Shown here piece after piece: positions 1 to 64,000 of a DNA stretch of 64,000 nucleotides. The notes beneath the pieces were generated by a model. That model saw nothing but the letters and a program-made list of their open reading frames with translations, was not told where the DNA came from and ran no database searches. Each line of letters begins with the position of its first letter. Position 1 is the first letter of the stretch. The translations under genes were made by a program, and so were the position numbers. The DNA lies in assembly GCA_022822745.1 (NCBI GenBank), contig JAJEAO010000035.1, forward strand, positions 38,335 to 102,334, read 5' to 3'. The DNA comes from Acidobacteriota bacterium (GTDB taxonomy: Bacteria > Acidobacteriota > Vicinamibacteria > Marinacidobacterales > Marinacidobacteraceae).

Positions 1-764
1 CGGCGCACCAGCATCAGGTCCACGAGCAGATCCACATAGCGAAGGATCGTGGGCGGCGAGACATCGAGACTGCGGGAGAGGTCGGCGGCGTTCAGAAGGG
101 CGCCCTGCCGGTGCGCGAGCATGGTCCAGAGACGACGGAGCGACTCGGTCGGAATCCGAACCCCGAACTGTGGAATGTCACGCTCCAGACAGGTGCGGAT
201 GAGAGAAAGACGCCATCGGTGGCTCGCCGCGTCGCTTCGCGCGAGGAAGGCGTCGGGAAAGCCGCCGCGGAGCCAGAGCGCTTCAGTCTCGGGCGCGACC
301 TCCAGGGCGTCGAGGCCGGGGAGCTCTTCGTAGTGAACCCGCCCGGCCAGCGACTCCGACGACTGGCGCAGCAGTCGGTCCGAGGCCGATCCGAGCAGGA
401 GGACCTGTCCGAACCGTCGTCCCTGCCGCCGCCTGGCGTCGATCTGGCCGCGGAGCGTGCGGAAGAGCCCGGGGGCGCGCTGGATCTCGTCCAGGATGAC
501 CAGCCGGTCAGCCTGCGATCCCAGGTACTCGGCGGAATTCGCGAGGCGCGCCGCGTGCCGTGGATCCTCCAGGTCCAGATAGAGCGCATCGGGAACGAGC
601 GAAGCGATCCGACGGGCCAGGGTCGTCTTGCCCACCTGCCGAGGCCCGAGCAGCACAATGCCGGGCGCCTCTTCCAGAGAGCGCATGACCAGACGCTCTC
701 GTCGCCGCTCGATCATGGTGTCCATCAACCTGTCGAATCCCACATCCGCAATTGGATTTGCCAC
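1..764 (-). CDS. ATP-binding protein, AAA_14/DUF4143-like, 3' end truncated by window start
   Basis: Manual reverse translation: MDTMIERRRERLVMRSLEEAPGIVLLGPRQVGKTTLARRIASLVPDALYLDLEDP...LVILDEIQRAPGLFRTLRGQID...; Walker A GPRQVGKTT, Walker B LVILDEIQ. Missing from the ORF track because it runs off the window. Start is GTG 764 or ATG 725. Confidence 0.8.
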   Translation of the reverse strand, partial: MANPIADVGFDRLMDTMIERRRERLVMRSLEEAPGIVLLGPRQVGKTTLARRIASLVPDALYLDLEDPRHAARLANSAEYLGSQADRLVILDEIQRAPGLFRTLRGQIDARRRQGRRFGQVLLLGSASDRLLRQSSESLAGRVHYEELPGLDALEVAPETEALWLRGGFPDAFLARSDAASHRWRLSLIRTCLERDIPQFGVRIPTESLRRLWTMLAHRQGALLNAADLSRSLDVSPPTILRYVDLLVDLMLVR

Positions 765-827
765 GATAGAGCGCGTCCGCCGATGTCCCGGCGTCACCTG
801 GTGGCAGAGATTGGTAGGCTGGCAACC

Positions 828-1973
828 GTGACGGTTCCGGCACCAGAGAATCCGTACCAGCCGGGTCGGGGAGTGGCCCCGCCGGTGATGGCGGGACGCG
901 TCGCGGAGATGGCCTGCGTGGAACGCCGACTGGCGGAGCTGGTCCGGAGAAGGCCCTGTTCCGAGGACATCCTCTTCTACGGCCCCCGCGGGAACGGGAA
1001 GACGACGCTGCTCCTCGAGACCGAGCGTCGCGCCCGTCAGCTCGGCCTTCGCGCCGAGTACCTCCCGGTGGATGCGCTCACCGATCCGGAGCGGCTGGTT
1101 GGCGCGCTGCAGAAGCGGGCCGGAGCCGTCGAGGGCGGCGTGACCGGGGTTCAGATCGCGGGGTTCGGCGCCACGGCCGAGCGCGCCGCGCCGTCCCGCG
1201 AGGTCAGCGAGCTGCTCGGCTCCTGGGTCGCCGCGGATCCGTCGCCGCTCGTCCTGCTGCTCGACGAGATCCACGCGCTGGAACCGGTGGCCGCCCGACC
1301 GTTCTTCGATGCGGTCCAGCGCGCCAAGGGCGACCGGACTCCGTTCCTCCTGGTCGCGGCCGGCACTCCGGATGCGCCGCGGCGCCTGCGGGGCGCGGGC
1401 ACCTTCAACGAGCGAGGTTTCGAGCGTCTCCGCGTCGGGAGGCTCAGGCGGTCGGACACGAGCCGGGCCCTCGCCGAACCGGCAGCGCGGAGCGGGCGAC
1501 CGATGACCTCGGAAGCGCAGCGACTCCTCGCCCGCGAGTCCCAGGACTACCCCTGGTTCATCCAGCTCCTCGGGAGCGCTGCCTGGGACGCGGCAGCCGA
1601 CGAGGCCGAGATCGGGAGCGATGCAGCGCGCCGCGGTCGGGAGGCGGTGAGGCCCCGAGTCGCAGACTTCTATCAGGAGCGCTTCGACGAGGCGTGGGAA
1701 GCCGGCATCGCCGAGGCGCTTCCTTCGCTCTGCCGCCTCTTTCAGGAGCACGCCGGAGGGGTTCCCGACCCGTTGTTCCGGCGGCTCGTCGAGGTCCAGG
1801 CCGCCAGCGACGCGGTGGCGGTGGGCCGGGTGGAGCTCCGCAACCGGCTCCTCGATCTCGGCGTGGTCTGGCAGGCCGCGCCGGGGGTGTGGGAGATGGG
1901 CATCCCCATCTTCGCCAGCTTCGTCCTCGCCCGCGAGGGCCTGGATGCCCTGGAGGCAGCGGCGCCCTCGTAG
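828..1973 (+). CDS. AAA/STAND-like ATPase, paralog A of a five-member family
   Basis: VTVPAPENPYQPGRGVAPPVMAGRVAEM...FYGPRGNGKTTLLLE...LVLLLDEIHALE...WQAAPGVWEMGIP. Upstream part of ORF 111..1973 is antisense to the previous gene; GTG start at 828. Confidence 0.85.
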   Translation: MTVPAPENPYQPGRGVAPPVMAGRVAEMACVERRLAELVRRRPCSEDILFYGPRGNGKTTLLLETERRARQLGLRAEYLPVDALTDPERLVGALQKRAGAVEGGVTGVQIAGFGATAERAAPSREVSELLGSWVAADPSPLVLLLDEIHALEPVAARPFFDAVQRAKGDRTPFLLVAAGTPDAPRRLRGAGTFNERGFERLRVGRLRRSDTSRALAEPAARSGRPMTSEAQRLLARESQDYPWFIQLLGSAAWDAAADEAEIGSDAARRGREAVRPRVADFYQERFDEAWEAGIAEALPSLCRLFQEHAGGVPDPLFRRLVEVQAASDAVAVGRVELRNRLLDLGVVWQAAPGVWEMGIPIFASFVLAREGLDALEAAAPS

Positions 1974-2140
1974 CCCGGATCCCTGTCGGGAACCTCGTCC
2001 TCCGGTGTCGCTGAGTCGCTGACCTCGACCCGACCTGCGTCGGGTCTGCCCTCCGAGACTCCGATGCCCCTTCCGGTGCCGCCGCGCGGAATCACGCCCT
2101 CCCGACCGACGCGGTCAGCGAGGGGCCGGAGAAGTCCTGG

Positions 2141-2980
2141 CTACTCCTTGTTCAGGACGCAGTAGCGATACAGCTTGAGCGACTCGCGCCAGTCTTCCGG
2201 GTAGGCCGCCACCGTTTCGGCCTGCCCGTAGGTCGCGGCGAGCCCGGCGAACGATCCCGATTCGGCGACCCGGAAGGGCGTCTGCTCCTCGAAGACGGCC
2301 AGGTCGGCGAAGCCGCAGGGGAACGACGTGCCCATGGCGCGCTCGACCCCCTCCAGCCTTCGCTGGTCCTCGCTGGTCTCGAACTCCCGCTTCTCGAGAT
2401 CCACCGCGAAGTAGTCGAAGGCGATCCGGCACGATGTCATCGCGCCCGCCAGCCGGTTGAGGAACGGCATGATGCTCTCGGGGGGCAGGTACATCGTGTT
2501 GCCCTCCCACACGATCAGCGTCGGCGCGGACAGGTCGAACCCGAGTCGGGCGAGGCCGGCGGGCACATCGGCCTCCAGGTAGTTCGCCGGCAACGAGGGC
2601 GGCGGCTCGAGCCCGCGCTGCTTCAGCACCGCCCGCTTGAAGTCGAGGACGGCCTTCTGATCGACCTCGCAGAAGGCGACATCGGGATGACCGGATCGGT
2701 GGGCCCGCATGTCGAAGCCGCCGCCGAGCAGCACGACCTGCCGCGCCCCGTCCGCGATTCCGCGTTCGAGGAAGCCGTCGAACCAGCGGGTGCGGAACCG
2801 GACCATCGTGGTCGAAGGGGGAAAGGCGACATCGAGTTGACGCGCCGCTTCCCGGGCCCTGTCATTGGAGAACCATCTGGCGAAGGGATCGCTGAACAGC
2901 GGCTCCGGCTTCTCGGACTCCAGTTCGCGGATGGACGCGATCACGAAGGCCGTCGCGCCGATTTCATTGATGTCGGTCAT
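2141..2980 (-). CDS. SAM-dependent methyltransferase (LCMT / TIGR00027-like)
   Basis: MTDINEIGATAFVIASIRELESEKPEPLFSDPFARWF...RQVVLLGGGFDMRAHR; purine-rich SD before ATG at 2980. Confidence 0.8.
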   Translation of the reverse strand: MTDINEIGATAFVIASIRELESEKPEPLFSDPFARWFSNDRAREAARQLDVAFPPSTTMVRFRTRWFDGFLERGIADGARQVVLLGGGFDMRAHRSGHPDVAFCEVDQKAVLDFKRAVLKQRGLEPPPSLPANYLEADVPAGLARLGFDLSAPTLIVWEGNTMYLPPESIMPFLNRLAGAMTSCRIAFDYFAVDLEKREFETSEDQRRLEGVERAMGTSFPCGFADLAVFEEQTPFRVAESGSFAGLAATYGQAETVAAYPEDWRESLKLYRYCVLNKE

Positions 2981-3102
2981 CGTTCTCCTCCCGGAATCCA
3001 CGACTCCCGTCCCGGGGCTTCGAGGGATCGGGGCCGAGGGTACCGCCGCCATCGCTCGCCGCGGCGCGCTAAGGTGCCCCGTTTTCCCGCAGGAGGTCCG
3101 TC

Positions 3103-4203
3103 ATGGCGCAATTCGAGGTTCCCGTTCTCGCGATCGACCGGATCGAGGACCATCCCAACGCCGACGCCCTCGAGATCGCGGTCGTCCGCGGCTATCGCTG
3201 CGTGGTGAGGATCGGCGCCCACCGCGCCGGCGACCGGGTCGCCTACATCCCCGAGGACGCGCTCGTCCCGGCCGAGCTGCTGCGCGAGATGCGGCTCTGG
3301 GACGAGGCGAAGGGACGCGGGATGCTCGCCGGGAAGAAGGGCGACCGGGTGAAGGCGATCCGGCTCCGCGGCATCGTCAGTCAGGGTCTCCTGTACCCGG
3401 TGTCCGGGCGCGAGGAGGGCGAGAACCTCGCCGACGAGCTCCACATCCTGAAGTACGAGCCGCCCATCCCGATCCACATGCAGGGCGAGGTGGCGAACGT
3501 TCGCGGACACACGCTCTCCTACGATGTGGAGAGCCTGCAGAAGCACCCGGACCTCCTGATCGAGGGCGAGGATGTCGTCTTCACCGAAAAGATCCACGGC
3601 ACCTTCACCTGTTTCGGCTTCGATCCCGGGCTGAACCACCCGGATCTCCTCGAGGGCGGGACGATCATCACCTCGAAGGGTCAGGCGGACACCGGGCTGG
3701 CGTTCCAGTGGGGCGAGGCGAACGCCAGCAACCTCTACGTCCTCTCCTTCCGGGCCGCCTTCCACGAGACCGGCGCCTGGGACGACGTCCGGGCCGAGTG
3801 CCAGCGCACCGGGGAGCCCATCTTCATCCTCGGCGAGACCTTCGGGAAGAAGGTCCAGGATCTCCACTACGGCCAGCCGGGGCGCGCCTTCCGCGTCTTC
3901 GACATCTATGTCGGCAAGCCGCGGCGTGGCAGGTTCCTCGACCACGACGAGATGACTGCGCGGGCGAAGGCCTGGGGCCTCCAGACCGTGCCTCGACTCT
4001 ACCGGGGGCCCTGGTCGCTGAAGGCTGCGGAAGCCCACCGGGACGGACGCACCACCTTCCGGGACCGGCACGTCCGCGAGGGCATCGTGATCGTCCCGGT
4101 CCGCGAGCGCGAGTGTCCGGAGCTGCCGGGCAACCGGCTGAAGCTGAAGTTCGTCTCCCCGAAGTACCTCCTCCGCCGCGGGAAGGTGACGGACTTCAAC
4201 TGA
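3103..4203 (+). CDS. RNA ligase, Rnl5/DRB0094-like
   Basis: MAQFEVPVLAIDRIEDHPNADALEIAVVRGYRCVV...EDVVFTEKIHGTFTCFGF (nucleotidyltransferase motif I KxHG)...LKLKFVSPKYLL. Confidence 0.8.
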   Translation: MAQFEVPVLAIDRIEDHPNADALEIAVVRGYRCVVRIGAHRAGDRVAYIPEDALVPAELLREMRLWDEAKGRGMLAGKKGDRVKAIRLRGIVSQGLLYPVSGREEGENLADELHILKYEPPIPIHMQGEVANVRGHTLSYDVESLQKHPDLLIEGEDVVFTEKIHGTFTCFGFDPGLNHPDLLEGGTIITSKGQADTGLAFQWGEANASNLYVLSFRAAFHETGAWDDVRAECQRTGEPIFILGETFGKKVQDLHYGQPGRAFRVFDIYVGKPRRGRFLDHDEMTARAKAWGLQTVPRLYRGPWSLKAAEAHRDGRTTFRDRHVREGIVIVPVRERECPELPGNRLKLKFVSPKYLLRRGKVTDFN

Positions 4204-4318
4204 TGACCCACCGCCGTGACCCGGGGCGTCCTCGCCCCGGTTTCCGGTCCACCCATGGAGGGGTCCATGGACAGCTTGCAGCGGGATCGCGGCCCCGAGT
4301 GGCTGCTACTCTGACAGC

Positions 4319-5470
4319 GTGACGCCCGCTCGACTCCGCAATCCATACCAGCCGGGTCGAGGCGTGGTCCCGCCCGTCGTTGCCGGGCGCGCCGAGGAGA
4401 TGGGCCTTGTCGAGGGCCTGCTCGCAGGGCTCGTCCGAGGAGAAACGTGCTCCGAGGATCTTCTCTTCCATGGTCCCCGAGGGAACGGCAAGACGACGCT
4501 CCTGCTCGAGACTGCGCGCCGCGCGCGTGAGCTCGGGCTCCGTGCCGAGACGTTTCCGGTGGACGCGCTCACGGACACGGAGCGGTTGGTCCGTGCGCTT
4601 CAGGAGCGTGCGGGGGTTCTCGGAGGCGGTGTCACCGGACTCCAGCTCGCCGGGACGGGAGCGACGGCGGAGCGCGCCTCACCGTCCCGGGATGTCACTT
4701 CGCTGTTCCAGATGTGGTTGGCGAGCGAAGCGTCCCCGGTCGTAGTGCTCCTCGACGAGATCCATTCCCTCGAGCCCGATGCCGCCCGACCGTTCTTCGA
4801 GGCGGTCCAGAGCGCAAAGTCCGGCCCCACGCCTTTCCTGCTCGTGCTGGCCGGAACCCCGGACGCTCCCCGTCGTCTGCGGCGCGCGGGTACGTTCAAC
4901 GAGCGCGGCTTCGAGCCGATTCGCGTGGGGAGGCTCCGCCGCTCGGAGACGAACCGCGCGCTCGTGGAGCCTGCGCAGGACGGTGGGCGGCCGATGAGCG
5001 AGGCAGCGACCCGTCTGCTCGCCGCGGAATCCCAGGACTACCCCTACTTCATCCAGCTCCTCGGAAGCGCGGCATGGGATGCCGCGACAGGCATGCGGCG
5101 CATCGAGCAGGAGGCCGCGCGCCGGGGCATCGCAGCCGTCCGGCTCCGGGTCGAAGACTTTTACGGCCATCGCTTCCGCGAGGCCTGGCATGCGGAGATC
5201 GCGCGGGCACTTCCACCCCTTGCGCGATGCTTCGTCGAGCGGGGCGGCGCGACGTCGGATTTCGTGTTCCTCGACCTGATCGAACGACTCGCCGCCGGCG
5301 ACCGGGTCGCTCTCGATCACGTGGCGCTGCTCACTCGGCTCGAGGATCTGGGCGTCGTGTGGCAGGCCGCTCCCGGAGTATGGGAGATGGGGATCCCCAG
5401 CTTCGCCGACTACATCCTCCGCCGCGAGGCCGGACAGGCGGGTCCGGCGCGAACGATCGAGCGGAACTGA
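4319..5470 (+). CDS. AAA/STAND-like ATPase, paralog B
   Basis: RNPYQPGRGVVPPVVAGRAEEM...FHGPRGNGKTTLLLE...VVLLDEIHSLE...WQAAPGVWEMGIPSFADYIL; near full-length similarity to paralog A. Confidence 0.85.
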   Translation: MTPARLRNPYQPGRGVVPPVVAGRAEEMGLVEGLLAGLVRGETCSEDLLFHGPRGNGKTTLLLETARRARELGLRAETFPVDALTDTERLVRALQERAGVLGGGVTGLQLAGTGATAERASPSRDVTSLFQMWLASEASPVVVLLDEIHSLEPDAARPFFEAVQSAKSGPTPFLLVLAGTPDAPRRLRRAGTFNERGFEPIRVGRLRRSETNRALVEPAQDGGRPMSEAATRLLAAESQDYPYFIQLLGSAAWDAATGMRRIEQEAARRGIAAVRLRVEDFYGHRFREAWHAEIARALPPLARCFVERGGATSDFVFLDLIERLAAGDRVALDHVALLTRLEDLGVVWQAAPGVWEMGIPSFADYILRREAGQAGPARTIERN

Positions 5471-5582
5471 CCGCGGTCCACTCGGCGCCGTTGTCGTCGC
5501 GCCCCGCAGCGGCGACCGAGGGCCGGAGTCGCAGCGGCCGGAAACCGGGACTGGCTCCGCCTGTCGAAGCGCGAGCGGTTTC

Positions 5583-6809
5583 CTATCTCAGGATCGGCTT
5601 GTCGAGCGAGTCCCATCCGTAGGCGCGCTCGACTCTTTCCACGACTTCTCCGAAGACGGCGCCGCCGCCGGAAGCGTTGGTCATCACCGCCACGCCGTAG
5701 CCCTTGACCCTGTGCGCAATCAGATAGCAGGTGAAGCCCCAGTTGCCGCCGGAGTGGCTGAAGTACCAACCCTCCCCCTTCCGCGCGACCGCGAACCCGA
5801 CCCCGAAGCCACCCACGCCGACCGGACTCGTCATCGTCTCCGCTGACGAGCGGCTGATGATGCGACCGGGATCCCCCCGCAGCGCCCGCTGGATCTCGAT
5901 GGCGAAGCGGGCCAGATCGCGCGCGTTCGTCCACAGCCCGGCGGCAGCCATCGCCGAATAGACGTGCCACCTGGCCTCGCCCATCGCCTCGCCGCGACCG
6001 TGCGCGCGGGCGGCGTTCGCGTCGCGGTCCGGCGGGAGCGGCTGCGCGAAGGTGCTCGCCGTCATGCCGACGGGATCCAGAACCTGCCGCCGCATGAGCT
6101 CGGGGAACGGCTCGCCGTAGAGGTCGGTCAGAGCAAGCTGGATGATCGTCGTCCCGCCGCCGGAGTAGTGCATCGCGGTGAGCGGAGGTCGCACCAGCGT
6201 CACCGCCTCGACATTCGAGGGCTCCTCGCCGTTCAGGATCTGGATCGGCGTCGGCCGGGGAACCCCGGGCGCATAGCCGGGGAAGCCATGACCGTCTCCC
6301 AGACCGGCAGTGTGACTGAGCAGGAGTCGGGGCGAGACCGGGCGCTCCTCGGTGAAACCGTCTCCCGGAAGCTGCCAGGAAGTGAGGATGTCGTTGATGT
6401 CGTCGTCGAGCGAGAAGCGTCCCGCTTCCACGGCCACCATGACCGCGGTCGCCGTGACCGGCTTGCTGATCGAGGCCGCCTGGAAGAGCGTCTCGCCGTC
6501 CACGCGGGCGCCGGTCTCGACATCGGCGATCCCGTATCCCTTCGCCCAGTGCACTTCGAAGTCGCGGATCACCGCCACGCTGATCCCGGGCACGCCGAAC
6601 CGCTCCATGAGCTCCTCCAGCGTCAGGACGCCGAGCCCTTGCCGGTTCGGAGTCTGGACGCCCTCGACGGCCGCCTGGGACTCGGCGACGGAGAGCGAGG
6701 AACCAGCGGGGCTCTCCCCGGCGGCTGCAGCCGCCGAGAGAGCGGCAAGCAGCGCGAGGGCGGCGGCGAGCCCCCTCACGGCGGAGATCCTGAGTTGTTC
6801 GGGTGACAT
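5583..6809 (-). CDS. Serine hydrolase, class C beta-lactamase family, secreted
   Basis: Signal peptide MSPEQLRISAVRGLAAALALLAALSAAAAA; SISK motif; LLLSHTAGLGDGHGFP; HYSGGGTTIIQ. Confidence 0.85.
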   Translation of the reverse strand: MSPEQLRISAVRGLAAALALLAALSAAAAAGESPAGSSLSVAESQAAVEGVQTPNRQGLGVLTLEELMERFGVPGISVAVIRDFEVHWAKGYGIADVETGARVDGETLFQAASISKPVTATAVMVAVEAGRFSLDDDINDILTSWQLPGDGFTEERPVSPRLLLSHTAGLGDGHGFPGYAPGVPRPTPIQILNGEEPSNVEAVTLVRPPLTAMHYSGGGTTIIQLALTDLYGEPFPELMRRQVLDPVGMTASTFAQPLPPDRDANAARAHGRGEAMGEARWHVYSAMAAAGLWTNARDLARFAIEIQRALRGDPGRIISRSSAETMTSPVGVGGFGVGFAVARKGEGWYFSHSGGNWGFTCYLIAHRVKGYGVAVMTNASGGGAVFGEVVERVERAYGWDSLDKPILR

Positions 6810-6912
6810 CGGTTGCTCTCTCCGGTCTTCGACGCCGGGCAGTTCAGCCTCGTTCGCGCGCACGGATCCGCCATCCAGATCCCGTCCCGGCCCGGCGGCA
6901 AAGGGGAGGAGG

Positions 6913-7563
6913 TCAGCCCAGAGCCGGGTGCCCGTTGTGGACCCGGTGAATCCGGACCCGAAGCACGCGGGTCTCGTGGCGGGTCCACCACCAGAGCGCT
7001 CCGACAAGGAGGAGCGAGAACGCGCCCGCGCCGCCGACCGCCCACGCGTTCCGCCGGTCCCCTTCGCTGCGCCGTCCGGCTTCCTCCTGCGCCTGCGCGA
7101 GGAGCTCGCTGCGAATCGCCTCGTCTTCCCCGGCCAATTCCAGCCGGACCGCCTCGGTTCGCTGCTGGTGCGTCTCCGCCTCGGCTTCAGCCTGCTCCGT
7201 TCGTTCCTCGAGCGCGACCCGCGCCTCCCGCTCCCGCTTCAACGCCCGTCGCAGTTCATCGAGCGCCCTTGCGTCGCGCTGCCGCAGGCCCTCGAGCGCC
7301 ACGATGCGGTCCGTCGCGTCCCGGAGCCCGACCTGCGTCGCGTCGAGTTGACGCCGGAGCGAACTCGGCTCCCGGGTCTGCGCCGACTCCGGTTCGCCCG
7401 TGGTCGCGGTCGCCAAGGGGACACCCGCCGGGACGACGAGCCCCGCCGCCAGAAGCACCGGGACCAGGCGTCCGCCCCCACGGGCCGCGGCTCGCGCCCG
7501 ACCCGGCGTCTCTGGCGGAGCCCCGGACGACGCGCCATGGGAACGGGACGACGTGTGGCTCAT
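6913..7563 (-). CDS. Predicted coiled-coil protein with N-terminal signal/TM and C-terminal TM segment
   Basis: MSHTSSRSHG...LVPVLLAAGLVVPAG...long Glu/Arg/Gln-rich coiled coil...AWAVGGAGAFSLLLVGALWWW. Start uncertain (7563 or 7572). Confidence 0.55.
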   Translation of the reverse strand: MSHTSSRSHGASSGAPPETPGRARAAARGGGRLVPVLLAAGLVVPAGVPLATATTGEPESAQTREPSSLRRQLDATQVGLRDATDRIVALEGLRQRDARALDELRRALKREREARVALEERTEQAEAEAETHQQRTEAVRLELAGEDEAIRSELLAQAQEEAGRRSEGDRRNAWAVGGAGAFSLLLVGALWWWTRHETRVLRVRIHRVHNGHPALG

Positions 7564-7865
7564 GCAGGGCATCGTTCGGGGCTCCGAGGCATGAAGGGGG
7601 TCACGGGAAAGTTCACGAACCAGCGGCCGATGTCGACGAGACTCCGAGGGACGAACGCCTCCGGCCTCGAACCGCAGCCGACGGCACCAGTTCTCTTGGA
7701 CTTCGATCATACCCCGGATGTCTTCGGCCCGTCGCGAGTCCACTCCGAACATACCCCTCGGCTTCGCGAAACGGCGACCCGAATCGCCAGCGACCTCTGT
7801 CGCCCGGCGACGGTCTTCGCCCGACCGGCAACGTTCCAGTTCGTGAGGATGAGCGTCCCCCAAAG

Positions 7866-9041
7866 TCAGTCGGTAACGCGGCGGAGGAACTTGTCGAAGA
7901 GCGGGAGGGTGAAGCCGATCTCGCCGCGGCGAGGGGCGTAGCAAAGGCCGAGTCGGATCAGGGCGTCGCGCTGGGGGCTGACCCGGTTCGAGCGCGTTCC
8001 CAGCGCGGCCGCTACTTCCCGGACCAGGTGTGGTCCCGGACCGAGGCTCGCCATGGCCCGGAGGTAGCGGCGGCTGGCGCGCGTGGCGCGGTCGAAACGC
8101 ATCCGGAAGAAACCCTCGTCAAGTGAGCGGAGCGCCCGCGGCGTCGCCTCGCGGACGGTCGCCGAGTGGACGGTATTGCCGGGGTGCGACACAGCGTCCC
8201 AGCAGTGCTGGCCGAAAGTCTGGAGGAAGTACGGATAGCCGCGGGTCTTCCCGATCACGGCGTCCAGGGCGCCTTCAGTCCAGCGGACCTCGAGTCTCCT
8301 GGCCGGATCGGCGAGCGCCCGCCGCGCCTCGCCTGCGTCGAGGCTGTTGATGCGACGGAATGCGAAGAGCCGTTCGGCGTAGGAGCGGGCGTCCCCCATC
8401 TTGCCGAGGAGGGATGGCAGTCCCGCCCCGACAACCATCACCGGGAGGCCTTCCTGGCTGATGCGGTGGAGCGCGACGACGAAGGCTCCCATTTCGGCGG
8501 GCCGCAGGAACTGCATCTCGTCCACGGTGAACAGGGCGCCGAGCTGCTTCGAAGCCGCAGCCCGCCCGACAGCCAGCAGCAGATCCGTCAGATCCCGGTC
8601 CAGGCTCCCATAGTCGGCCTCCCCGAGAATCGGTTCCAGGCCGAAGGACATTTCCGGTCCTTCCGGGAGCTGGTAGCGGAGCCGAAACGACTGGAGGACC
8701 GATAGGCCGCGCTGCGCCAGCGCGCCGAGCCTCTCCCGGGAAGAGAGCCTCAACAGCGCCGTACGCGCCAGGTTTGCGACCTCCTTCGGGAAGTCGAGGT
8801 CGGGGCCAGCCTCGATGGCGTGGCCTGGCCAGCCCCGCCTCGCCGCGATCCGGTGGAACTCGTGAAGGAGGACCGTCTTGCCCACGCCGCGAAGTCCGTG
8901 AAGGATCTGACTGCGGTCGTCGTTTCCGATCTCGAATCGCTGAAGCGCGATGTCGAAGTCGTGAATCTCCTGGTCGCGGCCCACGAGCGCCGGAGGACGG
9001 CGCCCCGCCCCCGGGCGATAGGGGTTCCGCACCGGATCCAC
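7866..9041 (-). CDS. AAA/STAND-like ATPase, paralog C (archaeal-ATPase-like)
   Basis: MDPVRNPYRPGAGRRPPALVGRDQEI...LHGLRGVGKTVLLHEF...LGALFTVDEMQFL. Confidence 0.85.
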   Translation of the reverse strand: MDPVRNPYRPGAGRRPPALVGRDQEIHDFDIALQRFEIGNDDRSQILHGLRGVGKTVLLHEFHRIAARRGWPGHAIEAGPDLDFPKEVANLARTALLRLSSRERLGALAQRGLSVLQSFRLRYQLPEGPEMSFGLEPILGEADYGSLDRDLTDLLLAVGRAAASKQLGALFTVDEMQFLRPAEMGAFVVALHRISQEGLPVMVVGAGLPSLLGKMGDARSYAERLFAFRRINSLDAGEARRALADPARRLEVRWTEGALDAVIGKTRGYPYFLQTFGQHCWDAVSHPGNTVHSATVREATPRALRSLDEGFFRMRFDRATRASRRYLRAMASLGPGPHLVREVAAALGTRSNRVSPQRDALIRLGLCYAPRRGEIGFTLPLFDKFLRRVTD

Positions 9042-9176
9042 GCTTTGATGCTACCCGCTTCCGGTGATGCCACAATCAGGGCGTTGCGCCGGAGCCGGGC
9101 CCGGAGCGGCCACGTCTCGACATGACAGCCGATCCCTTCGCATACTGGATTCGTCGTTTCGACGAGTCGGAGGTGA

Positions 9177-9449
<273 letters not shown>

Positions 9450-9494
9450 CCTGAGGAGCAGCGATCGGGTCGGCCTGCCGCCGCGAGCGAACCG

Positions 9495-10646
9495 TTACTC
9501 CGGCCGGTAGGACCTCACCGGCGGCAGACGCGCCCCCGTTCCTCCCGGCGGCTCGTCCTCGCCCACGACCGGGATCGAGAGCGTCCCGATGCCGTCAATG
9601 CTGGCCTCGATCAGATCGCCCGCCTGGAGAAACCGCTGCTCGCCGCGAACGGCCGTGCCCATGCCGACGCCGCCGGAGGTGCCGTTGTTGATCACGTCGC
9701 CGGGGAAGAGAGTGATGATGGAGGAGCCGTACTCGACGAGCTCCCACAGCGTGTGGATCATGTCGCCGGCGCGCGCTTCCTGCATCTGTTCGCCGCCCAC
9801 GCTCAGCGTCTGGCGCAGCTCCTCCATCGGGTCGCCGTAGAACTCTTTCGGCACGATCCACGGGCCCATCGGGGCGAAGGTGTCGTGCCCCTTGCCGACG
9901 AACCAGTCCGAGGTGAGCGGGTTGCCGCCCGGGGGTCGTCCGCCCCGGTCCGAGACGTCGATCGTGACGGTGTAGCCGAACACGTAGTCCTGCGCGTCCT
10001 CGGCCGAGACGTACTTCGCGGTCCTGCCGATGACGGCGCCCAGTTCCACCTCCCAGTCCGTCCGGTCGCGGCCGTGGGGAATCACGACCTCGTCGTCGTC
10101 ACCGATCACCGCGCCGCGAGCGGGCTTCAGGAAGAGATACGGGACGCCCCGGTGCTCGCGGCGCTGTCTCCGGGCCTCCGCGCGCTCCTCCTCGGTGCCG
10201 GTTTCGTTCACGTGGCTGTAGAAGTTGACGGCGGCGTTGAGGATCTTGCCGGGGTAGAGGATGGGGGCCAGCGTGCGGACATCGTCCACTTCGTGGATGA
10301 AGGGCGCCCCATCGGTCCGAATCAGCTCGCGCTGCGACAGGTCGTTCACGATCTCGTAGAGGCGCCGCTGCACTCCGTACTCGTAGCGGGCGATGAGGTC
10401 GAGCATGTCAACCGGCGCGGGCACGGCGGGGTACCGGGGATCGCGTTCCAGCATCCGGTTGGCCGGGCCGATCTCGACGACGAGCGCGTCGCGCAGGACG
10501 AGAGCGACCACGGGATTCCCGGCGATCTCGAAGGTCCCGACCTTGAAGGGTTCGGCGACGGAGATGCCGCCCGCTGACTGGGCCGAGGCGGTCGGGGCCG
10601 CGAAGAGAGCGGTGGCGAGGAGGATGGCGGCGGGGTGGAGTCGCAT
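9495..10646 (-). CDS. Fumarylacetoacetate hydrolase family protein with signal peptide
   Basis: MRLHPAAILLATALFAAPTASAQ...PGKILNAAVNFYSHVNE...FLKPARGAVIGDDDEVVIP...DWEVELGAVIGR...GDVINNGTSGGVGMG. Confidence 0.85.
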   Translation of the reverse strand: MRLHPAAILLATALFAAPTASAQSAGGISVAEPFKVGTFEIAGNPVVALVLRDALVVEIGPANRMLERDPRYPAVPAPVDMLDLIARYEYGVQRRLYEIVNDLSQRELIRTDGAPFIHEVDDVRTLAPILYPGKILNAAVNFYSHVNETGTEEERAEARRQRREHRGVPYLFLKPARGAVIGDDDEVVIPHGRDRTDWEVELGAVIGRTAKYVSAEDAQDYVFGYTVTIDVSDRGGRPPGGNPLTSDWFVGKGHDTFAPMGPWIVPKEFYGDPMEELRQTLSVGGEQMQEARAGDMIHTLWELVEYGSSIITLFPGDVINNGTSGGVGMGTAVRGEQRFLQAGDLIEASIDGIGTLSIPVVGEDEPPGGTGARLPPVRSYRPE

Positions 10647-10756
10647 GATCGGGAATCCGTCGGATGGAGGGCGGTTGGGTCGTGGGTCCTCATGGCGAGC
10701 CGCGCCGTCGCGCGGCCGCCGGGGACTCTGACGATAAGCGATCCCCCGGAGCCCCG

Positions 10757-11878
10757 TCAGGAACTTCCGGCGTGTTCGCGCATGAAGTCCATGAGGCTCG
10801 GGATCCCGGGCTCCCAGTCCGGCCGTCCCCGGACCCGCCAGACGAAGCCCAGGTTCCGCAGCGCCGATCGGGCCCGGCCGAGACTGTCGCGATCCGCACG
10901 CTCTCCGAGCCCGGTCTGGATCGCCTCGTCGAGTCCCGCCGCGCTCAGCACGTTCCTGGATGCGAACGCCTTCGCGACCCCAGTCGCGACCGGCAGGAGC
11001 CCGAACCGCTCGAACTCCTCGAAGCGGTCGAGGTAGTAGTCGTCCTTCTGGGCGCGAAACTCGGGGATCGCAGCCTCGACGACCTCGGGTGTCACCCGTG
11101 GTTCGGCGGCCGAAGCCAGCGCTCGCCGCCACACGGCCCGTCCGAGGAGCTGGATGAAATAGGGATAGCACTCGCTCTCCCGGACCATTCGATCGAGCGC
11201 CTCGGCCTCCACCCGGATCTCGGCGTTGCGGAACGGTTCGCGGAACCCATCGGCCGCCCCGCTCGGGTCGAGCCTTCCCAGCCGGATCTTCTCCGCCCGG
11301 TTCCAGAACGAGGCGCCGAGCGTGTCCAGGTGCGGCCGAACATCCGGCGTTCCGGCGAGCACCAGCAGGAACGGCAGGTCGGCCGCGACCCGTTGGGCGG
11401 CGGTCAGGAGCGCTTCGCCCGCCTCCGGTCGCAGGCGGTGCGCCTCGTCGAGCAGAAGAAGCAGGGGGGTCTTCCGCGCTCGGGCAGCCAGAACACGGCC
11501 CGCCACCGCGGCCATCGGTTCCTTCGTGCGCCACGACCGACCGATGCTGGCGATCGTTTCCGAAGTGAACCAGTGGTACCAGCGAGTCGGCTCGATCCGG
11601 GCGACCAGGCTCGCTCCGTCGGGGATCTCGGTGGGCAGCGCGGCTGTCGTCGCCACTCCGAACGAGCGCCCGGCCTCCCGTTCGAGCCAGCCGAGCAGCG
11701 CCGTCTTGCCGTTCCCGCGCGGGCCGTAGAGGACGACGAAGGTTCCGGGCGCGAGACCGGCGCCCAGGTTGGTCAGGAACTCCCGGAGGAGAGCCTGCTT
11801 ATCGCCCCGCCCGGCGAGGTACGGAGGTCGCGCGCCGGTTCCCGGGCGGAAGGGCGCTCGCATGGCCGGCTGGTGCAT
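10757..11878 (-). CDS. AAA/STAND-like ATPase, paralog D
   Basis: MHQPAMRAPFRPGTGARPPYLAGRGDKQ...LYGPRGNGKTALLGWL...LLLLLDEAHRL...WEPGIPSLMDFM. Confidence 0.85.
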   Translation of the reverse strand: MHQPAMRAPFRPGTGARPPYLAGRGDKQALLREFLTNLGAGLAPGTFVVLYGPRGNGKTALLGWLEREAGRSFGVATTAALPTEIPDGASLVARIEPTRWYHWFTSETIASIGRSWRTKEPMAAVAGRVLAARARKTPLLLLLDEAHRLRPEAGEALLTAAQRVAADLPFLLVLAGTPDVRPHLDTLGASFWNRAEKIRLGRLDPSGAADGFREPFRNAEIRVEAEALDRMVRESECYPYFIQLLGRAVWRRALASAAEPRVTPEVVEAAIPEFRAQKDDYYLDRFEEFERFGLLPVATGVAKAFASRNVLSAAGLDEAIQTGLGERADRDSLGRARSALRNLGFVWRVRGRPDWEPGIPSLMDFMREHAGSS

Positions 11879-12027
11879 GTCCCGAGTTGTACCGCCGGTG
11901 AGCACGGTCGTCCATGCGTGGGCCTGCCCGGTCGGTCCCATCGCTCCGCGGGGCCGCGTAAGATGCGGCGCGTCCCTGCGGCGGGGCAGGTTGCCACCAT
12001 CCCTCGGCCGCGGGCGATCTGCTCCGC

Positions 12028-13365
12028 ATGATTCGTCGCATCCAGGCTCGCCGCTTTCGCTGCCTCCGGCATGTGGATGTCCACCTCGACCGGTTTCAGG
12101 TCGCCGTCGGTCCCAATGGAAGCGGGAAGAGCACGTTCTTCGATGTCCTCGCGTTTCTGAGGGACATGGTGCGCGAGGGGCTCGAGACGGCCGTCACCCG
12201 GAGAACGAACAACTTCCAGGATCTCGTGTGGGGCCGTCACGCCCCGCTCCGATTCGAGCTCGCCGTCGAGGTGGATATCCCCGGGGAGGCCGCGGAGAAA
12301 CTTCCGCGCGACGCTGGATTCCGAGCCTTCCGGTACGAGATTGCCGTGGAGGAGGTCGAGGGGGGGTTGCTCCGGATCGCGGACGAGCGCGGCCTGCTGA
12401 TGCCCCGTGGTCCGGGTCCTCGCCGGGAGCGGCCGTCGCTCTTTCCGGCGCCGCTGCCCACTGTCCCGACCATTCTCCAGGGGGGTGGAAAGCCGGCGGC
12501 GCGAACGATTTTCAGTAGATCCCAGGTTTCCGAGGCCGGCCCCCACGACCTCTGGATTGGTGGCAAGCCGGGGGCGCGAACGATTCTCAGTGAACCACCG
12601 ACACCGACCCGGTTTCATGCCGAGACAACCCCCAGGTCGGGCAAGGGGTGGGCCGTGAGCATCTCCCTCGCTCCCGGGAAGTCGGCGCTGCGCAACCTTC
12701 CCGAGTCTCCGGAGGCCTTTCCGGTCGCGACGCATTTCCGCAGCGTGCTGGAGAGCGGAGTGAAGTCGCTTTTCCTCGATTCGGATGCGATGCGAAAGGC
12801 GAGTCCCCCTCATCTTGGACGAATCGGATTGCGTCCCGACGGATCGAACCTGCCGTGGATCGTGGGGCGACTGAAGCGCGAAGACCCGGATTCATTCGGG
12901 GAGTGGCTGCGGCATGTCAGGACGACGCTCGCCGACCTGCGGGATCTTGCGGTGACCGTGCGGCAGGATGACCGCCACGCTTACCTGGTCCTGGAGTACG
13001 AAACAGGCGTCCGTGTGCCCTCGTGGGCGGCGTCGGACGGAACCCTCCGCTTCCTCGCGCTCACGCTCCTCGCCTACCTCCCTTCCGGCGCGGTCTATCT
13101 GATCGAGGAACCCGAGAACGGGCTTCACCCACTTGCGCTGGATGCGATCTACGACGCCTTCTGGTCGGCCCACGAGTCGCAGGTCCTGACGGCCACGCAC
13201 TCTCCCGCCTTTCTGAAGCTGGTTCAGCCGGTGGAGGCGCTCTGCTTTGCGAAGGATGGGGAAGGGGCGACGGACATCGTTCACGGCCCCGACCACCCGC
13301 ATCTCCGGGACTGGCAGGGCCGAGCCGATATGGATCTCCTCTTCGCGACCGGCGTGATCGGCTGA
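12028..13365 (+). CDS. AAA family ATPase (AAA_21/RecF-SMC-like)
   Basis: MIRRIQARRFRCLRHVDVHLDRFQVAVGPNGSGKSTFFDVLAFL...DGTLRFLALTLLAYLPSGAVYLIEEPENGLHPLALD...VLTATHSPAFL. Confidence 0.9.
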   Translation: MIRRIQARRFRCLRHVDVHLDRFQVAVGPNGSGKSTFFDVLAFLRDMVREGLETAVTRRTNNFQDLVWGRHAPLRFELAVEVDIPGEAAEKLPRDAGFRAFRYEIAVEEVEGGLLRIADERGLLMPRGPGPRRERPSLFPAPLPTVPTILQGGGKPAARTIFSRSQVSEAGPHDLWIGGKPGARTILSEPPTPTRFHAETTPRSGKGWAVSISLAPGKSALRNLPESPEAFPVATHFRSVLESGVKSLFLDSDAMRKASPPHLGRIGLRPDGSNLPWIVGRLKREDPDSFGEWLRHVRTTLADLRDLAVTVRQDDRHAYLVLEYETGVRVPSWAASDGTLRFLALTLLAYLPSGAVYLIEEPENGLHPLALDAIYDAFWSAHESQVLTATHSPAFLKLVQPVEALCFAKDGEGATDIVHGPDHPHLRDWQGRADMDLLFATGVIG

Positions 13366-13373
13366 CCGGCGCA

Positions 13374-14003
13374 GTGGACACCAAGGATCTCGTTGTCCTG
13401 GTCGCGGACGCCGACTGGCAAGAGGTGGTTCGCTCGCTCCTGCAAAGGTGGAAGAGCCTCGGCATCCGCAGGATTTCGGCATCGGTCCGGCGCCATCCCC
13501 GGCACGACCCGGGCTGCAGAATCGGCGCTTCGCAGTACCTGCGCCCGTTCCTCACCAGCCACAAACATGCGCTCGTTGTTTTCGACCGAGACGGGTGCGG
13601 CGATCCGGGCAGCCGAACGGAGATTCGGGACGCTGTGGCCACGGACCTGTCCGCCAACGGTTGGCGCGACCGATCCGGCGTGATCGTGATCGAACCGGAG
13701 TTGGAGAGCTGGCTGTGGTCTGACTCGCCTCACGTGGCAGCCGCTCTCGGCTGGGGGGCGAAGCAGAGGGAGCTGAGGAGTTTCCTCGCCTCGAGGGCCC
13801 TGTGGCCTTCGGGGTCGCCGAAGCCCCCGGACCCGAAGCGCGCAGCGGAAGTGGCGATCGGGGGCGCTCAAGTCCCGCGCAAACCCAGACGCTCAGCCGC
13901 GTGGTTCGGTGCCTTGGCGGAGAAAGTGTCCCTCTCTCACTGCCGGGACGAGGCATTCCTGGAGATGCGCGGAACGCTGCGTCGCTGGTTTCCACCGGAC
14001 TGA
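13374..14003 (+). CDS. TOPRIM/DUF4276-like partner of the upstream ATPase (possibly MAD4-like)
   Basis: VDTKDLVVLVADADWQEVV...HPRHDPGC...HALVVFDRDGCG...VIVIEPELESWLWSDSPHV; starts 8 bp after the ATPase stop. Confidence 0.65.
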   Translation: MDTKDLVVLVADADWQEVVRSLLQRWKSLGIRRISASVRRHPRHDPGCRIGASQYLRPFLTSHKHALVVFDRDGCGDPGSRTEIRDAVATDLSANGWRDRSGVIVIEPELESWLWSDSPHVAAALGWGAKQRELRSFLASRALWPSGSPKPPDPKRAAEVAIGGAQVPRKPRRSAAWFGALAEKVSLSHCRDEAFLEMRGTLRRWFPPD

Positions 14004-15418
14004 CGACCGCCGCATGCGTTCGCGGATGTGTGGCGGGGGATGAGGAAGCCCTCGCGGGCGAGCCAGGTGAGGGCGGCGCGGGTTGCGCGCTCGGGGGCCG
14101 GGAAGGCCTCGACGGCCCGGGCGGCCGTGCCGGCGGCGATCGCGCTGCGGAAGAGCTCCGGGAGAGCGATCCGCCCCAGGCGGTGGGCGGGGCGGTGGCG
14201 TCCCGGGAGGATGAGCACTTCGGCGGGGACGATCCAGTCGTTTTCCAGGATGCCCCGCGTCCGGATCTCGACGCCGGGGGCCGGCCCCAGGGGCGTGTCC
14301 GGTTCGATGCGGAGCGCCGGAGCGGGGGGTTGGGCGATTTGCCGGGAGCGGCGGCGCCAGAACGGCCGGTCGGCGAAGCGCCGCTCCTCGGCGTAGAACG
14401 CCCCCGTCCGGACGGCCGATTCCTCGGCGAGCCCCCGCTCCTTGGCCTCGTGGAACCCGAACGCCAGCTCGGCGTGGTCGGGCCGTTCGAGAGCGGTGCG
14501 GAGCGCGACGGCGGCGGTCAGGCCGGAGTCCATCGCCTTCATGGCGCCGAGGCCGGTGAGCGGATCGAGCGCGCTCGCCGCATCCCCCACGGCGACCGTG
14601 CGCGCTTCGCGATCCACGGCGCGTCCCACTACATAGGGCGTCACGTCCGCGGCCCGCAGCGCGGCGCCCGCCTTCACTTCGGCGAAGTCCCGGAGATCCA
14701 CGCGACGCACGGCGGCTCGGAACGCCCGTTCCGGGTCCCGCGCCGTCGCGGCGTCCAGCATCACGGTCACGTCGCGGCGACCGTCCACCACCGGCGCGCT
14801 CCACACCCACCCGTCGGCGAACGAGGCGATCAGGGTGGCCTCGCGCGGCCCCGGTGGGAAGTGGCCCGTGATCGCCGTCGTGCGGAAGCCGGGGTTCTTG
14901 CGATCGCTCCGACTCAGTGCCCCGCGGCGGCCGGTCGCATCCACGGCGTACGTCCCCTCCACGCCCATGTCGCCCCCGGCCCGTCGACGGACGGTCAGGC
15001 GGGCGCGGCCAGAGTGGATCGCCGCTTCCGCGACCGAACCCTCCACGATGCGGACGCCGGACCCGCGCGCTGCCGCGAGCGCCCAGGCGTCCAGCCGGTC
15101 CCGCCGCACGAGGCGCTGCCCCTCGCCCCGCCCGCCCTCCGGCTGGACCGGGATGCGGTCCTCGCGGCCACCCCAACGAACGAAGTGGTTCCCCGGCCGC
15201 GGGGCGTACACCGACTCCGGGAGAGTCAGCCCGTAGGACGCGAGGAGGCGCGGCGCGGACGCCGAGAGGCTCTCGCCGAGGTGCTGCCGTCGCCGGAGCG
15301 GGGAATGGACGAGGACGACGCGGAACCCGAAGACCGCGAGCTGGCGCGCCGCGAGCGCCCCGGCGGGGCCGCCGCCCGCCACCACCACATCGGCGGCGAG
15401 AGTTGCGCCCCCGGTCAA
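13937..15418 (-). CDS. FAD-dependent oxidoreductase (halogenase / geranylgeranyl-reductase-like)
   Basis: AADVVVAGGGPAGALAARQLA...VAVGDAASALDPLTGLGAMKAMDSG; TTG start overlaps the upstream stop codon. Confidence 0.8.
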   Translation of the reverse strand: MTGGATLAADVVVAGGGPAGALAARQLAVFGFRVVLVHSPLRRRQHLGESLSASAPRLLASYGLTLPESVYAPRPGNHFVRWGGREDRIPVQPEGGRGEGQRLVRRDRLDAWALAAARGSGVRIVEGSVAEAAIHSGRARLTVRRRAGGDMGVEGTYAVDATGRRGALSRSDRKNPGFRTTAITGHFPPGPREATLIASFADGWVWSAPVVDGRRDVTVMLDAATARDPERAFRAAVRRVDLRDFAEVKAGAALRAADVTPYVVGRAVDREARTVAVGDAASALDPLTGLGAMKAMDSGLTAAVALRTALERPDHAELAFGFHEAKERGLAEESAVRTGAFYAEERRFADRPFWRRRSRQIAQPPAPALRIEPDTPLGPAPGVEIRTRGILENDWIVPAEVLILPGRHRPAHRLGRIALPELFRSAIAAGTAARAVEAFPAPERATRAALTWLAREGFLIPRHTSANACGGRQSGGNQRRSVPRISRNASSRQ

Positions 15419-17898
15419 CGCCGGAGAGCGCGGATCCGCCCGAGCGCCTCCTCCACGCCGGCGAGGACGAGATCCCGCTGCGCCTCGTCCAGCCAGTCGT
15501 CCCGCCGCTCCATCGCCGCGCCGAAGTCCTCGATCATCGTTTCGATGTAGGCGCGATCCTCTTCCACCACGATCGGCCGACCGCCCACGATCGCATAGAC
15601 CGGCGTCGAGTGCGCGAAGAGCCCGATGTCCGTGGTCCACGGCGAGTTCGGTCCCTCGACGCGCACCGCGACCCAGGCGCTGTCATCGAGACGCAGATCC
15701 CCGGTCACCTCCAGCTCGAACGGCGACGCCGCGATCGGGTCCGCCCCGCCGTCGCCGGCCGCCTCGCGCCAGACCTCGCCGTTCACCAGCACCACGAGGC
15801 GCTCCATGGGGACGGCCGAGAGCGCCCGCGCCCGAACCGCGACCGCGCCCGGTCCGTCGAGCTGGATCTCGTCGCCCATCCCGGCGCCGTCCACCGAGAG
15901 TTCGAGAAGCGGCCCGTTCGTGGAGAAGCTCCGCCCGGCCCGCAGCCCCGAGACCCACGACTCGATGGAGAAATCGCCCTCGACCCGGACGTAGGTCCGT
16001 CCGGTGCCGAGCGGCGGATCGCGCGAAGTGTCCGAGAACGTGTCCGAACCGCCCGCGGCGGCGAGGCGGGCGCCAGCGTTCAGCAGGCGGGCGTAGATCG
16101 CCGCCGCTCCGATCTCGGAACTCGGAATGCAGTTGATGTCGAAGAAGTCGGCGACCCCGAGCACGGCGTCCAGCGGGATCTCGGAGGGGGAGGGGCCCTC
16201 GAATCGCTCTCCCTCCGCCAGGTAGCCCCAGTAGGGATGCGGCATCCCGACGACGACCTGCTCTCCCTGCTCGGCCCGGAGGCGACGGATGTAGTCGAAC
16301 AGCGGCGGGAACGGCGCTGCCCGGGCGGTGCCGCGCACCCCGGTCGCCAGCGGGAGGAACAGGCGCTCCGGGTTCAGGAAGGTGCGGTGGCCGAACGGCA
16401 TCCGGTATTCCTGCCCGTAGCGCAGCCGCACCCGCTCCGTCGAGGCGGGATGGGGACCGGCCACGAACCGCTCCATGTCGCCCATCGTGCGCGAGCCGTC
16501 CACATGGATCAGGGCGTGGACCACCTGGACCGCCTCCGCTTCCGCCTGCGCCACCAGATCCTCGGGCGTGATGCGGAGATCCCCGGCGTGGAGGTCGTGG
16601 ACGTGGGTGTCGCCGGAGCGCCAGCCGCCCGCGGCGAGGTCGGCGAAGCGATCCAGCTCCGCCTCGAGGACGATCTCCTCGCCGGAGACGATTTCGACGC
16701 GGCGCTCCCACGGGAGGTACTCGACGCCGCGCTTCAGGCGCACCGTCGCGGGTCCGGTGGGCAGCTCGACCACGAATTCCCCGGAGGCGTGGAAGTAATG
16801 GGTCTCGGTGAACGAGACGATGCGGCGGAACGAGCCCCGCGGCGCGTGGGCGCGGCCGTCGGCGCCGAGCACGGTGGCGCGCGCCGCGAGACTCGGCCGG
16901 ACCCGCAGCCGTCCCCACGCCGGCCCGGCGCGGTCGAGTCCGGTGATCTCCACCGGGCGGATGCCGCCGCCGTCGACGCCGACCCGCTGGAGACGGGGTC
17001 GGCCGTCCCGGTTCGTCGTGAACACGAGCTGCTCCCCGTCGGGCGACCACGCCGGATCGCGCTCGTCCCACCGGTCGTCGCGGGTCAGGCGGAAGGGGAC
17101 GCCCCCCTCGGTGGGCAGCAGAAAGAGGTCGTAGCTGCCCCGGATGTCGGAGGCGAAGGCGATCAGCCGCCCGTCCGGAGAGACTGCCGGGCGGGTGCGG
17201 AAGGTCGTCTCCTCGACGTGGATCTCGCTCGCGTCGCCCGGACCCTCGACCCGGAACAGCCCCCCGGTGCCCGGGAAGTCGGAGCGATTCGAGACCGCGA
17301 TGACGAAGTCGTCCGGACCGCCGAGCGCGAAGCCCGGGCCCGGGTCCGGCTGGATCTCGTTGGAACGCCCGCCCCAGACCAGCGTGTCGGTTCCGTCGGA
17401 GGAGACCGAACGGATGTCGAAGCTGCCCGATCCGGCCGAGGCATGGACGACCCGTCCGTGCGGGGCCGCCCGTGGGTGGAAGTCCATGGCGAGGTCGCTC
17501 GTGAGCCGGGTCGGCGTTCCTCCGGAGGCGGCGACCCGGTAGATGTCCAGGTTGCCGTCGAGGTCGCGGGAGAAGACCAGTGTTTGCCCGTCGGGATCCC
17601 AGTCCGGCTCGAAGTCGTAGGTCGCGCCCGGATCGTCGGGGCCGCCGGTGATCTGGCGCGCCACCCCGCCGGCGACCGGGACCGCCCAGATCCGCCCGTC
17701 GAGCGCGAATGCGATCTCCCGACCGTCGGGAGACCAGGTCGGGTATGCCGGCCAGGCGGTGACGCGGGGGACGAGGTAGTTCTCGACGCGGATCTGTCCG
17801 CCCGCGACGGGCGGGTAGCGCAGCGGGCTCATCTGCGCCGCGGCGAACCCGGGGGCCAGCAGGATCGCGGCGAGGGTGGCGGGGAGGAGGCGCGACAC
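15415..17898 (-). CDS. Secreted TolB-like beta-propeller + CehA/McbA (PHP-type) metallohydrolase
   Basis: MSRLLPATLAAILLAPGFAAAQ; WSPDGREIAFALDG-type repeats; C-terminal GWRSGDTHVHDLHAGDLRITPEDLVAQAEAEAVQVV. Confidence 0.85.
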   Translation of the reverse strand: MSRLLPATLAAILLAPGFAAAQMSPLRYPPVAGGQIRVENYLVPRVTAWPAYPTWSPDGREIAFALDGRIWAVPVAGGVARQITGGPDDPGATYDFEPDWDPDGQTLVFSRDLDGNLDIYRVAASGGTPTRLTSDLAMDFHPRAAPHGRVVHASAGSGSFDIRSVSSDGTDTLVWGGRSNEIQPDPGPGFALGGPDDFVIAVSNRSDFPGTGGLFRVEGPGDASEIHVEETTFRTRPAVSPDGRLIAFASDIRGSYDLFLLPTEGGVPFRLTRDDRWDERDPAWSPDGEQLVFTTNRDGRPRLQRVGVDGGGIRPVEITGLDRAGPAWGRLRVRPSLAARATVLGADGRAHAPRGSFRRIVSFTETHYFHASGEFVVELPTGPATVRLKRGVEYLPWERRVEIVSGEEIVLEAELDRFADLAAGGWRSGDTHVHDLHAGDLRITPEDLVAQAEAEAVQVVHALIHVDGSRTMGDMERFVAGPHPASTERVRLRYGQEYRMPFGHRTFLNPERLFLPLATGVRGTARAAPFPPLFDYIRRLRAEQGEQVVVGMPHPYWGYLAEGERFEGPSPSEIPLDAVLGVADFFDINCIPSSEIGAAAIYARLLNAGARLAAAGGSDTFSDTSRDPPLGTGRTYVRVEGDFSIESWVSGLRAGRSFSTNGPLLELSVDGAGMGDEIQLDGPGAVAVRARALSAVPMERLVVLVNGEVWREAAGDGGADPIAASPFELEVTGDLRLDDSAWVAVRVEGPNSPWTTDIGLFAHSTPVYAIVGGRPIVVEEDRAYIETMIEDFGAAMERRDDWLDEAQRDLVLAGVEEALGRIRALRR

Positions 17899-18026
17899 GG
17901 GGGTCCGTCAAGTATCCCAGAGGCTTCGGCGCGCCCTGTCGGCTTCCCGGACCGGGCTAGAATCGCCGCGCCACGGGTGGCCGCTTCGAATCTGGCGGTC
18001 CCCGAACCTCCTGGAGAAGCGAACCC

Positions 18027-18365
18027 ATGGCCGACGGCAACGTGCTGGAACTGACGAGCGACAACTTCGACTCCATCGTGGGCGGTGATCAGCCGACCCT
18101 GGTGGATTTCTGGGCCGAGTGGTGCGGCCCCTGCCGGATGATCGCCCCTTCGATCACCGAGCTCGCCGACGAGTTCGAGGGCCGCGCCCAGGTGGGCAAG
18201 GTGGACATCGACGCCGAGCCGATGCTCGCGGACCGGTTCCGCGTGCGCTCGATCCCGACCCTGCTGTTCTTCGGCCCCGGCGGCGGGAACCCGGTGGGAC
18301 AGGTCATCGGAGTGCAGCGCAAGGAGGCGCTCGCCGCGCGGCTGGATTCGCTCGTCGAAGCCTGA
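18027..18365 (+). CDS. trxA: Thioredoxin
   Basis: VDFWAEWCGPCRMIAP...DIDAEPMLADRFRVRSIPTLLFF. Confidence 0.95.
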   Translation: MADGNVLELTSDNFDSIVGGDQPTLVDFWAEWCGPCRMIAPSITELADEFEGRAQVGKVDIDAEPMLADRFRVRSIPTLLFFGPGGGNPVGQVIGVQRKEALAARLDSLVEA

Positions 18366-18395
18366 GCCGCGAGAATCCTCAGTCAGGCGCCGGTT

Positions 18396-18492
18396 GCCGG
18401 CGCGCCGGGCCGGTTCTCGCGGTAGCGGCCCTGCCCGGTACGCGTACGCCGGCGCGCCGGGCCGGTTCTCGCGGTAGCGGCCCCGCCCGGCA
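18396..18492. repeat. Two tandem copies of a ~45-nt GC-rich palindromic intergenic repeat
   Basis: GCCGGCGCGCCGGGCCGGTTCTCGCGGTAGCGGCCC(T/C)GCCCGG(T/C)A at 18396-18440 and 18448-18492; related copies at 39286 and 46121. Confidence 0.85.
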
Positions 18493-18555
18493 CGGGTACG
18501 CCGGCGACGCCGAGAAACGGTGCGAATTGCCACTCTGGAGAGTGGCGCTCCATAC

Positions 18556-18577
18556 GCGCCGGTCTCCAGACCGGCGC
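18556..18577. repeat. Inverted repeat GCGCCGGTCTccAGACCGGCGC
   Basis: 10-bp perfect arms around a 2-nt centre (the centre itself is CC, so not a strict palindrome), within the same repeat cluster. Confidence 0.8.
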
Positions 18578-18689
18578 CGCGATGGAACCCGGCCGTGGAC
18601 GGGAACCGCCGCACCCCTGCCGGGAGAGCCGGTGGAGAGCGGCGCTCCACAGAGAGCGGCGTCTTGCATGGCGTGAGACACTGACGGCG

Positions 18690-20231
18690 ATGCACGGCCC
18701 CGGCATCCGGATCCTCACCCGGCGGTTTCTCCCGATCATCGCGCTCGGAGCTCTCGCCTGCGGCCCGCCCCCAGGCGGACTGGTCATCGAGAACGCCCGC
18801 ATCGTGGACGGGACCGGCGCTCCCGCCTTCCTCGGCGCCGTCCGGATCGAAGACGGCTCGATCACCCATGTCGGACCCGACGTGTCTCCAGGAGAAGGCG
18901 CGGAAGTCGTGGACGCGGGTGGACTCGTCCTCGCTCCCGGTTTCGTGGACACCCACAGCCACGCCGACCGGGAGATCCTCGAGCGACTCGATGCGACTGC
19001 CGCGGTGAGCCAGGGCATCACCACCGTGGTCGTGGGCCAGGACGGCGGTTCCCCCTACCCGCTCGCGGACTACCGGAGCCGGCTGGAGGCGGCGCCCGCC
19101 ACTGTCAACGTCGCCAGCTACGTGGGCCACAACACCCTCCGCGGCCTCGTCCTCGGCGAGGACTTTCGCCGCGAGGCCACGGCGGAGGAAGTCGCCGAGA
19201 TGGCACGCCTGCTCGAGACCGAGATGGAAGCCGGGGCGCTCGGGCTGAGCACGGGCCTGGAGTACGACCCGGGGATCTACTCACACACCGAGGAAGTCCT
19301 CGAACTGGCGCGCGCCGCCGCGGAGGCGGGCGGCCGCTACATCAGCCACATCCGCAGCGAGGACCGCTGGTTCGACGATGCGGTCGAGGAGATCCTCCGG
19401 ATCGGCGCCGAGACCGGGATGCCGGTCCAGATCTCCCACGCCAAGCTGGCGCTGAAGAGCCTGTGGGGCGGCGCGGATGGCTTCCTCGACCGGCTCGACC
19501 GCGCCCGCGCCGAGGGCGTGGATGTGACGCTCGACGTGTATCCGTACCCGTACTGGCAGTCCACCCTCACCGTCATGTTCCCGGACCGCGACTTCGACGA
19601 CGTCGAGGAAGCCAGCTACGTCGTCACGGAGCTCGCTCCGCCCGAGGGCATCCTCATCCCGGTGTACGCGCCCGAGCCCTCCTTCGCCGGGCGCACGCTC
19701 GCCTCGATCGCCGAGGAGCTCCGCGAAGAGCCGGCAGTCGTCCTGCTCGACCTGATCCGGCGCGCCGAGGCGATGCGAGCCGATCCGGCCACCCCGCCGG
19801 GAACCCCCATCGAGTCCGTGATCGCGACGAGCATGGCGGAGGACGACATCGCCCGGATCTTCGCGTGGGAGCACGCCAACCTCTGCACCGACGGGGCTCT
19901 CATGGGCGCCCACCCGCGGGGCTTCGGGTCGTTTCCCCGGGCCCTGCGGCAGTTCGTTCGGGAGGGGGGCGTTCTCACCCTCGAGGAAGCGGTTCGGCGC
20001 ATGACTTCGCTCGCCGCCGACCACATGGGGTTCCGCGACCGCGGCCGGATCGAACCCGGCATGGCGGCCGATCTGGTCCTCTTCGATCCCGAAACCGTCG
20101 CCGACCGCGCAACCCCCGAGGACCCCCACGCCCTTTCCGTCGGCATCCACCGGGTTCTCGTCGCCGGTGAGACCGTGTTCGCGCACGGCGAGACCACGAG
20201 CGCCCGACCCGGCGCCTTCCTCACCCGATGA
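18690..20231 (+). CDS. N-acyl-D-amino-acid deacylase family amidohydrolase (lipoprotein)
   Basis: IIALGALACGPPPGGLVIENARIVDGTGAPAF...APGFVDTHSHADREI...FRDRGRIEPGMAADLVLFDPETV. Confidence 0.88.
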   Translation: MHGPGIRILTRRFLPIIALGALACGPPPGGLVIENARIVDGTGAPAFLGAVRIEDGSITHVGPDVSPGEGAEVVDAGGLVLAPGFVDTHSHADREILERLDATAAVSQGITTVVVGQDGGSPYPLADYRSRLEAAPATVNVASYVGHNTLRGLVLGEDFRREATAEEVAEMARLLETEMEAGALGLSTGLEYDPGIYSHTEEVLELARAAAEAGGRYISHIRSEDRWFDDAVEEILRIGAETGMPVQISHAKLALKSLWGGADGFLDRLDRARAEGVDVTLDVYPYPYWQSTLTVMFPDRDFDDVEEASYVVTELAPPEGILIPVYAPEPSFAGRTLASIAEELREEPAVVLLDLIRRAEAMRADPATPPGTPIESVIATSMAEDDIARIFAWEHANLCTDGALMGAHPRGFGSFPRALRQFVREGGVLTLEEAVRRMTSLAADHMGFRDRGRIEPGMAADLVLFDPETVADRATPEDPHALSVGIHRVLVAGETVFAHGETTSARPGAFLTR

Positions 20232-21058
20232 CGACTCTCCGCCGACCGCTTTCCCGGCTCCAGCCTCGACGTCTCGCCCCGATCCTGCTGGGGGGCGGGC
20301 TCCTTCTCGCCGGCTGCGGCGGGGGCGGGGACACCTCCCCTCCGACGGCCCCGGCCCCCGCTCCCGCCCCGTCCCTCGACCTGCCTTTCTCGATCGAGGA
20401 GCTCGAGGTGGGCGACGGCGCGGTGGCGGTCGAGGGCTGGCTGGTGGCGATTGGCTGGAGCGGCTGGCTCTACGACCCGAATGTGGCCGACCACCGGGGA
20501 GAGCCGATCGGCGACGCGCCGACGGACGACCCGACGTCGTTCCGCATCGGTTCGGGGCAGGTGATCCCCGGCGTGGATCAGGGCGTGAGCGGCATGGCCG
20601 TCGGCGGGCGCCGGAGCGTCGTCGTCCCGCCGGACATGGCGTTCGGGGCTGCGGGGACGAACACCATCCCCGGCAACGCCACCCTGCTCTACGAGTTCGA
20701 GCTGGTCGCCGCCGGAGAGGTTCCGTTCAGCGCGACCGACCTGGTCGAGGGCGATGGCCCCGTGGCCGAGGCCGGGCAGGCGCTCTCCGTCGCCTACCGC
20801 GGGTGGATCTACGACCTGCTCGCCGACGGAAACCGGGGCGACCTGTTCGACTCGACGACCACGGAAGACCCCTTCCAGTTCACGCTGGGTGTGGGAGCGG
20901 TCATCGAAGGCTGGGACCAGGGCGTTCCGGGGATGCGGGTCGGCGGCGCGCGACGGCTCGTCCTCCCCCACGACCTCGCCTACGGGACGACCGGAAACTC
21001 GAGGATCCCCGGCTACTCCACCCTGCTCTTCGAGGTCGAGCTGCTCGCGATCGAGTGA
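20228..21058 (+). CDS. FKBP-type peptidyl-prolyl isomerase lipoprotein, two FKBP domains
   Basis: ILLGGGLLLAGCGGGG; VIPGVDQGVSGMAVGGRRSVVVPPDMAFG and VIEGWDQGVPGMRVGGARRLVLPHDLAYG; ATGA overlap with upstream gene. Confidence 0.92.
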   Translation: MTTLRRPLSRLQPRRLAPILLGGGLLLAGCGGGGDTSPPTAPAPAPAPSLDLPFSIEELEVGDGAVAVEGWLVAIGWSGWLYDPNVADHRGEPIGDAPTDDPTSFRIGSGQVIPGVDQGVSGMAVGGRRSVVVPPDMAFGAAGTNTIPGNATLLYEFELVAAGEVPFSATDLVEGDGPVAEAGQALSVAYRGWIYDLLADGNRGDLFDSTTTEDPFQFTLGVGAVIEGWDQGVPGMRVGGARRLVLPHDLAYGTTGNSRIPGYSTLLFEVELLAIE

Positions 21059-21104
21059 TCGGCCCGAGGCTCTCGCGCGGGTACGCTAGGGAGTTGGCCG
21101 CCGC

Positions 21105-22157
21105 GTGAACCAGAAGACCTCCGCTCCCGCCCGGATCGCCCGGGACCGGTTTCGGCGGCCGCTCCGGAGCCTGCGGCTGTCGGTGACCGACCGCTGCAAC
21201 CTGCGGTGCCAGTACTGCATGCCGGAGGCGGAGTACGTGTGGCTCCCCCGGAAGGACCTGCTGAGCTTCGAGGAGACCGAGTTCCTGACCGAGCGGTTCG
21301 TCGCGCTCGGGGTGCGGCGGGTGCGGATCACCGGGGGCGAGCCGCTGATCCGGCCCCAGCTTCCCGGCCTCGTCGCCCGGATCGCCGCGGTTGCCGGCGT
21401 CGAGGACCTCGCCCTGACGACGAACGGCGTGCTCCTCGCCCCCCAGGCGGCGCCGCTCGCGGAGGCGGGGCTCCACCGGATCACGGTCAGCCTCGACACC
21501 CTCCGCCCGGACCGCTTTCGCGAGCTCACCCGGCGGGACGACCTGCCCCGGGTCCGGGAGGGGATCCGGGCGGCGCGCAACGCCGGGCTCACGCCGCTGA
21601 AGCTGGACACCGTGATGATCCGGGGTCTGAACGACGACGAGGTGACCGACCTGTTCGAGTTCGCTTCCGCCGAGGATGCCGAGGTCCGGTTCATCGAATA
21701 CATGGACGTCGGCGGCGCAACCGGCTGGCGGCCCGACCTCGTGTTCCCCGCAGAAGCGATCCGGGAGGCGATGGCGCGCCGCTACGGGGGGATCGAGCCG
21801 GTCGCCGGACAGGATCCCGCCGCCCCCGCGCGCCGGTACCGGGTTCCCGACGGACGGGTGTTCGGCGTCATCGCCTCGGTGACCGAGCCGTTCTGCCGCA
21901 CCTGCGACCGCAGCCGGATCACGGCCGACGGTCGCTGGTACCGCTGCCTCTACGCCGCCGACGGGCTGGATCTGCGCGGGCCGATCCGCGACGGGGCGAG
22001 TCCCGCCGAGATCGAGGCGCTCATCGCCTCCACCTGGGGCGACCGAACCGACCGCGGCGCCGAGGAGCGGGCCGAGCTGGACCGCCGGGAAACGCTCGTT
22101 CCGCTGACCGACCTTCGCGCCGACCCCCACCTCGAGATGCACACCCGGGGGGGCTGA
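21105..22157 (+). CDS. moaA: GTP 3',8-cyclase MoaA
   Basis: LRLSVTDRCNLRCQYCMPEAEYVWLPRKDLLSFEE...ITGGEPLIRP...FCRTCDRSRITADG...C-terminal RGG. Confidence 0.95.
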   Translation: MNQKTSAPARIARDRFRRPLRSLRLSVTDRCNLRCQYCMPEAEYVWLPRKDLLSFEETEFLTERFVALGVRRVRITGGEPLIRPQLPGLVARIAAVAGVEDLALTTNGVLLAPQAAPLAEAGLHRITVSLDTLRPDRFRELTRRDDLPRVREGIRAARNAGLTPLKLDTVMIRGLNDDEVTDLFEFASAEDAEVRFIEYMDVGGATGWRPDLVFPAEAIREAMARRYGGIEPVAGQDPAAPARRYRVPDGRVFGVIASVTEPFCRTCDRSRITADGRWYRCLYAADGLDLRGPIRDGASPAEIEALIASTWGDRTDRGAEERAELDRRETLVPLTDLRADPHLEMHTRGG

Positions 22158-22184
22158 CCCCCGGGGCCACCGACGGCTCGTCCG

Positions 22185-23186
22185 TCAGCGGGACGGCGAC
22201 GGCGAGTCGGTCGCCTCCTCCTCGAGGCGGACCTCGACGATCGCGTTCTCCCGGAGCTTCTCCACGAAGTTGCCCATCTCCGCCTCCATCTTCTCGCCGT
22301 AGAGCGCCTCGGCGATCTGGTTGCGCACCTCGTCGAGCGGGATCGTGGAGCCCTCGGTCCGTTCGTCCACCCGAAGCAGGTAGAGCGACTCCCCGATGCG
22401 CAGCGGCTCGGACATCTGACCGGCTTCGAGCCCTTCCACGACAGAGCGGAACGACTCGTCGAGTTCGCGCACCTCGAAGAGACCAAGCACGCCCCCGCTC
22501 TCGGCGGACTCCGATTCGGACCGGACCTTCGCGACTTCCTCGAAATCGGTCCCGCTCTCGATGAGCCGCCGGGCCTCGGCGATCCGTTCGCGAGCCTGCG
22601 CCTCGCCCGCCTCGCCGATGTGGATCACCAGCTCCCGGAGACGGACCTCCGGTGGCCGGGAGTAGTCGTCCACGTTCTCGCGGTAGCGCTGCTCGATCTC
22701 GGGTTCGCTGATGCGGACCCGCTCCTCGATGTCCTGGCGGCGGATCTCCTGGATGAGAACTCCTTCGAAGAACTGCTGCTTCAGCTCCTCCATCGTGGTT
22801 CCCTGAAGCTCGACCTGACGGATGAACTCCTCCTCGTCGGGAAGGTTCATCTCCTCCATCGTGGCCTGCTTCCACTCGTCGAAGTACCGGTCGGGCACCC
22901 GCAGCCCGCGCTGATCCGCGACCTGGAGGATCAGCGCGTTGTCCACCATCCCCTGGAGGATCTGGCCGCGGAACTCCGCCACGATCACCGGGTCGTCGGG
23001 AAGACCGAGCCGCTCGCCCTGGATCTGGACCTGTCGCTCCAGCTCGCTGAGCGTGATGATGTCGCCGTTGACGACGGCGACCACCCGGTCGAGAACCTCG
23101 GTCTGGGCCCGGGCGCCGCTGCTCGCCAGCGTCATCGCGAGCGCGGCCAGCGGGATCAGAACGAGAGAACGGGTGGGGGACGACAT
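22185..23186 (-). CDS. SurA-like parvulin peptidylprolyl isomerase
   Basis: LDRVVAVVNGDIITLSELERQVQIQG...SGVLGLFEVRELDESFRSVVEGLEAGQMSEPLRIG. Confidence 0.85.
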   Translation of the reverse strand: MSSPTRSLVLIPLAALAMTLASSGARAQTEVLDRVVAVVNGDIITLSELERQVQIQGERLGLPDDPVIVAEFRGQILQGMVDNALILQVADQRGLRVPDRYFDEWKQATMEEMNLPDEEEFIRQVELQGTTMEELKQQFFEGVLIQEIRRQDIEERVRISEPEIEQRYRENVDDYSRPPEVRLRELVIHIGEAGEAQARERIAEARRLIESGTDFEEVAKVRSESESAESGGVLGLFEVRELDESFRSVVEGLEAGQMSEPLRIGESLYLLRVDERTEGSTIPLDEVRNQIAEALYGEKMEAEMGNFVEKLRENAIVEVRLEEEATDSPSPSR

Positions 23187-23246
23187 CGGCGAGCTTCTCC
23201 GGGGTGGAATCCCCGATTCTAGTTTCGGGACGGCGGCGCGTCCGGT

Positions 23247-24185
23247 TCAGGGCGCATCGGCGAGCAGTCCGAGGTAGGGGAACGGGAGCCGTCCGGTGTG
23301 GATCGTCACCGGGTGCCGGGCGCGCAGCGAGGCGAGGAAGCCCTCCATCCGGGCGTCGGCTTCCCGCCGGAGGACGCTCATCCGGACGACGTCCTCGACC
23401 TCCTCGAGCGGCAGCGCCTCCGCCTCGGCTCGCGCCTCGACGCGCAGGATCCGATATCCGGCTTCGGTCTCCACCACCCCCGTCGTCTCCCCCGGTTCCA
23501 GGCGGAACACCGCCGCGTCCACTCCCGCGGGGAGATCCCCGGGACGGAAGGCCCCGATGTCCATGAAATCGCCCACCGGATCCCCGGCGGGTTCCGGAGA
23601 CGCCTCTCCCCCGAGACGCTCCGCCGCAGCCTCGGCCGTCGCCCGGTCGTCGAACTGCAGCTCCGAGAGGGTGACCGACTCGGGTCGGGAGTAGAGGGCT
23701 CGATTCGCCTCGAATTCGATCCGGAGGGCTTCCTCGCTGACCTCGAGGCCGCGGAGGATCACGGTCTCCAGCAGCGCCTCCATCCGCAGCCGGTCCCGAA
23801 CGTCGTCTTCCAGCCGTTCCGGGTCGGGCCCCGGCGGGTCGGCCACCCTCGTCGTCCTCCGGCCCAGGTCGAGAGATTCGACGCCGGGGCCCCGCCGAAG
23901 GGCCGCCAGCTCGGCGGCGACCCGGTCCGCCGGGATTTCCACGCCGGACTCGTCCGCGCCGATCAGGAGGAGACGCTCCTCGACGAACTCGTCGAGAAGG
24001 GCGCTGAGAAGCGCCGGACCGGGCTGCTCGGCGAGGGCGGCGCGGGATGCGAAGAACCGCTCCAGCTCGGCGTACGGGATCTCGCGCGCCCCGATCGTGA
24101 CGGCCGGCCCCTCGCCGATGCCGATCCCGGAGCAGCCGGCGGCCACGCCCGCGGCCACGATCCCGACGGCCAGGCGGCGCGTCAT
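23247..24185 (-). CDS. Parvulin-type peptidylprolyl isomerase lipoprotein
   Basis: MTRRLAVGIVAAGVAAGCSG...IGAFRPGDLPAGVDAAVFRLEPGETTGVVETEAGYRILRVE; start overlaps mfd stop. Confidence 0.8.
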   Translation of the reverse strand: MTRRLAVGIVAAGVAAGCSGIGIGEGPAVTIGAREIPYAELERFFASRAALAEQPGPALLSALLDEFVEERLLLIGADESGVEIPADRVAAELAALRRGPGVESLDLGRRTTRVADPPGPDPERLEDDVRDRLRMEALLETVILRGLEVSEEALRIEFEANRALYSRPESVTLSELQFDDRATAEAAAERLGGEASPEPAGDPVGDFMDIGAFRPGDLPAGVDAAVFRLEPGETTGVVETEAGYRILRVEARAEAEALPLEEVEDVVRMSVLRREADARMEGFLASLRARHPVTIHTGRLPFPYLGLLADAP

Positions 24186-27100
24186 GCGCTCGCCTCCCGC
24201 ATCCGGGCCGCCGCCTCGACCACATCGAGCGCGCCGGCCACCGACCTCAGGAGCTCGGCCGGTCCGGCGTCGGGCCTCGCCAGCGCCCGGAATCCCCGCT
24301 CCTCCTGCCCGTCGGACGCGAAGCGAAGCGTGCCCCCTTCGCGGCGGATCGCGGTATAGCCGTGCGCCTCGGCGCGGAGGCGCTGCCGTTCGTGCTCGAA
24401 CAGAAGCGTCACGGCGGGCGGCGGCGGCCCGAACCGGTCGCGCACTTCGGCCTCGAACCGGCCGAGGGCGTCGGGGTCCGCCGCGGCGGAGCACTGCTTG
24501 TAGATGCTCATGCGCTGCTGGTCGTCCTCCAGCCAGCCGCGCGGAATCCGAAGCTGAAACCGGAGCTGCATGGCGCACCGCGGGCGCGGCTTCTCGCCCC
24601 GGGCTTCGGCGACCGCCTCCTCGAGCAGCCGGTAGTAGAGATCGAATCCCACCGCCTCGAGGTGCCCGTGCTGGGCGGCCCCCAGCAGGTTCCCGGCGCC
24701 GCGCAGCTCCATGTCGAGCGCGGCGACCCGGAAGCCGGCGCCCAGCTCGCTGAACTCCCGCAGCGCCGCGAGCCGGGGGCGGGCGGTCTGCGAGAGCGCG
24801 GCGCCCTCCGGGATCAGCAGGTAGGCGTAGGCGCGCCGCGGCGAGCGGCCCACGCGCCCGCGGATCTGGTAGAGCTGGGCCAGCCCGAAGGCGTCGGCTC
24901 GATTCACGATCAGGGTGTTCACGCGGGGGAGATCGATCCCGTTCTCGATGATCGTGGTGGAGAGGAGGATGTCGGCCTCCCGATCCTGGAAGCGCAGGAG
25001 CGTCTGTTCGAGGGCCCTTTCCCGCATCTGACCGTGGGCGGTCAGAACCCGCGCCTCGGGAACGACCCGGGCGAGGAGCTTCTCCATCACCGGGAGAGAC
25101 CGGACCCGATTGTGTACGAAGTACACCTGCCCTTCCCGCGCCAGCTCGTATCGCACCGCCTCCGCGATCCGGTCGGGATCGAAGGGCAGGACATGGGTCT
25201 GCACCGGCAACCGGTCCCGGGGGGGCGTCGCGATCACCGACATGTCCCGGATCCCCGAAAGCGACATGTTCAGCGTCCGGGGGATCGGAGTCGCCGTCAT
25301 CGCCAGATGGTCCACATGGACGGCCATCCGCTTCAGCTTCTCCTTGGCGGAGACCCCGAACCGCTGCTCCTCGTCCACCACCACCAGCCCGAGGTCGCGG
25401 AATCCGACATCCTTCGAGAGCAGCCGATGGGTGCCGATCACGATGTCCACGGTCCCGTTGCGCAGCCCGGCGACGACCTGCTTCTGCTGCTTCGGGGTCC
25501 GGAACCGCGACAGCAGCTCCACCTCGACCGGGAACGGAGCGAAGCGGGACTCGAAGACGCGGTGGAGCTGCGCCGCGAGCACCGTCGTCGGCGCGAGCAC
25601 CGCGACCTGTCTGGCGTCCATCGCGGCCTTGAACGCGGCTCGCAGCGCCACTTCGGTCTTGCCGAACCCGACATCGCCCGCGAGCAGCCGGTCCATCGGA
25701 GTCGGCGCCTCCATGTCCGCGAACACCTCGCGGATCGCGCGCGCCTGATCCTCTGTCTCGGTCCACTCGAAGCCGTCCTCGAATTCGTCCATCCCGGGGG
25801 TCTCGGCCGGGAAGGCGTACCCCTCGACCTTCTGCCTCCGGGCGTAGAGGCGGATCAGCTCGGAGGCGATGTCCCGCATCGCCCTGGCCACGCGCTTCCG
25901 GCGCCGGATCCAGCCGGTTCCCCCGAGCCGATCCAGCGCCGGCGGACCCGTGGATGTGGACGCCGAGTACTTCTCGAGCAGGTCGAGCCGCTCCACCGGC
26001 AGCAGCAGCGTCCCGCCTTGCCGGTAGCGGATCTCGACGAACTCGAGGGCGTCGTCCCCCTCGCCGATCCGCTTCAGTCCGACGAAGCGGCCCACGCCGT
26101 GGTCGGTGTGGACGACCAGGTCGCCGGGCTTCAGGTCGCGGAAATCCGAGAGGAAGCTGCGGACGCCGCGTCGTCGGGGAGGCCGCGGGGGCGCGGCGAC
26201 GAGCCCGGTCCCGCTGATGACCTCGACGCCGAGGTCCGGCATCTCGAAGCCGACCGAGAGCGGCCCGGGATGCACCAGAACCGGTGGCCGGGCCTTCCCG
26301 ACCGCCGTCGCGCGCTCAGGCGCCTCCTCGCGGCCGACCACGTGGACACCGGCTTCCGCGGCCCGCGTCCGGAATCTCCCGGCAGCGCCCTCGCCGGGGA
26401 CGAACACGTGCACCACCCGCCGGGAGTCGCTCGCGCGGGTCAGCGAGCGGAGGAAGTCCGGGATGCGGTTTCGGAACGAGGCGGCCGGACGCGCCGGGAT
26501 GTCGGACCCCTCGCCGCGGCTTTCGAGTTCGAGGAGCTCGACGGCGCCCTGCGGCGGCGGTTCGGCGATCCGGCGCTGGAGATCCTCCGGGTCCAGCGCC
26601 AGCGCTTCCGGCGCCGCGACGCCACGGGTCTGGTCGCGGCGGGCATTTGTCCGGCGGTCCCAGAGCCGCCGGGTCTCGGCCTCGACAGCCTCCCGGAACG
26701 CGTCGGGCTCGACGACCAGCATCTCCGCCTCCCCGAGGTAGTCCGGGAAGGAAGCGTCGAAGTCCCCGGTTCCCGGCAAGCGGAAGGCGGGGTGCGGCCC
26801 TGGGCCTGCCTCCTGCCCGACCCATTCCCAGGCAGGCGGAACGATGATGGGTTCGTCGGAGCCCACGACCCGGATGCTGCGCTGGGTCGTCGGATCGAAC
26901 TCCCGCGCCGCTTCGATGCAGTCGTAGCCGAATTCGACTCGCAGCGGCCGGTCGCGATCCACCGGGAAGAGATCCACGATCCCGCCCCGGCGGGCGAAAT
27001 CACCGGGAGCTCCGACGGGATCCTCGTAGTGGTACCCGGCGATCGCGAGCTGCTCCCCGAGCCGCGCGGGGGCGCTGGGCTCGTCGGTCCGGACTTCCAC

Positions 27101-27532
27101 GGTCGCGTCCCGGAGCCGCCCCGGCCGCACGGTCCGCGTCAGCGCTCCCGCCGCTGAAGCCACCACGACCGGAGGCGGCCCGGCCGAGGGCGCGGCGAGC
27201 GTGTGCAGCGCGATGGCCCGGAGGGCGAGGGCTTCCGGGTGCGGCGCGACCCCGGCGTAGGGGTTCACGCCGAACCCGGGCAAACGGAGCAGCCGGTGCG
27301 GCGCCCCGAAGGCGGACAGGAGCGATTCGAGGTCCGTTGCCGCGGAGAGGAGCTGCGCGTCCTCGGCCATCAGCAGGACGACCGGACGGCCGGACACCGA
27401 GGCCCAGGCCGCCACCACGGCGAGTCGAGCGGTCCCGGTGAGTCGCCCGATGGCCCGCACGCGATCGGCCCGGCGCTCCCGAACCGCGGCGAGCAGGGCT
27501 CCGAAACCGGGGGCGCAGTGGTCCTCCGGCAT
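24182..27532 (-). CDS. mfd: Transcription-repair coupling factor
   Basis: 1116 aa; LKPGDLVVHTDHGVGRFVGLKRI...LLAGDVGFGKTEVALRAAFKA...VDEEQRFGVSAKEKLK...MTATPIPRTLNMSLSGIRDMSVIATPP...RGRVGRS. Confidence 0.97.
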   Translation of the reverse strand: MPEDHCAPGFGALLAAVRERRADRVRAIGRLTGTARLAVVAAWASVSGRPVVLLMAEDAQLLSAATDLESLLSAFGAPHRLLRLPGFGVNPYAGVAPHPEALALRAIALHTLAAPSAGPPPVVVASAAGALTRTVRPGRLRDATVEVRTDEPSAPARLGEQLAIAGYHYEDPVGAPGDFARRGGIVDLFPVDRDRPLRVEFGYDCIEAAREFDPTTQRSIRVVGSDEPIIVPPAWEWVGQEAGPGPHPAFRLPGTGDFDASFPDYLGEAEMLVVEPDAFREAVEAETRRLWDRRTNARRDQTRGVAAPEALALDPEDLQRRIAEPPPQGAVELLELESRGEGSDIPARPAASFRNRIPDFLRSLTRASDSRRVVHVFVPGEGAAGRFRTRAAEAGVHVVGREEAPERATAVGKARPPVLVHPGPLSVGFEMPDLGVEVISGTGLVAAPPRPPRRRGVRSFLSDFRDLKPGDLVVHTDHGVGRFVGLKRIGEGDDALEFVEIRYRQGGTLLLPVERLDLLEKYSASTSTGPPALDRLGGTGWIRRRKRVARAMRDIASELIRLYARRQKVEGYAFPAETPGMDEFEDGFEWTETEDQARAIREVFADMEAPTPMDRLLAGDVGFGKTEVALRAAFKAAMDARQVAVLAPTTVLAAQLHRVFESRFAPFPVEVELLSRFRTPKQQKQVVAGLRNGTVDIVIGTHRLLSKDVGFRDLGLVVVDEEQRFGVSAKEKLKRMAVHVDHLAMTATPIPRTLNMSLSGIRDMSVIATPPRDRLPVQTHVLPFDPDRIAEAVRYELAREGQVYFVHNRVRSLPVMEKLLARVVPEARVLTAHGQMRERALEQTLLRFQDREADILLSTTIIENGIDLPRVNTLIVNRADAFGLAQLYQIRGRVGRSPRRAYAYLLIPEGAALSQTARPRLAALREFSELGAGFRVAALDMELRGAGNLLGAAQHGHLEAVGFDLYYRLLEEAVAEARGEKPRPRCAMQLRFQLRIPRGWLEDDQQRMSIYKQCSAAADPDALGRFEAEVRDRFGPPPPAVTLLFEHERQRLRAEAHGYTAIRREGGTLRFASDGQEERGFRALARPDAGPAELLRSVAGALDVVEAAARMREASA

Positions 27533-27539
27533 CAGCGCG

Positions 27540-28058
27540 TCACCCGGCCGGATTCGCCATGCGCCGGACCCACGCCACGGCGGCCCTCGCCGACGTCGCC
27601 TCGAAGGCGTCCGGCAGTGTCCACGACGCCTCCGCGAGCGAGAACGTGGCGACCGGCTTCCCGAGGGTCTGGGCCATGGCGGCTTCCGATCGGGTGCCTG
27701 CCGCTCCGGGCAGCGCGATCACACCGTCGGCCGCGTGGACCACGAGGAAGTTCCGGAAGTGGCCCAGCCCGGTCGGGATGGCGACCCGGACGTACGGATT
27801 CGCGGCGCGGCGGTCCCCGCCGGGCAGGAGGCCGATCGTGAGCCCGCCCCCCCGGCGGGCGCCCCGGCAGGCCGCCTCCATGACGCCCCCGAGTCCGCCA
27901 CAGACGAGATGCGCCCCGGCGCGCGCCACCGCCGCGCCGACGGCCTCCGCTTCGAGGAGGACCTCCGGTGTGGCGACCGACCCCCCGATGACCGCGATCT
28001 GCCGCGCCCCCGGCGCTCTGGAAGGAGGCTCTTCGGCCGCCGCCCCCGGCTCCGTCAT
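27540..28058 (-). CDS. TIGR00725 / SLOG-family protein
   Basis: QIAVIGGSVATPEVLLEAEAVGAAVARAGAHLVCGGLGGVMEAACRGARRGGGLTIGLLPG. Confidence 0.85.
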   Translation of the reverse strand: MTEPGAAAEEPPSRAPGARQIAVIGGSVATPEVLLEAEAVGAAVARAGAHLVCGGLGGVMEAACRGARRGGGLTIGLLPGGDRRAANPYVRVAIPTGLGHFRNFLVVHAADGVIALPGAAGTRSEAAMAQTLGKPVATFSLAEASWTLPDAFEATSARAAVAWVRRMANPAG

Positions 28059-28168
28059 GCCGCCATCGTACCCGTGGGCAGCTCCGACGCCCGCGTCCGA
28101 CGACCTCCGCTGTGGTTCGGGCTCCGGGTTGTGGTGAGATAGGTGGGTTTGAACGGGAGGTGGAGCCC

Positions 28169-28450
28169 ATGCCGAAGCGCGAGAAGGATGTCGTGGCCTG
28201 GAGAAAGGAGTTCATCCGGGGAGTCCTGGGGGGCAAGTCCATGACGCGGTTGTGCGAGGAGTTTGGAGTGAGTCGCGCCACCGGGTACCGGTGGCTGAAC
28301 CGGTTCCGGGAAGAGGGACTGGACGGCCTCCGGGACCGGTCCCGCGCCCCCCGGCGACCCGCCCGCGGACCGCGCCACGGTGGCGGCACCCGGGAGGTGA
28401 TCGGGATCCGTTCGCAGCTCCACCCCGCCGCGAAGCGGAAGCGGCGCTGA
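28169..28450 (+). pseudogene. Truncated IS481-like transposase, N-terminal HTH only
   Basis: MPKREKDVVAWRKEFIRGVLGGKSMTRLCEEFGVSRATGYRWLNRFREEGLDGLRDRSRAPRR; no integrase core follows. Confidence 0.7.
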
Positions 28451-28549
28451 CTCCCGTCGCCCCGGGTCGGTCCTCCCCGCCCGGTTTCGGGAGCGGGACT
28501 TTGCTCCAAGGCGCTCCTGCCCCGTCCAACCCCCGCCTGAACTGACGCC

Positions 28550-29668
28550 GTGACATCGAGCGTCCGAGGTCCGTTCCGGCCGGGGATGGGGGCGAAGCCG
28601 CCGTTCCTCGCCGGTCGTGAGACGGAAAAGAGCCTCTTCCGGGACTTTCTCACCGATCTCGCCGGGCGAATCGCTCCGGGGACATCGCTCATTCTGCACG
28701 GGCCGCGCGGGAACGGGAAGACCGTCCTTCTCGGCTGGTTGAGGGATGCGGCTCGGCGGTCTGCCGGAGTCGAAACCCTCACCCTGCGACCCGCCGAGAT
28801 CCCGAACGAAGCGCGCCTCGGCGAGCTGTTGGCGCCGCAGTCGTGGTGGCGGCGACTCGGGTCCGGTCAACTGACGTTGGGTGGCTCCCCGTGGAAACCG
28901 GCCAGCGCGCCGCCAGCAGCTCCCGGTGATCTGCTCGCCGGCCGCACCCGAAAGCACGGCCTGGTGATCCTCGTGGACGAGGCGCACACGCTCGATCTCG
29001 CTGTCGGGCGGGCGCTCCTGGGCGCCGCGCAGGAGGTCGGGGCGGAACTCCCGTGCCTGCTCGTCCTCGCGGGGACGCCGAACCTCGAGGGCCGACTCCG
29101 CTCGATGGAGGCGTCATTCTGGAGCCGGGCCACCATCCTGCGCATCGGTCGTCTCCGCGACGAAGCCACGCGGGAAGCGCTCGTTCGCCCGTTCGCTGCC
29201 GAGGGAATCGCCGTGGCCGACGCGGCGCTCCGAATCATGTTGCGCCACGTACAGAACTACCCCTTCTTCGTCCAGTTGATGGGGAGCGCCGCGTGGAAGC
29301 AGTGTCCTCCCGGGTCGGAGCGCCCTCGGGTCACCACCGCCGCGGTGGAACGAGTGCTCCCGGAGTTCCGGAGGACGAAGCGCGAGTACTACCGTCACCG
29401 GGTCGAGGAGCTCATCGACCGGGACCTCCTCCCGGTGGCGCTCTCGGTCGCCGAAGCGTTCCGGACCCGACCGTCCCTCAGCGACGGGCAACTACGCAAC
29501 GCTCTGGCACGAAGCCCGGTCCATGGTGTGACATCGCGGGAGCGCGCCGACGCGATGCGGGCCCTGCGCGATCTCGGCTTCCTGTGGCGGGTCGAGGGCG
29601 AGTTGCGCTGGGAACCCGGCATCCCGAGCCTCATGGACTACACCCGCGAGGCCGCCGCCTCCGCGTAA
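28550..29668 (+). CDS. AAA/STAND-like ATPase, paralog E
   Basis: VRGPFRPGMGAKPPFLAGRETEK...LHGPRGNGKTVLLGWL...LVILVDEAHTL...WEPGIPSLMDYT; closest to paralog D. Confidence 0.85.
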   Translation: MTSSVRGPFRPGMGAKPPFLAGRETEKSLFRDFLTDLAGRIAPGTSLILHGPRGNGKTVLLGWLRDAARRSAGVETLTLRPAEIPNEARLGELLAPQSWWRRLGSGQLTLGGSPWKPASAPPAAPGDLLAGRTRKHGLVILVDEAHTLDLAVGRALLGAAQEVGAELPCLLVLAGTPNLEGRLRSMEASFWSRATILRIGRLRDEATREALVRPFAAEGIAVADAALRIMLRHVQNYPFFVQLMGSAAWKQCPPGSERPRVTTAAVERVLPEFRRTKREYYRHRVEELIDRDLLPVALSVAEAFRTRPSLSDGQLRNALARSPVHGVTSRERADAMRALRDLGFLWRVEGELRWEPGIPSLMDYTREAAASA

Positions 29669-29738
29669 CCGCCCCGACCCACGCCGCTGGCTGCGCGCGC
29701 CGCGAACGGGGGCCCGGCGATAAGCTGCCCTCCGCTCC

Positions 29739-30833
29739 ATGGCGACCACGAAGCGTTCAGCGACCCGCAAGTCCCCGCGCCGGCGGCGTTCCCGGTTGCG
29801 GCTGGATCGGGTCTGGCCCACTCATGTCGTCCCCGGGGGGCGGGTGGACATCGCCGGGCGCGGCTTCGGCGTGGACCAGTCCACCCGCCTCCGGGTCTTC
29901 TTCGGCGACGAACCCGGGCATCTCCTCCGGATCTCCTCGTCCCGGCTCGGAGTCCGGGTCCCCGAGGGGGGCGGCGAGGAGGTCCGGATCTGCCTCAACG
30001 ACCGGGAGACCGAGCCGTTTCGGGTCTCGGTGGGCCGCCGCGTCGCCGACGAACTCCATGTCGTCTCGAACCCGGTGTACGACCCTGCCGGGAACCTCTA
30101 CTCCACTGTCAGCGGGCGCCGCGGGGAGCGAATTCCCCATCCGATCTACCGCTTTCCGCGCGACATGGAGGAAGGAGATGCGCCCGAGTCCATGGGGGAC
30201 GGCATCGTCAATCCGACGGGTCTGGCGTGGGGTCCGGACGACACGCTCTACGTCTCCTCGCGCGAGGACGGCTGCGTTTACCGGCGCGCCGACGACGGCG
30301 GCTTCCACGTGCTGGCGGAAGGTCTCGGCTGCCCCACCGGAATCGGGTTCTCGCCCACGGACGATCTCGTGATCGGGGATCGGGAGGGGACGCTCTACCG
30401 GGTGGATGTGGGGGGAGAAGTCGGCGTCTTCTCCCACATGCGGCCCTCGATCTCGGCGTACCACCTCGCCTTCGATTCCCGCGGCTCGTTGTTCGTGTCC
30501 GGCCCCACGCTCTCCTCCCGCGACCAGATCGTGGAGTTCACTCCCGACGGGGATCCCTGCCGGATCCACTCCGGGTTCGGCCGGCCCCAGGGCATCGCGT
30601 TCGACGCGGAAGACAACTGCTTCGTCGCCGAAGGACTCGCCGGGGATGCGGGCATCTTCCGGTTCACCGAGAGCGGCGCCCGCCGGATCATCACCGGCCC
30701 GCCCCTCGTCGGCGTCGCCCTCCACATCCCGTCGCGAACGATGGCCGTCGCTACCTCGGAAGCGATCTTCGAGTTCGACATCGAGCCGGAAGAAGATGAG
30801 GATGCCCCCGAGGACGGGGGAAGCGGCGCGTGA
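29739..30833 (+). CDS. IPT/TIG-like + NHL/SMP-30-like beta-propeller protein
   Basis: RVWPTHVVPGGRVDIAGRGFGV...NPTGLAWGPDDTLYVSSREDGCVYR...GCPTGIGFSPTDDLVIGDREGTLYRV. Confidence 0.75.
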   Translation: MATTKRSATRKSPRRRRSRLRLDRVWPTHVVPGGRVDIAGRGFGVDQSTRLRVFFGDEPGHLLRISSSRLGVRVPEGGGEEVRICLNDRETEPFRVSVGRRVADELHVVSNPVYDPAGNLYSTVSGRRGERIPHPIYRFPRDMEEGDAPESMGDGIVNPTGLAWGPDDTLYVSSREDGCVYRRADDGGFHVLAEGLGCPTGIGFSPTDDLVIGDREGTLYRVDVGGEVGVFSHMRPSISAYHLAFDSRGSLFVSGPTLSSRDQIVEFTPDGDPCRIHSGFGRPQGIAFDAEDNCFVAEGLAGDAGIFRFTESGARRIITGPPLVGVALHIPSRTMAVATSEAIFEFDIEPEEDEDAPEDGGSGA

Positions 30834-32344
30834 TGCGGAAGCTCGCGCTCGCGGCCTTCTTCCTGGCGGTCGCGCTGGCCGCTCCGGCCCCGGGTCAGGA
30901 TCTTCGGGCCACGGTCGAGGCCTGGGTCGAGGCGAACCGACGCCCGCTCGTCGAAGAGCTGGTCGAGGCGGTCTCGATCCCCTCGGTGGCGGCCGACTCC
31001 GCCAACATCCGCCGCAAGGCCGAGTTCCTCGCCCGGGCGCTCGAACGGCGCGGCTTCGCCGCCGAGCTGCTCGAGACCGACGGGAACCCCCTGGTCTTCG
31101 CCGAACGCGCCCCCGAGGATCCGGTCCGCACGCTGCTCCTCTACTTCCACTACGACGGACAGCCGGTGGATCCCGCGCGCTGGCGGCAGGAAGACCCGTT
31201 CCAGCCGCTGCTCCGCGACGGGCGGCTGGCCGACGGCGCGAATGCCCTCGACTTCGCCGCCGCCCGGGATCTCCCGCCGGACCACCGGATCTACGCGCGC
31301 TCGGTCGCCGACGACACCGCCCCGATCCTCGCGCTCCTGGGGGCGGTCGAGGCCCTCGACGCGGCCGGGGTGGGCCTTTCGAGCCGGATCAAGGTCGTGC
31401 TCGACGGCGAGGAGGAAGCGGGGTCGCCCAGCCTGGTCCCGGCGATCGCGCGCTACCGGGACCGGTTCGCCGCCGACGCGATGCTGATCCTCGACGGCCC
31501 GCTGCACCAGAGCGGACGGCCGACGGTCAGCTTCGGCGCCCGCGGGATCCTCACGCTCGAGCTCGTGGTCTTCGGACCCCGCGCCCCCCTTCACAGCGGC
31601 CACTACGGCAACTGGGCGCCGAATCCCGCCGTGCGGCTGGCGCAGCTCATCGCCTCGATGAAGGACGCGGACGGCCGGGTCACGATCCCCGGTTTCTACG
31701 ACGGGATCGAGTTCACGGCGGCCGATCGGGAAGCCCTGGAGGCGGTTCCCGACGACCTCCCGGCGATGATGCGTTCCCTGGGTTTCGCCGCCGCGGACCG
31801 GGTGGGCGACTCGCTCCAGGAGGCGATCCAGTTCCCCTCGCTGAACGTGCGCGGGCTCCAAAGCGCCTGGGTGGGCGCCGAGGCGCGGACGATCGTTCCC
31901 GCGACCGCGACCGCGGCGCTGGATGTCCGGCTGGTGGCGGAGACGCCCGCCGAGACGATGTACGCCCGGGTGCGGGACTTCATCGCCTCGCAGGGCTGGC
32001 ATCTCGTGGAGCGGGATCCGACGGATGCCGAACGGGCCGAACACTCCCGCATCGCCCGCCTCACCCGCAGCGCGGGCACGAACGCCTTCCGCACTCCCCT
32101 CGACCATCCGGTCGCCGCCCGCGTGGTCGAGGCGCTGGGCGAGGTCTGGGGCGAACTCCCGGTGCGCAAGCGCACCAGCGGGGGAACCGTTCCGATTTCG
32201 CCGTTCGTGGAGGCGCTCGGCGTCCCGGCGCTCATGGTTCCCACGGTGAACCACGACAACAACCAGCACAGCCCGAACGAGAACCTCCGCCTCGGCCACT
32301 TCTACGACTCCATCGTCACCATCGCCGCCATCCTGACGATGTAG
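30830..32344 (+). CDS. M20 family metallopeptidase, secreted
   Basis: Signal peptide; LLYFHYDGQPVDPARW; VLDGEEEAGSPSL; ATGA overlap with upstream gene. Confidence 0.9.
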   Translation: MMRKLALAAFFLAVALAAPAPGQDLRATVEAWVEANRRPLVEELVEAVSIPSVAADSANIRRKAEFLARALERRGFAAELLETDGNPLVFAERAPEDPVRTLLLYFHYDGQPVDPARWRQEDPFQPLLRDGRLADGANALDFAAARDLPPDHRIYARSVADDTAPILALLGAVEALDAAGVGLSSRIKVVLDGEEEAGSPSLVPAIARYRDRFAADAMLILDGPLHQSGRPTVSFGARGILTLELVVFGPRAPLHSGHYGNWAPNPAVRLAQLIASMKDADGRVTIPGFYDGIEFTAADREALEAVPDDLPAMMRSLGFAAADRVGDSLQEAIQFPSLNVRGLQSAWVGAEARTIVPATATAALDVRLVAETPAETMYARVRDFIASQGWHLVERDPTDAERAEHSRIARLTRSAGTNAFRTPLDHPVAARVVEALGEVWGELPVRKRTSGGTVPISPFVEALGVPALMVPTVNHDNNQHSPNENLRLGHFYDSIVTIAAILTM

Positions 32345-32421
32345 CGCCGGGGTTGTCGGCCGGGGTTCCCGGTTCGGCCTCCCCATCCCGGTTCTTCTGC
32401 GTCATGATGTAGTATGTAGTT

Positions 32422-32712
32422 ATGGCACACCAGAAGATGACTTTCAGCCTCGATCAGGTCACGGCGTCGCGCATCGGAGAGCTGGCTCGGGGGCAGGGAA
32501 AGCCGAAGAGCGCCGTCGTTCGCGATGCGGTGGCGGCCTACGCCGAGCGGTCCGGCGCGGTGAGCGAAGCGGAGCGGCTGGAACGCGCGCGCCTCTTCGT
32601 GAAGCTCGCGGCCCGGATCCCGGCCCGGCCTCCCGAAGAGGTGGAAGCCGAACTTCGCGAAGTCCGACGCGCCCGGCGAACGAGCGGACGCGGGACAGTC
32701 TCGGAGCCATGA
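32422..32712 (+). CDS. Ribbon-helix-helix antitoxin (VapB-type)
   Basis: MAHQKMTFSLDQVTASRIGELARGQGKPKSAVVRDAVAAYAE; overlaps PIN gene. Confidence 0.85.
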   Translation: MAHQKMTFSLDQVTASRIGELARGQGKPKSAVVRDAVAAYAERSGAVSEAERLERARLFVKLAARIPARPPEEVEAELREVRRARRTSGRGTVSEP

Positions 32713-33116
32713 TCCTGCTGGACACCTCCGTTCTCGTCCACCATCTTGCCTCGCCGGGCGCGAGTTCGGGCGGCCCGCTCCTCGAGGTGCTCCTGATGGA
32801 GCCGGAAGCCGTGCGGGTTCCGACGCTGGTTCTCTACGAGTGGTGGCGCGGCCCTCGTCAGGCAGCCGAACTCGACCTCCAGCGACGCATGTTTCCAGAC
32901 ACGCAGGCTGTTCCCTTCGGCGTGCCCGAGGCCCGAGTGGCCGCAGAACTCCACGAGAGCCTGCCGCGCGCCCGGCGTCGCGGCGCCGACATCGCGATCG
33001 CGGCCTGCGCTCTCGTCCGTGGAGCCTGGCTATGGACTCTCAACGAGAAGGACTTTCGCGATGTCCCGGGCCTCCTGCTCTATGGCGGAAACGGCTCGAA
33101 CGGGGTGCCGCGCTGA
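32709..33116 (+). CDS. PIN-domain toxin (VapC-type)
   Basis: MILLDTSVLVHHL...PTLVLYEWWRG...ADIAIAACALVRGAWLWTLNEKDFRDVPG. Confidence 0.9.
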   Translation: MILLDTSVLVHHLASPGASSGGPLLEVLLMEPEAVRVPTLVLYEWWRGPRQAAELDLQRRMFPDTQAVPFGVPEARVAAELHESLPRARRRGADIAIAACALVRGAWLWTLNEKDFRDVPGLLLYGGNGSNGVPR

Positions 33117-33142
33117 CGAGCCGCCGGCGAAGGCCGCCGCCA

Positions 33143-33532
33143 TCAACGAGGTTCGGCCCTCCGGCTGAGGGCCCGCCGGACTTCCTCGAGCAGAGACTCC
33201 ACGAGCTGGATGGCGCGCTCGCGATCCAGCGGGCTTCGCTGCCGTGGGAGCGCCTCGTCGCGGAAGCGGACGGCATACGGGTCGAAGTCGAGGAGTCCCG
33301 TGAAGGGTTCCATGTCCACGCCGAGGTCCACCAGTCGCCGGAGAAGCCGATGGTTGCTGTGGGTGAGCGGAACCATCTCGCCGAGCAGGGCGATGCGGGC
33401 CTTCATCGCCTTCTCAGCGGCCTGCTGGGCGTGGAAGCCGAAGACCTCGTCCGACACCTCGGTGCGGCGAAGGATCCGCAACGTCTGAGCGTCTCGCTCG
33501 GCCGCCTCGACCAGGAGCCGCGCCGCGCGCAC
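33143..33532 (-). CDS. HEPN-domain protein (toxin of HEPN-MNT pair)
   Basis: AARLLVEAAERDAQTLRILRRTEVSDEVFGFHAQQAAEKAMKARIALLGEMVPLTHSNHRLLRRL; GTG start abuts upstream stop. Confidence 0.85.
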   Translation of the reverse strand: MRAARLLVEAAERDAQTLRILRRTEVSDEVFGFHAQQAAEKAMKARIALLGEMVPLTHSNHRLLRRLVDLGVDMEPFTGLLDFDPYAVRFRDEALPRQRSPLDRERAIQLVESLLEEVRRALSRRAEPR

Positions 33533-33844
33533 CTACGGTCGCTCATAGACCACCTTCCCCTCGCGGAGAGCCCGAGCGAGGACGTGGTTGATCGAGTCCT
33601 TCCAGTACTCCACGTCATCCAGGGAAAAGACGAGCACATCCACTTCGACATCGAACTCCGATACGACGGCGAGGAGCCGCACCATCTCCTGGTGGCGGCT
33701 CCGGTCCGCCCCGAACGGCTCGGCCTCGATCACCACGAGATCCACGTCCGAGTCCTGCCGGAAGTCCCCGCGCGCTCTGGATCCGAACAGGATCACCTGC
33801 TCCGGATCCACCGCCTCCACGATGGACCGCACGATGCGCGGCAC
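33533..33844 (-). CDS. MNT-type nucleotidyltransferase antitoxin
   Basis: VILFGSRARGDFRQDSDVDLVVIE (GSRARG..x..SDVDL). Confidence 0.85.
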   Translation of the reverse strand: MPRIVRSIVEAVDPEQVILFGSRARGDFRQDSDVDLVVIEAEPFGADRSRHQEMVRLLAVVSEFDVEVDVLVFSLDDVEYWKDSINHVLARALREGKVVYERP

Positions 33845-33858
33845 CAGCTCGTTGCTCG

Positions 33859-34185
33859 TCAGTCCTCGTCCTCCTCGCCGATCAAGCGTCCGACCAGCGG
33901 GTTGATGCGCCAGATGAGTCCCGCTCGGCGAACCAGATTGAGCCTGGTGTCCCGACTGATGCCCATGCCGTGCGGCTTCAGGTCGACGAAGAAGGCGTGG
34001 CGCTCGTTTTCCGGATCGTCGGTCTCGGCGCTTCGCCCGACGAGCATCTCCGGAGGTCCTGCACCGCCGGTCGTGACGTACGGCTGCACGCAGGCAAAGG
34101 GCAGCGTCTGGTGAGAGAGCGTCGGGAGCCCGATCCTCGGGCGTCTGAGCCCAGAGGCCGAAGCAGTCGTTCCCCGGTCGCTCAC
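33859..34185 (-). CDS. Hypothetical protein upstream of HEPN-MNT
   Basis: ...ERHAFFVDLKPHGMGISRDTRLNLVRRAGLIWRINPLVGRLIGEEDED; stop 15 nt upstream of MNT start. Confidence 0.5.
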   Translation of the reverse strand: MSDRGTTASASGLRRPRIGLPTLSHQTLPFACVQPYVTTGGAGPPEMLVGRSAETDDPENERHAFFVDLKPHGMGISRDTRLNLVRRAGLIWRINPLVGRLIGEEDED

Positions 34186-34272
34186 TATGTGGGGCGACGC
34201 TGGGCCCCCGGCTGGCGTCGCGGGCGCATCGGGTCACGCCGCGGCAGGTGAGCTCCTCGAACCCGCGCTCAC

Positions 34273-34809
34273 TCAGGTCGGAGGAGCGGCGTCTGCCGCC
34301 GCCGCGGCCGGGGCGCCGCGCCTCCATTCGAATCGCGCGTCCAGATCGCGCAGCATGCGGAACGTGTCCACGCATGGGACACCGAACGCCCGGCATACGT
34401 TCGGGAGCGGGACTCGGCGCTTCACGTTGGGAGCGTACCTCTCGTGCGTCACCAGGACGGCGCCGTGGACCCTCGCGTACGCCGCCAGCCAGCCGTCTGC
34501 TGCTGCGGCGAACTCCGCCTGCGCTGCGCCGACGAACTGCCGGCTGTCTCGGACCCACTGCATCATTTCGCCGAAGGCTCGGGCAACGCTCGGATCACGC
34601 GACGACGCGAAGAATCCCGCCGGTCCTTCCCGGACCCACCGCCAGAGCGAATCGGGCTCCCGGGAGAGCTCGACACGGACTCGATCGAGGCTGACGATCC
34701 GCTTCCTTCGATGGTGATGGCGCAGACACTCCCAGAAGCCTGGACAGAGGTCCAGTCCGTAGTACCGCTTGTGCGCTTCGATCAGGATGTTCGAATCGAG
34801 TACGAACAC
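34273..34809 (-). CDS. DUF4411-like PIN-superfamily toxin
   Basis: VFVLDSNILIEAHKRYYGLDLCPGFWECLRHHHRRKRIVSLDRVRVEL...VTHERYAPNVKRRVPLPNVCRAFGVPCVDTFRMLRDL. Confidence 0.85.
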   Translation of the reverse strand: MFVLDSNILIEAHKRYYGLDLCPGFWECLRHHHRRKRIVSLDRVRVELSREPDSLWRWVREGPAGFFASSRDPSVARAFGEMMQWVRDSRQFVGAAQAEFAAAADGWLAAYARVHGAVLVTHERYAPNVKRRVPLPNVCRAFGVPCVDTFRMLRDLDARFEWRRGAPAAAAADAAPPT

Positions 34810-34814
34810 CGGAC

Positions 34815-35975
34815 TCAGGAGGTCCGCTCGATTGAGCCGATGAAAGTGTCGAAGCTCTTCCCGCGAAGTCCGGTCAGGGAATAGGCCTCCCGATAGGACA
34901 GCCTCCCTTCCAGGACGGCGCGCCGGACCGCCGAGCCGAACCGGCGGCCGATGCGGATGTTCTGGTTGTTCCAGAAGTTCCCTCCGGTGGCGAGTCGCCG
35001 GCTGCGCGCCTCCAGTCGGTAGGCCTCGTAGAAGCGACGGAACTCTCCCCACCCGATGAGATCCAGGTGCACCGTGCGCCACGCGGCCACGAGAACGCTC
35101 ACGCGGAAACGACGGGCGACGGCCTGGAGCGAGTCATCAATCGTCCCGACCCGCTTCCAGCATGCGACCAACTCGTCGGCTGGCACCAGGAATTCGGCGG
35201 CGGCGCCGTCGCAGAACCGCTCGATGTCGTGGGCGTGGCTTTCGGTGAAGGCTGCTCCCGAAACGCCTGCCGATCCCTCGGCGATGTGCGCGAGTTCGTG
35301 AGCCAGCGTGAACATCTGTGCAGTCCTGAAGTCGGCGCCGTTCACGAAGACGAGCGGTGCGTAGTCGTCGGTCAGGGAGAATCCACGAAACTCATCCGGA
35401 TCGAGGCGGCGGTGGGTGTTGTTTCCGACGACGCCGTTGATCACGATCAGGATTCCGGCAGACTCGGCCCGCCGACGCAGGAAGCGCAGGGCGTGAGTCC
35501 ATGACGGCTGGGTGGCTGCCCACCCCGGCTCCAGTTCCAGGTGCCGTCGCATGGCGCGCGCGCACCTGGCCGACATGGAACCGCTGCCGCAGCAACCCAC
35601 GATGGGGAGCGGGTCCATCCCGTCTTCGAGCAGTTCCTCGCGCATCCACGCCTGACGGCGAATCATGTGGTGCACGGTGTCCAGGAGCTCGGGACTCGGA
35701 CGCCGGGATGAGCCGGCGGGGGCGCGGAAATCGGGAATGGGGAGGCTGTCTTCGGGGGGTTCGCGGAGATAGAGGAACCCGAGAGGTGTGTGGGTGCGGC
35801 GCGCGAGACGGTCGGCCTGCGCCATCGTGATTCGGCCCGAACGTTCCCAGTCGGCCACACGATCCGGTCGGACGCCGATCCCGGCTGCGAGAGCCTCGGG
35901 CGCCAGTCCGGCTCGCCTCCGCGCCCAGCGCAGAACTTCAGGCTCCATCCTGCGCCACACCGGCCGTCCACTCAC
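34815..35975 (-). CDS. XRE-HTH + ImmA/IrrE metalloprotease antitoxin/regulator
   Basis: LRWARRRAGLAPEALAAGIGVRPDRVADWERSGRITMAQADRLA...FTLAHELAHIAEGS...FCDGAAAEFLVP. Confidence 0.9.
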   Translation of the reverse strand: MSGRPVWRRMEPEVLRWARRRAGLAPEALAAGIGVRPDRVADWERSGRITMAQADRLARRTHTPLGFLYLREPPEDSLPIPDFRAPAGSSRRPSPELLDTVHHMIRRQAWMREELLEDGMDPLPIVGCCGSGSMSARCARAMRRHLELEPGWAATQPSWTHALRFLRRRAESAGILIVINGVVGNNTHRRLDPDEFRGFSLTDDYAPLVFVNGADFRTAQMFTLAHELAHIAEGSAGVSGAAFTESHAHDIERFCDGAAAEFLVPADELVACWKRVGTIDDSLQAVARRFRVSVLVAAWRTVHLDLIGWGEFRRFYEAYRLEARSRRLATGGNFWNNQNIRIGRRFGSAVRRAVLEGRLSYREAYSLTGLRGKSFDTFIGSIERTS

Positions 35976-36265
35976 TGCGTCGCCTCCTCGCTACTCGGGA
36001 GCTTGTCGCTCCTGCCGACCGGCGGTTCGGGGACCGCTGGCTGCGCTCGCGAACCGGCGAGTTCGTCACCGGCGCCGCCGGGAACCGTAGCAGCGACCGG
36101 GAGCGAAACCTCGGCCTCGCCAACCTCCCGCACGCCCCTCACCACGTCCGCGATGAGGCGGGCGCGGCGGGCCACGATCCGGACTCGCAGCGAGGTGGGT
36201 CGCGCTCGAGAATCGCCCCTCCGGAGAGGGTTCCTCCGCAGCACTTCGTAGCATTCCCGGCGACC

Positions 36266-37351
36266 ATGCCTCGCTCCACGCCCGATCTGCGCATCCCCGG
36301 CCCCACGCCGCTCCACCCCGAAGTCGCCGCCGCGGTGGGCCGGCCGATGACGTCCTACCGGGGGCCGGAGATGCGTGCGCTGCTGCCGAAGCTGCTTCGC
36401 GAACTGTCCGATTTCGTGGGCTCGCGCGCCGAACCCATCCTCCTCACGGCCTCCGGCACCGGGGCGATGGAGGCGGCGCTCGTCAACACCCTCTCTCCCG
36501 GGGATCGCGTCCTGGGACTGGGCGGCGGCGTCTTCGCCGATCGCTTTCTCCGGATCGCCGCCGCGTTCGGACTGGACGTCGCCAGCCTGGACACGCCGTG
36601 GGGCGAGCCCGCGGATCCCCGGCGGCTGACCGACGCGCTTCGGGGCCGGCCGGACACCAGGGCCGTCCTCCTGACGCACTGCGAGACCTCCACCGGCGTT
36701 CTCCATCCGCTGGCCGAGATGATCGCGGCCGCCCGCGGGGCGGGGAAACCTCTGGTCCTCGTGGACGCGGTTTCCAGTCTCGGCGCGGTGGAGGTTCCCA
36801 TCGCCGACTCGGACATCGTCTTCACCGGCTCGCAGAAGGCGTGGGGGCTCCCGCCGGGCATGGCGATGGTCTGGACATCCCCCCGCGCCGAGGCTGCCGA
36901 ACGGGAAGCCCGGTTGCCGCGCTTCTACTGGGGGTTCGACCGCTACCGGGAGGCGGCGGCGCGGGGGTCGTTCCCGAGCACCCCGGCGCTCCCCGTCCTC
37001 TTCGCCATGGAGGCGGGGCTGCGCCTGCTGCGGGAGGAGGGACGGGATGCCGTGTTCGCCCGCCACGCCGCCTGCGCCGCCCATGCCCGGGACGGACTCC
37101 GCGACCTCGGGCTTCGTCTGGTGGCTCCGGACTCCCAGGCGTCTCCGACCGTGACCGCCGCCTGGCTCCCCGACGGGATCTCCTGGCCCGATCTCGCCGG
37201 TCGCCTCCGCGAAGAGCACCGACTCGTCCTCGGCGGCGGGCTCGGCCGGCTCGCCGGACGGGTGCTGCGACTCGGCCACCTCGGGTGGGCGACCCCGAAG
37301 GACATCGACCGAGCGGTTTCGGCCGTCGGTCGCGCCCTCGCCGACACTTGA
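36266..37351 (+). CDS. Class V aminotransferase (alanine-glyoxylate / serine-pyruvate type)
   Basis: IPGPTPLHPEVAAAVGRPMTSYRG...LLTASGTGAMEAALVN...TGSQKAWGLPPGMAMVW. Confidence 0.9.
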   Translation: MPRSTPDLRIPGPTPLHPEVAAAVGRPMTSYRGPEMRALLPKLLRELSDFVGSRAEPILLTASGTGAMEAALVNTLSPGDRVLGLGGGVFADRFLRIAAAFGLDVASLDTPWGEPADPRRLTDALRGRPDTRAVLLTHCETSTGVLHPLAEMIAAARGAGKPLVLVDAVSSLGAVEVPIADSDIVFTGSQKAWGLPPGMAMVWTSPRAEAAEREARLPRFYWGFDRYREAAARGSFPSTPALPVLFAMEAGLRLLREEGRDAVFARHAACAAHARDGLRDLGLRLVAPDSQASPTVTAAWLPDGISWPDLAGRLREEHRLVLGGGLGRLAGRVLRLGHLGWATPKDIDRAVSAVGRALADT

Positions 37352-37428
37352 GCAACGTCTGCCGGTGGTCCCGACGGCTTCCTCCTGCCCTACACCCGTC
37401 GGAGCGACACGGATCTGCTGGTCGGCTC

Positions 37429-38009
37429 CTAGGTCGGGGCCACGAGTTCCGCTGCGACCGGATCTCGAAGGGAAGCCCGGGAGAACACCGGCAGGTTCGT
37501 CCCCTCGGGTCGCCTGGCGGACCAGGTCAACAACCCGTCCACCGCGAGCCTTATGGCTTCGGCGCCGATCCGGTTGCAGAACGCATAGCCAGTCCCTTGG
37601 ACCAGCGCGGGCCACTTCTCCCGATAGGGACGCAGATCCTTCTCGACGCCGCGAAACGAGCAGCGGAAGAGACGGTAGCAGGCCGTTCGGGATTGCCCCG
37701 GCCTTCCCAGGAAAGAGGGAGCCCAGTGCTGCACTTCAGACCGGGCCGTTTCCGGCTCGAGCGAGCCGTAGAAGACAGGAAAAGACCCATCGGAAACCGG
37801 GTTGCTCTTCGCCGTCGTTTCCGGCGGAACGGAATGCTCAGCAGGGCCCCGATGTCCGTCGAGTAGCCGTATGCCTTGAGCGCCGTCGCGATGTCGTTGC
37901 GAGCGGCCTCATCAAGGTCGTGCCGCGCCAGCTCTTCCTCCAACTTGAGGTCGCGAGCCAATCGAAACACGCGTTCGCGCCGCATTCGGCTCGGCACGCG
38001 CTCAAGCAC
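37429..38009 (-). pseudogene. RES-domain toxin, apparently frameshifted
   Basis: Frame 1 from GTG 38009: VLERVPSRMRRERVFRLARDLKLEEELARHDLDEAARNDIATALKAYGYSTDIGALLSIPFR; a different frame downstream: SNPVSDGSFPVFYGSLEPETARSEVQHW...LLTWSARRPEGTNLPVFSRASLRDPV. A -/+1 shift near 37780-37840 is needed to join them. Confidence 0.65.
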
Positions 38010-38011
38010 GG

Positions 38012-38180
38012 CTATGCGCCCGCCGCCGTGTCCACGTAGTCGCGGACGAGGAGGACATCCTCTATCGAGCCGTCTAGGAGGAGATCCATCGGGATGCGGT
38101 CGTCGAGCCAGCGATGGGGTTCGCGCAGCCATGCATTCTCGACTTCGAGATCGCGAAAGAGCGCTGACAGACACCAACGC
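38012..38180 (-). pseudogene. C-terminal remnant of MbcA/ParS/Xre-type (DUF2384-like) antitoxin
   Basis: SALFRDLEVENAWLREPHRWLDDRIPMDLLLDGSIEDVLLVRDYVDTAAGA*; no start codon or N-terminal HTH upstream. Confidence 0.55.
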
Positions 38181-39191
38181 TCACATCGGGCCCGTGCGGG
38201 AGCATGGCGATTCGCCGAGGCGGCGGAGTCGGGCGCCAGGCGAACCGTGCTTGCCGAGGAGGCGGGCGATCTCGGACCCGCGGCGCGCGAACTCGGCGTC
38301 CGCGTACTCCCGGAGCGCGGGCCCCGTCGTCGCGTCGTCGAACCGGAGGAGCTCCGGGGATGTGAAGGCGAGGTGGAGGAAGCGTCCGGTATCGCGACCG
38401 TCGCCACCGAGCAGCGCTTCCATCGTCTCCCGCGCCGCGATGGACTGCAGGCCGATCTGCATCTCGACGAGCCGGGCGAGCCGCCATCGTCCTGCGAGGC
38501 CCCAGCTCGCGACACTCCACCAGAGCCGACGCAGTCGTCCCGTCGGCGGCCGCCCGAAGTAGTCGGCGCTGAGACCCCCTCCGATCGAGAGGACGCGCAC
38601 TTCGCCACCGGCTGCTGACGCCAGGGACGGCGCCTCGACCAGCGCCGTCAGCGCCGGATTCAGCGCCCACAGGCCGCCGTCGCCGAGGAGCCGGCCACGA
38701 ATCGGGTGGGGGTCGAACCAGGTCGGGGCGGCGCAGGAGGCCAGAACCGCATCCCGCAGCGCAACCGGATCGGTCGGACCCGACGCCCACGACCGGAATC
38801 GCACCGGCGTCCCGGTTTCGATGTCCGCGGCCGGGATGAGGAGCGGGATTCCGACCTCGTCGAGGCGCCGATCCGGCAGGGCGTCGGCGACGCTGGCGCG
38901 CAGCGCACGGCTGTCGCAGCGGCTCCTCAGGAAGCCGAGCCGTGGCCACGCGCGCCGCGGGAAGATGGCGGGCCCGTGTCTTTCGTAGAAGCGGACCAGC
39001 GCGGCGGCGGACACGCCGGCGGCGAGCCCGGCGCCGAGGATCGCGCCGCCGCTCGTCCCGGCGATCAAACCGATCCGCGACCTCCACTCCCGCCCCCATC
39101 GGGCTTCGATCCGATCGAGGATCCGGGCCGCGAACAGGGTCCGGAAGCCCCCGCCTTCGAGCGCGAGGATCAGGAACGGGGGAGGCGACAA
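38181..39191 (-). CDS. Patatin-like phospholipase, CapV (CBASS effector)-like
   Basis: FLILALEGGGFRTLFAARILDRIEARWG...LIAGTSGGAILGAGLAAG...FYERHGPAIFPR...PLLIPAADIETG...AVLASCAAPTWFDP...LLGDGGLWALNPAL; TTG start with AGGAG upstream. Confidence 0.8.
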   Translation of the reverse strand: MSPPPFLILALEGGGFRTLFAARILDRIEARWGREWRSRIGLIAGTSGGAILGAGLAAGVSAAALVRFYERHGPAIFPRRAWPRLGFLRSRCDSRALRASVADALPDRRLDEVGIPLLIPAADIETGTPVRFRSWASGPTDPVALRDAVLASCAAPTWFDPHPIRGRLLGDGGLWALNPALTALVEAPSLASAAGGEVRVLSIGGGLSADYFGRPPTGRLRRLWWSVASWGLAGRWRLARLVEMQIGLQSIAARETMEALLGGDGRDTGRFLHLAFTSPELLRFDDATTGPALREYADAEFARRGSEIARLLGKHGSPGARLRRLGESPCSRTGPM

Positions 39192-39285
39192 GGAGCTCCT
39201 GGAGCCGGTTGACCCAATCTGCCGGGGTGGGGAAATTGCCGCCCCCTTACCGGCGGAACCGGTGGAGAGCGACGCCGGCGCGATT

Positions 39286-39330
39286 GCCGGCGCGCCGGGC
39301 CGGCTCTCACGGTAGCGGCCCCGCCCGGCA
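39286..39330. repeat. Copy of the ~45-nt palindromic intergenic repeat
   Basis: GCCGGCGCGCCGGGCCGGCTCTCACGGTAGCGGCCCCGCCCGGCA. Confidence 0.85.
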
Positions 39331-39397
39331 GCGCGTCCGCCGGCGACGCCCAGCAATAGCGCGACTTGCCACCTGAAGCGCGGCGTCCCAACGGACG

Positions 39398-40403
39398 CTA
39401 CGGCAGTTCGCCGTCGAGCTCCATGTACACCCGCCGGAGCGCCATTCCCCGCTGCGAGTCCCGGAGCGACCAGGTCTCGAGATCCCCGAAGTCCGCCTGC
39501 TCCACCGCCTCGTCGGCCGAGAGCCCCATGCCGTGCAGCCGGGAGGCTTCGGCGATCACCGCCTCGAGCGCCCGGATCGCCTCGTCGAGCTCCTCGCGCA
39601 GCCGCTCCGGGCTGTCCACGAACCCGTGCCCGGGGATCGGGATCGCCGCGTCCAGCTCCTTCGCCCGGCGCAGCATGGCCACCCACTCGGTCGGGTAGGC
39701 GGACCGCATCGCCGGGAACACCCGGTGGAGATAGGCCTCGCTCAGGAACAGGACATCGTCGTCCGGGAGGTGAACCACCAGATCCCCGCCGGTGTGCGCG
39801 CGCCCGAGGAACGCCACTTCGAACCGCCGACCGCCCATCGAGAGCTCCATCCGGTCCTCGACGAGCGTCTCGGGGATCGGCAGGTCCGGGATCCGCTCGG
39901 TCATGCGCTGCATGTTGGCGAGCGAGGTCGGATGGACCAGGTACTCGACCCCATCGGGAAAGGCGGCGTTGCCGGCGGTGTGGTCTCCGTGGTCGGAGCA
40001 CACCACGACCGTCGTGATCGGCTGATCGGTGATCTTGCCGATCTCCTCGACCATCCGGGCCGTCTCCTCGAAGTTCCCCTGCCCGTCGGCGACGAGTACG
40101 CCCTCGTCGGTGACCACGAACAGGCTGACGGTCGTGAACAGCTCCTCGCCGGCGGCCCGAAGCTGCTCGTAGGAATAGACCCCCGACGCGAGCTCCTTCA
40201 CGCGCGGGAAGTCTGCTTCGGACAGTCCCCGCGCGAACGGGTCGGCGGTCCGGACCGGGCTGTCGGTTGCGGGGGCCGGGCTGGCGGCCTGTCCTTCGGG
40301 TTCCGGCTCCGGCGCGGGAGCGCCGCATCCCCCGCCGTACCCGAGAGCGCCCGCCGCGAGGAGCACTCGGGCGAGCCTCCGCCTCATGGTTCCCTTGCTC
40401 ATG
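39398..40403 (-). CDS. MBL-fold metallo-hydrolase lipoprotein
   Basis: MSKGTMRRRLARVLLAAGALGYGGGCGAP; VVVCSDHGDHTAGNAAFPDGVEYLVHP; AHTGGDLVVHLPDDDVLFLSE; IPGHG. Confidence 0.85.
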
Positions 40404-40519
40404 CGGTCCTCCTTCTCCCGGCCGAATTCGCGGCCGTCGTCCCGGATCCTATTCGCCCGCGGAGGACTCCCCGCGTACGATGGCGCGTTCCCCGCCACCC
40501 GTTTCCCCGGAGATTCCCC

Positions 40520-42973
40520 ATGCGCTTCCGCTCCGCTCTCGTCGCGCTCGCATCGCTGCTCATCGCCTCGGCGGCGGTCGCCCAGTCGGGCTACCAGACC
40601 CCGCCGGCGGCCCTCGCCCGAATCGCCGACGCGGCCCCCACGCCAGCGATTTCGGTCTCTCCGGACGGAGAGCTCGCGGCGCTGTTCCACCGCGCCAGCA
40701 CCGTCCCGCTGGCCGAGCTGTCGCGCGAGGAGCTCCGCATCGCCGGCTTGCGGATCGACCCCGCCCGGAACGCGCGGAGTCGCCGTCGGACGTTCGAGCA
40801 GATCGAGCTGACGCGGCTCGACGGCGGCGAGGCGCCCGAAGTCTCCGGGCTCCCTGACGAACTGCAGGGGGACCACGCCCGCTGGTCGCCCGACGGGACC
40901 CGCCTCGCATTCACTCACACCGATGGCTACGGCGTCGAGCTGTGGATCCTCGAGGCCGCCACCGGGGCCGCCTCCCGGCTCGCCTCCGGCGTGAACGCGA
41001 TCTTCCGCACGATGCCGTTCGCGTGGCTCTCCGACAGCGAGACGCTCGCGGTGCGGGTCGTGGACACCGGGCGGGGCACCCCTCCGGAGGCGCCCGCGGT
41101 GCCGGAGACGCCGATGATCCAGGAGTCCACCGGGCGGGTGGCGCCGGCGCGGACCTATCAGGATCTGCTGACGAGCACGCATGACGAGGCGCTCTTCCGC
41201 CACTACGGGCAGACCCGCGCGCTCCTGATCACCCTCGCCAACGAGCGGACCGAAATCGCGGGACCGGGAATCATCGAGCGGTTCGAGCCCTCCCCGGACG
41301 GGAACTTCTTCCTCATCGCCGAGATCGGCGAGCCCTTCTCGTGGCTCGTCCCCTTTTCGCGCTTCCCGCATCGCATCGAGATCCGGGACCGGGACGGAGC
41401 GGTGGTTCGGCAGATCGCCGACCTGCCGCTCCTCGAGGAAGTCCCCATCCACCGCGACTCGGCCCCCACCGGGCCCCGGTCGGTGGCGTGGCGCGGCGAC
41501 ATGGACGCGACGGTGACCTGGATCGAAGCCCGCGATGGCGGCGACCCGGCCGTCGAGACCCAGACCCGCGACGAGCTCCTCCAGCTCGGGGCCCCGTTCG
41601 AGGGGGATCCGGCCTCGCTGCTCGAGGCGCCGCTGCGGCTGAACGCTGCGCTCTTCGGCGGGGGCCGGGGCGTCGCGATCAGCCGGTGGTGGACGGACCG
41701 TTCCGAGCAGATCTGGCGCATCCCGGCGATGGGCGCCGGGGAGCCCGACCTGGCGTTCGATACATCCTACGAGGACCGCTACGCCTCGCCCGGCATGCCG
41801 CTCACGGGCCGCAACGAACGCGGCGCGCGGGTCATGCTGACCTCCTCGGACGGGTCGAAGGCGTATCTCTCGGCGGAAGGCGCCTCTCCCGAGGGGAACC
41901 GGCCGTTCGTGGATGAGTGGGATCTCGACAGCGGCGAGACCAGGCGGCTCTTCCGGTCCGAGGCCGACGCCTACGAGACGCCGCTCGCGCTGCTCGACCC
42001 GGACGCCGGCGTCCTGCTGACCCGCCGGGAGACGCGGGAGACGCCGCCCAACTACTTCGTCCGCGACCTCTCCGGCGACGCGACGCGGGTGCTCACCGAC
42101 TTCCCCCATCCCTATCCGGACCTCGAAGGCGCCGGGCGGGAGCTGATCCGCTACACCCGGGACGACGGCGTCGAGCTGACGGCGCTGCTCCACACCCCGC
42201 CCGGCTACGACGCCTCGAGTGACGGGCGGCTGCCGCTGCTGGTGTGGGCCTATCCGCGGGAGTACAAGAGCGCCGCCGCCGCGGCGCAGGTGCGCGACTC
42301 GCCGCAGCGATTCAGCTTCGTGAGCTGGGGCTCGGCGCTCTACTGGCTGACACAGGGCTTCGCGGTGATGGAGAACGCGACGATGCCGATCATCGGCGAG
42401 GGCGACGAGGAGCCGAACGACAGCTACGTCGAGCAGCTCGTCTCGAGCGCGCAGGCGGCAGTGGACGAGGCGGTGCGGCGCGGCGTTGCCGACCCCGATC
42501 GGACCGCGATCGCGGGGCACTCCTACGGCGCGTTCATGACGGCGAACCTGCTGGCCCACTCGGACATCTTCCGGGCCGGGATCGCGAGGAGCGGCGCGTT
42601 CAACCGCTCCCTCACGCCGTTCGGCTTCCAGAGCGAGCAGCGGACCTTCTGGCAGGCGCCCGAGATCTACTTCCGGATGTCGCCGTTCATGCACGCCCAC
42701 CAGGTGAACGAGCCGATCCTGCTGATCCACGGCGCCGCCGACAACAACTCGGGGACCTTCCCGGTCCAGAGCCGGCGCTTCTTCCACGCGCTCAAGGGCC
42801 ACGGCGCCGTCGCGCGGCTCGTCATGTTCCCCCACGAGAGTCACGGCTACGCCGCCCGCGAGTCCGTGATGCACACCCTCTGGGAACAGAACGAGTGGCT
42901 CGACCGCCACGTGAAGAACGCCGCCCCGCGCGCCGAGACGACGGACCAGCAATCCCAGTCCCCGAATCGCTGA
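40520..42973 (+). CDS. S9 family (prolyl oligopeptidase-like) peptidase, secreted
   Basis: MRFRSALVALASLLIASAAVAQ; GHSYGAFMTANLL; LLIHGAADNNSGTFPVQSRRFFHAL; HESHGY. Confidence 0.93.
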   Translation: MRFRSALVALASLLIASAAVAQSGYQTPPAALARIADAAPTPAISVSPDGELAALFHRASTVPLAELSREELRIAGLRIDPARNARSRRRTFEQIELTRLDGGEAPEVSGLPDELQGDHARWSPDGTRLAFTHTDGYGVELWILEAATGAASRLASGVNAIFRTMPFAWLSDSETLAVRVVDTGRGTPPEAPAVPETPMIQESTGRVAPARTYQDLLTSTHDEALFRHYGQTRALLITLANERTEIAGPGIIERFEPSPDGNFFLIAEIGEPFSWLVPFSRFPHRIEIRDRDGAVVRQIADLPLLEEVPIHRDSAPTGPRSVAWRGDMDATVTWIEARDGGDPAVETQTRDELLQLGAPFEGDPASLLEAPLRLNAALFGGGRGVAISRWWTDRSEQIWRIPAMGAGEPDLAFDTSYEDRYASPGMPLTGRNERGARVMLTSSDGSKAYLSAEGASPEGNRPFVDEWDLDSGETRRLFRSEADAYETPLALLDPDAGVLLTRRETRETPPNYFVRDLSGDATRVLTDFPHPYPDLEGAGRELIRYTRDDGVELTALLHTPPGYDASSDGRLPLLVWAYPREYKSAAAAAQVRDSPQRFSFVSWGSALYWLTQGFAVMENATMPIIGEGDEEPNDSYVEQLVSSAQAAVDEAVRRGVADPDRTAIAGHSYGAFMTANLLAHSDIFRAGIARSGAFNRSLTPFGFQSEQRTFWQAPEIYFRMSPFMHAHQVNEPILLIHGAADNNSGTFPVQSRRFFHALKGHGAVARLVMFPHESHGYAARESVMHTLWEQNEWLDRHVKNAAPRAETTDQQSQSPNR

Positions 42974-43181
42974 CGGCATCGTCGCATCAAGCGCCGGACC
43001 GTTGCCCCGCCGGTGCCCCGGGCCGGTACCCGTCCGCCGCGTCGGATGCTTCGGCGATGGATCCGACCCGAGGCGGTCGGCGGAATCAGCGGTACGATGC
43101 TCCCGTCCGGGCTGCGTGGGGACGGCGGCCGTTGCGAAACGCGCGCGGACCGAACGGGGAGCCGGGTCTCCCGCGCCGAGA

Positions 43182-44318
43182 ATGCATTACACGAGACCGC
43201 GCTTCAGTCGCAGCCAGGTGGATCGGGCCGGGAAAGTGCTGAAATCGAATTCCGCGAGCGCGGCGGAGCGACGCCGCGCGCGCCAGGTCATCGGCGTCTG
43301 GCGGAGTTCCCACACTCTGCCTCTGTACAGCGTTCAGCAGACGGTGCGACAGGAGGCCCGTCGAGTGGATCGCCTGGCCAATGTGGCCTATCGCCTCAAA
43401 CGACTGCGCTCGATTGAGGACAAGCTGAGGCGGCTCCGTGGCATGGCGCTGTCTCGCATGCAGGATGTCGGAGGCTGCCGCGTCGTGCTGAGCCGGTACG
43501 ACGCGATCGACGCGGTGGGCGAGCTGGCGCGGGCACTCGGGAGCGACGGGGGTGGTCAGGAGGTTCGCCGGGTGGCCGACTACATCCAGAACCCGAAGCC
43601 CGACGGCTATCGCGGCGTGCATCTGGTCTTCCGCTTCCAGGCGGCCGAGCCCTCCCATGCTCCCTGGAACGGGTACCAGATCGAGCTACAGATTCGCACC
43701 CGACACCAGCACGCCTGGGCCACCGCCGTCGAGACCATTGACGCGCTGGTCCACACCCGCTTGAAGGTCGGAGGCCCGAACAATGGGAACTGGAGCCGGT
43801 TTTTCGCGCTGATGGCCAGCCTGATGGCGCTCGTGGAAGATCGGCCCACCGTTCCGGGTACGCCCCAGTCGGCGCCTGCCATTTGGACCGAGGCCGAACA
43901 TCTGGCTGTCGAGCTGGATGTCGACAACTGGCTTGCGGGCCTGATGACGGCGGTGGGCGCTATTCGTTTCCCGGCGGACTCCGGGTATCTGCTGCTGATT
44001 CTCGACGGCAGCGAGCGGGCCATATCCGTTCAGGCCTTCTCCCGGGAGGACACCGGCGAAGCACAGGACGCCTATCTGAGTAGCGAAGGCAAGTTCGAAT
44101 CCAGACCCGATGTCCAGGTGTGCCTGGTCGCGGCCGATTCGATCGCCGCGCTGCGCAGCTCGTATCCGAACTACTTCCTGGACGCGCAGCAGTTCCTCGA
44201 ATTCCTCGCCGTATTTCGCGGCAGCGGCTCCTATGCCCAACGCGAACCCCCCGACGCGGCCGCGCTGGTAAATCAGCTGCGGGGAGTCTTCGGCGGGAGT
44301 GGGGTTTCGTCGGGGTGA
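43182..44318 (+). CDS. Stand-alone RelA/SpoT nucleotidyltransferase-domain protein
   Basis: MHYTRPRFSRSQVDRAGKVLKS...MALSRMQDVGGCRVVLSRYDAI...VADYIQNPKPDGYRGVHLVFRF...YQIELQIRTRHQHAWATAVETID; no HD or TGS domain. Confidence 0.88.
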   Translation: MHYTRPRFSRSQVDRAGKVLKSNSASAAERRRARQVIGVWRSSHTLPLYSVQQTVRQEARRVDRLANVAYRLKRLRSIEDKLRRLRGMALSRMQDVGGCRVVLSRYDAIDAVGELARALGSDGGGQEVRRVADYIQNPKPDGYRGVHLVFRFQAAEPSHAPWNGYQIELQIRTRHQHAWATAVETIDALVHTRLKVGGPNNGNWSRFFALMASLMALVEDRPTVPGTPQSAPAIWTEAEHLAVELDVDNWLAGLMTAVGAIRFPADSGYLLLILDGSERAISVQAFSREDTGEAQDAYLSSEGKFESRPDVQVCLVAADSIAALRSSYPNYFLDAQQFLEFLAVFRGSGSYAQREPPDAAALVNQLRGVFGGSGVSSG

Positions 44319-44470
44319 TCGGGCGGCGCGACCTCAACCGGCGGCCCCGCCGATCACGATGGGCGTTCGAGCCCATCTGCGCGTTCCCTCAAGATCCCGG
44401 ACCGCCACTCCGAGCCAGAGGACGCGGCCGCCTGACCCGGGGTTCTCGCGCATCGGATAGCGTTTCGCCC

Positions 44471-46039
44471 ATGAATCGGAACCGTCGCCGCTTTCTCCAG
44501 GCATCCGCCGGCGCCGGGCTGGCGCTGCCGTTCGTTCGCTCCGTCCCCGCGCTCGGGCAGCCGAGCGTCTTCGCCCACGGCGTCGCCAGCGGCGATCCGC
44601 GGCGCTCGCAGGTGCTGCTCTGGACCCGCGTCTCCGGCGCCTCCGGCGAGGCCGTGCCGGTGCGCTGGCAGGTCGCCCGGGATCCCGATTTCCGCGAGAT
44701 CGTGGTCGAAGGCGAGGCGATGACCGGGCCGGAGCGGGATCACACGGTGAAGGCGCTCGCCACCGGCCTGCAGCCGGGGATGACCTACCGCTACCGGTTC
44801 GAAGCGCTCGGCGAGCGCTCGCCGGTCGGCCGCACGAAGACTCTCCCGCGGGATCCGAAGCAGGTGAAGCTCGCGTTCGTGTCCTGCTCCAACCTGCCCT
44901 TCGGGTACTTCAACGTGTACCGGCGGATCGCGGAGCGGAACGATCTCGACGCCGTGCTCCACCTCGGGGACTACCTCTACGAGTACCCGAACAGCGCCTA
45001 CGGCGACGGGACCCGGTTCACGCCTTCCCGGGCGTCCCGTCCCGACAAGGAGATCACGACGCTCTCCGACTACCGGATCCGGCACGCCCAGTACAAGTCG
45101 GACCCCGACCTCCAGGAGGTCCATCGGCTGCATCCGTTCATCGCGGTCTGGGACGACCACGAGATCACGAACAACGCGTGGACCGATGGCGCCCAGAACC
45201 ACCAGGTCGAGGAAGAAGAGGGAGACTGGTTCGTGCGGCGGGAGATGGCCGTCCGGGCCTACTTCGAGTGGATGCCGATCCGCGAGCCGGAGCCGTGGCC
45301 CAGCCAGCGGACCTGGCGGAGCTTCCGCTTCGGGCGGCTGGCCGACCTGATCATGCTGGACACCCGGCTGGTGGGGCGCTCCCGTCAAGCCGAGTGGGGA
45401 GACGTGGCCGGGATGCGCCACCCGGGCCGAACTCTTCTAGGGGCGCGGCAGGAGGCCTGGCTCCACGACGAGCTGCGGGCGTCGAAATCGGTGCGCTGGC
45501 GGGTGCTGGGACAGCAGGTGATGATGGCGCCGCAGCTCGGACCGGACGGGAATCCGGAGAACCCGGACCAGTGGGACGGCTACGAAGTCAGCCGGAATCG
45601 GCTCTTCGATTTCCTCGAGCGCGAGCGGCTCGGGAACCTCGTCGTGCTGACCGGGGACGTCCACCAGTCGTGGGGGATGGACCTGCCGCGGAACCCGGGC
45701 TCGGGGTACGACCCCGCGACGGGAGCAGGTTCCTACGGCGTGGACTTCGTCACGACCGCGGTGTCTTCACCCAGCTCCCTGTTGCGGCGTCTCGGGACCG
45801 AGTCGGCGATCGCCGCCGAAGTCGAGGGCATGCTGGGGCCGAACCCCCACGTGAGGTTCGCCGAGGCGTTCCACCGCGGCTACTGCGTGCTGGACATCCG
45901 GCCCGACCGAGTTCGCAACGACTGGTACTTCGTGCCGACGGTGGAGGAACGGACCGACGCCCAGCAGTGGGCCGCGGGGATCCTGGTGGCGTCCGGGACT
46001 CAGCACGGCGTCCGCGCCGACGCCGCGCCGGAAGCCTGA
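44471..46039 (+). CDS. phoD: Alkaline phosphatase D family protein (Tat signal)
   Basis: MNRNRRRFLQASAGAGLALPFV; VFAHGVASGDPRRSQVLLWTRVSG; LGDYLYEY; WDDHEITNNAW. Confidence 0.92.
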   Translation: MNRNRRRFLQASAGAGLALPFVRSVPALGQPSVFAHGVASGDPRRSQVLLWTRVSGASGEAVPVRWQVARDPDFREIVVEGEAMTGPERDHTVKALATGLQPGMTYRYRFEALGERSPVGRTKTLPRDPKQVKLAFVSCSNLPFGYFNVYRRIAERNDLDAVLHLGDYLYEYPNSAYGDGTRFTPSRASRPDKEITTLSDYRIRHAQYKSDPDLQEVHRLHPFIAVWDDHEITNNAWTDGAQNHQVEEEEGDWFVRREMAVRAYFEWMPIREPEPWPSQRTWRSFRFGRLADLIMLDTRLVGRSRQAEWGDVAGMRHPGRTLLGARQEAWLHDELRASKSVRWRVLGQQVMMAPQLGPDGNPENPDQWDGYEVSRNRLFDFLERERLGNLVVLTGDVHQSWGMDLPRNPGSGYDPATGAGSYGVDFVTTAVSSPSSLLRRLGTESAIAAEVEGMLGPNPHVRFAEAFHRGYCVLDIRPDRVRNDWYFVPTVEERTDAQQWAAGILVASGTQHGVRADAAPEA

Positions 46040-46120
46040 GCCAGCGCCGGCGCACCGGTCGCGGATTGCCGGCGCGCCGGACTCCGGCCCGGCAGGCACT
46101 ACGCCGGCGCCGGAGTACTG

Positions 46121-46160
46121 CCTGCCGGGCCGGTTCTCGCGGTAGCGGCCCCGCCCGGCA
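46121..46160. repeat. Copy of the palindromic intergenic repeat
   Basis: CCTGCCGGGCCGGTTCTCGCGGTAGCGGCCCCGCCCGGCA. Confidence 0.85.
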
Positions 46161-46297
46161 CGTCAATGCAGGCCCTCAGTCTTCCGGTTTGCGGACCGTC
46201 GGGTACTCGATCCCGAGCTGCTCGGTGCAGGTGTCGCAGCGTTCGGTCGCGTCGCGGCGGCGGGCGCCTCGCGGGTGAGGCCGGGCGACGGGCTCGA

Positions 46298-47467
46298 TCA
46301 GCCGAGGGCCGATGTGAACCGGGAGGCCAGATCGTCCGACGTGGCCCGGTTCCAGGTCTCGTTCACGCCGAGCAGGAAACTCCCGTCGGACCGCGGCGCG
46401 CCGAGATCCACCTCGACTTCGCGCAGCCGCGCCCGAAGCCGCTCCGGGTCCGCCCCCGTCGTTCGGAGCCGGAACAGGTTCGTGCCCCGCGGAATTCGTT
46501 CGACCTCGAAGCCAGGCGCGCCCGTGACGCGCTCGATGAAGCCTTCCGAGACGGCGACGGCGCTCGCGAACCGCTCGGTGAAGCCGGGCAGATGGTGCAG
46601 CGCGACCGCGGCGAACGGCCACGCGGAGGGGAGGCCGCCCCCGAACATCCGCCGGGTGTGGTACATCCCGTCGAGGAGCGATCGCGGCCCGGCCAGGATC
46701 GCCCCCGACGCGGCGTTGAAGTACTTGTAGAGCGAGACATACACCGTGTCGAACGGCCGGGCGAGTTCGGCCACATCCACTCCGGTGCGGGCGCTCTCGA
46801 GGAACACCCGGGCCCCGTCGAGGTGGAGCCGGATGCCCTCGCTGCGGGCGAAGTCGGTGATCCGGGCGCGCTCCGCCGGGTCGAAGATCTCCCCGGACCG
46901 CCGGCGAACCGGAGACTCGATCTGGATCACCGAAACCGGCCGGATGACCCTCCCGCCGGCGGTCCGCTCGACGACTCGCACCACCTGCTCGAGGGTGAAG
47001 GTGGCCGCCCCGGGAGCGAGCGGGATGAGCGGAATCTGGCTCAGAGTCTGGACGCAGTCGCCGGAGTCGTTGTAGAGATGGGCCTCGGCCTGGACGATGG
47101 CGCGGCCCCCGGCCGGTCCGGCGAGAGCGCGGACAGCGAGCTGGTTGGCCAGCGTGCCGGTCGGCAGGAAGACCGCCCGTTCCTTGCCCAGGAGCTCCGC
47201 GAAGCGCTCCTCGAGTTCGCCGACGACTCCGCCGTTGGAGTAGTTGTCGCGGGCGATCCGTCCCTCGTCGGCGAGCCGGGCGATGAGCCTGCCCTGCTCG
47301 GCGGGGGTGAGTCCGAGGCCGTCCCCTGTCATCCGGATCCGGGTGGAATCCGTCGAAGGGAAAGCCAGCGGCACCGCGGCGGCCGCCGGATGTCCGCCCG
47401 CGAGGAGTCCGGCCCCGAGGCCGACCGATCCCGTCCGAAGAAACTGCCGCCTGCGAATCCCGCTCAT
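46298..47467 (-). CDS. Threonine aldolase / beta-eliminating lyase family PLP enzyme with Tat-like signal
   Basis: MSGIRRRQFLRTGSVGLGAGLLAGG; FLPTGTLANQLAVRALAG; LHLDGARVFLESARTGVDV; VYVSLYKYFNAASGAILAG. Confidence 0.85.
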   Translation of the reverse strand: MSGIRRRQFLRTGSVGLGAGLLAGGHPAAAAVPLAFPSTDSTRIRMTGDGLGLTPAEQGRLIARLADEGRIARDNYSNGGVVGELEERFAELLGKERAVFLPTGTLANQLAVRALAGPAGGRAIVQAEAHLYNDSGDCVQTLSQIPLIPLAPGAATFTLEQVVRVVERTAGGRVIRPVSVIQIESPVRRRSGEIFDPAERARITDFARSEGIRLHLDGARVFLESARTGVDVAELARPFDTVYVSLYKYFNAASGAILAGPRSLLDGMYHTRRMFGGGLPSAWPFAAVALHHLPGFTERFASAVAVSEGFIERVTGAPGFEVERIPRGTNLFRLRTTGADPERLRARLREVEVDLGAPRSDGSFLLGVNETWNRATSDDLASRFTSALG

Positions 47468-47632
47468 CCCGCGTCCTCCGAAGCAGACTCTACCGACCGG
47501 GCGGCGCCTTCGGTCCGCAGGCGTCGGAGCGGAGTGGTCGAGGGTTCACGAGAATCCCCGCGAAACCGTCGCACGACGGACGGCGGCAGGTTCGATATCG
47601 TGCAGTTCACGAAGTGAAGGGGTTCCACCAGC

Positions 47633-48898
47633 ATGACCTTGACACTTCCTGAGCTCGGCCGCCGGCTGCGGGAGGCCCGCCAGGCTGTGCGCCTTCGACG
47701 GGAGGATGTGGCGGAGCGACTCGACATCTCGCGAAGGGCCGTGGCGCACATCGAGGCCGGACGTCGCCCGGTGTCCGGCTTGGAACTGGAAGGGCTGGCG
47801 CAGCTCTACGGCCGCGACATGCGGGACTTCTTCTCCGAGTCGTTCTCGGCTCGTGATGCGGTCGCTGTCCTGTTTCGCCAGCATCCGGAGTTCGCCGGTG
47901 GCCAGTCGGCAGCGCAGGCGCTGCGGACTGCGCTGACCCTCGGGCGGGCTGTCACCGGGCTCGAACGCCTCCTCGGGTCGGATCGCGACCTGGCGTCCAT
48001 CGTCCGCCACGCGAAGCCGCGTCCCCGGGGGAAGCGCGAGGCCGCCCGGCAGGGCGAGGCGGTGGCTGATCGGGAGCGACGGCGGCTGGGACTTGGAGAC
48101 CAGCCCCTTCCCGACCTCGTGGAACTCCTCGAACTGCAGGGGGTGCTGGCAGTCGAATGCCAGCTTCCGGCGGGCGTCTCCGGGCTGACGCTGATGGACC
48201 CCGGAACAGGGGCGCTCGTCGTTGTCCAGGCCGGGGAGTCCCGCAGTGAGAGACGCTTTTCCGTCGCCCACGAGTACGGCCATGTCCTGCTGGACCGGGA
48301 GCAGCAGGCAGTGGTGAGTCGTGCCGAGGAGCGCGATGCCCTGCCCGAAGTGCGCGCCAGCGCTTTCGCCGCCAGCTTCCTGATGCCGCGGGAGGGCGTT
48401 CTCCGATTTGTCCGCACGGTGGCTGCCGGGATGGACAGCCCTGAGCGGGTCGGGCTGCGCCGGGAACTCGGACCGCCTGTCCCCCGGGTCGAGAGCCGCG
48501 CCGCGTCGGGCTGCCGCCCCCTGGAGATCTGCGACGCGGCGCTGCTGGCGCACCACTTCGGGGTCAGCCAGGTCACCGCCATCCGCCGACTTCGGAACCT
48601 CCGGGTGATCCGGCGGCGCGAGATGGACCGCCTGCTTCGGCAGGAGCGACGTGGCGCCAGCGGGGCAGTGGCCCGGCTGCGTCGTCTCGTCGCGCCGGAC
48701 TCGGAGCGGCCGGGGCGGGGCTTCCGGCGACGTTTCCTGTCGCTCGGGATCGAAGCGCTTCGGCGGGAGCAGATCAGTCACGCCAGGTTGACCGAGCTTG
48801 CCGGCCTCGTCGGTATGGACGCGAGGGCGCTGGGGACGGTCCTCAGCGCCGCCGGCCTGGAGCGGCCCCCGGTGGACGTGCTGGGCGCCCATCTCTGA
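47633..48898 (+). CDS. XRE-HTH + ImmA/IrrE metalloprotease protein
   Basis: LRREDVAERLDISRRAVAHIEAGRRPVSGLELEGLAQLYG...FSVAHEYGHVLLDRE...ASAFAASFLMPREGV. Confidence 0.88.
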   Translation: MTLTLPELGRRLREARQAVRLRREDVAERLDISRRAVAHIEAGRRPVSGLELEGLAQLYGRDMRDFFSESFSARDAVAVLFRQHPEFAGGQSAAQALRTALTLGRAVTGLERLLGSDRDLASIVRHAKPRPRGKREAARQGEAVADRERRRLGLGDQPLPDLVELLELQGVLAVECQLPAGVSGLTLMDPGTGALVVVQAGESRSERRFSVAHEYGHVLLDREQQAVVSRAEERDALPEVRASAFAASFLMPREGVLRFVRTVAAGMDSPERVGLRRELGPPVPRVESRAASGCRPLEICDAALLAHHFGVSQVTAIRRLRNLRVIRRREMDRLLRQERRGASGAVARLRRLVAPDSERPGRGFRRRFLSLGIEALRREQISHARLTELAGLVGMDARALGTVLSAAGLERPPVDVLGAHL

Positions 48899-49019
48899 CG
48901 CCCGATGGGCCTCGCGGGCCGCTGCTACACTCCGCCTGCTACAACCCAGCCGTCGAGGGACCATGCCCGGAACCTTGGAGCTCTCACTTGCGCGGGCCCG
49001 AGGCCTCAGAACCGTACGA

Positions 49020-50392
49020 TGTACCGACTAGACGAACTCACGATCGACGATGTCCGGTGTTTCGCCGGCTCACAGAAGGGCCGTGTACGTCCCATCACGC
49101 TGCTCGTCGGAGAGAACAGCACGGGAAAGACCACGTTCTTGGCCTGCTTCGACATCTTCCACCGGGTGGTCCACCAGTTGCGCCGCGGGAGGGACGAAAG
49201 GCTCGCTCCCGACTTCAACCACGAACCGTTCTCTCTGGGCTCGTTCCGGGACATCGTCAGATCCCGTCGTGGTCGGCATGGACGCATCACCGCATTCCGC
49301 CTTGATGCTCACCTCATGAACGGAGGCAAGGGTTTTCCTGACTACAGCGTCCGGGCCGAGTTCGTCGAGGACGGCTCGCAGCCGGTCCTGGCCGCCTGGC
49401 GCTACGACTTTCGCGAGCAGGGGTTCCTGGCGTTCCGATGGGACGAGCCGGACTCGCCGCCGATCGTGGCAATCCAGGATCACGAGACGCGGCTGAATGA
49501 GCCATGGGGACTGAGCGACGCCCTGTTCCTGCTGTCGCTCCCGCAGCGAGAGCGCCGCAGTTTCCGGAGCCTGTTTCCAAGCGCCGCGTTCCAACCGATC
49601 CACGACTTCCTTGGCTCCTTGGTGAAGAACTCACTCGACGGGAGGATCCGTCCGGAGCAGTCTCTGTTGCCGCTCCTGCCACCGTCCGTTCCTCTGGCCC
49701 CTCTGAGAGCGAAGCCTGCGCGCACTTACGACCCGGTGCGGGAAGTGGCGACGCCGGAAGGGATGCACGTGCCCATGCTCATGATGCGCTTGGCGCGTGC
49801 GGACAGTGAGCGGTGGCGGCGACTGCAGAAGCACCTGGTCGCCTTTGGCAAGGACTCTGGACTCTTCACTGACATCACCGTCAAGAGCCATGGGCAGCAG
49901 TTGAGCGATCCGTTCCAGTTGCGCGTGAAGGCGAACTCGGGAACCCATGCCAATATCGTGGATGTCGGCTACGGCGTGAGCCAGAGCCTGCCCATCCTGG
50001 TGGATGTCTTGACCGCCCAGGAGGAGCAGGCGCAACGGCGCGCCGGTGGTCCAATTCAGTTCCTTCTGCAGCAGCCGGAAGTGCACCTGCATCCTCGGGG
50101 GCAGGCTGAACTTGCGAGCTTCTTGGTTGCCGCCGCCCGCCGCTACGGTCATCGGTTTCTCGTGGAGACCCACAGCGACTATATCGTGGACCGGGTTCGC
50201 ACCTCGGTGCGGGAAGGCCGCATAGCAGCCGACGATGTATCCATCCTGTACTTCGAGCCGAGAAAGAAACTGAAGGCCGTCCGGTTGTACAGCCTGCGGC
50301 TCGACGAGTTCGGCAATGTCCAGAACGCGCCGCCGGGATACCGGGCTTTCTTCTTTCGCGAGATGGACCGGACGCTCGGATTCACGGAGTGA
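49020..50392 (+). CDS. AAA family ATPase (AAA_21/COG4938-like)
   Basis: LTIDDVRCFAGSQKGRVRPITLLVGENSTGKTTFLACFDIF...VSQSLPILVDVL...FLLQQPEVHLHPRGQAELASFLV...HRFLVETHSDYIVDRVR. Confidence 0.9.
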
Positions 50393-50402
50393 CTTTCCGC
50401 CG

Positions 50403-50840
50403 ATGTGCATGATCGTGGATGCCGATCGCATCGGTTCGTTCCTCGAGGATCGGGAAGACTCCGACGCCGCGCCCATCCACCGATGGTTGAGTCGTGGTCG
50501 GGGGAAGCTTGTGTACTCGACCGGAGGGAAGTTCGCCACCGAGGTTCTCCGGCGACAGCGGCAGCGCCTCCTCGAGTACGACCGGGCCGGCCGGGCGCGG
50601 CGCATTCCGGCGCATTCCTTCGTCGCGGATGAGCGGAGGCTGCGCCGGCAGGGAGGGCTCCGGTCGAACGACGCCCACGTGATCGCCCTTGCCCGCGCCA
50701 GCGGCGCGCGGCTTCTCTACACCGGGGACAGACGCCTGATGCAGGACTTCAGGGATCCGCGCTTCGTCCAGAAGCCACGGGGCCGAATCTACTCCGGACA
50801 GAAGAACGCCGGACTCCTGGAGACCACGATCTGCCGCTGA
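50403..50840 (+). CDS. PIN-like nuclease partner of the ATPase
   Basis: MCMIVDADRIGSFL...LVYSTGGKFATEVLRR...RSNDAHVIALARASGARLLYTGDRRLMQDFRDPRF; starts 10 nt after the ATPase stop. Confidence 0.75.
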   Translation: MCMIVDADRIGSFLEDREDSDAAPIHRWLSRGRGKLVYSTGGKFATEVLRRQRQRLLEYDRAGRARRIPAHSFVADERRLRRQGGLRSNDAHVIALARASGARLLYTGDRRLMQDFRDPRFVQKPRGRIYSGQKNAGLLETTICR

Positions 50841-50861
50841 GGGAGAGGACAGGGAGGCTCG

Positions 50862-53108
50862 TCAGAAGGTTCGGAGCCAGGTGAGCTTCACGACGCCGGT
50901 GCGACGCGTCCAGCGCTCGATGCGGGGGTCGAGGTCGCCGTCGGTCAGATACCCGGTGTCGAGCACGACGAACAGATCGCTGCCCGGCGTGTGGATCCAG
51001 TCCACCCGGATGTTCGCCTGGAGCTCCTTCGAGTCGTCGTCCCACTGGATGAGAGCGCTCGCGAACAGCTTCCGGCTGACGGCGCCATCGAGGTTCAGAC
51101 CGAACAGCGTGGCCGTGAAGTCCCCGTCCGCGGCTGGCAGCGAGATGTTCCGGCGGCTCATCTGCGCGCCCACGGTGAGGTGCGGCCCGGTGATGAGGGT
51201 GAACCCGGCGCCCACGCCGGTCTGCTCGCCGCCCCAGAACTCCCCTCCGGAGACGGAGACCCGGCCGGAGAACTTCCGGCTGTCGTTGGAGAGCGCGCCC
51301 GCTTCCCACGACCGGAACTCGTAGTCCCCGGGGGAGAGTGCGCGGCCGCTGATCGAGGCCGGCTCGTGCAGCCGTTCGAAACGGTCTCTCCCCACGATGT
51401 ACATCCAGTCGCCGGATTCGAGCCGGAACGAGGTGTTCGCGCTGAGTTCGCGGCTCTGGAGTTCGCCTCCGGTCCCCCGGGTCGTCCCTCCGCTGCCCCG
51501 CACCGACAGCCGGCGCGCCCACCGGCTGGACTCGAAGCGCGGCTGGAAGACGGCCGACCCGTACCAGCGGTCCATGTCCCGTCGCCGGGCGAAGCCGAGC
51601 GCGGGCTCGAAGTCCTTCCCCACGACGGTCCGGTTCAGCAACACCCCGTAGCGGTCGTTCTCGAGGTTCAGCCGTGCCGCGCCCGCTCCGGCGTTCCACC
51701 CGGAGCCGCCGCCCTCCGCGCCGTCGGCTTCGGATTCCCAAAGGCGCGCGCCCCACATCCGGAAGGAAGAGCTGCTCCAGAAGCGGGTCACGACATCGGC
51801 CCCGGCGGCGCGACTGGAACGCCCGTCGGCTCGGTCCAGACTCGTCCCGATGACGCCCGCGGTGGCCCGCTCGCTGAGGTTCATCTGGACGCGGCCCACG
51901 GAGTTCCACGCCGACGGCAGACCCTCTTCGCCCTTCTCGGTCCGGAGGGCGAGCGCCCCAACCGAGATCCGCCCCACCTGACCGGTGAGTCGTCCTCCGC
52001 CCTGGATGTCGGTCTCGAGTCCGACCCGCCGACTGAAGAAGACCGCGGTGTTCCCGGGATCGCCGAACTGGAACAGCCCGGCGCGTTCAAGGAAGAACTC
52101 GCGCTTCTCCGGATAGAACAGGTTGAAGCGCGTCAGATTGATCTGGACGTTGTCGCTCTCCACCTGGGCGAAGTCCGTGTTCCAGGTCAGGTCGAGGGTC
52201 AGGTTCGGGGTGATCCCGTACTTCAGGTCCGCGCCGCCCGTCGTCTGTCCGGTGAAGCTTCCGTCGCCCGCGAACCGCTGAGTGCCGACGAGCCCGTAGG
52301 GACGGACCTCGACCCGCCGGCCGCGGCGGATCCCGGTCAGCCCGACGAGGTCGGCGTACTGCGAGACCTGCGCGATCCCGGACCGGTAGTCCTGACCGAT
52401 GTGGGGCCAGGTGACGGTCTCGTTCTTCCGCCGGATGGACCGCGAGAACGCGATCCCCATGACCGGAGACTCCACATCGGCGAAGCGGATCGTCGTGAAC
52501 GGGATCCGCATTTCGAGCACCCACCCGTCCGGCGTGACCCGGGTCTCGGTCGTGAAGACGCCGTCCCAGTTCCAGTCCTCGCGGTCGAGACGCTCGTCGG
52601 CGAGCAGGGCGTCGTCCTGGGTGCCGGGCGCGCCCACCTCGAAGATGTAGGCGTTGCGCCGGTCGCGGTAGGTGTCGAGGCCGATGATGACCCGGTCGTC
52701 CTTGTCTATGCGGCCGCCGCGGTGGAGGATGCTGCGGCGGATCCGGTCCGGCTCCGAATCGAAGAAGAGGAACCCGAAGTAGAGCGCCTGCTCGTCGAAC
52801 GCGATCCGCACCTCGGTGCGCTCGCTGGCCGGAGCGCCGTCCACCGGATCGCGCTGGCGGAACCCGGTGACCGGCGGGATGCGGTCCCAGAACGGTTCGT
52901 CGAGAACTCCGTCCACCCGCGGCGGCGTCTCGATCCGCACCGCCTCGATGACCGGGCGATCGTTCCCGACCGGCTGCGCCTCCGCCCCCGCCGCCACCCC
53001 GCCGCCACCGAGAGCCGCCGTCAACAGAAGGAACGGAGCGACGCCGCGGGAGCGCTGGACGCCGCCGGTTCGCCCCGCAGGAGTCCGGCAAGTGAGGCGA
53101 GATGGCAC
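50862..53108 (-). CDS. DUF5916-domain (CBM9-like + outer-membrane barrel) protein
   Basis: VIEAVRIETPPRVDGVLDEPFWDRIPPVTGFRQRDPVDGAPASERTEVRIAFDEQALYFGFLFFDSEPDRI...GIAFSRSIRRKNE. Confidence 0.88.
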   Translation of the reverse strand: MPSRLTCRTPAGRTGGVQRSRGVAPFLLLTAALGGGGVAAGAEAQPVGNDRPVIEAVRIETPPRVDGVLDEPFWDRIPPVTGFRQRDPVDGAPASERTEVRIAFDEQALYFGFLFFDSEPDRIRRSILHRGGRIDKDDRVIIGLDTYRDRRNAYIFEVGAPGTQDDALLADERLDREDWNWDGVFTTETRVTPDGWVLEMRIPFTTIRFADVESPVMGIAFSRSIRRKNETVTWPHIGQDYRSGIAQVSQYADLVGLTGIRRGRRVEVRPYGLVGTQRFAGDGSFTGQTTGGADLKYGITPNLTLDLTWNTDFAQVESDNVQINLTRFNLFYPEKREFFLERAGLFQFGDPGNTAVFFSRRVGLETDIQGGGRLTGQVGRISVGALALRTEKGEEGLPSAWNSVGRVQMNLSERATAGVIGTSLDRADGRSSRAAGADVVTRFWSSSSFRMWGARLWESEADGAEGGGSGWNAGAGAARLNLENDRYGVLLNRTVVGKDFEPALGFARRRDMDRWYGSAVFQPRFESSRWARRLSVRGSGGTTRGTGGELQSRELSANTSFRLESGDWMYIVGRDRFERLHEPASISGRALSPGDYEFRSWEAGALSNDSRKFSGRVSVSGGEFWGGEQTGVGAGFTLITGPHLTVGAQMSRRNISLPAADGDFTATLFGLNLDGAVSRKLFASALIQWDDDSKELQANIRVDWIHTPGSDLFVVLDTGYLTDGDLDPRIERWTRRTGVVKLTWLRTF

Positions 53109-53168
53109 GGCGGCGTCGGGAGAGCCTACCCGGATCCTCGGCGCGTCCGGCAGCGGGGCCGGGACGGC

Positions 53169-54347
53169 TCAGTGCCGTCCTATCGCTCCGAAGTCCAGTT
53201 CCACCGCGACATTCCCCGCATCCTCCGTGAGTCTGACGAAACCGAGGCCGAACAGGCGTTTCAGCTCGCGTCGGAAGGTGCGGGTCGTGACGTTTCGATA
53301 GACAGTCTGAACGTAGGGGTCGGACAGAAGCTCGGGGATCGCGACTCGGCGGGATGGCGCTTCCGAGAACGGATCGGCCGGCTCGGTCGTCCGCACCAGG
53401 AACTCCAGCAGGTCGAGCTCCCGCTGATTGAGGGTCCGTCGCCGCGGGCTGATTCGCGTCAGGTGGGCGCGGGCCATGGCGTCCCGGTACAGAACCCGGT
53501 TCATTCTGGCCTTGATGAAGTTGTTGATGCCCTTGAGCTCGGCCCGGAAGCCCCGGATGCCGAAGGCCACGAACTCCGTGAGATCGAAGGGCTGAGCCCT
53601 CCGGCTGTGCTGGAGAAGGCTGCGGTACTCGTCGCCGTTCCGGTAGAAGTAGTTCGAGAGCCCGTAGAACCCGTGGACGGTGTAGCCGCCGCGGAACAGG
53701 ATGCCGGCTTCCACGAGCCGGGAGACGCGGCCGTTTCCGTCCCCGAAGGGGTGGATGGTGACGAGGAAGAAGTGCGCGAGGAGCGCCCGCACGACCGGAT
53801 GCTGCGCCTTGCATCGGCGCGAGCCGACGCACTCCACGAACTTCTCCATGAGCCGGGGGAGCTCGGCGTGGGGCGCGCCCCGATGGACGCCGCCGAGTGC
53901 GGGGGTTCCGACGACGACCGGGTAGCTCCTCAGGCTCCCCGGCACGTTGTTCTGTTCGTCGGACCCCTCGGTGAGGAGCCGGTGCATCTCGAAAATGTCC
54001 CGAACGCCGAGCGGGGGGGCGCCCGGTCGGAAGCGTTTGCGGACCCATTTCTGCGCCCGACCCGCGTTTCGGACCTGCCGCTCCTCCCGCGACTCGTCGT
54101 GGCCGCGGCCCGGCGCCGCTGCCGGTTCGCGAAGACGCTCCCGGACGGCCGCCTCCGACAGCGGGTTCCCCTCCAGCGCGGTCGTGCCGTGGATGGCGCG
54201 GATCCGGTTCAGCTCATCGAGCTCGCGGCTCCAGCGTGGAGGGAGAAACTGGTTGCGTACCGTCAGGCGGTAGGCCTCGATCTGGATGAGGTCTCCCTCG
54301 AATGGTTTCCCGAGCTTCCAGTCGAAGCGGAATCGTGCCCAATCCAT
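53169..54347 (-). CDS. Fic family AMP transferase
   Basis: TTALEGNPLSE (inhibitory-helix-like motif) and HPFGDGNGR core motif. Confidence 0.93.
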   Translation of the reverse strand: MDWARFRFDWKLGKPFEGDLIQIEAYRLTVRNQFLPPRWSRELDELNRIRAIHGTTALEGNPLSEAAVRERLREPAAAPGRGHDESREERQVRNAGRAQKWVRKRFRPGAPPLGVRDIFEMHRLLTEGSDEQNNVPGSLRSYPVVVGTPALGGVHRGAPHAELPRLMEKFVECVGSRRCKAQHPVVRALLAHFFLVTIHPFGDGNGRVSRLVEAGILFRGGYTVHGFYGLSNYFYRNGDEYRSLLQHSRRAQPFDLTEFVAFGIRGFRAELKGINNFIKARMNRVLYRDAMARAHLTRISPRRRTLNQRELDLLEFLVRTTEPADPFSEAPSRRVAIPELLSDPYVQTVYRNVTTRTFRRELKRLFGLGFVRLTEDAGNVAVELDFGAIGRH

Positions 54348-54361
54348 CAAGTTCCCTGGAC

Positions 54362-54426
54362 GACATGATACATGACAGCATGTTTGACATCTTGTTTGAC
54401 ACCATATAAGACACTGATAATAGACA
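54362..54426. promoter_or_regulatory. 12-nt-phased GACA iteron-like array upstream of fic
   Basis: GACA (TGTC on the fic strand) starts at 54362, 54374, 54386, 54398, 54410, 54423: spacing 12,12,12,12,13; locally AT-rich. Confidence 0.75.
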
Positions 54427-54644
54427 GTATATCAATGGTTTATAGAATACTTCGACTCTACTGTGGCACCGTGCTTGACACCTTGTCCAGCACGTGGCGC
54501 GCCGGTCACGGAGGCGTCGCTGGAAGCGGGCAGCGCCTTGTCCGACGGACCGACCGCGCCACCGGGAGAAACGCCGTCGCGCGCGGCCGCGGCGCCGCGG
54601 GTACGATCGTCGGTTCCGCCGGATCCAGAGGTGGGGGCGGAGGG

Positions 54645-55337
54645 ATGACGATGAAGACGACAACCTGGAAGCGGTTCCTGACCTGGTGGGGCCTGGCTCT
54701 GCTGGCCGGCGGCGTGGCTGGCTGCGGCGCGCCCGAGCCTCCCGTGGAGGAGCCGGCCGTCGAGGAACCGTCCGAGGAGACGGTCCGGATCGTCTTCGAG
54801 ACCGCAATGGGCGAGGTCGAGGTCGAGCTCTACCCCGAGCGGGCGCCGCTGTCGGTGGCGCAGTTCCTCCGCTACGTGGACGGCGCCCACTACGACGGGG
54901 CGAGCTTCTACCGCGCCACCCGCACCGCCGCCGGGCACTCGTTCGACATCGTTCAGGGCGGACGGAGCCGGATGCCGATGCTGACCGGCGAGGATCCGCC
55001 CGGCGACCCGCCTTTCCCGCCGATCGCCCACGAGACGACGCACGACACCGGCATGCGGAACGAGCGCGGCGTCCTGGCCTACGCCCGCCGGGAGCCGGGG
55101 ACCGCGAACTCCGAGTTCTTCTTCAACCTCGGGGACAGCTCGATCCTGAACACCGACGAGGGCGGGCCCGACCGCGACGGGTTCGGATACGCCACCTTCG
55201 GCCGCGTGGTGCGCGGGATCGAGGTTCTGGACGGGATCCAGCAGCTCCCGACCGACGCCCCCACCGACAACGAGGTCGTCCAGGGACAGATCCTGAACGA
55301 GCCGGTCGGCATCCTCACGATCCGGCGAAGCGGCTGA
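54645..55337 (+). CDS. Cyclophilin-type peptidylprolyl isomerase lipoprotein
   Basis: LLAGGVAGCGAPEPP; VRIVFETAMGEVEVELYPERAPLSVAQFLRYVDGAHYDGASFYRA. Confidence 0.93.
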   Translation: MTMKTTTWKRFLTWWGLALLAGGVAGCGAPEPPVEEPAVEEPSEETVRIVFETAMGEVEVELYPERAPLSVAQFLRYVDGAHYDGASFYRATRTAAGHSFDIVQGGRSRMPMLTGEDPPGDPPFPPIAHETTHDTGMRNERGVLAYARREPGTANSEFFFNLGDSSILNTDEGGPDRDGFGYATFGRVVRGIEVLDGIQQLPTDAPTDNEVVQGQILNEPVGILTIRRSG

Positions 55338-55513
55338 TCCGGGTGCGGCGCGGGCGCGCCCGCCGGGAGGCGTGATCTCGCGCTCCCGTTCCTTACCGCC
55401 AGCCTCGCTGCGAGAGCGGAGGTTGAGTGGCGCGGCGGCCGACCGGTCGTGGACTCCCACGGCCCCGCGGAGACGAGCGGAACCCTCCGACTTCGGGCAG
55501 TACAGTTGCGCCC

Positions 55514-56611
55514 ATGCCTGACGAAACGCCGTTCGTCGAATTCGAGGCGGTCACCAAGAGCTACGACGGCCGGACGCTGGTGGTGGACGGCCTCGACCTG
55601 TCCATCCGGCAGGGCGAGTTCCTCACGCTGCTCGGCCCGTCCGGCTCCGGCAAGACGACCTGCCTGATGATGCTGGCCGGGTTCGAAGCCCCTACATCCG
55701 GCTCGATCCGGCTGCGAGGCCGGCCGATCAAGAACGTGCCGGCGCGGAAACGCGGCATTGGCATGGTGTTCCAGAACTACGCGCTGTTCCCGCACCTGAC
55801 GGTCGGGCAGAACCTGTCCTTTCCGCTCGAAGTGCGGAAGATGGACGCCGGGATCCGTGCGGAGCGGGTGGCGCGGGCGCTCGATCTGGTGCGCCTCTCC
55901 GGCTACGAATCCCGCCGCCCGAACGAGCTCTCCGGCGGGCAGCAGCAGCGGGTCGCCATCGCCCGCGCCCTCGTCTTCGAGCCTGACCTCGTGCTCATGG
56001 ACGAGCCGCTCGGGGCGCTCGACCGGCGTTTGCGGGAGGAGCTGCAGTACGAGATCCGCGGCATCCAGCGGCGGCTCGGCGTGACCTTCCTCTACGTCAC
56101 CCACGACCAGCAGGAGGCGATGGTCCTCTCCGACCGGATCGCCGTGTTCCACGACGGGCGTCTGCAGCAGATCGCCTCCCCGGAGGGGCTCTACGAGGAG
56201 CCGATGCGCAACTTCGTGGCCCGGTTCATCGGGGAGAACAACCGTCTCCACGGCCGGATCGAGAGCATGGACGGGGCGCTGGTGGACGTCTCGGTCGGGG
56301 GCCGAACCGTGCGGGCGCTCCGCGTCGCCGAGCTCGATTTGGGCGAGCGGACCACGCTCTCCATCCGGCCGGAGCGGGTCCGGTTCGCCACGCCCCCGGG
56401 AGCGATGACGAATGAGTTCGAGGGCCGGGTCGAGGACATGACCTTTCTCGGAGACCACCTCCGGGTCGCGGTTCGCGCGTTCGGGCGCGACGACTTCATC
56501 GTCCGGATTCCGAATACCGTGGGCCACGGTGGCGTGATCCCGGGCGATACGGTCCGGATCGGGTGGACGCCGACGGACTGCCGCTCCCTCGATCCGGATC
56601 CGGAGGCTTGA
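55514..56611 (+). CDS. ABC transporter ATP-binding protein (PotA-like), no adjacent permease
   Basis: LLGPSGSGKTTCLMMLAGFE...MVFQNYALFPHLTVGQNLSFPL...LSGGQQQRVAIARALVFEPDLVLMDEPLGALD. Confidence 0.92.
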   Translation: MPDETPFVEFEAVTKSYDGRTLVVDGLDLSIRQGEFLTLLGPSGSGKTTCLMMLAGFEAPTSGSIRLRGRPIKNVPARKRGIGMVFQNYALFPHLTVGQNLSFPLEVRKMDAGIRAERVARALDLVRLSGYESRRPNELSGGQQQRVAIARALVFEPDLVLMDEPLGALDRRLREELQYEIRGIQRRLGVTFLYVTHDQQEAMVLSDRIAVFHDGRLQQIASPEGLYEEPMRNFVARFIGENNRLHGRIESMDGALVDVSVGGRTVRALRVAELDLGERTTLSIRPERVRFATPPGAMTNEFEGRVEDMTFLGDHLRVAVRAFGRDDFIVRIPNTVGHGGVIPGDTVRIGWTPTDCRSLDPDPEA

Positions 56612-56762
56612 ACCCGGCCCGCCGGGGCGCCGCTCGCCCCGGCGCGAAGACCGCCTGACCCGGCCCGGCGTCGGATGGTGAGCCGCGAAGCGGGAAACGC
56701 CCGCCGGCGCGATCACGATCCGGGGATACAGGCCCTGGAGTCGGCGCTGCCCGGGGCAGGGC

Positions 56763-58241
56763 TCAGAGCAGCCGATTCGTTCGGGGCTGCGGGATCGTGT
56801 ATCTGGACCCCAGTTTCCGGAGCCGGCCGGCGGTCACGCCCTGGCGCAGCCAGACCTGCGCCTGTCCCGGTCGGAGCCCGAGGCGGCTCGCGATGTCCTT
56901 CGCCGGCAGCCCCTCGGCGTCAGCGAGACCGGCCATCAACGCGAGGAAGTCGTCGTGGAGCGCGCCCTCCGGCGCCTTCGCGCCCCGCGCCGAAACCCGA
57001 TATCGGACGGGCCGGACGAGCCTCTCGATCTGCCCCTTCTCGACGCCCTGCCGGATCCAGTCCTTCGTCTGCGCCTTCTGGATATCGAGTTCCTCGGCGA
57101 TCCGATCCAGGGGGAGGGCGGCGCAGACGGTCCGGTGAGCCAGATGCCGGAGGAAGGCGTCGAAGAGAGTCGCCGGTTCCCCGGACCCGGGTTGCGCTCC
57201 TTCCTCCGGCTTCGGAGGCCTGTCGGGCAGCGGCTCCGGAGGCTTGTCGGGCGGCGGCGACGGCTTCGACTCCGGAGAGTCTTCCGGATCGAAGAGCGCG
57301 GTCAGCCGATCCAGCGCCTCATCCGGCATCCACCGGGCCCCGATTTCAGCGAGCCCGACATTCCCCGGGTTGTCGCTCCGCCGCACCCAGACCGGGACCC
57401 AGCGATTCTTCAGCGTCTCGGTCGCCCCCGCCCAGGTTCCGCTGCGGCCGCGGGCGCTCGTGACCACGACGCCGGCATCGGCGAGGCAGTAGATGTGCTT
57501 GTTGCGATCCATCGCCTGCCAGCCGCGCCAGCGGGTCTCCGGCGGAAATGTGGAGACGAGCGCGAGCTGCTCCGCGACCAGCCAGCCGCGGTGGCGCCGC
57601 GAACTCGCGGATCGCAGCAGGTTCCCGGGGAGCACTCCGAGGGCCCTGCCTCCGGCGCCGAGGGCTGCCTCCATGGCGGTGCGATCCACGCCGCGGGCGT
57701 CGCCGGAGACGATCGGGAGCCCCTGCCCGGCGGCCCGTCGTCCCAGCTCGGCGGTGAAGCGCAGGGCCCCCTCGTCCGCCGCCCGCGAGCCCACGACCGC
57801 GATCCCGCCCGCGTTGAGCAGCGTCGGATCCCCGCAGCCGAAGAGGACCGGTGGCGTGCGGTGCTGGAGGCGCTCCCGCAGTCGCTTCGGGTAATCCGCC
57901 TCCGACCGGGTCACGAGCCACAACCCGCCCCGGCTCCATCGCTCCAGCAGGATGGCGAGCGCCATGCCCCGACCGAGCAGTGCGATCAGCCGTTCCCGGG
58001 TCACCCCCCGCGCTCGCGGACGCGGCGTCCAACGCCCCAGGATGGCGTCCGCCTCCTCGCCGAGGAGCGACTCGGGGGTGACTCCCTCCTCTCCGAGCCA
58101 CCGCGACACGGTGTTCCACTCGCCGATGGCGAGCGGCTTGAGCTTCGGGGGATCGGAGCGTCCGAAACCGACCGTGAGCAGCAGGATCGCCTGCGCCCGC
58201 GGCGGAAACCCATGTTCAGCCTCGACTGCGGAAGCGACCAT
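56763..58241 (-). CDS. DprA/Smf-like DNA-processing protein with two C-terminal winged-helix-like repeats
   Basis: YPKRLRERLQHRTPPVLFGCGDPTLLNAGGIAVVGSRAADEGALRFTAELGRRAAGQGLPIVSGDARGVDRTAMEAAL; LDRIAEELDIQKAQTKDWIRQGVEKGQIERL and AKDIASRLGLRPGQAQVWLRQGVTAGRLRKL. Confidence 0.85.
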   Translation of the reverse strand: MVASAVEAEHGFPPRAQAILLLTVGFGRSDPPKLKPLAIGEWNTVSRWLGEEGVTPESLLGEEADAILGRWTPRPRARGVTRERLIALLGRGMALAILLERWSRGGLWLVTRSEADYPKRLRERLQHRTPPVLFGCGDPTLLNAGGIAVVGSRAADEGALRFTAELGRRAAGQGLPIVSGDARGVDRTAMEAALGAGGRALGVLPGNLLRSASSRRHRGWLVAEQLALVSTFPPETRWRGWQAMDRNKHIYCLADAGVVVTSARGRSGTWAGATETLKNRWVPVWVRRSDNPGNVGLAEIGARWMPDEALDRLTALFDPEDSPESKPSPPPDKPPEPLPDRPPKPEEGAQPGSGEPATLFDAFLRHLAHRTVCAALPLDRIAEELDIQKAQTKDWIRQGVEKGQIERLVRPVRYRVSARGAKAPEGALHDDFLALMAGLADAEGLPAKDIASRLGLRPGQAQVWLRQGVTAGRLRKLGSRYTIPQPRTNRLL

Positions 58242-58537
58242 GCCTCGCTGACGACCTGCCTCCGAGCCGTTTCGATACAGGCCTACGTGGCTTTGACCGA
58301 CCATCCCTCTGACGCTAGCATAAGCCGAATGCCGACACGGTATCGTCACGGCGCACGAGACGGCGTAATGCGCTCTCCGTCCCGCTCGTGCGGATCCCCG
58401 GCCAATCCGCTCGTCCCGGGCGTCCCCGTATGCCTCGCGACCTGCGCGGGCAAGTGTGGCCTCGGCAGCCGTTCAGATGTGACCGACATTGCGTCGCGCC
58501 ACACGGCCTTGGCGCGGATCGCAAGGCCCTCAACTCC

Positions 58538-59446
58538 ATGACACTGCCGCATCCTATTCCGTATCAGGGCAGCAAGCGAAAGCTGGCGTCAACGATTGGG
58601 CTCTACTTCCCACCGACCATCGGGACCTTCTACGAGCCGTTCGCGGGTTCTGCTGCCATGACGATCTATGCCGCCTTCAATCAGCGTGCAGCACGATTCG
58701 TGATCGCAGACAGCTTGGATCCTCTGGTCACACTACTCCGTGCCATGGTTGAGTCCCCGGAGACTACAGCATCACGATATCGGGCCGTATGGCTTGGCCA
58801 GAAGACGGGTGACTCTGAATACTTCAACCGGATAAGGCAACGATACAATGAGCGTCGTGATCACGTAGATCTACTATACTTGATCTGTCGCTGCGTAAAG
58901 AACTCAGTCCGGTTCAGCAAGTACGGTCGCTTCACCCAGTCTGCTGATAAGCGCCGACTCGGAATGCACCCCAAGCGCATGGAGACTGCGATCCTTGGCA
59001 CCTCATCCATCTTGCGCGGTCGCGTGGAATTCCGCGTAGGCGACTGGTTGGATACTACGGCAGATGCGGGATCAACTGATTTTCTCTATATGGATCCACC
59101 GTATTCCGGGACTTCTGTGGGTCGCGACAAGCGATACCACCAGCAGATGAGGCGGGACGACCTAATCACCGGACTCAGGAGCTTGCGCGCACGGGACATA
59201 CGGTTTGCGCTTTCCTACGACGGAGCGACAGGTGGTCGCCGTTACGGACCTCCGTTGCCGAAAGATCTAGGTCTTACTCAGCTTCTGATTCAAGCGGGTC
59301 GGTCGTCGCAAGCGACGCTCAACGGACGCAAAGAGGAGACCTTGGAGAGCCTGTATCTGACGCCTGAATTGTCACGCCCTACCTGTCTATTGAGCCAAAC
59401 CCAAGAACCGTGGCTCACTGCAGGAGTCTCTCGAGCAATCTCTTGA
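58538..59446 (+). CDS. D12-class (Dam-like) N6-adenine DNA methyltransferase
   Basis: PIPYQGSKRKLASTIGLYFP...YEPFAGSAAMTIYAA...DFLYMDPPYSGTS. Confidence 0.92.
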   Translation: MTLPHPIPYQGSKRKLASTIGLYFPPTIGTFYEPFAGSAAMTIYAAFNQRAARFVIADSLDPLVTLLRAMVESPETTASRYRAVWLGQKTGDSEYFNRIRQRYNERRDHVDLLYLICRCVKNSVRFSKYGRFTQSADKRRLGMHPKRMETAILGTSSILRGRVEFRVGDWLDTTADAGSTDFLYMDPPYSGTSVGRDKRYHQQMRRDDLITGLRSLRARDIRFALSYDGATGGRRYGPPLPKDLGLTQLLIQAGRSSQATLNGRKEETLESLYLTPELSRPTCLLSQTQEPWLTAGVSRAIS

Positions 59447-60143
59447 TCACGGCGGCGACCGTCATGTCATCTACTAGCGCTCGCTTACGGATCTTGTCGA
59501 AAACTCGAACCTCGGTGCCTCTCCATTCGATATCAACCCTGCGAATCTCTTCGCCCGCGACGTGGCTGTAGTTGTCCGGAAAAGCCCAGAAGCATGAGCG
59601 ACACATGTCTTCGCTGCGGTCTTCCTGCCAATTGGGACAGTGTTCGCATGACCACGACTTGGCGCGCTGGCTTGATGCGGTCAGAAGCATGTATTCGGCT
59701 GGCTGCGGAGTTTCGGGGTGTGGATCGCCCGCGATTTCATATGGAACTCGGTGATCAATCTGCAGATAACGTGCAGCGTAGCGCTCGCCGGTAATCGCAT
59801 CCCGGGCACCGTAGAGCTCCACGAGTTCTTCGCGGAATCGCTTGGAGAACACCTGCCGCCCGCCGATTCGTCCTCGAATGATCTTGTCCGGGCTATCGAA
59901 TCTGTAGGCCGCGATCATGCGACCGGTCTTCTGACTACGGACGCGGAAAGTCCTGATGGGAATACCACACTCCCGGACATCACGTACCGCTCGCGGCGGG
60001 TGATCGTATCCATAACGCTCTTGCAGTTGTTCAGTTGTAACAGAGCCGTGCTTGATGAGGTGATCGATTACAGTACGAGGGCGCTTGGCCTTTACGCTCC
60101 GACAGAGAGCCAATATGCGAGGGTCGACGTTGTGGTCTGACAC
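59415..60143 (-). CDS. HNH-type restriction endonuclease
   Basis: GERYAARYLQIDHRVPYEIAGD...SCEHCPNWQEDRSEDMCRSCFWAFPDNYSHVAG; converges on and overlaps the methyltransferase 3' end. Confidence 0.8.
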   Translation of the reverse strand: MSDHNVDPRILALCRSVKAKRPRTVIDHLIKHGSVTTEQLQERYGYDHPPRAVRDVRECGIPIRTFRVRSQKTGRMIAAYRFDSPDKIIRGRIGGRQVFSKRFREELVELYGARDAITGERYAARYLQIDHRVPYEIAGDPHPETPQPAEYMLLTASSQRAKSWSCEHCPNWQEDRSEDMCRSCFWAFPDNYSHVAGEEIRRVDIEWRGTEVRVFDKIRKRALVDDMTVAAVIKRLLERLLQ

Positions 60144-60215
60144 GGCGGGACGATCGAGTTCAGCAAGCGCCGCGCCCGGCTGTGGGTCGTTGAGGGGCGG
60201 CGTCGTTCACCAGGG

Positions 60216-61478
60216 CTACTCCGCGTGGTGGACGCGGCCGTCGCGCATCACGAAGCGAACCTGGAAGAGCGCATCGAGGGACTCGGCGGGGTTCCCCTCC
60301 ACCACGATCAGATCGGGGGCGAATCCTTCGGCGAGCGTGCCGATCTCTTCGCCGAGCCCGAGCGACTCCGCCGCGAGCGAGGTCATTCCGGTGATCACGG
60401 CCACGGCCTCCTGTCCGCCCTGTTCGGCTCGCGCCACCGCTTCGCGGGCGTTCTGTCCGTGGGCGCCCGCCACCGCGTCCGTCCCGAAGACGATCCGGAG
60501 TCCTTCGGTGGCGAGCGCCATCCGGAATGTCTCCATCGCCCGCACCCGCCCCGATTCCATCGCGGCGAAACCCTCCTCGGTGTAGTTGCCGATCCCGAGA
60601 TACCGGTCCCTGTTCTCGAAGTAGTTCGCGAAGATGAGGTCGGTGTTCGGGTCGTAGAAGGTTCCGTTCGCGGCAAGGAGGTCGAGCGTTTCCTGGTCGA
60701 GGAGGGCGCCGTGCTCGATCGTGGTGCACCCGGCGCGGGAGGCGCGCGAAGCGCTCTCCGGGCCGTGGGCGTGGACCAGCGTGCGGAGGCCGTGGTCGCG
60801 GGCGCGTCCGCAGGCGGCGTCGAGCGCTTCCTGGCTGAGGGTCGGGCCGCCGCCCACCCGGATGCTCTCGGAGGCGAAGATCTTGATCGCGTCGGCGCCG
60901 GCGACCGCCAGTTCGTCTATCGCGGCCACCAGCTCCTCGGGCCCGCCGGTGGAAGCCGACAACTGGCCCATCGAGGTCAGGATCCGGGGTCCCGGCACGG
61001 TGCCCCGCTCGATCGCGTCCCGGATGGGGCCGTCGAGGCGACTCCCGAGGCTCTGCACGGTGGTGAACCCGGCCCGCAGCATCCGGAGTCCGTTCTCGAG
61101 CCCGTGGAGAGCGGTCGTGTCGGGCGGCGCGCCCCGGGCCAGGCGGCCGTCCGGGCCGAAGTGCCAGGTCAGGTGGACGTGGGTGTCGATCAGGCCGGGC
61201 AGGATCGCGCCTCCCGGGAAGTGGTACCGGCGACCCTCCGCGGGCAGGTCCGCTCTCGGAGCGACGGCGGCGATCCGGCCGTCCCGCACGACGACGCCGT
61301 GCCCCTCGAGCACGCGTCCGGTCCCGTCGAGCACCCGCTCGGCCGTGATCACGGCGACCCCGGCGTCCCCGTTCCGCGTCGGCGGCTTGCCGCTCCCGGC
61401 GTCCCCGCAGCCCATCGCCACGAGCAGCGCGGGAAGGAGCGAGCGCCGCAAGGCGGTGCGGATGGTCATCGTCGTCAT
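60216..61478 (-). CDS. Amidohydrolase family lipoprotein
   Basis: LLPALLVAMGCGDAGSG; GGAILPGLIDTHVHLTWHFG; FGTDAVAG. Confidence 0.9.
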   Translation of the reverse strand: MTTMTIRTALRRSLLPALLVAMGCGDAGSGKPPTRNGDAGVAVITAERVLDGTGRVLEGHGVVVRDGRIAAVAPRADLPAEGRRYHFPGGAILPGLIDTHVHLTWHFGPDGRLARGAPPDTTALHGLENGLRMLRAGFTTVQSLGSRLDGPIRDAIERGTVPGPRILTSMGQLSASTGGPEELVAAIDELAVAGADAIKIFASESIRVGGGPTLSQEALDAACGRARDHGLRTLVHAHGPESASRASRAGCTTIEHGALLDQETLDLLAANGTFYDPNTDLIFANYFENRDRYLGIGNYTEEGFAAMESGRVRAMETFRMALATEGLRIVFGTDAVAGAHGQNAREAVARAEQGGQEAVAVITGMTSLAAESLGLGEEIGTLAEGFAPDLIVVEGNPAESLDALFQVRFVMRDGRVHHAE

Positions 61479-61536
61479 GCGGGAGGAACCCCCATTCCCG
61501 CTCCGGGCGGGCGTTCCCCGGGCTCGACTCCCGGGC

Positions 61537-63135
61537 TCAGACCTCGTTCGCGAGCTGCGACGCGGTTCGGAGCGACAGCGCGGCGAAGGTCAGGGTGCCG
61601 TTGTTGCACCCGGACGAGACGATCGTCGGCGCTCCGGCCACCCACAGGTTCGGGTGGTCGTGCGAGCGCCCCCACCGGTCCACGACGCTGTTCGCCGGAT
61701 CGTCCCCCATGCGGCAGCCGCCGCCCGGATGGTCGTAGTCCGACGCGTAGGAGATGTTCAGGATCTCGCCGCCTCCGGCCCGCAGGATCTCGCGGAACCG
61801 CTCCTCGATCTTCGCCTCGGTGTAGCCGCGCAGCTCGGTCGAGACCCGATCATCCGCGTAGTCGATCCGCGGCAGGGGGTCGCCCCACGGGTTCTTCTTC
61901 GACGGCTCCAGCGTCAGGGCGCTCTCTCGCGAGGGGATGACGTCGTAGTAGCCGCGCATCCGCAGCGAGCCGGTCTCGATCCTCGCCCGCCAGTCGTCCA
62001 TCACGTCCGCTCCGAGGAGCAGCCCGCCGTCGCCGTCCCGGAGCCGCGCCCGCTTCCCGAAGTCGGACTCCCAGATCCGCAGATCGTGGCGGATGTACTT
62101 CCCATCGGGCTGCGCTTCGGAGTCGGCGTGCTGGAAGCGCTTCGAGAGCAGGCTGTCGGACCGGTACACCCCCGGGTAGAGCCGCATGGGAACCGAGACG
62201 AACGCGTTGACCCACCGGTGGCCGGTCATGAACCGCCCGACGGTTCCCGAGCGGTTGGCGATTCCGTCGGGGAAACGTCCGCCGGCGCTGAGCAGCAGCA
62301 GATGGGACGACCAGGCGTAGCCGGCGGCGAGCACGAACTGCCGCGCTCGGATCCGGATTTCCTCGTCCGGACGGTCGCGGTGGAGCGCCACCGCTTCCTC
62401 GATGTCGTCCGATCCGTTGCGTGGTACGAGCCGTCGAACCAGCGTCCGGTCGTGCAGCGTGATCCGGCCCTCGTCGAGGAGACGCCGGAAGGTGAAGTCG
62501 GGGCTGTACTTGGCCCCGGTGGGACAGATCGAGCAGGTGTCGCAGCGAACGCACTGGTTGCGGCCGCGCCAGGGCCGGGACAGCTTCGCGACCGGGTTGC
62601 GCCAGTAGGGGATGCCCGACTTCTCCGCCCATGCCTTCGCCTGCTGGAGGTTCCAGGAGACGGGCAGCGGATCCAGCGGGTAGGGCTGCGACCGGGGGTC
62701 GTACTCGGGCGGGCCCTGCTCGCCGCCGACTCCGAGCCGCTCCTCGGCCTCGAAATAGAACGGATCGAGGTCGTCCCAGGTGATCGGCCAGTCGCGGCCG
62801 ACTCCGAACAGGGTGCGCAGCCGGAAGTCCTCCGGGGAGTAGCGCGGGGTCGTTCCGCCCCAGTGCATCGCCAGCCCGCCGACGCACATGGCGCGGGACT
62901 GGATGTTCTCGCAGTCCTGTCCCAGGATGTGGTCCCCTTCGTAGGGGTTCTCGCCGTAGTCCAGGAACCGGCGGCGTGTGTTGTAGCGGTTCTCGAAGTC
63001 GAAGATCCGGTTCCCCGCCTCGATCACCGCGATCGAGGCGTCGCTGTCTTCGGCGAGCCGCTCCGCCACCATCGCCGCGCTGATCCCGGCGCCGAGGATG
63101 ACGACATCGGCCTCGATGACCTGCTGCATGGCCAC
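61537..63135 (-). CDS. GMC family oxidoreductase (gluconate 2-dehydrogenase large-subunit-like)
   Basis: VDVVI-type FAD motif EADVVILGAGISAAMVAERLAED...CVGGLAMHWGGTTPRY...HPGGGCRMGDDPANSVVD. Confidence 0.9.
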   Translation of the reverse strand: MAMQQVIEADVVILGAGISAAMVAERLAEDSDASIAVIEAGNRIFDFENRYNTRRRFLDYGENPYEGDHILGQDCENIQSRAMCVGGLAMHWGGTTPRYSPEDFRLRTLFGVGRDWPITWDDLDPFYFEAEERLGVGGEQGPPEYDPRSQPYPLDPLPVSWNLQQAKAWAEKSGIPYWRNPVAKLSRPWRGRNQCVRCDTCSICPTGAKYSPDFTFRRLLDEGRITLHDRTLVRRLVPRNGSDDIEEAVALHRDRPDEEIRIRARQFVLAAGYAWSSHLLLLSAGGRFPDGIANRSGTVGRFMTGHRWVNAFVSVPMRLYPGVYRSDSLLSKRFQHADSEAQPDGKYIRHDLRIWESDFGKRARLRDGDGGLLLGADVMDDWRARIETGSLRMRGYYDVIPSRESALTLEPSKKNPWGDPLPRIDYADDRVSTELRGYTEAKIEERFREILRAGGGEILNISYASDYDHPGGGCRMGDDPANSVVDRWGRSHDHPNLWVAGAPTIVSSGCNNGTLTFAALSLRTASQLANEV

Positions 63136-63762
63136 TTACCTCCCGCCTCCGGTCTCGAGCGGAGCGGGCGCCTCCGCCCCCGAGGGGATGTCGCGGCAGG
63201 CCTGCGCGCCGATCCGCACCCCGTAGGCGAGGTCCGCGGCCATCCCCCGGCTGTAGAACCGGGCGAGGAGTCCGATGGCCACGTGACTCGCGGCCGCCGG
63301 CCGGGGCAGGCCTCCGTCCGGGGCGTGCCCGGCGAGGTCCGCCTCGAGGATCCCCCGCCGGGTCGCCGGGTCGAGCGAGGCGAACCCCCGGCCGTATCGC
63401 TTCGTGGCGAGGAGATCGAGCCCCCGGAGCTGGGAACCCCACATCGGGGCCGGGTCCGCGGGGCCGTAGCGAACGGCGTTCGAGGAAAGGTAGGGGTGCG
63501 GAAGCTCGGCGACGGGCTCGAAACCGTCGAGCCAGCGGACGAAATCGCGGAGCGCATTCCGAACGCCCTCCTCCCCGATCTCGGGAGGCAGCACGACTTC
63601 GGCGACCGCGTTCAGGAGCGGCAGGTCGAGGCGCCGGTCCGAGGTCGCGCCGCCATCCTGTCCGGCGCGCGCCACTCCGGCGCTGGCGAGCGCCGCCGCT
63701 GCGGCCCCGCCGGTCCGCAGGAATTCGCGACGGCCCCGCATCCGCTTCGGGTTCCTCTCCAT
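63136..63762 (-). CDS. Gluconate 2-dehydrogenase subunit 3-like protein, Tat signal
   Basis: MRGRREFLRTGGAAAAALASAG; PLLNAVAEVVLPPEIGEEGVRNALRDFV; abuts the GMC gene. Confidence 0.8.
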   Translation of the reverse strand: MERNPKRMRGRREFLRTGGAAAAALASAGVARAGQDGGATSDRRLDLPLLNAVAEVVLPPEIGEEGVRNALRDFVRWLDGFEPVAELPHPYLSSNAVRYGPADPAPMWGSQLRGLDLLATKRYGRGFASLDPATRRGILEADLAGHAPDGGLPRPAAASHVAIGLLARFYSRGMAADLAYGVRIGAQACRDIPSGAEAPAPLETGGGR

Positions 63763-63807
63763 ACCGAATCCGATTCTATCGGCCGACGCCCCGCCCGCAG
63801 CCGGCCC

Positions 63808-63900
63808 CACTTGCCGGCGCGCCGGGCTCCTGCCCGGCACGGAGCAACGGGGGGCTCCCACTTGCCGGCGCGCCCGCTGCCGGCGCGCCAAACTCCCGCC
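63808..63900. repeat. Palindromic intergenic repeat cluster, divergent copies
   Basis: CACTTGCCGGCGCGCCGGGCTCCTGCCCGGCAC and a second CACTTGCCGGCGCGCC at ~63859. Confidence 0.7.
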
Positions 63901-64000
63901 CGCTAGGAGTATGCGCGACAGGAGTGGCCTACATCCGGCGTGAACCGAGCCGGGATCCCTATTTGGCCCCTACAGTACACGGTTCAACGGCCCAGGACCG

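Follow-up and report, generated by a model that had tools for sequence, protein, structure and literature searches.

PARIS (AriA-AriB) couples an OLD-type ABC ATPase sensor to a separate small nuclease: the ATPase hexamer keeps hold of AriB, a nuclease that cleaves tRNA, until phage triggers bring about its release (PMC12409363). Septu and the retron PtuA-PtuB systems are likewise ATPase-nuclease pairs, with an effector of the HNH type. OLD-ABC ATPases paired with PIN endoRNases were reported in a survey of BREX loci (PMC12839542), and the PADLOC candidate system HEC-03 (HEC-03A and HEC-03B) combines a DUF3696-type ATPase gene with a downstream gene for a small PIN-like protein. PIN proteins are also found with regulators that carry an ImmA protease domain. 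This XRE-COG2856/PIN arrangement was described by Makarova et al. (PMC2701414), and an ImmA-PIN link is present in NetFlax (PMC10440598).

The locus studied here lies in a 64,000-nt stretch of DNA (the window) and consists of an XRE-ImmA gene followed by an ATPase gene and a gene for a small protein (Table 1). All three ORFs of the original prediction were found at the positions given there, and all are intact. Pfam matches and the presence of homologues of the ATPase-PIN pair in other phyla argue that these are real genes and not chance ORFs. The predicted spacing of 10 nt between ATPase and PIN was confirmed; that between XRE-ImmA and ATPase had been given as 121 nt and is 1 nt shorter. The ATPase frame is already open from an ATG at 48905; homologues, however, align from 49019. 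The promoter scan, uninformative at 70% GC, found no sigma-70-like promoter in 47300-51000.

We propose, with a probability of about 60%, that ATPase and PIN (49019-50840) together make up the functional unit, which would be mobile and act against phages by abortive infection or in a toxin-antitoxin-like manner, and that the XRE-ImmA gene is a mere neighbour.

Table 1. Features of the locus in window coordinates
Feature	Position	Strand	Evidence
XRE-ImmA protein (HTH_31/HTH_3 and Peptidase_M78), probable RmrA-like antitoxin/regulator, 421 aa	47633..48898	+	Pfam, PADLOC RmrA
Gap between XRE-ImmA and ATPase genes, 120 nt	48899..49018	+	sequence
OLD/ABC-type ATPase (AAA_21 and AAA_15, weak DUF3696), 457 aa; putative sensor that keeps PIN in check	49019..50392	+	Pfam, PADLOC, AlphaFold, tree
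PIN-domain nuclease, 145 aa; putative effector RNase	50403..50840	+	Pfam, AlphaFold, conserved D6/E47/D109

The ATPase was predicted to be RecF/OLD-like, and its motifs and fold bear this out: it is of the OLD/ABC type, as in PARIS and Septu. The motifs GENSTGKT (residue 31, Walker A), GYGVSQ (317), QQPEVHLHP (351, Walker B region) and ETHSDYIVDR (383) are present. The AlphaFold model (pLDDT 83) matches the heads of Rad50, SMC, Septu PtuA and retron PtuA, and in a profile comparison the protein matches the OLD protein 6p74 with an E-value of 4e-14. The 10 proteins of the first ATPase alignment all give the same picture. In PADLOC, the profiles of NsnB (135 bits), PDC-M55A and HEC-03B (90.6 bits) rank ahead of AriA (60 bits).

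Menshen, PARIS and HEC-03, three of the systems behind these profiles, do not account for the locus. Menshen (NsnA-NsnB-NsnC) provides the top match; by Pfam the neighbours of the window ATPase are XRE-ImmA, PIN and DUF5916, with neither a DUF262 gene nor a third gene carrying an OLD-type nuclease beside it. In PARIS the effector is the TOPRIM protein AriB, and here it is a PIN protein; membership in PARIS was rejected, as was membership in HEC-03, since the window PIN protein gives no match to HEC-03A, whereas the partner proteins at two other loci (L079 and L081) do. Septu and retron PtuA-PtuB differ in their HNH effector, and the pair comes with no reverse transcriptase. For PDC-M55B, whose profile covers 315 positions against 145 aa in the window PIN, the search of the own genome gave no match, and control genomes equally gave none. 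The BREX-associated OLD-ABC/PIN pairs show the same gene pairing; the window pair stands alone.

A tree of 43 ATPases separates these types further. The PIN-linked ATPases form one group with support of 100/99, and ATPases located beside HEC-03A-like, DUF7384-like, DUF262 or OLD-type genes fall outside it; the group labels are taken from neighbour genes, of which only a part was compared with profile libraries. The Menshen-like ATPases that lie beside DUF262 genes and the HEC-03-type ATPases both branch elsewhere than the window ATPase. Some of the HEC-03-type ATPases have an RNA ligase gene downstream: the order DUF3696-type ATPase, HEC-03A PIN-like protein, RNA ligase was seen at L081:880-3493 (Pfam RNA_ligase) and in an Aeromonas plasmid at L049:5344-7972 (ligase by annotation), and possibly at L086 and L089.

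The small protein was predicted to be PIN-like from its acidic positions, and the absence of a PIN fold in a structure prediction had been named as the finding that would speak against it. The fold was found. The Pfam PIN domain scores 26.3 bits (cut-off 23.6) and is matched by seven of 10 relatives at E-values up to 0.1. For the AlphaFold model built from a 10-sequence alignment (pLDDT 86, pTM 0.81), the five top-ranking PDB entries are all VapC toxins, with probabilities of 0.99-1.0, moderate TM scores (0.44-0.50) and a best E-value of 3e-3. The VDAD, SNDAH and YTGD motifs are all present. Across 19 homologues D6, W28 and D109 are invariant, C2 and G34 nearly so, and E47 is kept in 18; at the third acidic site most have [ND]D, and two have DG or DY. 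Thus, the product of 50403-50840 is a PIN nuclease that is most likely active, and we infer RNase activity from its family membership.

PADLOC gives no match for the window PIN protein at E-values up to 1, so scans with this library would miss the pair as such. OLD-ABC/PIN pairs having already been reported (PMC12839542), the kind of system is known; new here is a PIN family that has no PADLOC model.

Conservation of the pair supports a two-gene module. The lack of conserved linkage had been the other finding that would have counted against the original prediction; instead, the two genes are neighbours at 19 loci, counting that of the window, spread over three or more phyla and two viral contigs, with gaps from -4 to +12 nt. 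In every strong case the PIN gene is directly preceded by the ATPase gene. Genome scans found PIN proteins with 60% identity in Entotheonella and 35% identity in a Planctomycetota MAG, in both, an ATPase gene of this type directly precedes the PIN gene, and no XRE-ImmA gene accompanies the pair. A Gemmatimonadetes MAG contig (L003) has the same PIN gene sequence as the window and does not count as an independent case. Distances between ATPases correlate with those between PIN proteins (r = 0.904; none of 5000 permutations was as high), to which shared ancestry contributes. By these comparisons of gene order and sequence, ATPase and PIN constitute a genuine two-gene module, in agreement with the predicted coupling of an ATPase to a small nuclease.

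The distribution of the module is patchy. The PIN gene was found in six of 149 genomes of relatives and, with some weak matches, in 12 of 396 genomes of the phylum. The own genome holds a second, frameshifted pair (L045, G000:C77, about 2800-4700) and an ATPase fragment (L104, G000:C30, 6266-6730). At two other loci (L102:6330-7724 and L103:5637-6902) the ATPase is intact and of the PIN protein about 20 and 12 residues remain, respectively, a sign that loss of PIN may leave the ATPase in place; this would be expected if PIN were the harmful part. A different rearrangement occurs at L013:928-1902 (G085:C175), where tandem PIN duplicates lie downstream of one ATPase and the second copy has an altered N-terminus.

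Carriage by prophages came to light in scans of IMG/VR with ATPase profiles, which detected two contigs. In L101 an SPP1-type portal gene stands on one side of the pair and the genes for the large and small terminase subunits on the other, and the pair runs in the opposite orientation. In L100 it is located beyond a lysis-type gene (glycosyl-hydrolase-108) and a Rha gene. Judged by these neighbours, both positions look like prophage cargo sites; as a sign of an antiphage role such a position is only suggestive. The pairs make up a coherent family that prophages carry. Scans of the viral set with the PIN profile and with the window ATPase sequence alone gave no match, nor did plasmid searches with PIN.

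How the module might work is suggested by analogy to PARIS and Septu. The ABC-type ATPase would oligomerise and keep the PIN nuclease inactive; on sensing an infection cue it would release or activate PIN. The freed nuclease would then cleave RNA, most likely tRNA or rRNA, and thereby stop growth of the cell. Sensing, restraint, cleavage and defence are all predicted here from the related systems. The pair is a compact case on which to ask whether an OLD-type ATPase sensor can act through an RNase effector besides the TOPRIM and HNH types.

The same two proteins could instead form a type II toxin-antitoxin system or a plasmid or prophage addiction module, with the ATPase as antitoxin to PIN and little or no antiphage role. 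In NetFlax, AAA ATPase hub proteins count as antitoxins, and some pairs have demonstrated neutralisation (PMC10440598); the patchy distribution and the decayed copies in the own genome are in line with this as well. The kin of this ATPase class, however, are proven defence sensors (PARIS, Septu). We regard addiction as unlikely, but as the best placed of the alternatives; it differs from the anti-phage proposal in degree and not in parts.

The original prediction included the XRE-ImmA gene in a three-gene set gated by proteolytic de-repression. In such a system, supposed for this lineage, XRE-ImmA would repress the pair until its protease, cued by damage or phage, lifted the repression. The gene is on the same strand at a short distance, its HTH domain and HEYGH motif (residue 213) are intact, and its usual PIN partner is missing. 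Base composition provides mixed evidence: GC3 is lower in all three genes (0.78-0.82) than in the aldolase-like, DUF5916 and PhoD-like genes that flank them (0.88-0.91), but total GC is 0.718 for XRE-ImmA vs 0.630 for the ATPase (0.674 for PIN). Linkage argues against the three-gene set, of which the window is the one known instance. No XRE-ImmA gene was found near 17 other chromosomal pair loci (L004, L005, L030-L043 and L045; some stretches stop at contig ends) by tblastn at an E-value of 1e-3 and a search for HExxH. Two genomes have the ATPase as well as an XRE-ImmA homologue, at unlinked sites; the PIN gene is intact in one (G453) and truncated in the other (G315).

XRE-ImmA homologues keep other company. 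The protein matches PADLOC RmrA with 81 bits and shares its XRE and ImmA protease make-up with RosmerTA and the XRE-COG2856-PIN toxin-antitoxins. Its ten closest homologues (L053-L062, 35-47% identity) fit the published XRE-COG2856/PIN arrangement: in eight a different PIN protein follows directly, and in the remaining two a match to only the first 15 residues of that protein follows. This PIN family matches PADLOC PDC-S70; the eight loci (L053-L057 and L060-L062) present a compact family of XRE-ImmA and PDC-S70-like PIN toxin-antitoxins in the same phylum. At one of them (L056) a patatin-like phospholipase gene comes after the XRE-ImmA and PIN genes. In the window the cognate PIN toxin is missing, and the ATPase-PIN pair that follows is of another family. 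No usual partner PIN or remnant of it was found in 46000-51000 by tblastn with four such PIN proteins, and a search of the own genome, run without a positive control, gave no match.

The claim of proteolytic control over a three-gene set was thus not supported, and we consider such a system distinctly unlikely. By its homologues, the XRE-ImmA protein is probably an RmrA-like antitoxin or regulator of a separate XRE-ImmA/PIN toxin-antitoxin family and merely abuts the pair; given its strand and its upstream position, it may have a role at this locus. In one version of the three-gene set the regulator would have lost its own PIN toxin and taken over control of the ATPase-PIN pair. This partner swap, which is less credible still, would if true join two antitoxin hubs (an ImmA protease and an OLD-ABC ATPase) in one circuit. 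With the ATPase-PIN pair as the preferred unit, the XRE-ImmA gene serves as a caution that same-strand neighbours need not form one system.

The surroundings of the locus were compared with two genomes of the same family (G003 and G005), in which the PhoD-like, cyclophilin and DUF5916 flanking genes are close together and the aldolase-like gene is on another contig. The window XRE, ATPase, PIN and Fic proteins have no match between these three flanking genes in either genome. Of nine other members of the family, a single one yields a match to the XRE protein (32%). Flanks free of the module genes and the near-absence of XRE in the family make this part of the window look insertion-prone.

Least likely of all is a housekeeping pair for RNA processing or DNA repair outside conflict: most of the copies found are chromosomal and PIN has no plasmid match, but the patchy occurrence, several copies per genome, decay, prophage-like cargo positions and absence of the pair from the corresponding region of close relatives speak against it.

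Two further genes lie a few kb from the module, encoding a RelA/SpoT-domain protein (43002-44318, plus strand) and a Fic/DOC protein (53169-54350, minus strand). In G003 and G005 the vicinity of the PhoD-like, cyclophilin and DUF5916 genes holds no match to either protein, and both may be additional genes for stress or conflict at this insertion-prone site.
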